64,000 nt of DNA from Adenophora triphylla var. japonica. Its lineage: Eukaryota > Streptophyta > Magnoliopsida > Asterales > Campanulaceae. Position numbers and translations under genes: made by a program. The notes beneath the pieces were generated by a model. That model saw only the letters and a program-made list of their open reading frames with translations, made no database searches and was not told the DNA's origin. Below are positions 1 to 64,000 of the stretch, piece after piece; positions within the stretch are counted from its first letter, which is position 1, and each line of letters opens with the position of its first letter. The stretch spans positions 558,001 to 622,000 of the forward strand of contig JAFEMH010000339.1 of NCBI GenBank assembly GCA_022495995.1, given 5' to 3'.

Positions 1-2107
1 ACCATTCCAACTCATCATTCTATACCCCATCACTTTTATTTAATTTATATTATTTATTTTTATTTTTAGCAAAATTATTATTATTATAATTTATAATTAA
101 AAAAACTACTTCACACTTAAATAATTTGCATATTCTTTATTTTATTATTAGTATTATTATTACCATTATTAAAAAAAAAATTCACACTTAATTAATTTTG
201 ACTATGAAGAAATTGAAAAATTAGCAAAGCAAAATAAAGAAATTTATATTTAAAAAAGAGGATTTTTTCTCTGTGTCCAAATGAAATGAAAAAAATCTCT
301 ATTTATCTAGAAAAAGAAATATGAACTTTAGCGTTAAGAACAATAATAAAAAAAATTAATTATTTATAAAATAAACGAGGTGAAAGAAATGGGTTAAAAA
401 ATGACTGAAATAAAACCGGTCAATTAACATGTGAGACGTGGAATTTAAATTAATTTCGACTAATCCAGTAATGGAAATGACCTAATTGGCCTACACACAG
501 TTATCAACACGTGTCCAGGAAGAAGAAAAAAATTGTTTTCCCCTCCATAAACGTTCCAGTGTAGGCGATTGAAGGTGACGCTCCCCATTTGGCTCACTTA
601 CAAAGCGCCAGGTGTTTATTCACCATATTCATTTGCAAATTTGCCACAGTATTAAATGTCCAAATTGCCCTTCAATGGCCAAATATTTACAACAATCTTT
701 CTTTTATATATATAGAGATATAGATTATTATCATTTATAATAATAAAAAATAATTCACACTAAATTATTTTTCACTAAAAGGAAATTGAAAAATTAGCAA
801 AGGATAATTAAGAAAATAATATTTAAAAAAGAGGAATTTTTTTATGTGTCCAAATCAAATGAAAGAAGTCTTTATAGAAAAAAAATTATGAACAAAGCAG
901 CTTAAATAAGCTACATATTTTTAGTAATCTTTTTGCCCTCCATAGTTTTTCAATCCTAACCAAGTAAATACAAATGTGCCCTCGTTTATTTTAAAACTTA
1001 TGCAAGTCTTTTTATATATAGAGAGAGATACCGATTTATAACTAATTATTTTATGCTTATTTTAAAAAATATATTATATTCACTTCTATTATGAGTTTTA
1101 AATTAATGAAAAAATTGAACGAAGAAACTAATCTAATTTTGGACTAAAATTTTATTACACTAATTTTATCATTTCTCAAATAAATGTCCAATGATAATTA
1201 AGAAAGTTATATTTAAAAAAGAGGGTATTTTTTTGTATGTTAACAGCAAAGGAAAGAAGTCTATATAGGGATAAAAATTATGCATTTTGTTGGATTTTTT
1301 TTTTTTAAAACTAAAAGTATTACAAAATGTAAGATCAATCATAACAATATTATGGAAATCAACTATAACAAAAAAATAAATTGAAAAAAACACAGGGTAG
1401 CTTACATACTTGGCCCATCTTTCCCTCATATTATTACCCTAATCACATAAAAGTAGTCTCTATTTAAAGAGAAAAAAAATTATTATATTTGATGAAGAAA
1501 TAAAATAAAAAAAATAAATTTAAAAAATCAAAATTTATTTATTATCATATATAATAAAAAAAAGTACTTCACACTTAATTAATTTTCACTTAAAAGAAAT
1601 TGAAAAATTAGTAAAGGATAATTAACAAATTTATATTTAAAAAAGAGGGTTTTTTTCTTTGTCCAAATCAAATGAAAGAAGTCTCTATTTAAAGAGAAAA
1701 AACAATTATGATTTTTGGTGTAAAAAAATTTAAAAAAAATTAATTTAATATATAATAATTGAGGTAAAAGAAATGGGATAATATTTTTTTTTTGAAATCC
1801 ATCCAGCTAATGGTGTGATTCCATGTGTCAAAGAAAAAAAAAAAAGAAAACAAATCTGAGATAACGCGACCTTGTCGGCGCGTGTTTACACGGACCAAGG
1901 AAAAGTCTAAACTGCCCCTCCCCATCCAGCCGACACTTGTCCATAGTGGTTTTAAAAAAAAATTTAACCGAATAACATATTTCCACATGGCTTTTTGGAC
2001 TTGTTTATTGCACTTTTGCCACCATGTGAAATGACAAAATTTCCCCTCAATGACAAAAAATTTACCGCAATCTTATTATTATATATAGATAGATATAGAT
2101 ATAGATT
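1..2107 (-). mobile_element. Cluster of Helitron-like non-autonomous copies
   Basis: AT-rich, gene-free stretch. A core of about 150 bp recurs at roughly 178-345, 748-905, 1166-1290 and 1560-1715. It has the order aattgaaaaattagcaaagg, a block of atatttaaaaaagagg, then gtccaaatcaaatgaaag. Reading the minus strand, three related termini start at about 718, 1028 and 2093 with TCTCTATATATATAAAAG-type sequence. Two of them continue into similar text (AAGATTGYGGTAAAT, then CCATTGARGGG). A 5' TC plus TCTATATATATAAAAG is a familiar start of plant Helitrons; the CTRR 3' ends were not located. Short ORFs here are AT-rich shadows. Helitron assignment is inference, while the repeat relationship is directly visible. 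Confidence 0.5.
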
Positions 2108-2315
2108 CGGTGCAAAATTAGATGTCAGTCAAATATAACAGGAGGAAGTTTAAAAAAGTTAACAAATGGATGAGAAATGTACAGGTTCTATGAAATTCCA
2201 CGTGCTGGATGAACAAGTAATTGATATTAGGTATTAGGGAGCTTAGTTTAAATTCAAAAATTTGAAGGCGGCGCTAAAAGTATTCAAAAATCTAAGAACC
2301 CAAAAATAATTCTTA

Positions 2316-2650
2316 CATAAATAGAGGGGCTTAAGAAAAAAATTGTTTGCAATTTAACCCTCCCACCACATCTTCTTCTTCCTTCTTCATCTCAGCCCCA
2401 CTCTTACACATCATCGCCACCGCCGCCTTCCCATGCCACCTCCATGGCCGCTGCCGCTCCTCCCTACACTGCCCCTCTCACTTATTACTGATCCACACAC
2501 TGGCGTCTCTCTCTCCTCTCGCCTCTTCCTCAATTCATTACCTCTCAGATCTGGATCTAGACTAGATCTGGATCTAGCTCTAATCTTCTCCATTTATCTC
2601 TCTACTGCAAATCGATTTTTCTGGGTTTGTGACAAGTGGGTAAAGTATGT
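2316..2650 (+). promoter_or_regulatory. Orphan promoter and 5' leader-like stretch
   Basis: A TATA-like cataaatagagg at 2316-2327 is followed by CT-rich sequence (cttcttcttccttcttcatc) typical of plant 5' leaders. A possible splice donor (gtgggtaaagt) lies near 2637-2646. Short overlapping ORFs at 2347-2565 and 2433-2723 are low-complexity Pro/Ser/Leu-rich and match nothing I recognise. No coding exon follows before the MULE at 2966. It may be the 5' end of a captured or deleted gene. Weak evidence. Confidence 0.25.
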
Positions 2651-2786
2651 TGAATGTTTCTTTATAATTCGGAGATCTGATTTTGATTTCAAAAATTTGA
2701 CTTTTGTGTTTATTTGGATATGATTTTTGTGGGTTTTTTTAATTGTTTGAATTAATTAATTTGAGGCAAATGAAAATTTAAAATAT

Positions 2787-2956
2787 ACTCCCTACATCTT
2801 AAACTAAAAGTCCTACTTACCTTTGGCTTTTTGATACTTTTCAGATTAACAATCATACTTTGCTTTATTTTCAAATGGTAAATAATGAATAGTGTTTTAG
2901 ACATGTTTATACTCCTTGCTTTGTAAAATTACAAAAGAAAACAATACTTACTATCA
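2787..2956. other. Spacer with a single Stowaway/mariner-like end
   Basis: tactccctacatctta at about 2787 resembles the CTCCCTCCGTCC terminus of Stowaway/mariner MITEs in this window, but no matching inverted end was found before 2957. No gene seen. Confidence 0.25.
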
Positions 2957-3154
2957 ACGACAAAGGGTGAATTTTATTTGCAAGGCACCAAATGTGTAAG
3001 GCACTTTGAAATGACCACAATGCCCTTGTATATATAACAAAAAAAAAAAATCACAATTTCATTTCAAACGTCGGTCTCTCTCCTCCCCATCTCCATTTCC
3101 GACGTACCCAACGCCAACCACCGTTTCTTCGCCGGAAAACTCAATTCTTCTACA

Positions 3155-5191
3155 ATGGTTCAGATGAAAATTCCCAATGTCGCCAAGTCTATCACTGGGA
3201 CCTCATCTACCGCCGCTGTCTTCGCCGGAAAACAGGTAATTTACCCAAATTTGAATTTGAAGCCCTAATAGATTTAATGCCTAAAATTGGATGTTACAAT
3301 GCGTAATTGTAGTATAAATTTGAGTCGGAAATTGTTGTAACATCAATTTACAACCTAGCTTTCAATTTCAATGTCAATTTCAAAGGATACGTAACTGGGT
3401 TTGCAAAAAAATTCGTACTGGTGGGGTGTTTCGTGTGTCTATACACGAAATGTGTTTGTGCATTTCGTGTGTAGTTACACGAAATGTTCCAATTCAAATC
3501 GTGTATAGGCACACGAAATGAGACTCAAAATCCTACCTATGTGTTTCGTGTGCCTATACGCGAAATAGACAGTTTCAACTCGTACTAATTTACACGAAGT
3601 GATTCACTAAATTTCGTGTATATTCATACGAAATCTAAAGGGAAATTTCTCCTTTAGATTTCGTGTGATTATACACGAAATGTTGAATGACATTTCGTGT
3701 AAAATCATACGAAATATTTCTTAACATTTCGTGTATATTCATACGAAATCTAAAGGAAAATTTCTCCTGTGGATTTCGTGTGAATATACACGAAATGTTG
3801 AGAACCATTTCGTATCATTTTACACGAAATGTTATTCAACATTTCGTGTATATTTGCACAAAATGAACTGGAACTGAAACTTTAACTGTCACTAATTTAT
3901 TGTCTCTTATTTGAATTTTTTGTAGGGACGTCAACGTATGACCGCTTCCAATAGAAAGAGAAAGGCCGAGACGGCAGTTAAGAAAGCTAAACGCGCCAAA
4001 CAAAAACATGATAAAAATGATGAGCCTGAGACTGTGATTGAGCCAGAGTACTGTCCAACTAGTTCTTCGATCAATGAAAATTCTTTTGAAGCTGTGTAGA
4101 ACGAAGTACAGAACGCACCTGAACCGATCAAGAGAAAGTTATTCCAAACGATAAATGAAGAGCTACATCCACAAACCAGAGATGCTTTTGAGCCACCTCA
4201 TATTTCAAAGGCAAATAAACCCCGGACCACCAGTTCGAGAATACTTTCAGATTGGGAGCATACAGACAGATATTTTGGAGTCCCTACTACACCACCCTCC
4301 ACTGGCAGCAGGTCTAGATCTTTATTCATTGCATCAACCCAATCGAGTACGATGTCGTGGGACTCAAAATCTTTGAAGTCCACGCCCAATCCGAAAGTAG
4401 CTTCAAACACTACACCATCTAGCCCTACTACTCCTACGTCTCTTCCACCACTAGCTGCTTCAACTCGTGGGAGAGGACGAGGTCAGGGATGAGGACGAGG
4501 ACGAGGACGGGGACGGGGTCGGAGTCAGGGTCGGGGTCGTGGAAAGGGAAATGGACAAGTCAAAGTCACTAGTCTACATACTTCTAGGTATACTTTGTCA
4601 TTAATGCCTTTCATGGTCCCATTTATTGAAGGCATCACATATGTGAGAGGTGATGGACATTGTGGCTATAGAGCCGTAGCTGCGCAGATATACGGAGAAG
4701 AGGACATGTGGCCTCAAGTCCGCACAGATTGTTGCCTTGAGCTGCATAGTCGACGCGAGCTTTATCAGAGAGTTATATCTTGGACAAGTATGGACGAGCT
4801 CTACAGTCGCATTGCTTACTATTCCTCCCCGGCTCCTGAGTATTATTATATGATCCTCCCAGAGCTAGGGCACATCATTGCCACGAGGTATAATGTGGTA
4901 TTCATCTCGTACACGCTAACCAGTGGCTTCACATGCCTTCCGGTGACTGTACCACAAAGAGTAGGACCACCCACAGACACACTTGTGCTTAGACACATTG
5001 GAAACCATTTTATATTGCTGCACATGTTAGATAATGATTACCCAATGCCATCACCAGCGATATATTGGGAGGCTCATCGTGATGCAAGCGCAAGTAACTT
5101 GGTCATGCCATACAGAGCTCGGATAGAGACATTCAACTCTCTCAATTGCTTCAAACGAAGAAAGAGTTTCAAGAAATTGGCCATAGTATGA
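3155..5191 (+). pseudogene. OTU-like cysteine protease gene, two exons, two nonsense codons
   Basis: Exon 1 is 3155-3235 (ATG, 27 codons, GT donor at 3236). Exon 2 begins at 3926 after a TAG acceptor and stays in phase 0 to the stop at 5189-5191. Exon 2 encodes a Lys/Arg-rich start, a Ser/Pro/Thr-rich middle and a GR-repeat tract at about 4470-4545. An OTU fold then begins near 4595. The catalytic Asp and Cys lie in DGHCGYRA (about 4651-4674) and the His in GNHF near 5000. Such OTU domains are common in plant MULE cargo genes and in deubiquitinase-like proteins. In-frame TAG at 4097-4099 and TGA at 4490-4492 (probably a former CGA) break the reading frame. The OTU part alone remains open from Met 4595 (198 aa). 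The fold and triad are visible; substrate and function are unknown. Confidence 0.7.
3415..3865. repeat. Palindromic ATTTCGTGT/ACACGAAAT array in the MULE intron
   Basis: The intron of the OTU pseudogene holds well over a dozen copies of atttcgtgt and its complement acacgaaat. They are mostly arranged as facing pairs separated by a few to about 15 bases. Together they form a run of small potential hairpins. Copies vary slightly (atacgaaat, acgcgaaat), as expected of an older array. Confidence 0.8.
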
Positions 5192-5399
5192 GTGTATCAT
5201 TTGACTTATTGAGCCTTTTTTATTTGTATGTATGAATCATGAAGTTTTTATTGAGCCTTGTTAAAAACTGTTTGGAAGTTTGGATGTGTGATGTGAAATA
5301 TGGCAAAGTATACCATTTTTTATGATTTTTTTTCAAGAAAGCTGTATTGGTCTTTGAATTTTCCAGTTTTTATGTTTGGAAGTATGAATTATGCAGACT

Positions 5400-5566
5400 G
5401 TTTATTTCGTGTGAATATACACAAATTTTTCAGGTAATTTTCGTATGAAAATACACGAAATATTTGTTAATATTTCGTGTAAATCTACACGAAATAACTC
5501 AATACATTTCATGTATTTTCATACGAAACTTATCTGACAACGTCGTGTATAATTACACGAAACGTC
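5400..5566. repeat. Second ATTTCGTGT/ACACGAAAT array, 3' of the OTU pseudogene
   Basis: The same facing-pair motif as in the intron recurs about 210 bp downstream of the OTU stop and just inside the MULE right terminus. About eight half-sites are present, including tacacgaaa and atttcgtgt variants. Confidence 0.75.
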
Positions 5567-5825
5567 CGCGTACGGGTGAGGACAGTTTTGTCAATTGTCC
5601 GTGCCTTGCAAATAACATGCCTTGCAAATAATCGTGCCCACGACAAAGGCAGAAATTTAAGGAGATTTTTTTTCATATACAATATAACTTTACACTTAGA
5701 CGTAACTAAATAGGTGATTTAATGTGCGTATTTACCTGTTTTGAAGCTACTGTTACTCGATCCATCAATCTTCACTTCCGGTACAAGAAGGCAACATGTA
5801 GATTCTGAAGAAAAAAAAAGGTGAT

Positions 5826-6990
5826 AAATAGGCCAAAATACGTTTACCTCCCCTTCCCAAATTATTAACCAAGTCTCACTTTGCAACCCCGTTTGAAAAG
5901 TCGGTCTGTTTGATATCTACGTTTTCAATTTTTCCCACTTTTCACCCTGAGACTAAGAGGCATTAGAAAATTTAACAAAATTAATCATATGTATATCATG
6001 TGATAGACTTTTTTGTCATTTCCTTTGAACTTTTAGTTATCCTTTAATTCAGCATCCTTTTTATATTAATCTATAAAATATTTTATCAAATTTAAACAAA
6101 TTAATTATAAAATAGTAGATTGATTAAATAACAAAAACTAGTTTTGACAAATTGATTCAACCTCTAACCTCTTTCTTCATCATCCATTCATCCCGACAAC
6201 CCCTATACTTTTGACTAGTCACCACCCTTCCCCTCCACCTCCTACTTCCATCTCCTTCCACACAACAACGACCTCGCCTTCCCACATCAAAGCGTAGTCA
6301 CCTTCCAGATTTTAGGCAATCGACTCCCTCTCACTTCTTGAAAATCTTTCATCTTCGTTGAATGGTCGCCATTAACAATGCTTCAAATATGTGTGAGTAC
6401 GAAATTTATACATTTCATAATTTCTTCCTAATCGCGATCTCAGAATGCTCCACGAATTCCACATTTTAGTTTTATACTTTTGAAACCTAAATGAAGTTCA
6501 TACTTTTCAAACCCAGATTGGGTTTGAAGTTCATTCTTTTCAAACCCAGATTTGTATTTTAATTTTTCCCGAATCTTGATTTTGATTTCAGATTTTTGGT
6601 TATTCAATTTTGATTTTTTGATTTTGCTTAACTTTGGGTACAAAAAAGATTTTGATTTTGAAAGCCCTAATTTTGCCCAAACCCAAATGTTTCTTAATTT
6701 TGATAGTGATGGTTCTGGTTTGTTTATTTTGAGGATTGAAATGGGTGGTTATGGTGGTGGTGCGGTGGCAGCGTGGTTGCAGTTCAAAGATGACTTAGGT
6801 TAAATCTCAAGAATGAATGACGTTTATGCCCTTACTTATTTGAGTTAAATAATGAAAAAGCCCATCATATGATAGGCAGTTATAAATTTTGTTAAATTTT
6901 CCAACGTTTAGTGTCAAAGAGGAAATAATTGAAAACTTAGGTACTAAACAGACTGACTTTTAAACTAGAGTGCCTCAAACATACTCACCC
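5826..6990. mobile_element. Non-autonomous element with long imperfect terminal inverted repeats
   Basis: The left block at about 5868-6040 and the right block at about 6820-6985 are inverted copies. Shared landmarks are aagtcggtctgttt against aagtcagtctgttt on the complement, then ttttcaatt, gaaaatttaacaaaatt and atcatrtgat. Arms of this length suggest a MULE or foldback element. The interior contains CT-rich leader-like sequence (about 6170-6360) and short Phe/Asp- and Gly-rich ORFs at 6440-6803 that I do not recognise, possibly a captured gene fragment. No transposase and no clear target duplication. Confidence 0.5.
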
Positions 6991-7518
6991 CATCCAAAAA
7001 TTAATGTTCAAAAACATTACAATTTTGATCTTTATCAAAATAAATTTAAATATTTTTTGAACATTCAGTTTTAGAAATAGGGAATGTTTAAATACTACAA
7101 GAAAAAAGAAAAGGGAAAATGATTGCAACAACTTTAATCAGGCTATCAGAAATGGGAAAATGAAAATTAAAAACAAACGTGTTTACAATGTCATCGAGCT
7201 AATCCATTTTGTTATGTTAACACCAGTGTTGGCATTGGTGTTGCTTTCTATGTTGTCACACCAGTGTTGTTACTGGTGTTGCCTTATGTGTTGACATCGT
7301 GTTGGCAGTTTAAAATGAGGATAATTACTACATGTTTTTCATAAATTACAAAGTGATTGTTAATTTTTTTCATGCCTGTTGTTAGTTTGTTAGAAATGTG
7401 TTTAAACATGTTCTAGTAGCTGTACAAAATGTGACAAGTGAGTAAGAAAAAGGAAGTTACACATAAATCTTTATTTATGTGTAAAAGTGGAGATCAAGTA
7501 AATATGGTTAGAGAGTTA
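6991..7518. other. Gene-free spacer with a local gtgttg-rich run
   Basis: No gene seen. At about 7216-7312 the words gtgttggc, ggtgttgc and gtgttgcc recur several times. This resembles, but does not match, the palindrome family of Copia-B. Confidence 0.4.
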
Positions 7519-7739
7519 TCTACATGGAGGGACCGAAGAGATAACATGTAAAAGCAGTTAAGAGACTCTTCAGGTACCTTAGGGGTACATCAGATGTTGG
7601 GCTCATTTATGGAGGTGGTACAGAATGTGCAGTTGAGGGTTATTGTGATTCGGACTACTCTGGAGATGTTGACATGAGAAGATCTATGATCGGGTATGTG
7701 TTCACTCTTCATGGGTCAGTTGTCAGTTGGAAGGCTACT
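7519..7739 (+). pseudogene. Copia-A pol fragment, 5' side (RT end to RNase H)
   Basis: Read on the plus strand, this stretch encodes the RT-RNase H connection of a Ty1/Copia polyprotein. It contains FRYLRGTSDVGLIYGG, then CDSDYSGD and the RNase H stretch ending SVVSWKAT. One in-frame TAA lies near 7540. The frame is interrupted exactly at 7739/7740 by the Tat-1 LTR and resumes at 33961 with LQSTVTLSTT. Everything upstream of about 7519 is lost or unrecognisable, so this is a 5'-truncated copy. It would have supplied reverse transcription of its own RNA. Confidence 0.8.
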
Positions 7740-9267
7740 TGTAAGTACCCAAATCTGGCTCATGCCTTCCAATTTAAGTTTCCTAGCAATTTCCCAAACT
7801 TTCATGATGTTTAGGGGCAATTCAGGAACTTTTCTGTACTTATCGAGCAAGGAAGGACCTATTAGAAATAAGAATTCTGGATAGGACCTCGCTGGAAAGA
7901 AGCTTCCAATCAGCTAACTTCCATGTTTCCAAAAATAAGCTGACGCGACGAAAGATCTAGCCGGGCGGCTTCTTTTAGCGCGGGTTGGTGCCGTGCGGCT
8001 TCATTAGTAGCACAGTAGAAGCCTATAAATAGAGGCCTCCCCTACTCATTTTGATAGACAATTTCGACAGCAAAGTTACTCTGCAGAAATCTAAGCTTGA
8101 AATACAGTCTCCTAAACACCCCAAACAACTCTCTCTCATACACTAATCCAAACCTAATCTATTCCTAATAGATATTGCCTAAGAAAAGCCTCCCTTGGAA
8201 GATAGAGAAACACCAATATTGGTAATCTCTCCTTCCCTTCCCTCACCTCTAATCTATTATTATGCACTCTCATTCCCTTGCTACTTGTTGATTACTCCCT
8301 ATTATATCATAAAGTTTCAATCTTTGCAATGTAGATATACTACCCTTCCCTACACAAATGACTCATGGAGATCCTCTCCCTAGGATGAACAAGATTCCAC
8401 AAGTGGCTTGTTCTAGGGATGATCTACCAAATGAGGATGTGATCCCCCTTTACATTTATGTCTAAAAAATATAATCTTTATATGCTAAATGTTCTCCCTT
8501 TCCCTTAATCTAGTGTTTCCTATGATTGTCCACCTTATGAGGTATTAAGGACATATGGAAAGTCATGAAGATCCCTCCTTTTTACATTATGCTCTTAGAT
8601 TAATGATACTCCTTGTATTTTCATATTAAAAATCAAGTCTTTACATTAATATTATTTCCCCGTCCCAATGTTGGAATCTTTCTCTGATGATTGTCTAAAA
8701 AGCCTACTAAGCTATCAAAGACATAGGATGAATATAATGATCCAACCTTTATGTCTTATTTCTCTAGTCCCATGGTTATTGAGCATCTCTATAGTGAAGG
8801 TTGGTGTAAAGACTCAATCTTTACACTAATCTCATTACAAAATGCCATAATTTTTGCTCCTTTTAGAAGCTAATGATTCTTGGTCCCAAGATCTCCTATG
8901 ATCACTTGAGATATACACACCGAATGTCCCTACGAATCACCATTGTCTCAAAATGTAGGATTGATGGCCCAAGATTCATTCTTTTTTCTAATACCTCATT
9001 TTTGAACTTAAAATGAGTTCATTGATCACATTTGACTAAAATCTCCAAGGAAAGTTAGATTAAAACATACCAAGGCTCCTACGCCTAGATTGGTTTATTA
9101 GTCTAATGGGAGGGTCGAAAGGTCCCATAATAATGATCACAAGCTCAAAGATGAGTATGGGATCAAAATCCGAAAAAATCAAAGTCCAAGGCATCTCGAA
9201 ATAAAACCTTCTCAAAATGGTTCTTATGTTCGGATAAAGACTTGGTATATCCTTTCTCTTTCCTTAA

Positions 9268-9298
<31 letters not shown>

Positions 9299-9493
9299 AG
9301 TAACTTAACCTCTGAACCCTTTTCCTTTTTTTCAAAGTTTTGAGGATAAATCAAAATGGCGTGGCGACTCTGTTTGTCATAAATTTGGTGTTTTCCAATG
9401 AGGTGACTTGGCCTCAAAGCGATACGCAAAAGCTAAACCCCAAATGCGGGAACGACACATCATTTTGCGCAATTCGCGTGATGGTAATTCACA
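7740..9493 (+). repeat. Tat-1 5' LTR
   Basis: 1754 bp, TG...CA bounded. It matches 21634-23262 plus 33766-33955, with scattered substitutions. It contains a TATA box (8024), the paired keyword agccgggcggctt / gccgtgcggctt just upstream (7959 and 7990), and a CA microsatellite at about 9271-9298. In this copy the Copia-B target site is still empty (gtaacttaacctctg at about 9300). Confidence 0.9.
8024..8031 (+). promoter_or_regulatory. TATA box of the Tat-1 5' LTR
   Basis: tataaata within gcctataaatagaggc. The same sequence is conserved in the 3' LTR near 21917. It lies about 20-60 bp downstream of the paired GC-rich keyword, consistent with a Pol II promoter at the U3/R boundary. Confidence 0.7.
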
Positions 9494-9495
9494 GT

Positions 9496-9513
9496 TGGCG
9501 ACTCTGCTGGGGA
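9496..9513 (+). other. Primer-binding site of Tat-1
   Basis: TGGCGACTCTGCTGGGGA starts three bases after the 5' LTR end, where a tRNA 3' end primes minus-strand DNA synthesis. The sequence resembles PBSs reported for Ogre/Tat elements, which are usually matched to tRNA-Arg; the tRNA identity is from memory. Confidence 0.75.
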
Positions 9514-10735
9514 AAAGTAAATGTTTTCCAAACTTCTTCTCTTATAAGAAGCTTTGGAAACATTTACGAGGGTTAGCCTTCCGTCCCGGGTCCAATTTTT
9601 GTGCAAAGTGCGAATCTTTTTCCTTTTATGCATTTCTCGTGCTAGTTTCTTGGCTTGTATATACTCTGAACAATAACAGGTACAAATCTGAAGCTGAAAT
9701 TTGTCTTGAGTTCTTGGCTAAACATTCTGGAATGGCAACAGTTTGGAACTTGGAAAATTGCTGGATCTAGTCGGGCGGCCTGATCTGCTCTGGGCTGAGC
9801 CGTGCGGCTTTATTCGCAATTCCACCAGGACAGTTTCTTCTGGCAGTCCATTTGGAAACTGTGGCAATCTTGGCTCTATTTTAACTCAAAAAAGAATTTT
9901 TAGGTGACCGCACACTACGCGCACTATATACTCCTGTACACTTTTGCACGCACGTCCTTAACCCGGGATGGTTGTTGAGTTGAAGTCACGGACAGTGTTA
10001 CGACGCTTCCGGGCGCGCACAGAATCATCCCAACCTCCCCTTGGCTTAACCCGTGTCGACCACTGCACTATTCCGTGTCACACTTTTAAACCGTGACTTT
10101 TTATTTGGTTTTTGTCTAGATCGTGTCGTATAGCCTTGTCGTATATCTCCATAAAATTCAAACCCGAGCCTATGCTAGAGTCAAGATTCCTTGCGCAAGC
10201 GAAGCCATGCCAAAATTTCGTTAGGCAAAATTGGCAAAATCTTGACCCCCGACATTGACTTTGACTTGTGCGAAGTATGAAACAATGCTCAAGGTGACAC
10301 CGTATCATTCGACTTTTAATGTCCGACCTATGCCTATTATTTTCTTTGGACAATGCCGAAGTCAACGTCTCTCACGCAAGCGAAGCTCTGCCGAAATTCC
10401 GTTAAGGCTAAAGACTTGAATTTGTCGGCGTTGACATTGACTATAATCCGCATCGCTCGCGCGTTAAAATTCCTATGATCCACTAGACCTTAGGACCGTT
10501 CTGCTCTTTTCAGTCGGTGGGATCCGCTTGCTCTATAGGACCCTCGCCCGGGTCTGTCCACCCTGGGATGTCGAAATACAGGTGCAAAATGAGGGGCTTA
10601 TAGCCGTAGTGACGGAACCCACTGATCCAGGATCTAGAGTAGTTGCAAAAAAGGAGGGCAACCTTTTCCAACCAAATAGGGCTAATTAAAAGACACTGTT
10701 TTAAGTAAACTTGAAGATTCTTAATTGCATGTTAC
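9514..10735 (+). other. Tat-1 untranslated leader
   Basis: No supported coding region; small ORFs at 9408-9770 overlap the LTR and PBS and are shadows. A second keyword pair (gtcgggcggcct near 9770, gccgtgcggctt near 9798) is present. A segment of about 75 bp (cgcaagcgaagcc, then aaatttcgttaggc, then gacattgac) occurs twice, at about 10190 and 10376, as an imperfect direct duplication. Confidence 0.5.
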
Positions 10736-11968
10736 TTGAGCCTTCAGCCTAAACACCAACCCCCGAGTCTAAACCTTGCCTATCCCTTTCCCGCAGCGAG
10801 AAAGAAGTGGGTGAGAATACCGGGTCAGCGGCTTTTCAGTGCAGAACTTTTCAGCTCAGACAGTTCATCAGAATCATCAGTCTCGTATACTCAGAGGTTC
10901 AGAGTGGCAGATATGACAGCAAACGATGGTGGTAATCCGATGCCCAGGGAGGAAGCCACACCAGCTCAACCAAAGCCACACATCTAGTATGATGTTTGTG
11001 ATTGCGACGATTGTCTGGAAGACGCATATCAAGATTTGATCAACGAGGATGCCCCCTCAAGGAGGATAAACAAGAAGAAATCCTCCCAACAGCATTGAAG
11101 GAAAGATATGAGGCAGGAGATTCCAGCGTAGAGACGCTGAGAGAACCCTCCGACAAGTTTGATTACTATGTCAGCTACCCGAGAAAGCCTGCCAAAATCT
11201 CAGCTAGTCAGAGCGAGGTTCGTCCCGGTAACTCCCGTCCGGTCAATCCCTTATAGGCAGAAAGCTCCGAGTTCGTAGCCATCGTCAAGTTTAATGAAAA
11301 GTTGAAAGATCTGGAAGATGAATACAGGGTTCCCATAGAAGGCATGGTCAGTCAGGGCAGAATCAAAGTCTCACCTGAGGAAGATTTCATCAGCATAATC
11401 CAAGCCAATCCCCTTGTCGGTTACACATATAAGGTGGTAGTGTCAAAAATCAGCAAAGAGAGAATGACTTACCAGCAATGCTTCGACAAAATGAATCAGA
11501 CCGTTCAGTCTATGAGCCCAGTTGTTATGGAGGAACTTGCCGAAAGACTGCATTAGGCCTCCCTTGATCCACTTACCACCTTTCCAAGGCATCGACCCAC
11601 AAACGACCCCAGTAAGGCTTTTCTCCAGTTCGAGCTTCCCAACTTTGTGAATGCCGGCAAATTTGCTTCTCCCCCGGACAGTAGCAGTGAAGAGTCCCTC
11701 TGTGTCTAGTCCTGTCATACACCCTGTCATTCGTAGTATAGAGTCGATAGTATTTAACTTCGAGTCCTCTGAGTCATCCGACGGCCTTACGCCTGAAGAT
11801 TACGAATGTGTCGCCAATGTCATCTTTCCCTTCGCTTTAAATGAAATGATAGATCTTTCTGAGTATCCCCTTATTGCCAACTTAACAAATGATAAATTAA
11901 CTAATAATCTAACAACATTTAATAATGATTCATTTGAACAAGATGAAGACATACTAAACGAACAATAA
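10736..11968 (+). pseudogene. Tat-1 eroded gag/protease region
   Basis: This lies between the leader and RT, where gag and protease should be. Only short ORFs survive: 10736-10987, 11002-11256, 11302-11556 and 11651-11968. They are separated by TAG stops (10985, 11254, 11554), a final TAA and frame changes. Their products are hydrophilic (a DLEDEYRVP stretch, a Ser-rich acidic C-terminal part). I see no CCHC zinc knuckle and no D-S/T-G protease motif. At about 1.2 kb this is shorter than the gag plus protease of Ogre-type elements, so part has probably been deleted. Assignment rests on position more than on motif matches. Confidence 0.45.
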
Positions 11969-12111
11969 ATTAAAGAAATCTTTAAGCAAGTTAGTAATAA
12001 AGAGGAAAACCGTGCCTAAGCTGCCGAGGAGATTTTAACTAGTGTTAGCCTGGGTACTATCAAAGAACCTAAAGAGACACAGATCGAGAACTTCTTCCAA
12101 GGGGCCGAACG

Positions 12112-12898
12112 GGACAGACTGATTGATCTGCTCAAAGAATATGTGGATGTGTTTTCCTAGTCATACAAGGACATGCCGGGGCTGGACAGCTCAATTGTAG
12201 AACACAGGATTCCTTTGACACCTGATGCCAAGCCTGTGAAACAGAAGCCGAGGAAAATCAAACCAGAATGGTCTTTGCAAGTCAAAGAGGAAATTGAAAA
12301 GATGCTCCGTGTCGAATTCATCAGAGTCATTGAATATCTGACCTGGTTGTCGAACATTATTACTGTGACCAAAGCAAATGGGAAGGTGCGCTGTTGTGTA
12401 GATTTCCGGGATCTAAACAAAGCCAGTCCCAAAGACGACTACCCGCTACCGAACATAGATATTTTGGTGGATGCCACAGCCAACTACGAAGTCAATTCAT
12501 TCGTTGATGGTTTTGCAGGCTATAATCAGATCAAGATGGCAGAAGAGGACCAGGAGAAGACAGCTTTCACCATGCCATGGGGGACATACTTTTACACGAT
12601 GATGCCTTTCGGGTTAAAGAACGCTGGAGCTACTTATCAGAGGGCAGCAAATGCGCTTTTTCATGACAAGATCCACAAGGAGATTGAGGTCTATGTCGAT
12701 GATATTGTCATCCATTCCAAAGGCTCAGATGGACAACACTTTGTTGATCTACAAAAATTCTTTGAGCGGTTAAGGAAGCATTTCATGAGGCTGAACCCTG
12801 CAAAGTGCACCTTCGGAGTAACGAGGGAAAGGTACTTGGGTAAATGGTCACAGAGTGTGGAATTGAAGCCGACCCCCGAAAGATCAAAGCCATTATGA
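12112..12898 (+). pseudogene. Tat-1 reverse transcriptase
   Basis: This encodes a Ty3/Gypsy reverse transcriptase of Tat type. The upstream segment LLKEYVDVF is followed by an in-frame TAG at 12160 (the family usually has Trp there). DMPGLDSSIVEHRIPL leads into the palm: VDFRDLNKASPKDDYPLPNID, SFVDGFAGYNQIKMA, then MPFGLKNAGATYQR. The catalytic YVDD is at about 12691-12702 and LNPAKCTFGV follows. A frameshift near 12838 throws the reading into a non-homologous tail; the homologous frame resumes at 12896. The enzyme would copy element RNA in the virus-like particle. It is not functional as it stands. Confidence 0.85.
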
Positions 12899-14039
12899 AT
12901 ATCAGCCGCTTTGTTAATCAGCTGACAACCATGTGTGAGCCCATCTTCAAGCTTATAAAGAAGAATGCGGATACAAAATGGAATGAAGAATGCTAGGATG
13001 CCTTTGAAAAGATTAAGGCGTACCTAGTAAATCCCCCGATACTATGTCCCCTGCATGGAGAGAAACCCCTCCTGCTCTATCTCACGGTCATCGACACAGC
13101 AGTTGGGGCTATGCTAGCCCAAGAAAAAAAATATTCTCGAGTAGAGAATGCCATTTAATTTGTGCAGGACTGGTCTGGGTAGTTGGAAAACTGAAACACT
13201 ACATGCAGGCTCACTCGGTGAATTTGGTCTCAAAAATGGACCCCATCAAGTATCTCTTTGAAAAGCCTTCCCTCTCGATGCGCCTGGCAAAATGGTCATT
13301 CTTCCTAGTAGAGTTTGACATCAACTATGTGACAAGAAAGGCAATCAAGGGTCAAGCACTCTCAGATCATTTGGCAAATTTGCCTAGTAATGAGGACCGA
13401 GGCCCTGAACCCCAGTTTCTGGACGAAAGAATTTTCGCTTTTGAACTCGAGAATCGATGGCAACTCTTCTTTGACGAAGCTGCTAACAAAAGGGGAAATG
13501 ACATAGGGATGTTGCTAGTGGACCCAAAGGATGAGCACACTCCAATAGCAGTCAAGCTGAACTTCTCTGTCACAAACAATGCAGCGGATTATGAAGCCTG
13601 TATAGCCGGTTTAGAGGCCACCCTAGAAAGAAATGTCAAGGAACTTGAAGTCTACGGGGACTCAGCCCTGATCATTAACCAAGTCTCAAACAAATGGAAG
13701 ACTGTGGATCCTCACCTGCAGAAGTACCACGCCTACATGGAAGAATTGACACAGTTCAAAGAAGTGACCTTCCATTATCTGCCAAGTGACAAGAATAGAT
13801 TTGCAGATGCCTTGGCTACCCAAGCCTCACAGCTAGAAATTCCCAAGGGAAAGGCAGTAAAACCATTCAGAGTGGGTAGAAGGGAAACACCAGCTTTCTG
13901 TTGTGAACTAGAAACGGGGCCCGAGCTCGATAATGAACCTTGGTACAATCAGGTTTATCAGTTTCTCAAAAATGGGGAAGCAGCATTCAGAGACGAAGAA
14001 GGTAATCTGAAAGAAGGCATCAAAGCCAAAAGCTCGTAG
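12896..14039 (+). pseudogene. Tat-1 RT connection and RNase H domains
   Basis: From 12896 the connection segment reads NISRFVNQLTTMCEPIFKL and an in-frame TAG (12994; CAG expected from NEECQDAF). It continues to the degenerate first RNase H (DTAVGAMLAQ), which has a frame change near 13130. The open stretch 13044-14039 has WSFFLVEFDINYVTRKA, then the second, Tat-type RNase H. There, LFFDEAANKRGNDIGMLLV replaces the usual D-G pair with D-E, followed by NNAADYEACIAGLEA and YGDSALIINQV. Dual RNase H domains are a known trait of the Tat lineage. It ends at TAG 14037. It would degrade the RNA strand during reverse transcription. Residue assignments are by eye. Confidence 0.75.
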
Positions 14040-15212
14040 GCTTTGAAACGACTGGCCTCCCACTATGTCATCTTGGGAGATGATCTGTACAAAAAATGGT
14101 ACCAAGGGCCACTCCTGCGGTGTGTCACTATAGAAAAAGCAAAAGATCTTATGAGCGAAGTCCATAATGGTCCCTGCGGTCCTCACATGAATGCCAGAGC
14201 ATTGATTCAAGTTATCCTCAGAATGGGCTACTACTGGATCTCCATGGAAACAGACTGTATTCAGCATGTCCGAGAGTGTGACAAGTGCCAGCGGTTTGCC
14301 AACCTTAATCATCTCCCACCTCATGACTTGTACTGCTTGACGACGTCTTGGCCGTTTGCAACTTGGGGTATTGATGTAATCGGGAAGATAGCCCCAGCCG
14401 AAAGCAATGGGCATGAGTTTGTGTTAGTGGCAGTGGATTATTTCATGAAATAGGTGGAAGCAAAGTCCAATAAAGTCCTCACATCCAAGATGGTTGCTCA
14501 GTTTGTCAAAGAGAACATCATGTGCAGATATGGGGTACCAAACGAGATCATCTCAGATAACGGGACACATTTTGTAGGAGATTGTGATAGATTGTTGTCA
14601 GAATTCCAGGTCACTGACCACAAATCATCCCCATACAGGCCTCAGAACAATGGAGCAGTAGAAGCTGCAGACAAGACACTTGAAAGAATCATTCGAAAGA
14701 TGGCCACTTGCGGTCGTGACTAGCCTGAGAAGCTACATCTAGCACTCTGGGGCTACAGAACTTCTGTCAGAATAGCCACGGGAGAAACCCCTTTTTCTTT
14801 GACTTATGGAATGGAAGCAGTGCTGCCTGTAGAGTTGGAAATTCCATCACTAAGAGTTCTCTTGGAAAATGACATTAATGAAGTCGAATGGTTGCGCAAC
14901 CGGCATGATGAGCTCGCCCTGCTTAATGAAAGGAGACTAAAAGGAATGGAACATACTCGAGCCTATCAGAGACGAATGGCTAGGGCTTTTGATAAGAAGG
15001 TCAAGGCCAGAGACATCAAAGAAGGAGATTTGGTACTGAAAGAGAAGCCCCCTACCAGAGACAACCCTCTAGGAAAATGGGAACCTGTATGGATTGGCCC
15101 GTATGTGGTACAAAAGATAATATCAGGAGGAGCAATGAATCTTGCGGACCTGGATGGCAATCCTTTTGTTCACCCTGTCAACGGTGACAAGCTTCGTCGT
15201 TATTATGTTTAA
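14040..15212 (+). pseudogene. Tat-1 integrase
   Basis: One frame runs from 14043 to the TAA at 15210, broken by TAG at 14451-14453 (Trp expected in the usual KWVEA) and TAG at 14721-14723 (Trp again). The zinc-binding HHCC region contains HNGPCGPHMNA and CDKCQRF. The catalytic core has WGIDVIGK and ISDNGTHF, then NNGAVEAADKTLERII supplying the last acidic residue. The C-terminal part (FDKKVKARDIKEGDLVL, then GPYVVQKI) is the GPY/F module of Gypsy integrases. It inserts element DNA into the host chromosome. Apart from the stops the domain is full length. Confidence 0.85.
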
Positions 15213-15400
15213 AATTAAAAAAAAAGAGCAAAAAGAGTAATACCCAGCTAGGCTGAAAACCTGAAAAGGGCGGTCTAGGGAGAAAACATGCACAAAAAAA
15301 AAGTGCAAAAAGAGTAATATCTAGCTAGGTTGAAAACCCTGAAAAGGGCTTCTAGGCAAAAGATAGGGTTGCACCAAAAAAAAAAAAAAACAACAACAAC
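15213..15400 (+). repeat. Direct duplication after Tat-1 integrase
   Basis: A unit of about 75-80 bp (gcaaaaagagtaat, agctaggytgaaaac, ctgaaaaggg) occurs at about 15227 and 15303, followed by an A-rich and (caa)n run. It lies in the spacer separating pol from the antisense genes. 15401-15722 holds no gene. Confidence 0.6.
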
Positions 15401-15722
15401 AACAAAACAACAAGTTCCCTAGAGTCGAACTACGGAGACCTGAGCCCTTTAGTCTTTCTTGTAAAAGGGGAACGTAGGAAACCAGAAATGGTTCGGTCTA
15501 AACAATAAATAAACATCCAGATTTTCATGAAATGTGTCTTGAAAAATTCTAAGATAATATCTCATGTTTTTACAAATTAAAAACTTCTTGATGAGTTCAA
15601 GCACGGTCTACTCTTGACTCTCCTAACCTGCTATGAAGAAAATATATACAATAAAAAACCTAAATAACTAATGTGTTTGCAAAAAGTCAATAAGTGGATG
15701 CTCAGAACATCCCTCAAGACTG

Positions 15723-17246
15723 TCAACCGTCAGTGGCGACATCATCCTTGTTCTTCTTCCCTCGACCTCGACCTCTTCGAGTGTTCTTCCTTTTCTTCTC
15801 AATGATGTCTGTCTCCTTCCTCCCTATCCCACCTGCCCTCACTGAAGCCTCGACCAAACCCATGTCAATAAGTGCCCTCTCTACCCTGGCACGAGTCTTT
15901 ATCTCCTCTCGCTGAACCTCAGTAAGAGGAGGAGTCCCCGATAGTCGCTCATATCTGACTTCCATGTCTTTGATAAAATCACCCGACTGGTTATGGCGGT
16001 TGGCCTTTGCTTCAGACTCCCTCAAAATCCTGCTAGATTCGCTATCAACACCCAATAAGGCCTGGCGCCTCTCTCCCAAAACAATCTGAGTTGCCCCCAT
16101 CTCTCTCTCATACCAGTCCAGGTAAACTGTGGTCAAGATGGTACTCTTCCTACTCTTGAGAATGGCTCTGGGTGGAAAAGCAGCATATGTCCATGCCTTC
16201 GAAAAGAAGGATAAACTACAGGGATCTCTCATGTCCAGGGATGCCACCTCCATGGTGTGAATGTCCTCCCAGTCATCCAATGGCTCCTGTAAGGCCCCAA
16301 ACTATCTAGACACTAAGCGTGGAATGTAGAAAGATGACCAGGACAGCCCTGAGACCCTCACTATGTAGGACTTTTGAAATGTCCTCCGGGTCTGCAACCT
16401 CCAGTGAGGTACCCACCAATGAATATCTGAAGTGGACAGCCGAGCCATCATCAACTCCCAGCGGTCCTGATCCTGCTGCCTCGGTGCACCTCTCTGAGAA
16501 ATCAACCAAGGATACTGTGTAGGCAAAGCCCCAGGTAAAGCCCCGAGCCGCTCCTGTAGCCACAAAGTTAGCACGGCTGGACTCCCAGACCACATGAACA
16601 GGTCCCCTCTGGCCATCCTTTCAATGTCATGCAGCGTCTCTCCCAAAATCAAAGGGACGATATCTCTCCCAGCTCTGCAGTCTCGGACCATGTCCAAAAG
16701 GCCACTATGGCATACTCCGAAAGATTCAACAGTGAACAGGAAAGAGAACACACAAAGAATAAAGGCATCCATAGATACCTCAGTCCCTGCAGTGCCCGGA
16801 GACATGAATCTGCCCGGAGTATCAGAAATGTTGATCCTATCAGGAGCTATCATCATGCCTTCAGCTTCTTCCGGAGAAATCTGTAGAAAAGATGCTAACT
16901 TTCGGACCACTGGTAAGCCTCCGACCAAAGGAATCGAAATCGTCTCTACTTCTGGACCCCTAATCAATGCTTTGAAATCCTCGAAGGTGGGAACGATCTC
17001 ATTGTAGGAAAAGGAATAAACATGTCTCCGGACATCCCAAAACCTTGTTGCTGCTCTCAAAAGGTCCCAATCTGGCGGGAGATCCTTTAAATGCCATAAA
17101 AATTTGATTTTGAAAGCATTATCAAAAAGTCCCTTGTGAAATTGGAAGTTATACCTCATCCAAGATTGAAGATTGGAAAGAAAATGATCCCTTTGCTCGT
17201 TTTGCAATCGAACCGGTTTTTCCGTGGCAACGATTTGATTCATCAT
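15723..17246 (-). pseudogene. Tat-1 antisense ORF 1 (DUF7745-like)
   Basis: The minus-strand frame 17246-16302 continues in the same phase as 16280-15723, split by one TAG at 16302-16304. The N-terminal half contains LQSWMRYNFQFHKGLFDNAF and FLWHLKDLPPDWDLLRAATR. FWDVRRHVYSFSYNEIVPTF then has the W-x(n)-F-E-D-F pattern that I associate with DUF7745/plant-mobile-type ORFs in plant LTR elements. The C-terminal half is charged (DWYEREMGATQIVLGERR) and ends in a basic GRGRGKK tail. Total about 507 codons. It is transcribed opposite to pol, as are extra ORFs known in the Tat lineage. Function unknown. Apart from the stop it is well preserved, more so than gag. Confidence 0.7.
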
Positions 17247-17368
17247 TTTTGGCTAAAAATCTACCCTGAAATGATTTGAGACAATATGGGAGTAGCTAAA
17301 TTCGGAAATGAAGTTTCTGGCCGATTCCTTGGCCTTATTTGCAGAAAACCAGGTCAGACAGAAGAAGC

Positions 17369-17415
17369 AGCCGGGCGGCCTTTTTTCCTCTGGTACTAGC
17401 CGGGCGGCCTCATTT
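17369..17415. repeat. Tat-1 keyword pair between the two antisense ORFs
   Basis: agccgggcggcc (about 17369) and agccgggcggcct (about 17398), about 29 bp apart. This is the third occurrence of the paired GC-rich motif of Tat-1. It sits in the spacer 17247-17761, which otherwise holds no gene. Confidence 0.7.
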
Positions 17416-17761
17416 GCTGCTGCAGAAAAAATATGTAGCAGCCAAAGCTGCTGCCCAAGTGGAATTTTCACCCCACTTTCTCAAAACCTGAATAAAAATC
17501 ATTCTCAAACACATTTCAAATACCATCATAAACATTTTGGCCTCATTTTCGCCCCATTTCCATGCAAAAAATCACCCCGAGGCTCAAATAACGTACAAAA
17601 TAGCAATAAGAGTAAAAATAAAATAAAAAATCATTACATGTCTTTGCTCACTCCCGGGCCCCGGAACAAAAAATAAATAATTACAAATTGTTTGTCCTAT
17701 GTGCATCAATTTTTTTGTTCCTCTCTCTCTCTCTCTAATCTAAGTGTAGAAAAGAAGGACC

Positions 17762-19330
17762 CTAAGCATCAGACTCTTCGTCGCTGCTCAGCTCATAGAA
17801 CTCAGGGTCCCTCATCACGTCCTCATCATCACTCACATTTGACAAGTCAATGGGCACATGCTCATACTCCGCCAAATGCTCCAGGATGTCAGTATTTGGC
17901 CCACGCCCCCGAGGCACGCCGCTGGCCGAAGATGAGGGGTATCCCGAGGTCGATGACGAAAAAGCCACGCTCCCAACATGCCTCCTCTTGCGCTCAGGCT
18001 CCTGCGCATTCCCCTTAGCCCACGAAGCGCAAGCCAGTTTCCTCAAGAGAGATTGAGCCAGTTGCTTCCATCCCCTGTTCTGCCGCACCAAAGTGTCATA
18101 GGTACGAGCAGGGACCTGTGAGAATGAAAAGGATTCAGAATTGCAGAAATAATATGGACAGAAAAGGAAAGAAAAGCTGAAAAAGAAATCAAGTGTCACT
18201 TACAGCGCTGTCAACTAGCAAAGTGAACTCGGCATCTCTTGTGTCAGGGATGGGTACCATCAGCCTCCTCGGCACCCCACTCACCACATAAGACAGATGA
18301 GCCGAGGGAACAGGTGGATCAGTTGGCAGAGCCTCTCCATATCCCTGGGTGGCAGCTATCTTCACCAACTTCTGTAGTGTCCTCAAGTATTCCTCCACAA
18401 AGGTGGCATACGGAGTAGCGTGGTCAAAATAATCATCCGCGCCACCCCAACCCTATACCTGTCCCTCTCATCATCTGGCCAATCCTTAGGCTGCAGCATA
18501 AAAGGAGGGGGATCACGGGGAGTAATGGCATCCAAAGGAGGGACGTAACCATGCTGCCTGGAAAATCGATCACCCAGGTATATCACATCACAGGTCAAGC
18601 CTGTCAGCCATCTCCTCTGCCTCATCACGGCCACAACATCACCCATCAGAGCCGCAGGATACCTCTAATGCAAAGGAGAAACAGTCCACAGAAGCAGCCT
18701 TGTTTCGGCTGTACAGATCCAAAGAAAAATAAAGCTCCTCTAGTCCGGCCTCACCCCAAGAGATCTCCCCAAAGGCAGCCAGATCATCCAGGGAATCCAT
18801 CAAACAAATCATCGCCACTGTCCCAGAGTTGGCGAAGATAGTGACAGATAGGGTCAGCCACAGAAAAGCCCTCGCGAGCTGGTGAGCAGTCACGTCATTG
18901 GCAGTAAAGCCCTCAATGCACCTGAGAACCTCAATCTCCACCAGACGGGTCTCCATCCCTAACCCCTTTGGACGAATATCACACCCCACATAATCCCTGA
19001 ACTCAGCATCAGTGATGTGGTCTCTCCAGGTAACAGGCCTATCAGTAAACTGCAAGCCTGTGATAGCTGTAAAATCGGCAGGGGTCACAGTAGCCTCTCC
19101 CCAACCCAAGTGAAAACTTTGGGTAATGTCCCACCAAAACTCAGAAAGAGCTAGGGTCAGTCCCTTACTCTTTTTCATCACAGGAATACCCCTGCCGATA
19201 TCTCAACAAAGGCATGGAGACCCGTAGCCTCAACTAACTGCCTCGGGTTGTGACCCTCCTTCTAAATGTCGGGCATCCTCGCCCACAGCTTCACCGCAAT
19301 CTCAGCGGGCCCCCGTGATTTGCTCTCATG
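17762..19330 (-). pseudogene. Tat-1 antisense ORF 2 (plant mobile domain) with an intron
   Basis: The minus-strand 19181-18639 segment encodes LTLALSEFWWDITQSFHLGW, then GEATVTPADFTAITGLQF and YVGCDIRP, characteristic of the plant mobile domain (aminotransferase-like) family. The homologous frame extends upstream (ARMPDI, then TAG near 19272, then EATGLHAFVEI). The frame alternates at about 18640 and 18390, indicating two frameshifts. A GT...AG intron is visible at 18116-18203 (88 nt), joining LLVDSA to VPARTYDTLVRQN. The last exon ends in an acidic Ser/Asp-rich tail (SDDEDVMRDPEFYELSSDEE). Introns and antisense orientation point to a separately expressed gene. PMD proteins occur in host silencing factors (MAIN, MAIL1) and in transposons. 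The role here is unknown. Confidence 0.7.
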
Positions 19331-20343
19331 CAGGTAAGCACAGCAAAGGTACGTTAGTCCTTCAACACATCTCAGAGATATGCATACATTCACAAAATAT
19401 TGCACAGATTTCAAAATAAAGCGTTCACAAAGATTTTTCTAGCATCATTTGCATAGAACACATGTTTTTATCATATGAAACATGTCACACCGAGCACATG
19501 CTCTCCCAAGCACAGAACATCTCAGTTTTTCACAAAACCTTTTCATACAAATTTAATCTTTCAAACAAGCATGCATGAATCATTTTCATCGTAAAAAATA
19601 TCATTCTCGCATCCATAATCAGAAACCAATCGAGTTTTAGCACATGCAAGAACTCCGTCCCACTTTTGGCATTATTTATCCTACTTTATTTTCAAAAATG
19701 AGTCATACTCATATTACTTCAAGCAAATTGAACATGCATGATTGTCCATATATCTAGTTCCATATATCAATCATCAAATCCTTGGAATCATCAAAAAAAT
19801 CACAAAGAAATCCAAAAAAAATCCCAAAATTTGAATTTAGCCCTAATCAATCAAAAATCAACCAAAATCGATGAAATCAAGCAAATCGAAAGTGCTTACC
19901 CCTATAGATTGAGGCTTCATTGATTTATGATCCCTTTTATCGGGATAAAATTGAGAGGGATGCACCGTAATCATATTTTCGGTCGGTCCTCACCAACTCC
20001 CTTCTCCTCAACCTCGCGGCTTGTGATTGATTACGGCGCGCTTTTCGAGGCATAATGTGCCCTCCTTGATCCATTGGAGTAGTAGAAGTTTGAGATTTCA
20101 AAGAACTTGGCATTTTTTCTCTCTCTTTTCTCTCTTCTCTCCTCGACAACAATGGCAATAATGGCCAGTGCCCGTAGTTTTCCTTCTGTTTTAATAATCC
20201 GGTGCGACGGAGTTTCACGCCGTGCGGCCTCTTTTTCTCCATCCTAAGCCGAGCGGCTTCATTCGCCTCAGGCTGAATTTACACTTCTGCCCCTGAACTT
20301 TCCAAATGAACAAATAATCTCCGTTATTTCCGTCAGAGAGAAA
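19331..20343. other. Non-coding part of Tat-1 upstream of the antisense genes
   Basis: No convincing ORF. The fourth keyword pair lies at about 20216-20265 (gccgtgcggcct, then agccgagcggct). On the minus strand this interval would contain the promoter and leader of the antisense genes, but no clear TATA box was picked out. Confidence 0.4.
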
Positions 20344-20990
20344 TAATGTCATTCCAACTTTAGCTCCCTCTATCTCCGAGATAGCGCCGTAAGCTTTAGT
20401 TTCCAGCTTTAGCTCCCTCTATCTCTGTCAAAAATAGATAGTGCCATAAGCTTTAGTTTCCAGCTTTAGCTCCCTCTATCTCTATCAAAAAGAGATAGCA
20501 CCGTAAGCTTTAGTTTCCAACTTTAGCTCCCTCTATCTCCGAGATAGCGCCGTAAGCTTTAGTTTCCAACTTTAGCTCCCTCTATCTCCGAGATAGCGCC
20601 GTAAGCTTTAGTTTCCAGCTTTAGCTCCCTCTATCTCTGTCAAAAAGAGATAGCGCCATAAGCTTTAGTTTCCAGCTTTAGCTCCCTCTATCTCTGTCAA
20701 AAAGAGATAGCGCCATAAGCTTTAGTTTCCAACTTTAGCTCCCTCTATCTCCGAGATAGCGCCGTAAGCTTTAGTTTCCAACTTTAGCTCCCTCTATCTC
20801 TGAGATAACGACGTAAGCTTTAGTTTCTAGCTTTAGCTCCCTCTATCTCTGTCAAAAGAAGATAGCGCCGTAAGCTTTAGTTTCCAACTTTAGCTCCCTC
20901 TATCTCTGAGATAGTGCCGTAAGCTTTAGTTTACAGCTTTAGCTCCCTCTATCTCTGTCAAAAAGAGATAGCACCGTAAGCTTTAGTTTC
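20344..20990 (+). repeat. Hairpin minisatellite in the Tat-1 3' region
   Basis: About 12 tandem units with the constant text tttagctccctctatctc and gtaagctttagtttcca. Units come in two lengths, about 49-51 and 55-57 bp. They differ only between the arms of a small inverted repeat: tatctc-c-gagata (short) or tatctc-tgtcaaaaa-gagata (long). Some units carry point changes (gatagtgcc, gataacgac). Tandem repeats in this part of Tat/Ogre elements are known seeds of plant satellites. Confidence 0.9.
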
Positions 20991-20991
20991 T

Positions 20992-21095
20992 CAGGCGGCA
21001 ACCTCTAAATTTTCAAATCAAATCAGGTGACAACCTCCAAATTGTCAAATCAATCAGGTGACAACCTCCAAATTGTCAAACCAATCAGGTGACTC
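20992..21095 (+). repeat. Short tandem repeat, three 30-35 bp units
   Basis: caggtgacaacctccaaatt, then gtcaaatcaat, occurs about three times; the first copy reads caggcggcaacctctaaatt. Confidence 0.75.
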
Positions 21096-21139
21096 CTCCA
21101 TTAACCGTCAAAACTCCGAGGATCTTAGACTTGTTGCTT

Positions 21140-21540
21140 AACTGTCTAGCGGTGATCCAGAACTAAGATCGTGGCTTGATTCCTCCCGAGGATACGTAGG
21201 TAGCCTTTCAAAGGTTCAGCCATCCAACCACATCGGTCACTCCCTTCCTTTGCCATATCCCCAGCCAATTAAAAGGTCCAGCCATTTGACCTCTTAGGTC
21301 ACCTTCTCTCTTTCTTTAAAGCAAGGGACCTGTTTCTCTTCACCACTCCCCAGCAGTTCCGAACTACGATCATGGCTTGATTCCCCCGGGATACGTAGGT
21401 AGCCTATTTTAGGTTCAGCCAATCCATCACACACGACATCCTTTCCCCAGTGGATCCAGAGCTACGATCGTGGCTTGATTCCTCTTCAGGATACGTAGGT
21501 AGCCTTCTAAAGGTTCAGCCATTCGACCTCTTTAGTCACC
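21140..21540 (+). repeat. Three spaced repeats upstream of the Tat-1 3' LTR
   Basis: The string gatcgtggcttgattcc, then ggatacgtaggtagcct, then aggttcagcc recurs at about 21166, 21368 and 21468. It is separated by divergent CT-rich sequence. Confidence 0.75.
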
Positions 21541-21618
21541 CAATCCCGATCCATCTCAACAGTTCACCAGATTGGATTCTCACTTTTATCGACAATCCCA
21601 CTTGCTTCGCAAGTACCG

Positions 21619-21633
21619 TTGTCGAGGGGCTTC
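21619..21633 (+). other. Polypurine-tract region of Tat-1
   Basis: gtcgaggggcttc directly precedes the 3' LTR start TGTAAG at 21634. Position and the purine run GAGGGG fit the plus-strand primer. Confidence 0.5.
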
Positions 21634-23262
21634 TGTAAGTACCCAAATCTGGCTCATGCCTTCCAATCTAAGTTTCCTAGAAATTTCCCAAACTTTCATG
21701 ATGTTTAGGGGCAATTCGGGAACTTTTCTCTGCTTACCGATCAAGGAAGGACCTATCAGGAATAAGAATTCTGGATAGGACCTCGCTGGAAAGAAGCTTC
21801 CAATCTGCCAACTTCCATGTTTCCAGAAATAATCTGACGCGACGGAAGATCTAGCCGGGCGGCTTCTTTTAGCGCGGGTTGGTGTCGTGCGACTTCATTG
21901 TAGCACAGCAGAAGCCTATAAATAGAGGCCTCCTCCACTCATTTTGATAGACAATTTCGACAGCAAAGTTACTCTGCAGAAATCTAAGCTCGAAATACAG
22001 TCTCCTAAACACCCCAAACCACTCTCTCTCATACACTAATCCAAACCTAATCTATTCCTAATAGATATTGCCTAAGAAAATCCTCCCTTGGAAGATAGAG
22101 AAACACCAATATTGGTAATCTCTCCTTCCCTTCCCTCACCTCTAATCTATTATTATACACTCTCATTCCCTTGATACTTATTGATTACTGCCTATTATAT
22201 CATTAAATTTCAATCTTTGCAATGTAGATATACTTCCCTTCCCTACACAAATGACTCATGGAGATCCTCTCCCTAGGATGAACAAGATGCCACAAGTGGC
22301 TTGTTCTAGGGATGATCTACCAAATGAGGATGTGATCCCCTTTTACATTTATGTCTAAAAAATATAATCTTTATATGCTAAATGTTCTCCCTTTCCCTTG
22401 ATCTAGTTATTCCTATGAGTGTCCACCTATTGAGGTATTAAGGACATAGGAAAAGTCATGAAGATCCCTCCTTTTTACATTATGCTCTTAGATTAATGAT
22501 ACTCCTTGTATTTTCACATTAAAAATCAAGTCTTTACATTAATATTATTTCCCCGTCCCAAAGTTGGAATCTTTCTCCGAGGATTGTCTAAAATGCCTAC
22601 TAAGGCATCAAAGACATAGGATGAATATAAAGATCTAACCTTTATGTCTCATTTCTCTAGTCACATGGTTATTGAGCATCTCTATAGTGAAGGTTGGTCT
22701 AAAGACTCAATCTTTACACTAATCTCATTACAAAATGCCATAATCTTTGCTCCTTTTAGAAACCAATGATTCTTGGTCCCAAGATCTCCTATGATCACTT
22801 GAGATAAACCTACCGAATGTCCCTACGAATCACCATTGTCTCAAAATGTAGGATTGATGGCCCAAGATTCATTCTTTTTTCTAATACCTCATTTTTGAAC
22901 TTAAAATGAGTTCTTTGATCACATTTGACTAAAATCCCCAAGAAAAGTTAGATTAAAACATACCAAGGCTCCTACGCCTAGATTGGTTGATTAGTCTAAT
23001 GGGAGGGTCGAAAGGTCCCATCATGATGATCACAAGCTCAAAGATGAGTATGGGATCAAAATCCTGAAAACATCAAAGTCCTAGGCATCTCGAACTAAAA
23101 CCTTCTGAAAATGATTCTTATGTTTGGATAAAGACTTGGTATATCCTTTCTCTTTTCTTAAATTCACACACACACACACAAGCACAAATTTTGGACCTTG
23201 GATGACTTGCTTTTGCAAGGCTCCTTGGGTGAACGCCAAACGTTCTTCCCAAGGAGTAACTT
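21634..23262 (+). repeat. Tat-1 3' LTR, first part
   Basis: Homologous to 7740-9300, with TATA box at about 21917 and keyword copies at about 21855 and 21888 (the second decayed to gtcgtgcgactt). It is interrupted at 23262/23263 by Copia-B; the remainder lies at 33766-33955. It also contains a 74-bp insertion that the 5' LTR lacks. Confidence 0.9.
23183..23256. repeat. 74-bp hairpin insertion in the Tat-1 3' LTR
   Basis: Absent from the 5' LTR, which reads straight from the CA repeat to taacttaacc. Its right half is a near-perfect inverted repeat: ctccttgggtgaacg at about 23221-23235 against cgttcttcccaaggag at 23241-23256, with a loop of about five bases. It ends two bases before the Copia-B target duplication. 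Confidence 0.7.
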
Positions 23263-24248
23263 TGAAATTGTCTATGGCTTAGAACAAGTGAGGCGAAACT
23301 CACAAGGTGAGACGAAACTCATAAGTGTTGTCCTTAGTTTTGGCAACACTAACAACAACACACACCAATTCTAGAAAAACACAAATAAATAGAAATAAAT
23401 CTAATTTGCAGCGGAAGAATTAAAACAATACACAAGAATATAATTTTTATCAAGTTATATAAATATATAACTTGATGGGTGCCAGGAGGGCAAGACCTTT
23501 CTATTAATAATATGAATTCAATACAAGGTCGAAGAAGTTCCTTAATGATAAACAATCATTAACATAAGGAACAACATATAAAAGAACTCTCTCTGAAAAT
23601 GAACACTCAAAACCTCACAAAATTATAAAAATCTATATGAAATTCTCGAGTATCGGACTGAGTGTTGCCAACACTGAATGGCAACACTTGAGAGCAGAAT
23701 TCTATTTCTTATGCAGATTTGCGTTTTCTGAATTGGATGATCTTCAATGAAGATCCACTGCACTATTTATAGGCCACAAAGTCTTGGAGCCTACTCAAAA
23801 TGATCAGCAACAGCCTTGGAGTTTGTTTCCTCCATTTTAGCCAACTCGCCTCAAATGTAGGAGACTTAGTCTTCTCTTGCTTCTCTTGCTTGTACCTCTC
23901 AGCTATAGATGCCTTGTACTCTGACTTGTTCTCCCCCTGAATAGCTAGATAATATCTCTTTTTGCTTGGTCATTAATTAAACAAATAAACACATGTTTAT
24001 TTGTTAATTTTCTCCTCTTCTTCGTGAATCACGCCTGGGCAGTTTCTGTTGATCTTTTCAAGCTCATTTTAAGCAGACTAACTACTATTAATTAAACATT
24101 ATTTTCCACATTTTTATTTGTGAAAAATACAGTAACTATTTCAGTGTTGCCAATTCCAAATGGCAACACTTGGGGCAACACCAGTGGCAACACTGATTTG
24201 CAACACTTGGGACAACATTCATGGCAACACATGATCTTAACATTAACA
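23263..24248 (-). repeat. Copia-B 3' LTR
   Basis: Reads TGTTAATGTTAAG... on the minus strand and ends TTTCA. It holds palindromic AGTGTTGCC/GGCAACACT copies at about 23326-23362, 23660-23690 and 24141-24232, and a minus-strand TATA (cctataaatag) at about 23763-23773. Confidence 0.9.
24141..24232. repeat. Copia-B palindrome cluster, 3' LTR U3
   Basis: AGTGTTGCC and then GGCAACACTT face each other across ten bases. Further ggcaacac half-sites follow to 24231, for about six half-sites in 90 bp. The matching cluster in the other LTR is at 33653-33745. Confidence 0.85.
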
Positions 24249-24263
24249 ATCTCCCCCTTAGTT
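24249..24263 (-). other. Polypurine tract of Copia-B
   Basis: The minus strand reads aactaagggggagat immediately before the LTR start TGTTAATG. It is a standard purine-rich plus-strand primer. Confidence 0.85.
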
Positions 24264-24907
24264 ACTGATTTCTTCACAAAATACCAATGTGATGATCTTT
24301 AAAAAATTGTTAGTCACACTTAACATAACATAAAAATGCCATGTGATAAATAGTGGCAACATCAACCTTCAGACAATGTTTGAAATTATTTTTCATCAAA
24401 GTATCACACTCACTCAAGTGGCAACATTATCTTCAGGCAAATGAAGTCACATAATTTCGAATTATCTCCCCCTTAATACGAAATTAATAACTAACCAAAA
24501 TAATTATTAAAATCTTAAAACAACCATCCAACCATTTAGCAAAAACCATCCACCAAAGATTGAAGAAAATTCCAGCTGAAACAAAGAAAAAAAAAACAGA
24601 ATTTAAAATTGTTTTTGTTACCAAACCACCAAAATCAAGTACCATTCGAACCAACCATCAACCTTCTGCATTTTCAGCTCCTTCACCTCCCTCTGCTGTA
24701 CTACTTGGTCCAGGTCCAGCTCCAGCTCCATCTGCTCCATCATCACGCCTTGGCCTTGATTGATCTTCCCCTATTTTGGAAGAAATCATATCCACCATTT
24801 TCATCATATCAGTACGCATATCCAGCCATCCCTGTATCACCAAGTCTATATGCTTCATCTGACTATTGAAAAAATTAAGAACCATGGAAGCATCAATCAT
24901 CACTGGT

Positions 24908-24963
24908 GCAGTGTTGCCTGAAGTGTTGCCAATCTCAGGGGCGACACTTGGGGCGACACTTGA
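24908..24963 (-). repeat. Palindrome copy in the env-like ORF, C-terminal
   Basis: agtgttgcctgaagtgttgc on the left faces gcgacacttggggcgacact on the right, with about 12 bases between. On the coding strand it encodes SSVAPSVAPEIGNTSGNT. It stays in frame. Confidence 0.8.
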
Positions 24964-25884
24964 AGCAGGGGCAGCCAAAGGAGGAGCATTTGTAACCAAA
25001 ACCTATGGTAAATCTCTGTGCCTATCACCTTCTGTAAAGTGTTTGCTAATTCTGTAATAGACAGGCTTCTCAGAGATATTATCGGCATTCCAAGGCTTGA
25101 GGTTTTGGTACACGAGAACATTGAAAATAAGCGAAGGGAAAATGAAGGAGGAGGTTTTTATTTTCTTGGCCCATGCAGCTAGGTGAACAAACACTAATCT
25201 CCCAAAGTTGACTCTTTGTTTCCTGCCTAGTTTGTATAACAAAGAAGCTTGCTAGAATGTCACCGTGTTTTCATTGGCCGTAGGTAGCCAATTTGTTATA
25301 CATATTTTGTGAAGCACACTAAACAAAGAAGTAAGATGGGTAGATTTAAAGTGTTCGGTCCAAACAGTGATTCTCCCTCCCGTCAAAAAGGTGGCTAAGG
25401 TATTCGGTTCAACCTCCAAACTCTCATCTTCAATATTAGAGAGGCCGAATGCTTTATTGATGATCAAGGGATTAAAATCATAAATATTGCCCCTAACAAA
25501 GATCTTTCCATAATGAGTGGTATTCCTATCATCAATATCCTCCCTAAGATGAGCATAAAAATTCCTAACCACACTTTCAATATACGATGACACTTTAGTC
25601 ACCGTAGGCAAAAACATCCTGTCCTCCAAAAATTGGTACACTCCTAACTCCTTGAACTGAGTCACAAACATGTTTCTTTCATTCAGAATCTTTTTCTCAG
25701 AATCTTGAACCCGCTTATCTAAGCTGGATTCACTATAAAATTCCTCGAAAAGAAATGGACGTTCATAATACCCAAAAGACTCATAATCTGATTTGGAATC
25801 TTGAGAGGGAGTAGGGGTGTTTACCTGAGGCCAGGAAATGGGAGAATATGAGGGTGAACTTGACAGGGCTTTGGACTTGGCAGC

Positions 25885-25937
25885 AGGTGTTGCTTCAGAT
25901 GTTGCCATTGGATTGGCAACACTTGGGGCGACACTGG
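25885..25937 (-). repeat. Palindrome copy in the env-like ORF, central
   Basis: aggtgttgcttcagatgttg faces ggcaacacttggggcgacac. The coding strand reads SVAPSVANPMATSEATP. It stays in frame. Confidence 0.8.
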
Positions 25938-26357
25938 CAGAAATTTTCTGTTTCTTGACTATCCGGGACTGAGCTTGGGCTAATGTTTCTTCATCATCCA
26001 TCCATGCTTCCTCATCCTCATCAGAAGATGATGAGGGCTCCTTGGTCTCTTTAAAGTTTGGGTCCGAATTGTCCTCGGATGAAATGTTGAGCGAAGAACT
26101 TGAGCTATCCTCCACATTGACAGGATCATCAGCCGTGTTGGAAGGTATTTTGGACCTGAACAATGTCTTGATCCTTTCTGACTGACGACGAACACCACCC
26201 CTAAATGACGAAGAGGCATCAACCGCCTTTCGTTTCTTGGTTTTCTTTTGTGGGGCGAAGGTGAGTTCAACAGAGGGGGTAGCTTCAGGAAGGCTTATAG
26301 AAATGGGAATTTGAGGAGGATTGTACACAATAATGTCCAAAGATGGTGAGGTTGTGG

Positions 26358-26420
26358 GTGTGGCCGAAAATGTCGCAAGGGATATTTCCATGGGCTCGGC
26401 GACATTTGAGGCGACACTCG
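26358..26420 (-). repeat. Palindrome copy in the env-like ORF, N-terminal
   Basis: A more diverged copy: ggtgtggccgaaaatgtcgc faces ggcgacatttgaggcgacac. It encodes SVASNVAEPMEISLATFSAT, with a longer central part. Confidence 0.65.
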
Positions 26421-27435
26421 AAGGAGCTAAAGGTGAAATTTCCATGGGGAAAGAAATTTGGGAAGTATTTTTGGGACTTGCCATGGAAATTGAAGGAAGA
26501 AGACGAGGAAGAAGAGGGAACAGGGGAATGGTTTGGTTCCGCCTAGAGAGAGAAGAAAGAAGAGAGAGAGAGGGTTTAGTGAGGAGGAGGGTTTAATGAG
26601 TGAATAGTAAAGGATTTAATTTGATTTGACAAGATCAAATCAAATTAAAATCCTTTTATCTCTAACAAACCCAACAACAAGCACTGTTAATCCGCCATTT
26701 TGAAAAAAAAACCTTTTTTTTTTTAATTTTTTTTTTAATTTTTAAATATATAATAACTAAAAATAATTTTAGCAATATCCATAAAATTGTGTTTTTCAAA
26801 ATTCAAACAATGAATTTTAAAAAATAGATATTTCTAAATTACAATTAGTTAGACAAAAATTAAATATTTTTGCTAAAAACCTTTTAAATTTCTCAAACTC
26901 TAAATATAAGAAAATAGACTTTTGGAAATTCAAAATTTAATTAACAAAAACAAAAACAAGAAATAAAAAAATTAATGTAGCATCTACTAATGTGTTACTA
27001 GCAATGTTTCGTGACACACAAGGCAACATTTTAAATAAAATCCCCTTGATATTTTTTCAACATATATAACTTATCATTCCTTAGACAATTTTTAAGCAAG
27101 CTTTACACATTCTTTATTTACAGGGAAGCATCGTAGTAGCGAGCTCCGTGTCCCTAGTTTTTTATTAAAGTGTAAAGCTATATGTAGTAAGTTTTATACC
27201 TTTCAAGTAGGGTACACTGTAGTAGCGAGCTCCATGTCCCTAATACTTAGTATAAAACAACTACATTATACTCCCTTTGGGAATATTTTAACAAGCTTTG
27301 CCTCTTTCAAATATCAACATAATATAAGTGACTTTGTCACTTTTAGCACAAAGGGGTATTTTAAAAACAATGTTAACCTTAAGAATGTACACATACTAGA
27401 ACAAAAAGGTCAGTAAATGCCCCCCATTTGGGATT

Positions 27436-27439
<4 letters not shown>

Positions 27440-27496
<57 letters not shown>
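27440..27496. repeat. (TA)n microsatellite
   Basis: Uninterrupted alternating AT for about 57 bases. Confidence 0.95.
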
Positions 27497-27499
<3 letters not shown>

Positions 27500-27530
27500 A
27501 AATAAATAAAAAAGGATACAACAAATACAC

Positions 27531-27570
27531 AGTGTTGCTGTCAGTGTTGGCAACACTGACGGCAACACTT
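27531..27570. repeat. Best-preserved Copia-B palindrome, non-coding
   Basis: agtgttgctgtcagtgttg faces caacactgacggcaacact across a single base, a near-perfect 19-bp stem with one mismatch. It lies just 3' of the pol stop. Confidence 0.9.
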
Positions 27571-29360
27571 GAAATAACAGATTTATAGAAAACATAAACC
27601 AAGAGATTTTTTCAAACTTGAAAATCTCTCATGGTCCAAGGCTTTGGTCAAAATATCAGCAAGTTGATGTTTAGTATCAATATGCTCTATTTGGATCAAG
27701 TCCTTTTCTACTAAATCTCTCAAAAAGTGATGGCGGATATCAATGTGTTTAGTGCGTGAGTGTTGTACAGGGTTTTTGGAAATGTTTATAGCAATCAAAT
27801 TGTCACAATACATGGTCAAGATATTACTATCAAGACCATAGTCGTCAAGCATATGTTTCAACCATATCAATTGTGAACAACAACTCCCGGCTGCTACATA
27901 CTCAGATTCAGCAGTCGAGAGAGAGACACAATTTTGCTTGCAACTATACCATGACACAAGATTATTACCCAAGAAAAAATAACCCCCACTAGTGCTCTTT
28001 CTATCATCTATATCCCCTGCCCAATCAGAGTCACTAAAACCAACCAAGTTGGTATTAGTGTCTTTGGTGAACCAGATTCCTAATTCACTTGTCCCAGACA
28101 CATACATAATGATTTTCTTGACAACATTTAGGTGAGAAATTTTAGGAGCAGACTGATATCTAGCACATACACCTACGCTGAACATAATATCGGGACGACT
28201 GGCAGTAAGGTACAGAAGACTACCTATCATGGATCTATACAGAGTTGGGTCAACATCCTCCCCTGCCTGATCTTTGGTTACCTTAAGAGATGATCCCATA
28301 GATATTTTTGAGCTCTTTGCACTCTCCAATCCAAATCTTTTCACCAGACTCTTAGCATACTTGCTCTGAGAGATAAAGATTCCATCATCTGACTATTTCA
28401 CCTGCAATCCTAGGAAATAATTAAGCTCTCCTATCATGCTCATCTCGAATGTTGATGTCATAGCTTCCACAAAATTTTGTAAACACGTTTTAGATGTGGA
28501 GCCATAAACTATGTCATCAACATAGATCTGAGCAATGACAAGCTCTTTATTATCCCTAAGAATAAATAATGTCATATCGGCTTCTCCTCTAACAAATCCA
28601 TATTCAAGAAGGAAACTTGTTAGACGCCCATACCATGCACGAGGGGCTTGTTTCAAGCCATATAAGGCTTTATCAAGTCTGTATACATGATCTGGGTGGA
28701 ATGGGTCTTCAAACCCTTTAGGTTGCTCAAAATAGATCTCTTTATCTAAGTACCCATTCAAGAAAGCCGCTTTAACATCCATTTGGTGCAATGTGATTTT
28801 GAGGTAGCAGGCTATAGCAAGAAGTAGTCTTATTGACTCAATTCTAGCCACAGGTGCAAAGGTCTCATCAAAGTCAATTCCTTCCACTTGTGTATAGCCT
28901 TGAGCCACAAGACGAGCTTTATTACGAACAATATTACCCAATTCGTCAGATTTATTTTTGTAAATCCATTTAGTTCCAATAATATTTATATTTAAAGGAC
29001 GTGGAACTAAACACCAAACCTCGTTACGGGAAAATTGTTCAAGCTCTTCTTGCATAGCTTGAATCCGAAAATTATCATTTAAAGCCTCAATCACATTTTT
29101 AGGTTCAAGAGAGGAAACGAAACAGGAGTGTTTTACCTTAGAGTATGTGGAGGACATACACACATACCTAACCATATCTCTGTAGTCAACTGGCTCCTCA
29201 TTTCTTGTTCGAACCCCTTCATTTACATCACCAATTACTTGAGTAATGGGATGATAATTTCTAATACGTGCTGGGGGATCTCTCCTGCCTTGATGGTACA
29301 CCAATCCATCTTCTTCTTCTGAGTCACTGCTCTCAAAATTTTCAACCACTATTCTGTTCT

Positions 29361-29403
29361 CCTGTGTTGCCTCAGGTGTTGCCGTTTCAGGGGCAACACT
29401 TGA
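29361..29403 (-). repeat. Palindrome copy in pol, between integrase and RT
   Basis: tgtgttgcctcaggtgttgc faces gggcaacacttga. It encodes [15 protein letters not shown] in the variable linker after integrase. Confidence 0.75.
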
Positions 29404-30193
29404 ATCTGTGGCTGCACTGGTCGAATCAGTTTCTGTTCCAGCCCTCTGTTCGACTTCTTCTAGCAAGGTCAAAGGTATATCATTTGCTGGTTCTCCTGTA
29501 GCACTCAAGTAATCGTTAAATTCAATATTTATCGATTCTTGAATCACTTTTAACCTCAAATTATAGACTCGATAAGCATGACTGTTTTGAGAGTAGCCAA
29601 GAAAGATGGCTTTGTCACTCTTGGAATCTAGTTTTCCTAAGTATTCCCGATCGTTTAAAATGTAGCACAAACACCCAAACACGTGAAAATAGTGAACCGT
29701 AGATTTCTTTCCATTTAAAATCTCATAGGGTGTCATAGTAGTATCGGGTCTTAAGAAAACTCTATTCGTAGTGTGACAGGCTGTGTTTAATGCTTCGGCC
29801 CAAAAACCTTTGGAAATATTTCTAGCAATTAGCATAACACGAGCCATCTCCATTAAATTCCTATTTTTCCTTTCAACAATACCATTTTGTTGTGGTGTTT
29901 TAGGTGCTAAAAATTCATGGTGTATCCCCTTTTTACTACAAAATGTAGAGAAGGAGAGATTTTCAAATTCTCTACCATGATCTGACCTTATTCGAAAAAT
30001 AGGAGAACAAAACATGTTTTTGATTTTAGAGACTAAGTGAGTAAATTTATCAAAAGTTTCAGACTTTTCTCGTAAGAAATAGACCCATGTATACCTAGAA
30101 AAATCATCAACTATCACATAAACATACTTCTTAACTCCCAAGCTTTCTACCTCAATAGGACCCATCAAGTCCATATGTAGAAGCTGAAAACAA

Positions 30194-30247
30194 TGTGTTG
30201 TTCCTGAGTGTTTCTCATTGTGTTGTCCAACACTGTGAGCAACACGA
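30194..30247 (-). repeat. Palindrome-like copy within integrase
   Basis: A diverged copy: gtgttgttcctgagtgttt, then tgtgttgtccaacactgtga and gcaacac. It encodes the [19 protein letters not shown] stretch between the CxxC zinc ligands and the core, a position where Copia integrases vary in length. Confidence 0.5.
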
Positions 30248-30857
30248 GTTTGCTTACCCTTTTGACAGTCACCACATATCACGGTGTCTTTGAGGTTTAG
30301 TTTAGGAATACCTTTGACGGCATTGTGTTTGATAATCTTATCAAGATTCCTATAATGAGAATGACCTAACTTTTGATGCCATAACCTTATATCATCAATT
30401 TTTGTCAAATTGCACACTGATTTATTACCAACCAGGTAGCAATTATCACTTGATATTATTCCAGTCATGACACAAAAGTTAGTATTATCAAACACTTCAC
30501 AGGTATTTTTATTGAATTTTACCTCCAAATTGTCATCACATAATTGGCTAATGCTAATTAAATTAGCAAGTAAACCATCTACATGCAAGACATTTTTTAA
30601 AGGAGGAAAATCAACAATATCCAGTGTTCCTTTTCCAACTATTTCACTCTTGCCTCCACCACCATAAGTCACTGAGCCTCCTTGAATAGGTTGGTACTCC
30701 GTTAGGAATGATTTTGTACCCGTCATATGACGTGAACAACCACTATCAAAGTACCAAGTTCCTACAATGTTAGTCCTTAAAGCTGTGTAAACAACATAGC
30801 ATTTCAGTTTTTCTTTGGGTAACCAAGCCCTTTTTGAAAATCTGGATTTCTGTTCAC

Positions 30858-30912
30858 CAGTGTTGCCGTGAGTGTTGCCCTGAGAAATTGGCGACACTTG
30901 AGGCAACACTTG
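30858..30912 (-). repeat. Palindrome copy in pol, between zinc knuckle and protease
   Basis: agtgttgccgtgagtgttgc faces gcgacacttgaggcaacact. It encodes [20 protein letters not shown] at about residues 81-100. Confidence 0.8.
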
Positions 30913-31474
30913 AAGACTGGACATTTTCTTTTGAAGAAAAAAGCAATCTGATTTTATATGTCCAGTTTTGTGACAGTATCCACATTCATTGGATTGATCA
31001 GAAATATCACTAGGAGTACTACCCTTTTCCTTGACACGCTCTTTTACAAAACAATTTTTAGTTTCAACATCAAACAAGGAAGAGGTAATACTTTCTAGTG
31101 ATTCTTGGAACCCAAGACCAGCTTTCAGAGACTTACTCAAATTGAGTATTTCATCCAATTTGGATGAACTCGTGTTGAGTTTTTTTGAAGGTGGATTCGG
31201 CTAGGTTGAGTTTGGCCTTGATTTTATCAAGTTCCAAGTCTCTCCTACTGAGTTGAACCTCCAGCCGAGTCAAGGATTTTTTAAGATCATGATTTTCCTT
31301 TTTCAAGAAAACCACCATCTTGTTCTCCTTTTTCCATTCCATGAGGAGAGACTTATAGTGGTTTTTTAATTCATGAATGAGCTCATCTTTACAAAGATCA
31401 TCCTCTATAGTCTCCTCTGAGTTTAAACCAACTGAATCACACAAGCAAATATCATTTAAAGAATCATATCTGCT

Positions 31475-31526
31475 GAGTGTTGTGTCAAGTGTTGCCATTT
31501 CCTGGACGACACTTGGGGCAACACTT
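31475..31526 (-). repeat. Palindrome copy in gag, first
   Basis: gagtgttgtgtcaagtgttg faces gacgacacttggggcaacac. It encodes ESVAPSVVQEMATLDTTLS. Confidence 0.8.
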
Positions 31527-31539
31527 TCTGAAGAAGTCA

Positions 31540-31593
31540 CAAGTGTTGTGTCAAGTGTTGTTAAATTTGGAACAACACTTGAGGTAACACTCT
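31540..31593 (-). repeat. Palindrome copy in gag, second
   Basis: acaagtgttgtgtcaagtgt faces aacaacacttgaggtaacac. It encodes SVTSSVVPNLTTLDTTLV. With the copy 15 bases away it forms a tandem pair, suggesting local duplication. Confidence 0.8.
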
Positions 31594-32759
31594 CTGTCGA
31601 AGGTAGCTCCTCTACCATGGCCTTCATGACCACTTGCTCCATCTTTTCATCTTTCTCCGTTCCTTCCTCCTCTCCATCACTAAGAGATACCCACAAATTT
31701 TTGCCCGCCTTTATTAAGGTGTTAGCACATTCATTGGCATAGTGACCCCAACCGGAACAAGCATGACATTAAATGGATTCAATGTATTTAGGATCGGACC
31801 GGATCTTTTCCGAGGATGCACGCCTAGGTGGGGTATCCTTTTGATTTGGAGGAGGACCTATCCTTGGCACAAAACTAGAGGTTTTGGCCGATTGGTCCTT
31901 AGCTTTTACCTGCACACTGTTAAATTTTCTAAGCATAGAATTATATCTCTTTGCAAGTAAAGCTACACTAGTATTTTCATCTAACTCCTCAAAGGATTCA
32001 TCTTCATCATCCACACATGTGTTCGAAGATTCGACTTTTAAGGCAATATTTTTGCCTTTAGAAGCCTCGGTTTGTTCATTGAGATTCATCTCAAAGTTTT
32101 TCAAAATGCTCATTAAGGAGTTAATGTCCATAGTTGAAAGATTATGGGCCTCTTCAATAGCTAAAACTTTAATATTAAAACGTTCGGGAAGAGTACGAAT
32201 AGCTTTTGAAACAAGTTGTTTATTGGTAAAAGGCTCCCCTAATACTTGACAAGCATTTGAAATATCAATCAACTTTTCAAATTAAGACGAGATGTCTTCA
32301 TTTTCACCCATTCTTAATTTTTCAAATTTACTAGTGAGACCTCTAAGCTTTGTTTCTCGGACACTACCATCTCCTTCACAAAATCTTTGTAAAGTATCCC
32401 AAGCATATTTTGCAGTGGGACTATTTTGAATGAGCTTGAACATATGCATGCCAACCCATTCATAGATGGCATTCAGTGCCTTTTCATTGAAACTAGCAAG
32501 ATTATTCTCTTCAATTTTCCACTCGAATTCAGGTTTGACTTGAACGTCACCATCGTCATCCGGAGGAAGCATTGGAATAGAATAACCATTTAAAATAGAT
32601 CGCCAAGCTCGAAAATCAATTGATTTGATATGCGAGCGTAGGTGAATCTTCCAACAAACATAATTTGATCCGTCTAAAACCGGTAATCTCTTTTGATTAG
32701 GGTTGGCAGGATCATAAGCCATGACAAAAGGATCTAATCACTTAGTATATCAAGTGCTA

Positions 32760-32772
32760 GGCTCTAATACCA
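32760..32772 (-). other. Primer-binding site of Copia-B
   Basis: The minus strand reads TGGTATTAGAGCC two bases after the 5' LTR end. It differs by one base from the common initiator-Met tRNA PBS TGGTATCAGAGCC of Copia elements. Confidence 0.85.
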
Positions 32773-32774
32773 AT

Positions 32775-33760
32775 TGAAATTTTCTATGGCTTAGAACAAG
32801 TGAGGCGAAACTCACAAGGTGAGACAAAACTCATAAGTGTTGTCCTTAGTGTTGGCAACACTAACAACAACACACACCAATTCTAGAAAAACACAAATAA
32901 ATAGAAATAAATCTAATTTGTAGTGGAAGAATTAAAACAATACACAAGAATATAATTTTTATCAAGTTATATAAATATATAACTTGATGGGTGCCAGGAG
33001 GGCAAGACCTTTCTATTAATAATATGAATTCAATACAAGGTCGAAGAAGTTCCTTAATGATAAACAATCATTAATATAAGGAACAACATATAAAAGAACT
33101 CTCTCTAAAAATGAACACTCAAAACCTCACAAAAATATAAAAATCTATATGAAATTCTTGAGTGTCGGACTGAGTGTTGCCAACACTGAATGGCAACACT
33201 TGAGAGCAGAATTCTATTTCTTATGCAGATTTGCGTTTTCTGAATTGGATGATCTTCAATGAAGATCCACTGCACTATTTATAGGCCACAAAGTCTTGGA
33301 GCCTACTCAAAATGATCAGCAACAGCCTTGGAGTTTGTTTCCTCCATTTTAGCCAACTCGCCTCAAATGTAGGAGACTTAGTCTTCTCTTGCTTCTCTTG
33401 CTTGTACCTCTCAGCTATAGATGCCTTGTACTCTGACTTGTTCTCCCCCTGAATAGCTAGATAATATCTCTTTTTGCTTGGTCATTAATTAAACAAATAA
33501 ACACATGTTTATTTGTTAATTTTCTCCTCTTCTTCGTGAATCACGCCTGGGCAGTTTCTGTTGATCTTTTCAAGCTCATTTTAAGCAGACTAACTACTAT
33601 TAATTAAACATTAATTTCCACATTTTTATTTGTGAAAAATACAGTAACTATTTCAGTGTTGCCAATTCCAAATGGCAACACTTATGGCAACACCAGTGGC
33701 AACACTGGTTTGCAACACTTGGGACAACATTCATGGCAACACATGATCTTAACATTAACA
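32775..33760 (-). repeat. Copia-B 5' LTR
   Basis: 986 bp, the same length as the other LTR. Palindromic copies lie at about 32836-32876, 33170-33200 and 33653-33745. TSD AACTT follows at 33761. Confidence 0.92.
33275..33284 (-). promoter_or_regulatory. TATA box of the Copia-B 5' LTR
   Basis: The minus strand reads cctataaatag. The TATA drives element transcription towards lower coordinates. Palindrome half-sites flank it, upstream at 33653-33745 and downstream at 33170-33200. Confidence 0.7.
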
Positions 33761-33765
33761 AACTT

Positions 33766-33955
33766 AACCTCTGAACCCTTTTCCTTTTTTTTTTCAAAGT
33801 TTTGAGGTAAATTAAAATGGCGTGGAGACTCCATTTTTCATAAATTTGGTGTTTTCCAACGAGGTGACTTGGCCTCAAAGCGATACACAAAAGCTAAACC
33901 CCAAATGCGGGAACGACACATCATTTTATGCGATTCGTGTGGGGAGTAATTCACA
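33766..33955 (+). repeat. Tat-1 3' LTR, second part
   Basis: Continues the LTR after Copia-B (aacctctgaaccctttt to aattcaca). It matches 9304-9493 of the 5' LTR with several substitutions. Confidence 0.85.
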
Positions 33956-34308
33956 CGACTCTACAATCTACGGTGACATTGTCTACTACAAAGGCGGAGT
34001 AGATGGCATTGACAGAAGCTGCTAAAGAGGGGATATGGCTAAAGGGTTTGATCAGTGACCTTGGGTTACATCAGGATCAGGCTACAATATTTTGTGACAG
34101 TTTGAGTGCAATTTGTTTGGCTAAGGATCAAGTTCATCATGAGAGGACCAAGCACATAAATGTGAGGTATCATTTTCTCAGGAGTGAGAAACGGATTAAG
34201 GTGAAGAAAGTGGGTACTGCGGACAATCCTGCTGACATGTTCACGAAATCCGTTCTGATTATCAATTTCCAACATTGTTTGGACTTGCTGAATGTTCGCA
34301 TCTATTAG
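33956..34308 (+). pseudogene. Copia-A pol fragment, 3' side (RNase H C-terminus)
   Basis: It resumes the frame cut at 7739: LQSTVTLSTTKAE, then an in-frame TAG near 34000 (Tyr expected), MALTEAAKEGIWLKGL and FCDSLSAICLAKD. It continues with RTKHINVRYHFLR and ADNPADMFTKSV and ends at TAG 34306. This is the complete C-terminal end of a Ty1/Copia RNase H. With the 7519-7739 part it shows Copia-A is the oldest member of this nest. Confidence 0.85.
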
Positions 34309-34748
34309 ATAGCATCTAAGGCAGAGGGGGAGTTCTACCGATAAGGGGCGATTGCGCCCAGGAGGGGAGCGATCGGGCGGGTGCCGAATTGGAGACGGGG
34401 CGATCACGCCCTACCATGGGGCGATCAGGCCCATCAGCAGCAAAAATTAGTTTAGGGTTGAAAACTATGCAGGGTTAGCAGTAGGGCATATAAATATAGC
34501 CTATCCCCAACCATATTTGTAGCTAGTTCCTTTTGCTCATCTGTTTCTTTAGATTTAGGGTTTGAAAAGGCAGGAATTCTTTGTCAAAAAATTCGTGCAC
34601 TAGATTAGAGATTGTAATCGATTGATTTCCAGAAGATAATAATATTCTCTCCCTCTGCCCGTGGACATAGCTAAGTTGGTGCACACATATTCTTGTGTTG
34701 TGTGTTTGTTGCTTGTTTTCTATCTTCTACATAGACTCTGTTCTAACA
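34309..34748 (+). repeat. Copia-A 3' LTR-like region
   Basis: After the pol stop, ggcagagggggag (about 34320-34332) looks like the polypurine tract. The following 400 bp have the GC-rich keyword ggggcgatyrcgccc repeated (34344-34432) and a TATA (tataaatata, 34489). They end near ctgttctaaca. No second LTR copy is in the window, so the boundaries are inferred. 34749-34853 holds nothing recognisable. Confidence 0.55.
34489..34498 (+). promoter_or_regulatory. TATA box in the Copia-A LTR
   Basis: tataaatata, about 60 bp downstream of the keyword copies, matching the keyword-then-TATA layout seen in Tat-1. Confidence 0.55.
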
Positions 34749-34853
34749 AATAGAATTCAAAAGGGTGAAGGCTTGACAAAGAGTAAGAAACAGAAAACGA
34801 ATCTGAAATATGTATGTTTATATATTTGTTTTTTTATATTAATAATAGCTTAT

Positions 34854-35669
34854 GATAATGTCAAAAACATTCGCATCAGTCTAAATTCAGTGGCAGGTTG
34901 TATCCTGTATGTTTGAATAGTCTGAAAAAGAAGAACAAACACGTAAACTAAGCCGGGGCTTCACAGGCGAACGCCCTCCGGCGTGAGAATAAGTACTCGT
35001 GTATTGTAGAGAGCAAACCAATTGAAAATAGTTTAGAGTAAAAAGATGCGTACCAAAATTTTGTAAATTATGGCTTGTATTTATAGGTGTAGGATATAGA
35101 GTCCATCCGTGGATAGGAAGTTGTGTAAGAAGAGTATTATAACCCTAGGTAGATTATAACTTCCCACAATCCAAGATAGGAAGTTGTGTGAGAAAAGGAT
35201 TATAACCCTAGTTGGATTATAACTTCCCACAATCCTTATTAGAGTAGGATTGTATAAGCTTTCTGCACGTATGCCTAGGAGGCTTACTCCTCGACATATG
35301 ACGTTGGTCGACATATATAAATGCCGAGTAAGAGGTTGAAAAGGGTAGGGAAGCCCATTCGCCTTGTGTTGATGTAGATCAAGGAAGCTCTGGTTGTCAT
35401 TTGATGATGCCTTGGTCGGCTTTTGTAGGGGCCTAGTCGACCTATTTGAGTGTGCCTTGTCGGCATAGTTTGTTATTGGCCTTAGTCATTATATTCGCTA
35501 TACTATGTCTAGATCGACATAGTGGGAAATGACAAGGATGCCCGATGAGCATAGGTAGGGAAGCCCATTCCCTATGTCGTATTTGAGACTTATATGATTT
35601 ACTTTTGGCCCAATCCAGTGGGCCTTGCCCAGTTTCTGATCCATGGTCGAACTCAGTTTATACCGTTCA
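34854..35669 (-). repeat. Tat-2 3' LTR
   Basis: 816 bp, TGATAATG...CCGTTCA. It carries an internal duplication (attataaccctagktrgatt occurs at about 35133 and 35198) that makes it longer than the 5' LTR. Minus-strand TATA (cctataaatac) at about 35077-35087. The words gtcgacat, gtcggc and cttggtcggc recur at 35300-35465. Confidence 0.9.
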
Positions 35670-36235
35670 GTGGCCTTCGATTTCCTAGCTCGGCTTAACC
35701 GAGGAGGAAGTGGTGCTCGACCTCGGCTTGAACGAATACAAAAGGGTTATCTCAAATGATAAGGAGTCAATCATTTATCTGCCGGTTATTTGGACAATGA
35801 TGGGCGCAGTTAACGATGACGGGACATTCGCCTTGGGAACACGCTGGAACATTTAATGTGATGAAGGAGACAGAACTTTGACCCTTTTTTTGACCCATAC
35901 CTGCTCGGGTCTAGGTATAAAGTCCAAATCCAACTCATTTATACTCTTTTATCACTATTCAAATTTGAGAGAGAACTAATAAGCTTCCAAAAACGCAAGT
36001 GCCTTCTTGATTTTGTTCTTGATTTTTGGATTGTGTGCTTGATTTTGTTCGTGTTTCCTTCCAACAATCATCAGATCAGGTATAATTTCTTCACTAATCT
36101 CTTTCTTTCTTGCATTTCTGGGTGTTCGTACGGATTTGGACTGGGTTTTGTTTAAGTTTTGGAAAACCGCCATTGTTGTTCATATAGTAATGCCAGAAGC
36201 TTCTTTTGTAACCATTTCTCCTTAGTTTTGTTGAT
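35670..36235 (+). promoter_or_regulatory. Promoter and leader of the Tat-2 antisense gene
   Basis: ctaggtataaagtcc (about 35911-35925) is a plus-strand TATA-like box. Leader-like sequence follows (actcttttatcactattcaa). A plausible 5'-UTR intron begins at cagatcag|gtataatttc (about 36080) and ends at gatatgtctag (about 36243). Together these suggest a gene transcribed opposite to Tat-2 gag-pol, starting next to the 3' LTR. Splice calls are by eye. Confidence 0.45.
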
Positions 36236-36660
36236 ATGTCTAGGACGTGGAGAAGCAATCCTAACACCCTTTACTATTATCATACCCAAAACCTTCGAAT
36301 CTACCAATACATCGATGGGCCATGAATGATGTTGAGTTTAATGAGGTAGGGGAGATTCTGACGAGGTACCAAAGCCCTAGGACCAACGTCGATTATCCTA
36401 GTCGGTTTAGGATTGACCGAATTAGTGTTGATTCACCAAATATCGTGGTGTTCCAAGGTTGGACCGAGATCCTCAACTACATCAATCTGAATTATTTGAA
36501 GTCCAACGACCTGCAGCGTCCTCTATTGGGTAAGGGTCCCTCAATGATATTTATTAGATAAGACGAGGGGGGATGCTTCCCCATCCTCGTCTTTACCAAT
36601 TCCTTAGCCAGAACTAACCTTTGTTACTTGTTTGTGCAGCTATGACGGGAAGAGGAAGTA
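36236..36660 (+). pseudogene. Tat-2 antisense gene, 5' part
   Basis: An ORF from 36322 has MNDVEFNEVGEILTRYQSP, then NVDYPSRFRIDRISVDSP, and reaches LKSNDLQRPLLG. A donor at about 36530 (gtaagggtcc) and an acceptor at about 36640 (tttgtgcag) suggest an intron. The next exon (MTGRGSN) is cut by the CACTA insertion after about 36660. I do not recognise the domain. Its position downstream of integrase and its antisense strand match the extra genes of Tat elements. Function unknown. Confidence 0.5.
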
Positions 36661-36693
36661 ATATTTTTTTTAATATTTGTTACAGTTTAAACC

Positions 36694-36798
<105 letters not shown>

Positions 36799-37119
36799 GT
36801 TTCTAAAATGGTGGTATATTTTTACTAAATCACAATTTCTAGAAAATAAGTATATGAAAAAGAGAACTTTTCCATTCCAAAATCAACAATACCACAATAA
36901 TCCCAAAGTGCTTAATATCCAAAAGAAATAATTTCATAATACTAAACATGTGCTAAATATATAACATTGTCCAAAAATCATTATAGCCATAGAGCCATGT
37001 CAAAAGATAAACTATAAAGTCACTAGCAGTGGAACTGTTGAAGATGTATCCTTTGCCAACAAGTAGAATCTTTCTGCCACGAATACTCCTATAAATAAAA
37101 TATATAACACAAATATTCA

Positions 37120-37121
<2 letters not shown>

Positions 37122-37194
<73 letters not shown>

Positions 37195-37198
37195 TATA
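37122..37198. repeat. (TA)n microsatellite
   Basis: A second AT-alternating run of about 75 bases inside the CACTA element, ending tacatatatatg. Confidence 0.9.
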
Positions 37199-37259
37199 TG
37201 CATGCATATGTAAAAGTAAAATTATGCTAAGGAAATTAAAAGCAATAAAAAAATTTTTA

Positions 37260-37369
37260 CTACCTCCGTTCGAAATAAATGTCACATTCCTTATTTTAAA
37301 ATGTGCCATTCATATTGGGAAGACTAAAAATAAATGAAAAGTGTGACATTTATTATGGGACGAATGGAG
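37260..37369. mobile_element. Stowaway-like MITE in the CACTA element
   Basis: 110 bp. The left end ctacctccgttcgaaataaa and the complement of the right end share CTCCGTYCGAAATAAATGTCACA-like inverted text; TA duplicates flank it (37258-37259 and 37370-37371). Confidence 0.8.
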
Positions 37370-37648
37370 TATAAGTTGATTCATATATATGATACAATAA
37401 AAAATAATTATAAACTAACTACACTTACCTGAAAACATAAAACACACTAAAGCACTAGCTAGACATTCCATCAAGCCCATCTTCCGTACCACCAGATGTT
37501 GAAGGATTCACCTATGTATATGAATCAAAATCTATGAAATCACATGAAATAGAAAATGAGAGATGACATAAAGATGCTCATAACATCACTTGTGAGTAAA
37601 TGAAACAAGGTATATAAAACCAAACAATTTATGAAAAATTAAAGCTAT

Positions 37649-39952
37649 TTATATAATAAAATTACTAACCTGACTAACACTAGATGGAATATGAGGAGAA
37701 TCATTTCGAAGAGTGTGATTACTCGCATATGCAGCACGCAAAGCATCAAGCTCAGCCCGCAAAGCATCATACTTGGCCTGCATAGCATCTTCTTGTTCCT
37801 TTAACATTCTTTGTATCGTATCCACGGAAACATTCATGGATGTGGATTTTGGACCTTTGAATGCAGTTGGAGTCGGGCCAAGACCAAACGTTTAGACACA
37901 CGACCATGACCATCAGATCCCATGAATTTTGTGGATACTTGGTCTGTAAATTCAAGAGTACGCTCATCTGGTGGCACCTCAGAGAGTCTTCTCTCCATCT
38001 AGGTCTTTGAAATGATACACAGATATATGAAATGTTTAGATACACATATAAAAATAAGAGATCATCAACAAGAACCATATAACCAGTAAATTTCACTTAC
38101 AATTATGGGCTTAGCCTCTTGAGTAGGACCTGCATTCTTCATTAATCGAGTTTGCGGAATACACTAGGGCGTGAGGTGTCCTCTCCTTTTTTCTCATCTG
38201 TACACATTAATTAAAACAATTGCATAACATGCAATATGTACATATCCAAAGTATGTAACTATACTATGATTTTGTGGTCAAGGTTTTGTGATACTCTGAA
38301 AAATCCAACGATTTTAAATTACCTCTAAACGGACATTAGCAAAGGAGGTTCTTCCTGTCCTGTGAAGGAGCTCATGTTGCTCACGGTTACCTTTGTTCCT
38401 AGTCGATTCTTCCTGCAAGCAAATGATATGAACTAATTTATTTGTAAAATACGTCTAAATTATTTGCACAGAAGCACAAGGGGACAAAATGCCTGAACAT
38501 CTGTAAGCCTCCAACGATCTACTAGAAACACATTATGTGCACAATTTAAAACCCGTAATTTACATCCTTCCCCCCCACCCCCATCAAGATTTAAACATGA
38601 AAAATACAATAGAACAACTATATAATACTAATATAATGATTGTTTTGTTTACTGGCTCACACCTATATTTTTAATATGACATAAAGATACCGAAAACAAT
38701 TGTCCATAATGATCTGATTTACAAACGTTGCTATGGATCATAAACCATTGTCCAGTAGAGACCATAAACAGTAATAGTAGAATACGAATCTCATTTTTTG
38801 TCTAAAGCAATGTAAACCAAAGGGATGGCCCTTTGGTTTACATTGCTTTAAACAGAACTAGTAGGAACAAGTATCTCTACATACTTGCAATGACACACGG
38901 GCACCATAAGTTCAAGTTACTGCCTTTATTTAGGAACCCCTCCCTCCGTCCTCAAAAACTAGTCCCATTTGACAAGTTCTCTACTTAAGAATTCAGCTTG
39001 ACTTGTTTATACATTGTACCTTCTTGAAATTGCACTAAATATAGAGCCTCATTTAGAGATGGCCCTATATTTTTAGAGTAATTGAAAACGGAAAGAGTTA
39101 CTTAATTTTGGGATGGAGGGAGTATTGGATGACACAACCGTGGACTTATAGAATATTAATAGCATGCAGAACACAATTCTTATCAGTTAACTTTATGGTC
39201 TCCATTTATATTCAGCCACAGCTACATAAAAAACCTACATCTCTATACTATCAACATACATCAGTAAGAGGTTATGGCAACTTAAGTGAAATTATGAGCA
39301 TCTATGAGCAACCTAGCCGGGCTATCCCATGTGGGTAAGCGAACAACAGACCTCACGAATAAAGGATTTACCTGAACTGAAAAGTATTTACCTGAACCAT
39401 TGTTGACAATTGAATTATCCCACATATTCCACATATCCAAATAATTGAAATCAAAGTTATCAACAAAGCAAAATGCTGCCAACAAACAGCTATAAGGCCC
39501 ATATGAGATCTTCCAAAAAACCACATAAAGATTGCAGCAAAACCAACAGTTTGGGTTTACAGCAAACTGATATATCTATGAATCACAGTCTGCTGCCAAC
39601 AAACTGCTGCCAACAAAATCAACAGTCAAGAACTGATATATCTATCTGGTATATTAACTCTTTATTAACTATGAATCACAGTTTGGGTTTACAGCAATCT
39701 CATTATGCATTCCCAGTCTAGAACTTAGATTAATGAGTTACGTGATGCACGAGAGAATATACAACAGAAGTTACTGAAGTATAAATGCATACTGGTAATT
39801 TTTCGTTACCTTGATTTTCCTCAGCAAGTTGCTGCTCCTCAGATGGCTGTTGAGATTGTTCTTGGGAACGAGCTGATGTCCGAATTGTTGTTCGTCGATC
39901 ATTTGCTGCTTGAGGATGTGATGTAGCAGGGTAAATTAATCTCTTTGGCGCC
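37649..39952 (-). pseudogene. CACTA second gene (TNPA / Transposase_24-like)
   Basis: Exon candidates on the minus strand: 39952-39810 (MAPKRLIYPATS and a Gln/Glu-rich stretch, donor gtaacg). Next is 38412-38323 (EESTRNKGNREQHELLHRTG then SFANVRLE, acceptor ttgcag, donor gtaatt), then about 38204-38100, then about 38000-37670. The last exon has MERRLSEVPPDERT, a frameshift just before FGLGPTPTAF, and a coiled coil (QEDAMQAKYDALRAELDALR). The order of an N-x-S/E-H segment, a 'GRV..G.GPTP' motif and a C-terminal coiled coil matches plant En/Spm Transposase_24 proteins. These are thought to bind subterminal repeats. The small ORFs 38939-39721 inside are introns or MITE. Confidence 0.6.
38940..39122. 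mobile_element. Mariner/Stowaway-like MITE in the TNPA-like gene
   Basis: About 183 bp. The left end ctccctccgtcctcaaaaac and the right end ttttgggatggagggagta are inverted; it lies in an intron. A TA duplicate is visible only at the right. Confidence 0.65.
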
Positions 39953-40223
39953 ATGATTAGCTGCAAGATCAAATGTGAAAACATAACATTTAGCGTGTAT
40001 ACATATCACTTTTGAAGTAAAAAAAGAGCATATTTACAGTTAAGTAAAGCATCATGTAGATAGTGAAAATGCAAAATATGACCATAAATTACTGGCAACT
40101 TTGATCAACCATATAAGCAAAATAATCACCAAAATGTATACTAATAAAACTATTGAATAAACTTTAAGTATCTAGACATTAATAATAGAATACATTGACC
40201 ATCTAATCCTCATCCATTTCTTC

Positions 40224-43200
40224 TTAATTGTCACTGTTACTATCATTTGAGTCACTGTGATTTGAGTCACTATTATCCGTATCCTTTAACTTTTTGTATG
40301 CTGCAGCAGCTTTCGTAGCATCTACTTCTATTTCTTCAACTCCTTCCCTTACCCATTCAGATTCATCATCTATTACAAGTCGGGTTTCATCTAATTGTTG
40401 GAGGCTATATGGCTGCACTTAAGGTACCACTACCAGTGAATTCTCGTCATTATACATGTCAAAAAGATCTCTACTAGTCATCTTGATGGCAACATGCCAT
40501 TCTGGATCAACCGAATCTTGCACATATATTGCTTGTACAACTTGTGATGCTAAGATGAAAGGTTCATCCGTCACCTTATTTTCTCTATACAACAAATGAT
40601 TGAAATTAATAGATGTGAGATTGAATTCATCTATCAACTTTCCCTTTTTGTTATCGACCCAATCACAGTTGAATAAAACAATTTTCATATCATAACCATA
40701 GGTTATTTCAATGATATCTTTTAACTCTCCATAAAATATAACATCTCCTAAAATAGGATTCTTATCCTTTGTAGATGCATAACTCCTTGTATTAGCCTCT
40801 ATGCAAACTCCGCTATTACTTGTTACTTTACTGTTATTCCTTTCCTTTGTGCGAAACCTGAATCCATTAATGTTAAAGCCAGAAAATCTCCGAGCTTGGT
40901 CAATTGGTCCAGCAGCTAATTTTCTTATTTCCTCTAGTTTCTCACTATTATTGTTTGCAACTTCTAATGTTCCAACCTACATATAGTAAAAATAAAAAAT
41001 AAGTACAAGTTGAGAGAGAAAAGTTAGTTTCACTGGCTGTATACAACCAAAATTTGATCTAAGGCATTTAACTAAGAGTACTCACATGTTCCTTGAACCA
41101 TGCAGAAAACTGATCGTTGTGAGTAGCATGAATTTGACGATCTGTTGCCCGAGGATATTTTTCCTTAATGTATAAAAGGTGGTCCCTAAATAGTCAGCAA
41201 GATCAAATTATGCCATATATTTATATATTATAGTTATTACAAAATTAACTCCGGATTTGAATGTCTTACTGTCGATATTGGGCAATTGCCTCGGTGTTAG
41301 CTAGAACATAACGATGAGCTTGCTCTCTTGTAATGCGATCAAGATAAAAGGTCTCTGCCTTTCCAAAATGATAACCCATATTATCTTCACCATCATAATT
41401 TTGAATTGGTCAATTTGACTTAGTTTCAACATCCTTTAGATACCTCGCACAAAAAGTCATACACTCTTCTAATATATATCCTTGAGAGATTGAACTTTCT
41501 GGACGTGCTCGATTGCGTACATATTGCTTTAAAGTTTGTAGATACCTATATATTATAGAACAAGCCATAAAAATATGGACGACATGAAGATGAATTTTTA
41601 ATAAATCATTGAAACATACCTCTCAATTGGGTACATCCAACGATATTGGACTGGACCAGCAATTAGGGCCTCCTCCGCAAGATGAATCGGCAAATGCATC
41701 ATTATATCAAAGAATGCTGGTGGGAATATCTTCTCAAGATGACAAAGAGCAAGGACAATGAGTTCTTGAATATCTACAAGATCTGTCTTTCGATTAACTT
41801 TGGAACATAATTTCCTAAAAAAGTTGGTCACTTCAATCAACACTTTGACCACCTTTTTCGGTAATGCTTTACGGATAGCCAACGGAAGTAACTGTTGCAA
41901 CAAAATATGGTTATCATGACTCTTTAAACCCTTTAAAGTACAATCCTTTAAATGAACACAACGTGAAATATTTGTTGCATATCCATCTGGAACCTTCACA
42001 TTCTTTAGAACCTTAAGGAATACTTCTTTATGGGTCTTGCTCATTGTAAAGCTAGCAGGAGCTAATTTCTTTGATCCAGATACTCCTTCTGTAGGATGTA
42101 GTGGCTTCCTTATTCCCATCATTTTCATGTCAAGCCGAGCATTTATGGAGTCCTTTGATTTTCCAAAGGTTCCTAACAATGTGTAGATTATACTGTCACA
42201 AACATTTTTCTCGATATGCATAACATCAAGATTGTGACGAATCAAATTAAACTCCCAATAAGGCAATTCAAATAAAATACTTCTCTTTTTCCAACTATCT
42301 GTTTTATCACTATTTTTGAAACATCTCTCTTTTTTCTTGTCTTTTGATTTTCTTTGTAGAACATTTTGCCTTTTTCTTTTTCTTTTTTGATTCTCTTTTC
42401 TAGCTGCAGCTCTCTTTTGCTTCTCTACTTCCTTTTCTTTTGCTTCCATTTCTCTCTTTCTAAAAATATCTTCTTTCTTGTACACGGTTCCAACATTTTT
42501 TAGTTGATCCAACAATTCTGAGCCCGATAGTACCTTTGGCTTCTCATCCCACTCCTAATTAGCGTCGAAGGCCATTTTGTCTCTACGAAACTTATGGCTA
42601 CTTTTAAGCCATCGTCGGTGGCCTAGGTAACAAAACTTTGTTCCACTATATAGCCAACGAGATTTTGTCTTCTTGTTACAACATGGACAAGCAAATCGAC
42701 CTTTAGTACTCCAACCCGATAAATTAGCATACGTAGGGAAATCATTAATCGTCCACATTAAGGCACCACGTAGTTTAAACATCTCCTTGCTTGATGCGTC
42801 ATAGGTGTCAAAACCATTATCCCACAAGTCCTTCAACTCCTCTATTAAGGGCTGCAAATATACATCAATCTTATCACCAGGTCCATCAGGCCCATCAATA
42901 AGAACCGATAAAATGAAATTAGACTGCTTCATACATAACCAAGGAGGCAGATTATATGGGATTAGCACTATTGGCCAAGTACTATGGGAGCTACTCATAT
43001 TCCCATACGGATTGAATCAGTCGGATGCTAAACCAAATCTCACATTACGCGGATCACTTCCGAACTGTGGGTGTCGTTCGTCAAAATCTTTCCACGCTAG
43101 GGAATCCGCTGGATGCCTCATCACACCATCATTGGTACGTTCCTATGAAGCATGCCATTTCATAAGTGAAGAAGTATGTACAGACATGAACAACCTTTTC

Positions 43201-44063
43201 AATCTTGGCTTAAGAGGGAAATATCTCACTTGCTTATGCGGAATTCTCTTCCCTTGTACTGCACCATTCTTAATAGTTTCATTGTTGGGGTCAACTTCTC
43301 GATACCTAGAACATTGACAGATGGTACATCTATCAAGATCCTTATCCTCGTTGCGGTACAACATACAATTGTTCTTGCAAGCATCCCATGTTTCGTAACT
43401 AAATCCCAGGTTAGAAGTTATCTTTTGGGCTTCGTAATAGGATTTGGGCAAGCGTGCATTAGGGAATGCCTCACGCAATGCATTCAGGATTTCAGTTACA
43501 GCCTTATTAGAAATTTTGCATGTCACTTTCACATTCAATAGTCTTACGAGAAATGACAATGAGGTGAAATTATTGCACCCCTCATATAAAGGCTCTTGTG
43601 CATCTTCAATAAGCTTCAAAAGCTTTTTCGTTTCTTCATCTGCTCCCTCAAAGGGATCGCTAATGAGACTTTCTTCATTGCCTGTGAATTCGTCAAAGTT
43701 TTCCATACCCAATGCATCATGCACCATTCCAACCATATCATCCGCTACGTGTGATACATTTTGATGTAGACTACTAGCATTATCATCTTCATTAGCTTGA
43801 AGAGTCTCTCCATGAAGATCCCAACGTGTGTAACTGGTCCAAAACCCATTCCATATCAAGTGACCCCTTATTGTATCTTTGTCCATAAAGAAACGATTCA
43901 TGCATTTCTTGCAAGGACATTTTGTCGTGGTTTCATTAATAAAAGCAAACTCTAGAAATTGCTCAACCCCGTTAAAGTATACTTCTGAAGCTCTATTCTT
44001 CAAGTGAATCCAACTTTTATCCATGTTTATTTTCAAAAAAAACCTAAAGAAAAAAGAGCACAT
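40224..44063 (-). pseudogene. CACTA transposase TNPD (TNP2)
   Basis: Minus strand. Domain order: transposase-associated N-terminus (MDKSWIHLKNRASEVYFNGV, then CPCKKCMNRFF), catalytic TNP2 core (PGDKIDVYLQPLIEELKDLW, WTINDFPTYANLSGW, FACPCC), DUF4218 (LPLAIRKALPKKVVK, then FPPAFFDIMMHLPIHL) and DUF4216 (IVLFNCDWVD, then QAIYVQDSVDPEWHV). It ends in an acidic Asp/Ser tail. The frame 44063-41598 is one phase broken by TAG (43143), TGA (about 43018) and TAG (42555). Downstream, introns are visible near 41610, 41270-41190 and 41085, and another stop lies at 40419. A Lys/Glu-rich stretch (42340-42500) is an unusual basic insertion. It would cut and reinsert CACTA DNA. Not functional here. Confidence 0.85.
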
Positions 44064-45129
44064 TAATTAAATATGCCATATGGGTTTAAAATATTTACGA
44101 AGTTATACATGGGTACAATAAATGCATGTATGTAAGAAGAACACGACATAGTGGAAATTCATCCTATCAAACTATCATATGTGTTACTTACGAAAGATGT
44201 AAAATTACCACTTGGAAACGAAAGATGTAAAAACTCTTAATGGCTTTATATTCAGCACCACAACAAAGGTGGACCTTGTTACCCCATCGGAAACAAACTA
44301 CCATCCAAAATCCAAACAGAGCAACTCTATAACTCCAGACTACCACATTAGCAACAAGTAGCTGCAATGCATCTAAGCTGGCAATCAAATGTTTTCTTCT
44401 CATCAGGTACAATTTGCATTCTAAATCCATCCGCTCAAAATCCACAGGAATTAAGCTTAGAAAAAAAACTAGATCCACTATTCCCCAAACTCGATTAAAG
44501 AATTAAAATGCCGTAAACCCAAGTCATAAACCCCAATCACTTCGGTTATATCTTGCAGATCGTCATCATTACCTTAGAAACATAAGATCAACTATAACTA
44601 CCAATCATTTGCAATTACAATTTCAACTCATAAACATAGAAATTGTCCTCTACTAAATTATTTGATAGAAATTGAGTAACACAGCTGAATTCGAAGTCCC
44701 TTCCAGCACCAATAACCATTCAATAGAAAGTATCAACCGAAACAAAAACAAGCAAAGTAAAATGACATACTAATTTTGTTATGCCCTAACCCCAAAACAA
44801 TCAAACAATATTTTCACCAAATTAAGCGAAAGACAAATTGAATTACATAAATCCAAAAGGAGAATAATATTCTTATCATAATTGAAAAACTATTGAATTA
44901 AGAGATATATATTGAAACCTGTTCCGGAGTTCCAGACGGCAGCTGCTACTGAGCGACTTCAACTATCGTTGTTATCGTGGAGAAGAAAAGATTAAATTAG
45001 ATAAATACATAGATTATAGAAATTGACGTTGAGGTAGAATTAGAGAGAACAATGGTTACCAGCGGATTACGATTTTTGTGACGGTAAGAGAGATTTCAAT
45101 TTCTTCAGCAGCGGCGGATTAGGACGAAA

Positions 45130-45320
45130 CAGAGATTTCAATTTCTAGGGCTTTAGGGCTTTGAGATTTTGGGAGGGAAGGGGTGGAGCCGTGGAGGGAA
45201 GTTTTCGTTTTTTTTCAGCGGCGAATTTGGACGAAAACTAAGATTTAAATTTCTAGGGCGAGATTTTGGGAGGGAAGGGGTAGAGCCGTGGAGGGAACTG
45301 GAGGGAAATTTGGAATAATT
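45130..45320 (-). repeat. Imperfect duplication in the CACTA 5' region
   Basis: The phrase gagattttgggagggaaggg, then gagccgtggaggga, occurs at about 45168 and 45251, preceded by gaaa..agattt.aatttctaggg in both. No coding support; the ORF at 45153-45386 is a shadow. Confidence 0.7.
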
Positions 45321-45369
45321 TGGGACGAAAAGAGATTTCATTTTCTTTTTTTCTTTTTTTTTTATAAAA

Positions 45370-45612
45370 ACAATTGCTACGGTCATATTAAAACTAATGT
45401 AAATGGAAAAAAAATTGCTTGTTAAAAGCTTTTGTTACGTTTTAGAAAAGACCGACATAAAAATATTTATTTATCCCGGTTTGTAGAAAACCGTAGCAGA
45501 TAATTTTTTATTTATTACGGTCTTAAAAACCGTAATAAATAAAAGCCTATTTGTGTCGGTTCGACGGACCGTAGCAAATAAAGTATGGTAAAAGACCCCT
45601 TTTTTTGTAGTG
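45370..45612 (-). repeat. CACTA terminal and subterminal repeats
   Basis: Inverted motifs of the type TGCTACGGT/ACCGTAGCA recur at about 45377, 45476-45500, 45515-45540 and 45555-45580. Several form hairpins (cggtttgtagaaaaccg, acggtcttaaaaaccgt, cggttcgacggaccg). The terminus is CACTACAAAAAAA. Such subterminal repeats are binding sites for the TNPA-type protein in En/Spm. Confidence 0.8.
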
Positions 45613-47506
45613 TCTTTACTGTAAGCTACAAGGAGGATACTAGAGTGTTGGTCGTGAGGAGCGATCCCAATCAGCCAAAACTTATTTACCCAATGTCGAA
45701 CAAGGTATCTGGGTGGCACAACCACGTTATAAGGGTTGAAAGCCGACAAGGCTGGGAGTTTGCTTCCCCCTCCTAGTTCCAATATGTGCCTGAACAAGTG
45801 TGGAGGCCTGAATGGAGCAATCACCTGATAGATAGGTTGAAACAATTTTCCCAGGTGGGAACTCTGTGTTGGTCATGTCTGGAGACCGACTAGAGATATT
45901 ATGTGCATGACGGCATCATGCCTGGGCCTTTAGACGGTTTGGTGCCCCTCGTCTCCTTTTTAACTAACTTACCTTCCACGTTTTTCATAGATTTAACCAG
46001 GAGCAAATAAAGAAGATGGAGGAGGATATTTTGGATCCCCAGGACTTGATGATGTTGAAGAGGAGGACTTCCTGGTCCTCGGCTATGAATAAGAGATGTG
46101 ATGACGCCATTGCCCGTCAAGTCGTTCTCTCGATAAATGACAGTGGGGCACTACCCTAAAGTCGGTAGGGGGAGCTGGAGCCTCCACCAAGGAAGAGATT
46201 GATGGGCAAGGTGCCCAAGCCGAGGGGATAAAAGTCTCCCAGATTATGGCTCCTGAAATCGAGGAGGCCTTGAGGCATCGCGGTCTTAATGAGGTCGAGG
46301 AACCAGAAGCCGTCCAGAGAACTCCTGGCCAGAAAAGGCCAAGGACTGAGAACGTGCAAGAGGAGCCCTCCTCGAAAAGGGTTGTTGCTGAATCCTCCTC
46401 CGATGAAGTGACTGCTCGACACATGAAGACGTATGACAAAGCCTAGGAGGTAGCCAAGGAGCTTACTGTTTATCCGACCATCAAGGTCCTTGATGTGTTG
46501 GCCAGGAAGGGTCCCAAGCTCAGGCTAGGTTAGCCAGTTCTCCACCGAGCCATGATGAGGACCTGCTCGATCATTTCATAAATACCAAGACGAGCAGGGA
46601 ACACCTCGTTAAAAGGAAAGGCCTTCTTCTCAGCGAGGTATGCATACTTGGCATTTTTTCTTTTCCCTTCTCATTTTCTTTACACTTGTGATTTTTCTGT
46701 ATTGATAATTTTCTTTGTTGGTGAAGCTTACAACTGTTACTACCTATGAGGCCATTAGGAGTAGAGCCGTTGATGACCTTGAGCAAAAGCTTGATCGACA
46801 GATCAAGAAGAATAAGGCCGATCTGGCCAAGGCCGTGGAGCTCTTCGAGTCGCTGAGGAAGGAGGTCGATGGGAAGAAAATGGCCAAGGCAGAAGCCAAG
46901 AGGGCTGAGAAGGCAGCCAAGGAGGTGCAGGCAAAGGCCAGGGAGGCGCAAAGGGCCGGGCAAGAGGAAATAGAGAAGCTCCAGGCTGAGCTATGGGAAA
47001 ATGCCGAGGAAGGTGATGCCCGGTATAAGAAGTTGGAGGCCAGCTTTCCTTCTCAAGTAGCTTAATCCATTTCCCAATATAAGGCTAGTCCAACCTTTAA
47101 GTAGGCCCTATCAAAGAAAACGGCCACCATGTATTCTGATGGCTATCTTCATTTAGCCGGAAGGGCCTTAGTGGACCCAACTTTAAACGCCGACGTGGGT
47201 GTACTTGCTCTTCTCATTTGCCAAGATGCCAATGATGACTTTCCCCAATTTGGGAACTACCTCGTGCCATTTTTTAAGAACGCCTTGAAGGTCATAGCTG
47301 CTCAAGACTCTAGAGAAGGCCGCCCAGCTTGGGCATCTCCCCATGTTGACTCTCAGAACATCAATGCTTTAATCGAGAAGATTCAAGATGAGGAAGCTTC
47401 AGATAGAAAGGAGGATGACGCCGAGGAAGATCAAGCCGGGCAGGTCATAATCCCTGAAGTCGCGATCAAACAAGATGACCTCTTCACAAATGACGATCAG
47501 GCTTGA
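45613..47506 (+). pseudogene. Tat-2 antisense gene, 3' part
   Basis: It resumes after the CACTA terminus: SYKEDTRVLVVRSDPNQPKL, then WHNHVIRVESRQGWEFASPS with TAG at 45774. It continues through several frames to 46246-46446 (Glu-rich, QKRPRTENVQEEPSSKRV). Then comes a coiled coil at 46715-47065 (DDLEQKLDRQIKKNKADLAK, then Ala/Lys/Glu heptads). After a further TAG near 47104 it ends with 47129-47506 (SDGYLHLAGRALVDPTLNAD, acidic C-terminus). An intron with CT-rich 3' end may lie at about 46640-46725. The tryptophan-rich block followed by a long coiled coil resembles other plant retroelement antisense ORFs. I do not recognise a catalytic domain. Confidence 0.5.
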
Positions 47507-47755
47507 AGACTTGTCTTTTTTTGTTTTTGTTGATGTATTTTGAACCAAGCTTTACATGTAATCAATATCTTGATCAATATAATGCTTTTCTTCAACTCTT
47601 GTCTTGTTTACATTTTGCTTTTATTTGAACTGCATCTTACTTTGATTGTGTGCTGAATGTATGTTGCACACTTGTTGCATTTTTTGTCTAAGTAGCCAAC
47701 TTTTATATGTCAAAGAGGTCACTTCGACATTTGTACTTGAGTAATTAACTCCTTG
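47507..47755. other. Spacer after the Tat-2 antisense gene
   Basis: No gene; contains AT-rich sequence compatible with a 3' UTR of the plus-strand gene (tttacatgtaatcaatatct). Confidence 0.35.
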
Positions 47756-48330
47756 AAGCCGAGGAAGGTCGTTTGGCTTTACACTTAGGTAATTTTTAGG
47801 AGTTCATCCATTAAGCCGTGGAGGGTCGTTCGGCCTATCACTTAGATAAATTTTAGGTATTCATCCATTAAGCCGAGTAAGGTCGTTCGGCATTTGCCAT
47901 TGGGAATTTATCTCTTTTTTTCGAGGAAGGTCATTCGACATAAGTCTTAGATAATTTTTGGGATTTTATCTTCTTATACAGAGGAAGTCGTTCGACATTT
48001 GTTTTTAGGAGTTTTTATCTCTTTATGTTGAGGATTGTCGTTCGTCATAAGTCTTAGATAATTTTTGGGAACTGGTCCCTTCATGCCGAGGAGGGACGTT
48101 CGGTATTTGTTTTTAAGAATTTTATCTCTTTATGTTGAGGATGGTCGTTCCACATAAGTCTTAGATAATTTTTTGGGAACTTGTCCCTTATGTCGAGGAA
48201 GGTCTTTTGGCATTTGTTTTTAGGAATTTTATCTCTTTATGTCGAGGATGGTCGTTCGACATAAGTCTTAGATAATTTTTGGGAACTTGTCCCTTATGCC
48301 GATGAAGGTCGTTCGATCATAATACTTGGG
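47756..48330. repeat. Minisatellite of Tat-2, about 11 units
   Basis: Units of about 50-60 bp with core gccgaggaaggtcgttcggc. They alternate between a cttagataatttttgggaac tail and a tttttaggaattttatctct tail, so later units form a dimer of roughly 115 bp. It lies between integrase and the antisense gene, comparable to the 3' repeat region of Tat-1. Confidence 0.85.
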
Positions 48331-48398
48331 CTTTTTTGCCTAAGGTTCGATCATAATACCTGGGCTTTTTTGCTAGTAGCTTCAATTTTTCTAATTAC

Positions 48399-49141
48399 TC
48401 AGTCTCCGACTTGGAATACTATTTTGTTGACCCTTTTGTCGTGGTAGGCTTTGGTTCTTTGTTTGTAGTTTGCCATTCTCATCTGAGCAGCTAGTATTTT
48501 CTCATCTACTACGTCTAGGTCTAGCAGCCTATTGGCCTGTTCATCATAGTTTGAATTTCTTTTTGTAGGGATAGCCATCTCAGCTGGTGCCATGGCCTCA
48601 GACCCATAGGTCAGTGCTAATGGGGTTTCACCAGTTGGCCCTCGGGTGGTTGTGCGAACTGCCCACAAAGCTAAAAAGTTCGTTCAACCATCTACCATCA
48701 CTTCCTTTTAGGTTTTTAGTTAGGGATGTTAGCACTAACTTGTTAGCTACTTCTGCTTGTCCATTACATTGAGGTCTGCTCACTGATAACTTCATGTGTC
48801 TGACTCCTAGTCTGTTCAATTTTGCTGTAAACCTTGGAGAACTGAAGACCGTGATCTGAAATGATAGTATGTGGAACCCCGAAGCGACACCAGATAAAGT
48901 CGTGGACGAAGTTGATTGCATTTTCCTCTGTGATTTTGGCTAAGGCTTTTGCTTCTATCCACTTGGAGAAGTATTTGACTGCCACGATCACATACTTGCA
49001 ATTACCTCGGGTGGGGGAGGGGGAGGGACCAATGATGTTGATTCCCCACATGTCAAATGGCCAAGTAGGGATTATGAGTGTCTGTTCAACTGATGCGAGC
49101 TTGGGAATGTAAGCGTATCTCTGGCATTTGTCACACATTCT
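48399..49141 (-). pseudogene. Tat-2 integrase, C-terminal part
   Basis: Picks up the frame after the solo LTR: RMCDKCQRYAYIPKL (second half of the HHCC zinc site), then WPFDMWGINIIGP. VAVKYFSKWIEAKAL has K where the family's second D region usually reads VDYF. IISDHGLQF follows. Frameshifts near 48830 and 48650 separate the following pieces: SVSRPQCNGQAEVANK (last acidic residue) and TGETPLALTYGSEAMAPAE, then a C-terminal KAYHDKRV. It ends without a clear stop at 48399. It would integrate Tat-2 DNA. Confidence 0.8.
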
Positions 49142-49146
49142 TATTG

Positions 49147-50603
49147 TTGGGTATGCATGTTTTTAACCCTCCTATTTTTGTATTAGATTTGATTGATACC
49201 ATAACCTCCTATTTATTTTAAGGACTTTAGGACCCTATGTAATGAAGCTTAGACTTCAATTTTTTAGCTAAGTCCATTTTATAGAATAGGTTAAATTCAG
49301 GCTTGAAGACTAGCTCAAGAATCATTGGACCTAAGGATTGCAGTTCTGAGGTTTCAAAACCGCCTATCAAGGAACCGCTTGGCAGAACCGCTTGTAGCCT
49401 AACTGCCTCGTAATCCCCTCTTTTGAAACCGCTTGTATTCCAATGTGAAAACCGCACACTTGGAAATCCTATTCTGGTGGAACCGCTTTCATGTCAAACC
49501 GCCTTTCTCCAGAACCGTTCCAATGATTGGCTACTTGAAGTGAACCTCTTTTGACCATTGGAATCCACGTCAGCAATATTAAAAGTCAACTACCATATCT
49601 TGTCACGTGACTACTTTTCAGACAAGATCTGCAAGGATCTTGAAAAGGTGACAGATGTCCTAACCACCTTGATTGAAGGTCTGATCAGCTTTACCTGCAT
49701 CAACAGTTCCAAAGGACAAAAGTGGTTGCTGTGGACCAATGGGATTGCATCAAGTACTGTCCTTACAACAGCTGTATCCAATGGCTAGTTTCTTGATGCT
49801 TGGGTATAAATACCCCTAATCTTCACCATTTGAAGATTGCTTGAATCTTGAGAAATTGCTGTGTTCATGAGAAGTTGAAGCTCTGCCCAGAAATTCATAA
49901 GTCCTTTGAATCTTCATCTTCATACTTCAAGAAATATTCCCACCCTTGTAAATCAAGCCTTAACACATTCAAGAATCATTGAGCTCTACATCTCTCAGAT
50001 TTAAAGAGCCTTGATCTTGAACACACACACACCTCACTTGTTTAAACACATAGTTTATTCATTTGAGATACACTGGTTATAGTCTAGGATTTGTTCTTCA
50101 TAGAAAAGATTTTATTGTACTTTGTAATCTCTCAAATACTCAATATAAAATCTCTCTTAGAAATCCAAGACTAACCATCTTGGTAGTGGACGTAGATCGT
50201 TTATCGATTGAACCACTCCAAATAGCTTGTTCATATACTTTACTGCATTTATATTTTCTTGTGCTTACTGATTATCTATCTTTATCTCTGTTTGATCTTT
50301 ATATAGTTATCCTTATTGTGAAATTGTGTTTGGATTTAACATTGTCTAGACTTCACTTTTGCAAACTGCACTTTCAGTAAACCACTCTATCAAACCGATT
50401 TGCAAAACCGCCTCTCCCAAAATCGCTTTATAACTTATACATTCCGCTGTGCATTTTACAACTCTACTTGCAGTTTCTTACACACTGCAAGAGTTTTTGT
50501 AAGCTTAGAGGTTTAGTTTTTAATGAGGGCGAAAAATTTGTAACAGCTATTCACCCCCCCTCTAGCTGTATTTTCACCCTTGTTGCCACCTTTGGGACCA
50601 ACA
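49147..50603 (+). mobile_element. Solo LTR of a Sirevirus-type Copia
   Basis: 1457 bp, TGTTGGGTATGCATG...TTTGGGACCAACA, flanked by a perfect CTTAT duplication (49142-49146 and 50604-50608). It splits an integrase codon run, leaving ATA-AGA-ATG on either side. The plus-strand TATA (ggtataaatacccc) near 49803 and a 3' end with caccccccctctag fit Sirevirus LTRs. About eight aaccgc words cluster at 49358-49516 and a few more at 50390-50425. No internal gag/pol, so it most likely arose by LTR-LTR recombination. Short ORFs inside are shadows. Confidence 0.85.
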
Positions 50604-50608
50604 CTTAT

Positions 50609-51088
50609 GTAGGCTCGTGCGTAATCTCTCAGGTTTGGCTAGTAATAACCTAGCATGATGATTTTGTCTGCTAGGGTTCTGGCCCCCGGGTGACCGCCAC
50701 AAATGCCTTCGTTGAATTCTGCCAAGAGATTTTCTATTTCTGTGGGGTGGACACATCTCAGCAGGGGTTTTGTGAATGATCTCATGTAGAGTATCCCGTT
50801 CCACACTGTGAACCTTACTAATTTCTTCTTGATTAGCCTAGCACGTGCTTCATCATCAGGCAGTTGTTCCTTTTTAATGAATTCCATGTATTCATCCATC
50901 CAGCACTTCTCATCCCCGTCTAAGAGCATTACTCGTAGTCTTTCGTAGGCAGGTTCTTCAGCAAAGACTACGAGCGCGTTAGAATCAGGTTCTGCCACGT
51001 CAATATATGACAGTTTAGATAGAACATCTGCCACTTGGTTGTCCTCCCGTCTTATTTGACTTATTTCAAAGAATTCCAGCTTTTTCAT
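50609..51088 (-). pseudogene. Tat-2 integrase, N-terminal part
   Basis: KKLEFFEISQIRREDNQVAD (end of the RNase H region) leads to RFTVWNGILYMRSFTKPLLR and CVHPTEIENLLAEF. Then comes HPGARTLADKIIMLGYY, which supplies the histidines of the zinc-binding HHCC site, followed by a TAG where Trp is expected (YYWP), near 50640. The frame PNLRDYARAYI then meets the solo LTR at 50603/50608. It is in phase with the preceding RNase H ORF. Confidence 0.8.
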
Positions 51089-51106
51089 TATGTCTAGGAC
51101 AAGGTC

Positions 51107-51721
51107 TTAATAATATGTAAGTACGGGATGCTGAGTGTTGTACTCGCCTTTTATCTGTTTGACTACAAGCTGGGAGTCACAAAAGACTGTGATTTTTGTT
51201 ACTCCATAGAAGGATGCCAACTCTATGCCAAATATCAGAGCCTCGTACTCGGCTTGATTGTTGGAAGCGGGGAACTTGAATCTGATTATGTCTTGGATGG
51301 TGTGCTCCCCATCTAGACTTGCAAGTACAACTCCAGCTTCGCTTCTTTCATTAGTGGCTGGCCCATCTGTGTATATGACCCAGCAGTTAGGCGGAAGCTC
51401 GCTGGTCGGTTCTTCCCCGGCATGTTTTTTGTACTTATGGGAGGTGGGGTCGTGCTCACCTATGAAGGCGGTTTCAACCATAAAATTTACCAGAGGCTGT
51501 GGTAAGAGTATCTTCCTAGGATGGTATCTGATATCAAACTCAGTGAGTTCAATAGACCAATTAAGGAGACGTCCTGAGCAGTCCAACTTACGCAAGATTT
51601 TCTTGAGGGGCACATTCGTATAAACAGTTATGGGGTGTGCAGAAAAGTATGCCCGTAGCTTTCTTGCCGCTATGACTAGGTTGTAGGCTATTTTTTCTGC
51701 ATTGAAGTATCTGCTCTCCAC
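51107..51721 (-). pseudogene. Tat-2 RNase H
   Basis: The degenerate first RNase H part (RKLRAYFSAHPITVYTNVPL, then LLNWSIELTEFDIRYHPRK) is followed by the second domain: VIYTDGPATNERSEAGVVLA, NNQAEYEALIFGIELA and FCDSQLVVKQIKGEY, with Asp-Glu-Asp acidic residues visible. The frame ends at TAA 51107-51109 (YY*DLV, Gln expected) and continues in phase into integrase. Two RNase H modules, as in Tat-1. Confidence 0.8.
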
Positions 51722-52927
51722 ATCTGATAATGCCTTACTGACATAATAGATAGGTTTCTAAGTGGTTCCTTCATTCCGGACTAGTACCGCAACTATAGCA
51801 TTGTCCGTAGCTGCTAGGAAGACGTATATCATTTCTCCCATGATAGGGCTGCTCAACAAAAGAGGGGATCCCAAATACTCCTTCAACTTTTTGAATGATT
51901 CTGAGCATTCAGATGTCCAGGAGAAGCTCTTGTTCCCCTTTAAAACATTGAAGAAAGGTAGTGATTTCTCCGCGGACTTTCCAATATATCAAGGGCTGCT
52001 ATTCTTTCGTTCAGCCTTTGAACCTCTTTGATGTTGGTAGGCTCTTTCATGTCAATCATGGCTTTGAATTTTTCCGAATTTGCCTCGATCCCTCTTTGTG
52101 ATACCATAAAACCTAGGAACTTTCCGACCGTCACCCCGAAGACACATTTACTTGGATTCAACTTCATGTTGTTTGCTCGTAGGTTGCCAAGGTTTCTTCC
52201 AGGTCTGGGGCGTGACTGCCAGTCCTAGTTTTAATGACCATGTCATCGATGTAGGCTTCCATGTTATGACCTATCTGCTCCCCAAATACTTTTTTGACCA
52301 TGCGTTAGTAGGTTGCGCCAGCATTTTTTAGCCCGAAGGGTATCATGGTATAGCAATAAATTCCTCCAGCTGCCTGGAAGGCTGTCTTCTCAATATCTTC
52401 CTTGGCCATATTTATCTGGTGATAACGAGAGTAGGCATCTAGGAAGCTGAGAGTCCTGTGTCCGGAAATGGAGCCTACCAACTTTTCAATTCTGGGAGAG
52501 GGTAACTGTCTTTCAGGCAGCCTTTGTTGAGATCTGTGAAATCTACACACATTCGCCACTTCCCATTCTATTTCTTGACCATCACAACGCTGGCCAACCA
52601 AAAAGGATAATTTGTTTCCCTTATAATTCATGCACTTAGCAGTTTCTACACTTCCTCTTTGCTTTCATTTTCTTTATCGTTTGCAAAAATTCTTCTTGTC
52701 TTCTTGATTGGTTTAGCATATGGGTCGACTTCAAGCTTTTGGACAGCCTCCTCTTTCCTGATTCCTCTCATATACTTGACCTTCCGGGCAAAGACTTCTA
52801 GGTTGTTTTTCAGAAGGATGATGATCTCCTCCCATTCTTTTGGGGAGAGCTGGCCCCCGATTTTTATTCTTTGCTCTGGATAGTCAGGATTGAGTACAAT
52901 TTCCTCCAATTCGTCCACAGGCTCCAT
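51722..52927 (-). pseudogene. Tat-2 reverse transcriptase
   Basis: Pieces in three frames: 52927-52646 (LSPKEWEEIIILLKNNLEVF, the usual RT lead-in), 52631-52305 (SFLDAYSRYHQINMAKEDIE, then MIPFGLKNAGATY and a stop where Gln is expected) and a segment with catalytic AYIDDMV at about 52236-52256. Last is 52167-51940 (MKLNPSKCVFGVTVGKFLGF, then SQRGIEANSEKFKAM). Frame changes lie near 52640, 52200 and 51950. Sequence order is complete, so damage is by small lesions rather than large deletion. It belongs to the same enzyme class as the Tat-1 RT but is clearly diverged. Confidence 0.8.
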
Positions 52928-52995
52928 ATCTGGACCATCCCGAAACTACAATGTTTCAATAATTATTTCTCTAAGTCTTCTACCTTCATCACCAT

Positions 52996-53600
52996 CTATG
53001 TCTGGCCGCTAACAAGATTAGGAACTATATACGGGACAGACAGAACTATGTTGTCACAGTTATCTTCTTCAATTTCCAGTATCATGTGTTCCTCATCTTC
53101 GGCTTCGAAAATTAGATGAAGCCTAGAACTGGTGCTGGTAGTCTTTAAAGACTTGGAGATTTTCAAGTTTTCCTCTGGCGTGTCTACTTCCACTTTCCTG
53201 GCAGTTTTTCTGGTTCTCATCACATGTTCCAAGAAGTCTTTAGGGGTCTCCCTCATACATCTGATTCCCGTGCGACTGTGAAACTTAACACGTTGGTGGG
53301 GGAGGGAGGGGACCAACCCGAGTTTGCCTTGATTTGGAATGCCTAGGATGATATGGTAGTCACTTGCCAGGTCCATGACCACGAATGTTACTGTGGCCTT
53401 TGCTCGAAAGGGATGTTCTCCAACTTCCAGTAATAAGTCAATCATCCCCATGTCACTCACTTTATGGTTGGTGAAACCTTCTAGTCTTCCAGAGTATGGC
53501 TCGAGCATGCTATCTTTCAGATTCATATTCTGGAAGGTATAGAATACCCTTGGAGGCCCAAGTCTATGAGGAGTCTCTCGGATTCACAATTATAAATCCC
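52996..53600 (-). pseudogene. Tat-2 aspartic protease region
   Basis: The ORF 53526-52996 contains MGMIDLLLEVGEHPFRAKAT, then FVVMDLASDYHIILGIPNQG, the second half of a retroviral-type protease (the ILG-x-P motif is typical). Immediately upstream, in another phase near 53540-53570, the reading LLIDLGLQG occupies the place of the active-site D-S/T-G, so the catalytic Thr/Ser appears to be lost. The C-terminal part is a Lys/Glu linker to RT. It would cleave the polyprotein. Confidence 0.6.
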
Positions 53601-54186
53601 TCCTTTGATTATCAAAGGTTGTTCACGAGCTGCGTGTTACCATCTAGCTCATTTTGGGAGAAGATGATGACTTCCTCCTCTTTATGGATCCAGGAAGGGA
53701 TGTGGTAGACCTTAGCTCATGTATCTGGTCTTTCATTTTTTTATTAGAAACAGTCTCCTCCCTTATAACATGGAGTTTAGCCCTAGGAGGCATGTCTTCC
53801 TCTTCATCATCTTCATCATCATCGTCTTCTCTTCTTCGCTTGTTATCCTTTCACATAACATAGCGGTCGAGTTTCCCTTCATCTACCCATCTCTGGATCA
53901 TTATCTTAATGGAGATGCAATTCTTCGTGTCATGTCCATGGTATTTGTAGAAGGCATAGTACTTGGAATTGTTCCGGACATGTTTAGACCTATCGCTGAG
54001 TGGTCGGGGATCTTGTAGGTTCACCAATTACATCATCTCCATGATAGGTTTAGTGAGTGGGGTGAAGACCTCGGCTTTTTCAGTAGCCCGAGTCCTATTC
54101 TTTCCCTAGCGGTTACTTCCGTTGTAAGCCTGGTTGGTACTAGCTGCATCAACTTCCGGTTTTTCAGATCTCTTCTTACTTTTCTC

Positions 54187-55522
54187 TTATGCCATGGCTA
54201 TGGTGTAAGCCACATTGTACAAATCAAATTTTGACTTTGGCTCTCTGGCAGAGTGTTCGTAGATCAACTGTCCAGATCTCAGCCCGGAGTTGAAGCAATC
54301 AATCACCTCCCAGTTGGTTAGGCTTTCCTCTACCTTGTCAGCCATGGTTATGAACCGATTGTCATAACTTAGAGTGTTTTCATTTTTTCTTTGCTCAATG
54401 TTAGGAAGGCCTGTCAGTCTTTTCTTCCTCTTCCCCGCTGTTGAAAAGTGGTCCAGGAAACTCCTCCTCATGATTTTCCAGTTGTCAATGCTTCCCTTCT
54501 TTTGCTCACGGAACCAGGACAGAGCTGTTCTGGAGAAGGTACTCGCAAAAGCCTTGAAGAGAATGTCATATGCCTTGGTAAGGAGGGCCATCGTGGATTC
54601 AAAACTTTGCACTTGGTCTCGTCCATCCATTTTCCCCACATACTTTTCAAAACTAGGGATCTTGAGAGCATGGTTATGAGGTAGATCATTAGTTCGCTGG
54701 GAGAAAGGACGAGTGGCACTGGTATCATCATCGTCCACTTCCTTCCTCCCCATATCCATTTCATCAATTCTTTTTTTCAAGAGGAGAATATCCCGCTCAT
54801 CGATTCTTGAGCTAAAGTGGGAACTACGATGGGTCATTTCTTTTTCTCTGTGCCCAATCACTCGGCTCTTTTCCTTATATTGCTGGTGATTATCCCCGTG
54901 TTCGGATGGTGCTCTGCTATTTAGTGGCATGAAATGTCGAGGAGGAGTTCTGTCCCTCCTGGGAGCCATCTGTGGACGGGGAGGAGTCCTGCGATGAGTA
55001 GAGACTCTATGCCGAGGAGGGCTCCTAGGTCGAGCAGGGCTCCTATGCCGAGGAGAGGGATATGACGAGGAAGGGTTTTTTGCCTAGTTTGACTGACCTT
55101 TGCTCTCAAGTAAGCTGAATTAACCTCCTGTTCCCTTTGATTGTTCAGTTGATTTCTCAAAACTTCATTGTTTCGCGTGTTTCCATGTCTAGGAGCCTTA
55201 TGACGAGGAGGGACATCTTGGTGGGGTTTTTCTTGGATCTACCGGCAATGTCGTGATGAAGGGGATTTTGGCCAGGGGGAAGATTTTCTCTATTCCCTCG
55301 ACTACCGCCTATCAAAACGACTTTCCCCCCAAAGGAATTTCCAGTCCTAGGTCTTATGAATTCTGCCAGGGAGTGTTCAGGATCCAACTGCAGCAAGGCA
55401 TTTTGTGTTTCATAAATGCCTTGCAGGATGTCCTTGGCGATGTAATAGAGTTTTGCGATCAATCTGCAGGGGAGATATCCCCGTGCCTCCTTGGGCGATA
55501 TTCCTCCCCGTTTGACTACCAT
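54187..55522 (-). pseudogene. Tat-2 gag
   Basis: Main ORF 54969-54187: Arg-rich start, a segment MTHRSSHFSSRIDERDILLL, then the retrotransposon gag domain (IPSFEKYVGKMDGRDQVQSF, SRTALSWFREQKKGSIDNWK, LPNIEQRKNENTLSYDNRF, NWEVIDCFNSGLRS). It is preceded by pieces in other phases (55160-54921, 55522-55157), so at least two frameshifts precede it. A plus-strand Asp/Glu-like codon run at 53780-53860 is a shadow of a (tcatca)n tract. No CCHC knuckle was found, although the segment 54186-53600 has space for one. Confidence 0.7.
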
Positions 55523-55809
55523 CAGGTCTTCCTCGTCGTCTACGACGGGGAGGGTTTGGTAGATTCACCTCGGCATCGGCTACCCGGTAGAACACAGGTT
55601 CATTCCTAGTGGGGACAACCCATCATTTAAGGGTGGATGAGGTGGTAGTTCCCCATTGGCAAGAGGAATAGTAGTCCAAGCATTACCATGGGTCTCTTCC
55701 ACAAAAAGGTCATCCTGATTAGGAGTGATACTAGCAATGTGTCCTTCTTTCATTAAGATTAGGAGATCGGAGCAGAATTTTTCAAGTTATTCAACGGATA
55801 ATACGATCG

Positions 55810-55829
55810 CTTCCCAGCAATGGAACCAA
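55810..55829 (-). other. Primer-binding site of Tat-2
   Basis: The minus strand reads TTGGTTCCATTGCTGGGAAG two bases after the LTR end. It looks like a TGGCGCCGTTGCCGGGG-type PBS in which several CG positions have changed; the tRNA identity is uncertain. Confidence 0.6.
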
Positions 55830-55831
55830 AC

Positions 55832-56586
55832 TGATGATGCCAAAAATGTTCGGATCAGCCCAAATCCAGCGACAGGTTGTATTCTGGATGTTTGAATAGC
55901 ATAAAAAAGAAGAACAAACACGTAAACTACGCCTGGGCTTCACCGGCAATGGCCCTCCGGCGTGAGAGTAAGTACTCGTGTATTGTAGAGAGCAAATCAA
56001 TTGACAAGAGTTTAGAGTCAAAAGATTCGTACCAAAATTGTATGAATTATGTCTTGTATTTATAGGTGTAGGATATAGTGTCCATCCGTGGATAGAAAGT
56101 TGTGCTAGAAGGGGATTATAACCCTAGTTGGATTATAACTTCTCACAATCCTTATTGGAGTAGGATTATATAAGTTTTCTGCACGTATGCCTAGGAGGCT
56201 TGCTCCTAGACATATGACGTTGGTCGACATATATAAATGTCGAGTAAGAGGTGGACAAGGGTAGAGAAGCCCATTCGCCTTGTCTTGATGTAGAACGAGT
56301 AAGCTCTGTTCGTCATTTGATGATGCCTTGGTCGGCTTTTGCAGGGGCCTTGTCGGCCTATTTGAGTGTTCCTTGTCGACATAGTTCGTTATTGGCCTTA
56401 GTCATTATATTCGCTCTAATATGTCTAGATCGAAATAGTGGGAAATGACGAGGAGGCATGACGAGCATTGGTATGGAAGTCCATTTCCTATGTCGTATTT
56501 GAGACTTGAATAAATTTTACTTTGGGCCCAACCCAGTGGCCTTGCCCGATTTCTGACCCATGCTCGTTCTCGTTTTATACCGTTCA
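55832..56586 (-). repeat. Tat-2 5' LTR
   Basis: 755 bp, TGATGATGCC...CCGTTCA, TSD GCTTA at 56587. Minus-strand TATA (cctataaatac) at about 56056-56066. It lacks the internal duplication of the other LTR and differs from it at many positions, so Tat-2 is older than Copia-B. Confidence 0.9.
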
Positions 56587-56597
56587 GCTTATTTTAG

Positions 56598-56870
56598 TAC
56601 TTACTCTGTTCCATTACAAAAGGTACAAAGTAAGTTTTGCATAAATATTAAGAAAAAGTGTATAGTTTAGTAAGTGTCATGGGTATGAAAAGTGAGGTAG
56701 GAGAGAGAAAGTGAGATAGGAAATAGTAAATGCATAAATGATATGAGTATGACAAATGGGTCACAAGAATAAACAAGTATTAAAAACTTTCCTTTTTGAG
56801 CTTGTGCATTTTGTAATTGGACAAAAAAATGAGGCTTTTGTGCCTTTTGTAATGGAATTGAGAGAGTTTA
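56598..56870. mobile_element. MITE with TACAAAAGG-type inverted ends
   Basis: The left end ttactctgttccattacaaa continues aaggtacaaa. The complement of the right end (ctctctcaattccattacaa, then aaggcacaaa) matches it imperfectly. About 270 bp; it lies 11 bp from the Tat-2 LTR. Confidence 0.7.
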
Positions 56871-56929
56871 TGTTATGCACATGCAAAGTGTTTGATAAAT
56901 GACTTAGCTAGATGTTGTTTCTTAGTTAT

Positions 56930-57700
56930 TGACAAGTGAGTTATTGAATTTCTAGTTTGTTCATATGTAAAAATGAAATTTTATACTTTTGAACATGTAA
57001 AAATGAGGATTGCTAATTATTTAAAGTTCTTTTAATATTTTTTACACGACTGATAATTAAATTTTTGTCATTTAAAAAGGATTGCTCATATTTTAAAATT
57101 TGAACAAGTGTGACTAAACTAATATTTTGGTCATTTTGAACAAGTGTGAAATTTTAAATAATTGAGAAATTCAGTTATCAGTTATTTATGTGAGAAATAA
57201 AATTGAAAATTGAGTAATCAATTGTTCAAAAATGATATAACATTTTTTTCTTTTATAAGTGAGAAAGAAAATTTTATTATCATTTGTGAATAACTGAGAA
57301 TTGAATTTATCAATTTTACAAGCGATAATGATATTTTTTGGCGTAATTGTGAATATCTGAGATTTGAATTTATCAGTTTTACAAGTGAACAATGAAAAAA
57401 CAAAATGAGGAAATTGAGACTGAATTAATCAGATTTAAAAGTAAAAAAGGGTAAAAAAAAAAAAAAAATTATCGCAATTGTGAGCGACTGAGACATGAAT
57501 TATCAGTTTTAAAAGTGATTTTGGTAAAGGGCACATGATAAATTGGGTTCTCAATTGTTTAAAGGGCATGTTACATCACACAAATGTGAAATTATATAAA
57601 TTTGAAATCAAACAAATGTGAAAAATATAGAGATGAATTTATCAGTTTTTATAGTGATATCACACGACTGTGAAATATAGAGTGACATGGGCAAAATAGT
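56930..57700. repeat. Degenerate AT-rich tandem repeat
   Basis: Loosely repeated phrases gaatttatcagttttacaag, caattgtgaa and tgagaaattgag recur every 50-75 bases. Copies are strongly diverged. ORFs at 57186-57403 are shadows. Confidence 0.55.
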
Positions 57701-57835
57701 TTAGAAACTTATTAACGAGATTTGAAAATGACAGTTCTTAAAAACTTAAAAGTATATTAATTTGGCTAAAAGAATTACTGGTGAAAGCCTCATTACAGAA
57801 AGCCTAGTGGTTGTGGTATTGAGTAAACTACGAAC

Positions 57836-58310
57836 TTGGCAGTTTCACCACCGGGTGCTATCAGCAGTGTTAGTTACTTGAAGAGGTGTTACTTTCCAAC
57901 ATCAATTACTTGTGCGTTATTTCCACCTGAATTTATAAGCTATGACGAGGTTTGGCCTTCTGCACAATGTGGTTTCCCATTTGAGATATTTCCTGTTCGA
58001 GATTTTGATACCGCCGTAATCAGGCAAAAGCATTGTATCACCTTAACAACCACAGTAATTTTGCTCCTCGATTTATCAACAATTCCTGGCCCCACATCCA
58101 CCAATTTTCTGGAGTTCAACATCGATGATTTCTCCGGGAGAAGAATTTCGGTGGAGTTTTGGAAGCAGCGACGATCTCCTCAATCAGAACACGGTAGATC
58201 AATCGTTTCGCAATTGTAGGGAGATCTATGGTTTAGTGTCAGAAGTCGGAAATGGTGATCTGAGTTCGTTTGAAAGTCAGAATGCGCATAAAGAGAATGC
58301 GTTAACTTGA
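57836..58310 (+). pseudogene. Unrecognised coding-like segment in two frames
   Basis: The ORF 57836-58219 reads MAVSPPGAISSVSYLKRCYF, then PPEFISYDEVWPSAQCGFPF and EFNIDDFSG. A second ORF in another frame (58125-58310) takes over with SSDDLLNQNTVDQSFRNCRE and YGLVSEVGNGDLSSFESQNA before TGA. Codon composition changes sharply from the AT-rich surroundings, and the two halves read like one protein with a +1 or -1 break near 58130-58200. I recognise no domain. It could be a captured gene fragment or the remains of a host exon. Confidence 0.35.
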
Positions 58311-59962
58311 GGTGTGGTACTTTTGTCATTTAAAATTATTATAAAGAGGGTAACATGCTTAGGGGTTTTGATTTCAACACATGTATCTTATTATAAAAAT
58401 TGATATTTAATGGAGTATATCTTTATTGGTAAATTTTACTATATCTCAAGAATTTATTGGTAAAAACCTCTTTATTAATTAACATATTAACAATTAAGAA
58501 ATAAGAAATTTGGAGTTTGACAAATTTATTGAGTCAAAAAGAGAGGAGTTAGAGAAAAATTGAGATCCTGAGATTTTTGTGAACAGAGAACTGTGAGAAG
58601 GAGAAGAGATGTTCTTATTGATTATTGAGAAGAGTCTCAAATTTAATATACTAAGGCCTCTTACCAGTATTAGCGTTTTGATTGGAATTAATAATATCAA
58701 TGTCTGCTAAATATATATTTTGTAGAAAATTAATGCATAGGATAATCCGGATTAAACCCTTTATCCCCTCCTTATTTATCCCTAATAAAACGTGTTATTA
58801 TTAAGACGGGTGCAAGGATTGTGGGGATAAAATTATTATGACAAAAATACCCTATTTGTATGAAATCAACCAAGCATCTCTCCCGCATTTCATTCCAGAA
58901 TATACTCCCTGCGACTATCTTCCACTGTCATCAACTCACCCTTCGCCGGCTCCGTCATCCACCTGCACAATCGAGATCATCTTTGCGTTTTATCTTCATC
59001 AAACTCTTTTTGTGATTTTCTTTTGATTTTTGATAGGGTTATTATTCTTAATCTCCTTTTGATTTAGGGCTATAATATGATGATTTAGAAATTGGATAAT
59101 ATGATGATTTAGAAATTGGAAAATTGAATTTCAATTCACTGCTTTGAGGTTTGGCCTTTTGATTTTTTATGTAGGGTTATTATTCTCAATACATTTCTTA
59201 CAATCTCCCAAATGTATCTCTTCATTCATGTAGTTATTTCTCTCAATTCAATCCATTTATTAGTCATAACCTTTTCAGTTTCTTCTAAAAAAACTTCAAT
59301 TCCTCAACAGCAAAAAATCATGTAATCTGGGTTTCTTATATTGAGTTTTTAATTGATTTTGAGTCTAATTTTTAAAACTTCAATGCCTTAATTTATTCCT
59401 TTAATTGAATCATATGAAGAGATCAATATTTCTTCAAACATTCTTAAATATGGAAGAACTGATTCTTAATTAGGAAAGAATTAATACCATGAATAATTTC
59501 GTATTTTACTAATAAAAATCAATTCATGTATTAATTTTAGAAATATTTGTAGTGCTTTATACTACTCCTAGCAAACATAAATATTAAAATTTTGTCAGGA
59601 TTAATAAGATCCGTATTATTACTCCAATTCTTAATTATAGCTTTTTAATAATACTGACTTATCCTCTCAGCAGTAGCCAAACGAGTTCTAAGAGTAACTT
59701 TATAACCTACCTCTCTCTCTCTCTCTCTCTCTCTCTCATCTTGTTCCTCAAAATTCTTAATTTTTTGATTTCCTTCTTAACAGGGTGTGAAACATAGTCA
59801 AATTTCTTCCTTTCTTCTGTCCAAAGATAAAAAAAAAATTCAACAACACAATTTTCTTTATTTCAACGAGATTACAAGTATTTGCGTTGTTGAATTTGTT
59901 TTTGTTAAGCCTAAACCTTACAACTTATTTTATTAAATCAAGTGCACGGTGTACATATACTA
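58311..59962. other. AT-rich spacer
   Basis: No gene or clear element boundary seen. Holds a (CT)n microsatellite at about 59711-59737. Short ORFs (58494-58700, 58838-59026, 59887-60131) are low-complexity. Confidence 0.4.
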
Positions 59963-60239
59963 CTCCCTCCGTCCCAGTCGAAGCTTTCCATTTTGTCATT
60001 TTGGGTGTCCCGTTAAAAGCTTTCACTTTCCTTTTTTGGCAAAGAATCTTTATTATTTCCTCCACTCATTCTCTCTCTTAATTCACTATTACACTCACAA
60101 CACTTTTCAAATTTACTATTTCCTCCACTAATTCTCTCTCCTAATTCACTATTACGCTCACAACATTTTTTCTTTCCACCCATTTCCTTAATTTGCGTGA
60201 TTTAAATAAAGTGAAAAGCTTCTGCGGGGACTAAGGGAG
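59963..60239. mobile_element. Stowaway-like MITE 1
   Basis: 277 bp, left end ctccctccgtcccagtcgaa, right end gcggggactaagggag (inverted), flanked by TA at 59961-59962 and 60240-60241. Interior shares cattttgggtgtcccgttaa with MITE 2. Confidence 0.85.
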
Positions 60240-60324
60240 TATATAAAAGGCAAAATGCGATTGAATCCCACCAGTACAATATTACTATACGTCAATGTTG
60301 CTTAAATAGAGATTTTAAAATATA

Positions 60325-60599
60325 CTACTCCGTCCCAATAAGAGCTGTCCATTTTTTGGGCAGCACGCAAATTAAGGAATTGGGGAAAGTAAAAATGATG
60401 TGAGTGTAATTTGAAAATAGGAAAGAGAATGAGTGGAGAGAATAGTAAATTATAATGGTGTTGTGAGTATTAAAATAATGGAGGAGAGAGAATGAGTGGA
60501 GGGAATAGTGAAGATTCCTTTGCCAAAAAAGGAAAGTGAAAGCTATTAACGGGACACCCAAAATGGCAAAATGGGAAGCTACTATTGGGAAGGAGGGAG
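60325..60599. mobile_element. Stowaway-like MITE 2, opposite orientation
   Basis: 275 bp, left end ctactccgtcccaataagag, right end ctattgggaaggagggag (inverted), TA on both flanks. Its interior is the inverted counterpart of MITE 1 (ttaacgggacacccaaaatg). Confidence 0.85.
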
Positions 60600-60787
60600 T
60601 ATAAATAAGATTGGAAAAATTGTTTATTTGATAAGAAATTGGAAACAAGTATAAAACTACTCTTAATAGGATTGAACTGTAGATTAAATATTCATAGGGT
60701 TGGAATTGAAACAAATATTCCTAGGGTTGGAATTAAAACAATATGCAATCAGCACATAAATTATGTTTTTATAAATATATTTAAGTC

Positions 60788-61349
60788 TGTTGGGAAATAA
60801 TGGTCTATAATTGCTATGCAAAGATGAATACAAATATGAAGTAGAAATACAAAAACAATAACAAGCAATGAATACAGAGATTTACGTGGAAAACCCCTCA
60901 AAACAAGAGTAGTAAAAAATCACGGGCGACGGAGAACAATCCACTATATCAATCAAGAATATAAGGAGATGATCAAGGTGAAAAACAATCACACAATCTC
61001 ACAATCTCTCAATGGTGAATACCTAGCTTGTTTCTATCTCTCTCTATCCAAGGCATACGGAGGAACAATGACAAAAGGACTATTTATATTACAAGGGAAA
61101 AGAAAACACAAACTGAACCCTAGATCAAGCCCAGCCCGTCAACAAGACGAAACGAGGCCAAAGGCTTGGCCCATCACCATGCGGTCAAGCCTCACGAGGC
61201 CAAAGGCCCGGCCCAGCCAACCCACACATGCGGTCAGCCGCACGTGCGGTCAGCCGCACAGCCAAACCAAACAGCCACAACCAAACCGCAAAACCCCTTT
61301 TGCCAGGACATGCCATTCTCCCTTGTCAACAATTGAGAGTCACCCAACA
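60788..61349 (-). repeat. Copia-C 3' LTR
   Basis: 562 bp, TGTTGGG...CCCAACA inverted ends. Minus-strand TATA (tataaatag) at about 61080-61089. The palindrome tgcggtcagccgca recurs at 61230-61262 with a partial copy near 61180. The PPT (aaggtggagaat on the minus strand) follows at 61350-61362. Confidence 0.8.
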
Positions 61350-61431
61350 ATTCTCCACCTTGACGATCAATCCCGAAACAAGCTATCTCCAAGAGAACAT
61401 CTCTTTCTCCGTCGCCACACCCCGAAGGGCA

Positions 61432-62484
61432 TCAATGACTAGTAACACCCACTAAGTCCAAGCAATGCTTGAACTTAGCAATCTGCAAAGGCTTTGTCAA
61501 CATATCCGCCGGGTTGTCAACTGTATCAACTTTCTTCAGAACGACCTCACCACTTGCAATTGAAGTCCTCACAAAGTGATACTTAATATCAATGTGCTTC
61601 GTTCTCCTATGGAAAGAATTCTGATTCTTCGCCAAACAGATAGCGCTTTGGCTATCACTGAAAACCTCAGGAGCACCTTGAACCATACCAAGTTCACGAA
61701 CCAAGCCACCAAGCCATTTGGCTTCCTTTACAGCCTCTGTTATAGCCATATACTCAGCCTCAGCAGTAGACAACACTGTGACTTCCTACAGTCCATATTT
61801 CCAACTAATAGCGGAACCACCAAGACAAAACACATACCCCGTTGTAGACTTTCTGTCATCAAGATTACCGCCCCAATCTGAATCAACATGCCCAACAAAA
61901 CCATCACGATTCCTACCATAGACAATGCATAAATCCGGTGCACCACACAAGTATCTAAGAATCCACTTGACAGCATTCCAATGCTCTTTACCTGGATTCC
62001 CCATGTATTGACTCACTACGCTCACTACTTGAGCAATATCAGGCCGAGTGCAAACCATAGCATACATAATACACCCCACAGCATTCGAATATGGAACACG
62101 TGACATATAATCTTCCTCATCTTTAGACTTGGGACAATCTAAAGAAGACAACCGAAAGTGAGAAGCTAGAGGTGTACTCACAGATTTGGCATCCTTCATG
62201 TTGAACTGCTCCAAGACCCTCTGTACATACTTTCCTTGCGACAAGTAAAGTAGTCCCCTTTTTCGATCTCGTTCAATTTCCATGCCAAGAATCTTCCTCG
62301 CAGCACCTAGATCTTTCATCTCAAACTCCCCTTTCAACATCAATTTCACCTGGTTGACATCATTAATATCTTTTGCAGCTACAAGCATATCATCGACATA
62401 TAACACAAGATAAATTAATGAGCCATCACTACAGCCCTTCAAGTAGACACAACTATCAAAATCACTCCTAGCAAAACCATGGAC
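61432..62484 (-). pseudogene. Copia-C pol, RT C-terminus and RNase H
   Basis: Minus strand from the break: HGFARSDFDSCVYLKG, then catalytic YVDDMLVAAK, EFEMKDLGAARKILGMEIER, PYSNAVGCIMYAMVCTRPDI and VGHVDSDWGGNLDDRKSTTG. A TAG at 61786 (Gln expected in SWKYGLQ) interrupts the frame. RNase H then continues STAEAEYMAITEAVKEAKWL, SDSQSAICLAKN and RTKHIDIKYHFV to the stop at 61432. Domain order and motifs are those of Ty1/Copia. It is related to but distinct from Copia-A. The N-terminal pol domains are missing from the window. Confidence 0.88.
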
Positions 62485-64000
62485 TGTGAGGACCCCGACC
62501 CGGAACCTACACGTGTCCCGAGCTGGAGCGTCCTCAAACTATCCCAAATTTCCTAAACTTTTAAAACCTTTATTTAACTTTCAAAAATAAATACAATTAT
62601 TATACCCATTTCATAATAAATCTATACTTTTTCACAAAGGAGAAATAGCTATCCAACTTAGAATATAAGAAACGTTTTTAGCTACGAAACGGCCTTGGTT
62701 ATAACATAAAATAAAGATTTATAATTACAATTTCATAAATGAATTATACCAAAGTACACTTTCTATACCAACCTAATCATACCCCGACAAGTCCCACAAT
62801 ATAACTTCCAAACTCCTCACCGCCCTTACTTGACTGGTCCACCTGTCTCAGAATCTAAAACAGTAAAGGGGAGAGGGGTGAGAATAAATCTCAGCAAGCT
62901 ATTATGGATGCAAAGCAAGATGCCATACAAGATGCAACACGTAGCATGGCAACACATCAAAAGACATATTCATATAACCCGAGAGGCTCGCCGCCAACCG
63001 TCCCATACCGGTTGGAGACAACGACCACTCAAAGCATGAATATATCACAACACATAAGTACGATAAAGTAACACTTAGAAGGATACTGAGCCAAGGTTTC
63101 ATCTCCAAAAGGATATACACATCCGAGCAAAGAAGAATAAGCCGATGAAGCTGTTCCGGAACCATGAACAATAACAGTACTCTGGGGACTCGGACACACA
63201 GTCGTATCCCCGGTGAAAACTAGACCATCTACCTCAAAAGGAGATGCTAGCCCACAAATCCCACACAAGGGGGACAAACTCGGCAATGTATGAATTATAA
63301 TGAACTCGGCTCGGTGCCATTATAAATCCATAACATTGCCCAACAAACAATTAAATCAATACCAGCTGGATTTACATAACTAAGCACAAAGAATAACATA
63401 CTTGCTTAACCAAACATTGTATGATCCAAAGTAGGGATACATACTACAACAAAGATATCATGAAGATAGCAATACTATATCAAGTATTCAACATTAGCAA
63501 GCACATAATAGATACTTGAATAAATTCCACAAAAAGGGATAACAATATATCAACATGGTAAAATATACTCATGTTCAACCAATAATCGAGTGCAAAGATT
63601 TGATCAACACACAATGCATAATATAATCAATGTATATGAACTCAATGTAAGGCAAGGAAATATCATCAATCCATCCTACAAGGTCATTATACAATAAAAC
63701 AAGGCCTCTATGAAGGTTCAAGCTCAATTTACTAAGTGGGAGTCACAATCTATAAGTGACCAAACAATGTTGCTAACCATTCCCGGTTCGTATTTACAGC
63801 TAAACTTCCCGGGGTCTTGGGCGACCGCCCATACCTCTTGGGCGACCGCCCAAGAGGCTTTACAAGGCACACGCAACTTACGGACACATGGGCGGCGCTC
63901 AGCGCCCCTTTGGCGACCGCCCAAGTCTTGCCGGATCCTTACATTCCCAAGCTTCCCAAATTGAAATCTCTTACTAATTTCTTTCACTTCCCAAGTTTTA
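62485..64000 (+). mobile_element. Probable LTR of a further retrotransposon, truncated by the window
   Basis: It begins TGTGAGGACCCCGACCCGG exactly where Copia-C pol is interrupted, as expected for an LTR insertion (possible TSD TGGAC at 62480-62484). It contains no ORF I support and ends with repeated ggcgaccgccc palindromes (about 63818-63930). Lineage and far end cannot be determined. Confidence 0.5.

Follow-up and report, generated by a model that had tools for sequence, protein, structure and literature searches.

Copia-B and its 12-nt module

The window analyzed here is a 64,000-nt stretch of Adenophora triphylla var. japonica (GCA_022495995.1, contig JAFEMH010000339.1, 558,001 to 622,000, forward strand). 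It contains Copia-B, a complete Sirevirus-like Copia element (23263 to 33760, minus strand, as are all Copia-B features below) with TG...CA ends, an LTR pair, and the 5-bp TSD AACTT on both sides (23258 to 23262 and 33761 to 33765); an uninterrupted paralogue at about 9302 supports the element. The LTRs are 986 bp each and differ at 14 of 986 sites. The 5′ LTR in the sense direction (32775 to 33760) carries TATAAATA at 33276 to 33283, and the 3′ LTR (23263 to 24248) is adjoined by the PPT AGGGGGAG at 24251 to 24258, with a second copy at 24466 to 24473 and two further copies inside the LTRs. This Sirevirus arrangement of a PPT at the 3′ LTR junction plus extra copies upstream is accompanied by another Sirevirus feature, a Copia-type pol (RVT_2, rve, and others) together with an env-like ORF in the linker. 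The 9-bp Sirevirus PBS TATCAGAGC has no exact match in Copia-B, and TATTAGAGC at 32761 to 32769 has one mismatch. The env-like frame matches PF20167 (E = 1.1e-14), and protein searches with the whole env-like ORF and with its core region found no homologue. Of 7980 candidates scored in the pol search, 5999 matched, and the named ones among the 120 listed are from plants. Viral contigs searched with the pol query yielded no relative; the motif pattern matched 54 stretches in viral contigs, where a plant element is not expected. Rfam at gathering scores had no match in 23200 to 33800.

The preliminary description had placed a repeated double palindrome in the LTRs, spacer, and genes of Copia-B, and the motif is confirmed at every place it named. 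Exact half-sites (AGTGTTGCC/GGCAACACT) number 23 in Copia-B, both LTRs counted, and none lies in the 53.5 kb of the window outside it; with at most one mismatch, the counts are 46 versus 11. The 8-mer GTGTTGCC, again with at most one mismatch, occurs 86 times in the window versus 30.7 ± 5.5 in shuffles. With a strict four-arm unit defined as half-sites with at most two mismatches, 11 to 13 nt apart on both sides, Copia-B has seven (24910, 25886, 27531, 30207, 30859, 31476, and 31542), a count beyond that of shuffled sequence (0 in 200 dinucleotide shuffles), and there are none elsewhere in the window; the LTR units and those at 26358 and 29363 are less complete under this rule. Same-strand neighbors up to 40 nt apart, counted without the 3′ LTR, are separated by 12 nt in 21 pairs and by 13 nt in 2, with none at less than 12 nt and none at 14 to 17 nt. 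The whole of Copia-B has 26 such 12-nt pairs, versus a mean of 0.03 and a maximum of 2 in 200 shuffles. What repeats is in fact a 12-nt module whose core is GTGTTG (CAACAC on the opposite strand), typically in two direct and two inverted copies.

The further claim that a Sirevirus-type palindromic motif also occupies the open frames of gag, pol, and env holds far above chance. Exact half-sites were counted in synonymous shuffles that keep the protein (300 each): pol has 4 (shuffle mean, 0.08; reached by 0/300), envC has 2 (0.09; 0/300), gagC has 2 (0.2; 3/300), and env1 has 1 (0.1; 31/300).

Positions of the units in Copia-B and its sister family

The modules are densest in U3, where the single unit described earlier proved to contain the motif as an array of six direct modules and one inverted (33655 to 33743; 3′ LTR copy, 24143 to 24231). 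A similar 12-nt array stands at the LTR start of the sister family C (7210 to 7298, plus strand), which shares 78% identity with the LTR end of Copia-B across 91 nt; in a genome search with this family C LTR start, 40 of 566 candidates were scored, at 82 to 100% identity. The predicted RNA leader has a unit of its own (33173 to 33200; copy, 23661 to 23688), located some 75 nt downstream of the TATA box, and a unit in U5 (32831 to 32862; copy, 23319 to 23350) precedes the PBS-like TATTAGAGC by about 60 nt. The U5 pattern is recognizable in 14 of 15 aligned loci, several of which are two ends of one element; it is partial in L076 and absent in L082. The pol/env spacer unit (27531 to 27569) directly follows the pol stop. 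Its 40 scored genomic matches have 96 to 100% identity and include the window copy, but this is no evidence of constraint because the matches were selected by that very stretch. The spacer unit is orthologous in L087 and L090 and not recognizable in L086, L088, and L093.

Eight units lie in coding sequence. In gag, unit 2 (31476 to 31525) has an orthologous unit in four independent sister copies (L083, L085, L086, and L094/L074), whereas unit 1 (31542 to 31591) is absent in four independent sister copies and is a tandem copy specific to family B. Among 20 family B copies fetched, five had no match and one was broken there; all 14 readable ones have a second gag unit, which in L101 is without one 12-nt module. 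The pol units fall between the zinc knuckle and the protease-like domain (30859 to 30910; orthologous in 5/5 aligned sister loci), between GAG-pre-integrase and the integrase core (30195 to 30246; 4/4), and between integrase and reverse transcriptase (29363 to 29401), where the sole aligned sister copy, L087, has 12 nt more; the copies L093, L086, and L088, which are RT-less, have three, four, and five direct cores at this last site. The env-like units lie near the N terminus (26358 to 26418; 5/5 aligned sister loci), before the PF20167 domain (25886 to 25935; 3/3 aligned), and in the C-terminal frame (24910 to 24960; 5/5 sister loci, of which L065 and L079 lack one 12-nt module).

The assignment of the units to domain linkers stands for pol, where all three lie outside Pfam matches. 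The integrase site measures 27 aa versus 23 aa in 94/94 measurable homologues of the 120 listed, equal to +12 nt. The NC-protease linker of Copia-B (65 aa) is within the range of 40 to 132 in 48 measurable listed homologues, and the IN-RT linker has 94 aa versus a median of 74.5 (range, 67 to 100; 14 measurable listed homologues); among the pol linker lengths, only the integrase site is decisive. A coding text of V-A-P-S-V-A and A-T-L had been reported. The coding units do lie in open frames, and they encode several phases rather than one peptide. The S-V-A phase is used by the 5′ arms of seven of the eight units and V-L-P by that at 30859; among the 3′ arms, five read A-T-L/P, those at 30859 and 24910 read G-N-T, and that at 30195 uses another phase. 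These differences argue against a peptide function. None of the 120 pol homologues listed has two kinds of unit text, and none matches a second text pattern.

All seven coding sites compared have a unit at the orthologous place in family C, and apart from the adjacent gag tandem copy, Copia-B showed no new coding site. The sister family has coding units at the same places in every alignable copy, which speaks against the recent colonization of Copia-B first proposed; the fixed positions expected under simple inheritance are therefore largely found, but the ordinary divergence expected with them is not, since cores differ about half as often as flanks. Presence or absence at unrelated positions in close relatives, as for mobile palindromic elements of the DHE/RPE type, was not found. 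In twelve sister stretches, a script left 14 of 32 module clusters unplaced on Copia-B, and new sites in family C are therefore possible. Indels of one 12-nt module are found in L065, L079, L088, and L101 (−12 each) and in L087 (+12). Among 11 indels inside units detected by one script, 3 are of 12 nt, 3 are the 60-nt gag copy, and the remaining ones are of 1, 3, 5, and 9 nt; the same script gave 0 indels of 12 nt among 75 in flanks. In these comparisons, change has been mainly by gain or loss of whole 12-nt (four-codon) modules, with the gag unit tandem-copied once; the idea of a hairpin multiplying as a unit keeps this one clear, B-specific case. The module indels in unit DNA are slippage-like in appearance.

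Divergence of the cores and folding of the units

Core divergence is low at all codon positions. Within family B (15 rows), cores differ by 0.034 and flanks by 0.065 (third positions, 0.022 versus 0.079), and 28 of 5000 random hexamer sets were as low. Between families B and C, the values are 0.138 and 0.33 (third positions, 0.16 versus 0.45), but choosing the cores from the window copy can by itself reduce the apparent divergence by half. The comparison among family C copies is free of that effect and gives 0.107 versus 0.221 (third positions, 0.07 versus 0.26), with cores lower than flanks in 6/6 units, although pair counts are not independent because three to five related copies represent each site. 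In general, cores have about half the divergence of flanks without a third-position excess; third positions are no less conserved than first and second ones within B and among C copies, and between B and C they are slightly less so (0.16 versus 0.14 and 0.11 at first and second positions). In the RT-less trio L086, L088, and L093, which retains modules, pairwise differences amount to 9/201 in cores and 704/3482 in flanks.

The pattern is not uniform. Among C copies, loops and spacers are also below the flanks (0.179 versus 0.221); in polNC they show no variation at all (0/160; core, 12/240), and in env_C the core (0.08) is close to the flank (0.12). In the env_N unit of the RT-less trio, variation is greater in the core (9/57) than in the remainder of the unit (6/90). 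The core and flank alignments are drawn to the motif, those of gag2 with sister copies are poor, and gene conversion between units could mimic constraint. The low third-position divergence of the cores makes it seem that they are constrained as nucleic acid rather than as peptide, and it suggests direct reading of the DNA or RNA at the coding motifs. A disordered S-V-A-P/A-T-L linker selected as peptide would fit the S-V-A phase shared by most 5′ arms; it is contradicted by the third-position data as well as by the other arm phases and by the motif's presence in the LTRs and spacer, and we regard it as most improbable.

Folding of the units is better than that of dinucleotide shuffles (mean z, −2.31 for 29 unit windows versus −0.53 for 269 other windows), and a role in RNA structure is conceivable; however, the strongest local fold lies outside the motif units, and the unit at the integrase site (30195 to 30246) makes a weak hairpin (60/300 synonymous shuffles fold equally well). 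Stem covariation is also weak: the inner arms score at 377/20000 permutations, carried by two units, and the outer arms show none. One gag1 pair is seen as C-G, U-G, and U-A, but both-sided changes in family B are confined to one pair in the gag1 inner stem, with none in five other stems. Nonstandard pairs on the sense strand are mostly C-A (17, versus 10 of other kinds), G-U pairs amount to 5, and the antisense strand has higher pairing counts in 6/6 stems. A strict hairpin-covariation reading was dropped on this account.

Known systems and possible readers of the array

VANDAL elements are a family of DNA transposons, and Ty1 is a Copia-type element. The Rickettsia palindromic element is a small palindrome that can also sit in genes and is proposed to be mobile. 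The closest known counterparts of the present motif are found among Sireviruses, whose palindromes have been on record since 2010 in LTRs and before env, with a function awaiting experiment, and include a multicopy palindromic repeated motif (RM) in the LTRs and the linker before env (PMC2829016); in maize they are reported as small-RNA hotspots (PMC10760457, PMC5311732). The Copia-B motif is likewise palindromic, has at least eight copies, and occupies the LTRs and the pre-env linker (the U3 array and 27531 to 27569). Unlike 12 of the 13 published RMs, which have a CGG-CCG core (PMC2829016), it has the core GTGTTG/CAACAC, and it differs further in its 12-nt tandem grid, in an LTR that forms no CpG island (observed/expected CpG ratios, 0.24 over the LTR and 0.26 over the initial 300 nt of U3), and in its copies at orthologous sites in gag, three places of pol, and env-like frames. 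In the main texts found by a literature search, motifs in Sirevirus coding regions were limited to env-start copies (PMC2829016).

We consider it rather probable, judging from sequence comparison, that the units form an inherited cis-acting array of putative protein-recognition sites whose cores are kept by selection at the nucleic acid level and whose modules change in a slippage-like manner. One module would be one binding site, and two direct plus two inverted modules would be the usual composite site, which can also fold as an approximately 20-bp hairpin. The array is similar to an LTR repeated motif, from which it probably derives; before the B/C split it would already have been present in the three genes gag, pol, and env as well as in the RNA leader and the pol/env spacer. 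Its evolution would have consisted mainly of slippage-like addition or removal of entire modules, with one tandem copying of a whole unit; since a whole module equals four codons, such changes would be tolerable in gene linkers. We infer selection, in place of conversion, for the cores, and a protein would read the modules. The likeliest putative reader, named tentatively, is the element's own Gag/nucleocapsid on genomic RNA, for which the units may be dispersed packaging or dimerization sites; next, with somewhat less confidence, comes a DNA-binding protein on the integrated copy. In a more speculative version that we hold with similar reserve, a dispersed 12-nt code overlies the protein code of gag, pol, and env, is read by Gag (multi-site packaging) or an element-encoded DNA-binding protein (anti-silencing), and is kept by RT-less, trans-mobilized derivatives.

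Three other readings bear on this array of protein-recognition sites. In one, the DNA-level alternative already named and regarded as possible but rather unlikely, the array acts in DNA, with a host or element-encoded protein recognizing modules in integrated Copia-B, a use also proposed for LTR repeated motifs. The density of the array in U3, the Sirevirus motifs upstream of TATA and before env (PMC2829016), and a core held more strictly than pairing are in its favor. As described in PMC5735166, VANC21 uses YAGTATTAY arrays in VANDAL21 to lift silencing; there too, a short motif has been amplified in one TE family, and its copies gain and lose target motifs in tandem. However, the VANC21 motif is mainly noncoding and has a known reader protein (PMC5735166), whereas the Copia-B motif has a putative one and lies in three genes and in a leader downstream of TATA. 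Equally doubtful is selection of base pairing as such, in RNA hairpins for packaging or dimerization. Better-than-shuffled folding, the U5 unit near the PBS, the variable gag1 pair, and the hairpins modeled for packaging and, by kissing, for dimerization of RNA from Ty1, also an LTR retrotransposon (PMC5454406), are consistent with it. The scarcity of both-sided changes, the excess of C-A over G-U pairs, the stronger antisense pairing, and a strongest fold outside the units argue against it. The signals of Ty1 sit at the RNA 5′ end (PMC5454406), whereas Copia-B repeats one motif about a dozen times over its full length. A selfish or neutral hairpin or minisatellite, spread by template switching in reverse transcription and tolerated in linkers, is improbable: the gag tandem copy and the module gains and losses agree with it, but positions fixed since before the B-C split, lowered third-position divergence of the cores, and coding sites gained only next to gag unit 2 weaken it. 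Double-hairpin elements of fungal mitochondria are also small palindromes that can sit in genes (PMC10085805); they are proposed to be mobile, whereas Copia-B unit positions are inherited.

Reading in RNA would make the preferred array of protein-recognition sites a multi-site packaging code of an LTR retrotransposon, and reading in DNA would make it a retrotransposon counterpart of VANC target arrays. As the motif appears to be held at the nucleotide level within gag, pol, and env, with constrained third positions, its function is directly testable, and a natural dissection is offered by copies whose direct modules at a single site number from one to five, together with RT-less elements that keep modules.

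Copia-B and its repeated units

The minus-strand element Copia-B (23263-33760) is complete: it has TG...CA ends, an AACTT target duplication, and a pair of 986-bp LTRs that differ at 14 sites. It was grouped with the Sireviruses because of its PPT, a PBS-like site that has one mismatch, its TATA box, its pol domains of Copia type, and its PF20167 env-like frame. Its gag, pol, and env-like regions are each broken into several open frames, and the description given here is therefore of this copy as it stands. The element is inserted into the relic of a different Copia element, an uninterrupted paralogue of which lies at about 9302 in the same window. The two relic copies (21628-23180 and 7733-9286) are 95% alike, one holding the insertion and the other representing the empty site. 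A tandem array with a period of about 50 bp (20352-20994) adjoins the relic.

The exact sequence AGTGTTGCC or its complement occurs 23 times in Copia-B and is absent from the remaining 53.5 kb of the window. Neighboring half-sites on the same strand are 12 nt apart in 21 pairs and 13 nt apart in 2 (3' LTR excluded), and each 12-nt module has the core hexamer GTGTTG/CAACAC. The typical unit combines two direct and two inverted modules, with arms of 9 to 10 nt, spacers of 2 nt, and a loop of 8 to 10 nt in most cases and 19 nt in env_N (26358-26418); in the U5 (32831-32862) and pol/env spacer (27531-27569) units the inner arms abut. Seven strict four-arm units are found in Copia-B, compared with none in the rest of the window and none in 200 shuffles; the preliminary description had named an equal number of units in shuffled sequences as a refuting outcome, and this did not occur. 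The sole further 12-nt cluster in the window (7226-7293) lies where a related LTR begins (7210-7298). The pol/env spacer also contains a 24-base direct repeat (27133-27156 and 27219-27242, 96%, 86 nt apart).

Inherited positions and modular change

None of the 120 listed pol homologues contains the unit text (best match, 60% identity over 84%), and at the integrase site Copia-B has 27 residues compared with 23 in all 94 measurable homologues (26 of the 120 were not measurable), a difference of 12 nt. The 2.48-Gb host genome yielded many copies of family B (the spacer unit gave 1104 candidates, the best 40 of which were scored). It also contains a sister family, C, for which 40 of 566 candidates were scored; where gag, pol, and env could be aligned, C is 65 to 84% identical to B. 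The preliminary description had proposed comparing orthologous positions, and there the coding units of Copia-B are shared by C in all loci aligned per site: env_C (24910-24960), polNC (30859-30910), and env_N in 5/5, polIN (30195-30246) in 4/4, env_M (25886-25935) in 3/3, polRT (29363-29401) in 1/1, and one gag unit in four independent copies, L094 and L074 being a single copy. Since they occupy the same places in C, the coding units are older than the B-C split. The U5 pattern is discernible in 14 of 15 aligned loci, several of which are the same element (L076 partial, L082 absent). The spacer unit was found in L087 and L090 and not in L086, L088, and L093; the five further loci in its alignment are not true matches.

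Positions are thus inherited, and units change by 12-nt modules. One module is absent from env_C in L065 and L079, from env_N in L088, and from gag unit 1 in L101 (family B), whereas polRT in L087 has one beyond Copia-B's number. In B a whole gag unit is duplicated (gag1, 31542-31591; gag2, 31476-31525): among 20 stretches fetched, both units are present in 14 readable copies, including L101 despite its module loss (L095, L097, L098, L106, and L109 were unmatched there, and L104 is broken there). With one pairwise script, the 11 indels inside units measured 12 nt (three), 60 nt (three, the gag copy), 1, 3, 5, 9, and 9 nt, compared with 0 of 12 nt among 75 flank indels. In twelve C stretches, 18 of 32 module clusters fell at Copia-B units and none at mapped non-unit places; the script could not place the other 14, although visual inspection assigned some of these to the polRT and env units.

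Units are also retained in copies lacking RT. In L086, L088, and L093 a stretch of about 1.4 kb containing the RT domain is missing (junctions by blastn); the RT piece matched only L087 among seven loci searched (not all of L085, L089, and L090 cover the region). At the polRT site these copies have four, five, and three direct cores, respectively (≤1 mismatch). Pairwise core differences among the three were 0/72 in polNC (flank, 81/1182), 0/72 in polIN (flank, 249/1198), and 9/57 in env_N (flank, 374/1102). The three have the deletion in common and are probably a non-autonomous lineage, one that has kept its coding-site units.

Probable constraint on the core hexamers

Cores inside genes diverge little at every codon position. 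Within B (15 rows; gag and polNC units), core divergence was 0.034 compared with 0.065 in the flank (third positions, 0.022 and 0.079), a low value reached by 28 of 5000 random hexamer sets; loops (0.096) and outer arm bases (0.101) varied more. Between B and C the values were 0.138 and 0.33, a comparison flattered by the choice of cores in B. Free of this bias, C copies compared with one another gave 0.107 and 0.221 (third positions, 24/331 and 939/3646), with core under flank in all six units, env_C being the least clear; loops and spacers were likewise rather low (0.179), and those of polNC were invariant (0/160).

The units do not all share one reading phase, and codon-preserving shuffles seldom regained the exact half-sites (pol, 0/300; env C-terminal frame, 0/300; gag, 3/300), env1 being a weaker case (31/300). 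Half-sites with at most one mismatch were absent from the middle and N-terminal frames of gag and from the RNase H frame. What sets the motif apart is its presence within gag, pol, and env, where it is kept at third codon positions. The mechanism inferred is that selection, rather than conversion, maintains the cores and that individual modules are recognized by a protein. A 121-aa open frame antisense to gag (31377-31742, plus strand) mirrors the unit text because the units are palindromic.

Pairing, and reading in RNA or DNA

Unit folding exceeds background, and arms paired in register far outdo slid arms. Single-unit folding was equaled in few of 300 synonymous shuffles for polNC (1), gag1 (2), env_C (2), polRT (5), gag2 (9), and env_N (12), and was not significant for env_M (44) and polIN (60). 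Evidence from covariation for a hairpin is thin. By Watson-Crick count, inner-arm covariation was reached in 377 of 20000 permutations, owing to gag1 and env_N, and outer-arm covariation in 15072 of 20000. Base pair 10 of gag1 changed on both sides, with a G-U intermediate present; adding C copies gave both-sided changes at gag2 base pair 10 and polNC base pair 9, alongside many uncompensated sites. Sense-strand stems contain 17 C-A mismatches, 5 G-U pairs, and 10 other mismatches, and the antisense strand pairs better in 6/6 stems (23319-33743) because the sense mismatches are mostly C-A, which become G-U in antisense; codon effects could be the cause. Sequence-specific recognition of the core therefore has more support than base pairing as such.

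Such recognition might take place in RNA or in DNA. Reading in RNA is slightly favored because the dispersed units have an inverted form, because they are spread over the entire transcript, and because two units, one close to the PBS, lie in a leader whose start is placed from the TATA box. Reading in DNA is slightly favored by the U3 array (33655-33743) and by precedents in Sirevirus motifs and VANC target arrays. As an inherited feature resembling the Sirevirus repeated motif, the Copia-B motif is ordinary; two published traits of the classical motif, a CGG-CCG core and a CpG island, are absent, and for this reason we describe it as working like that motif without classing it as such. The top local fold of Copia-B (26586-26655, z -7.6) lies outside the units, directly upstream of the env-like ORF.
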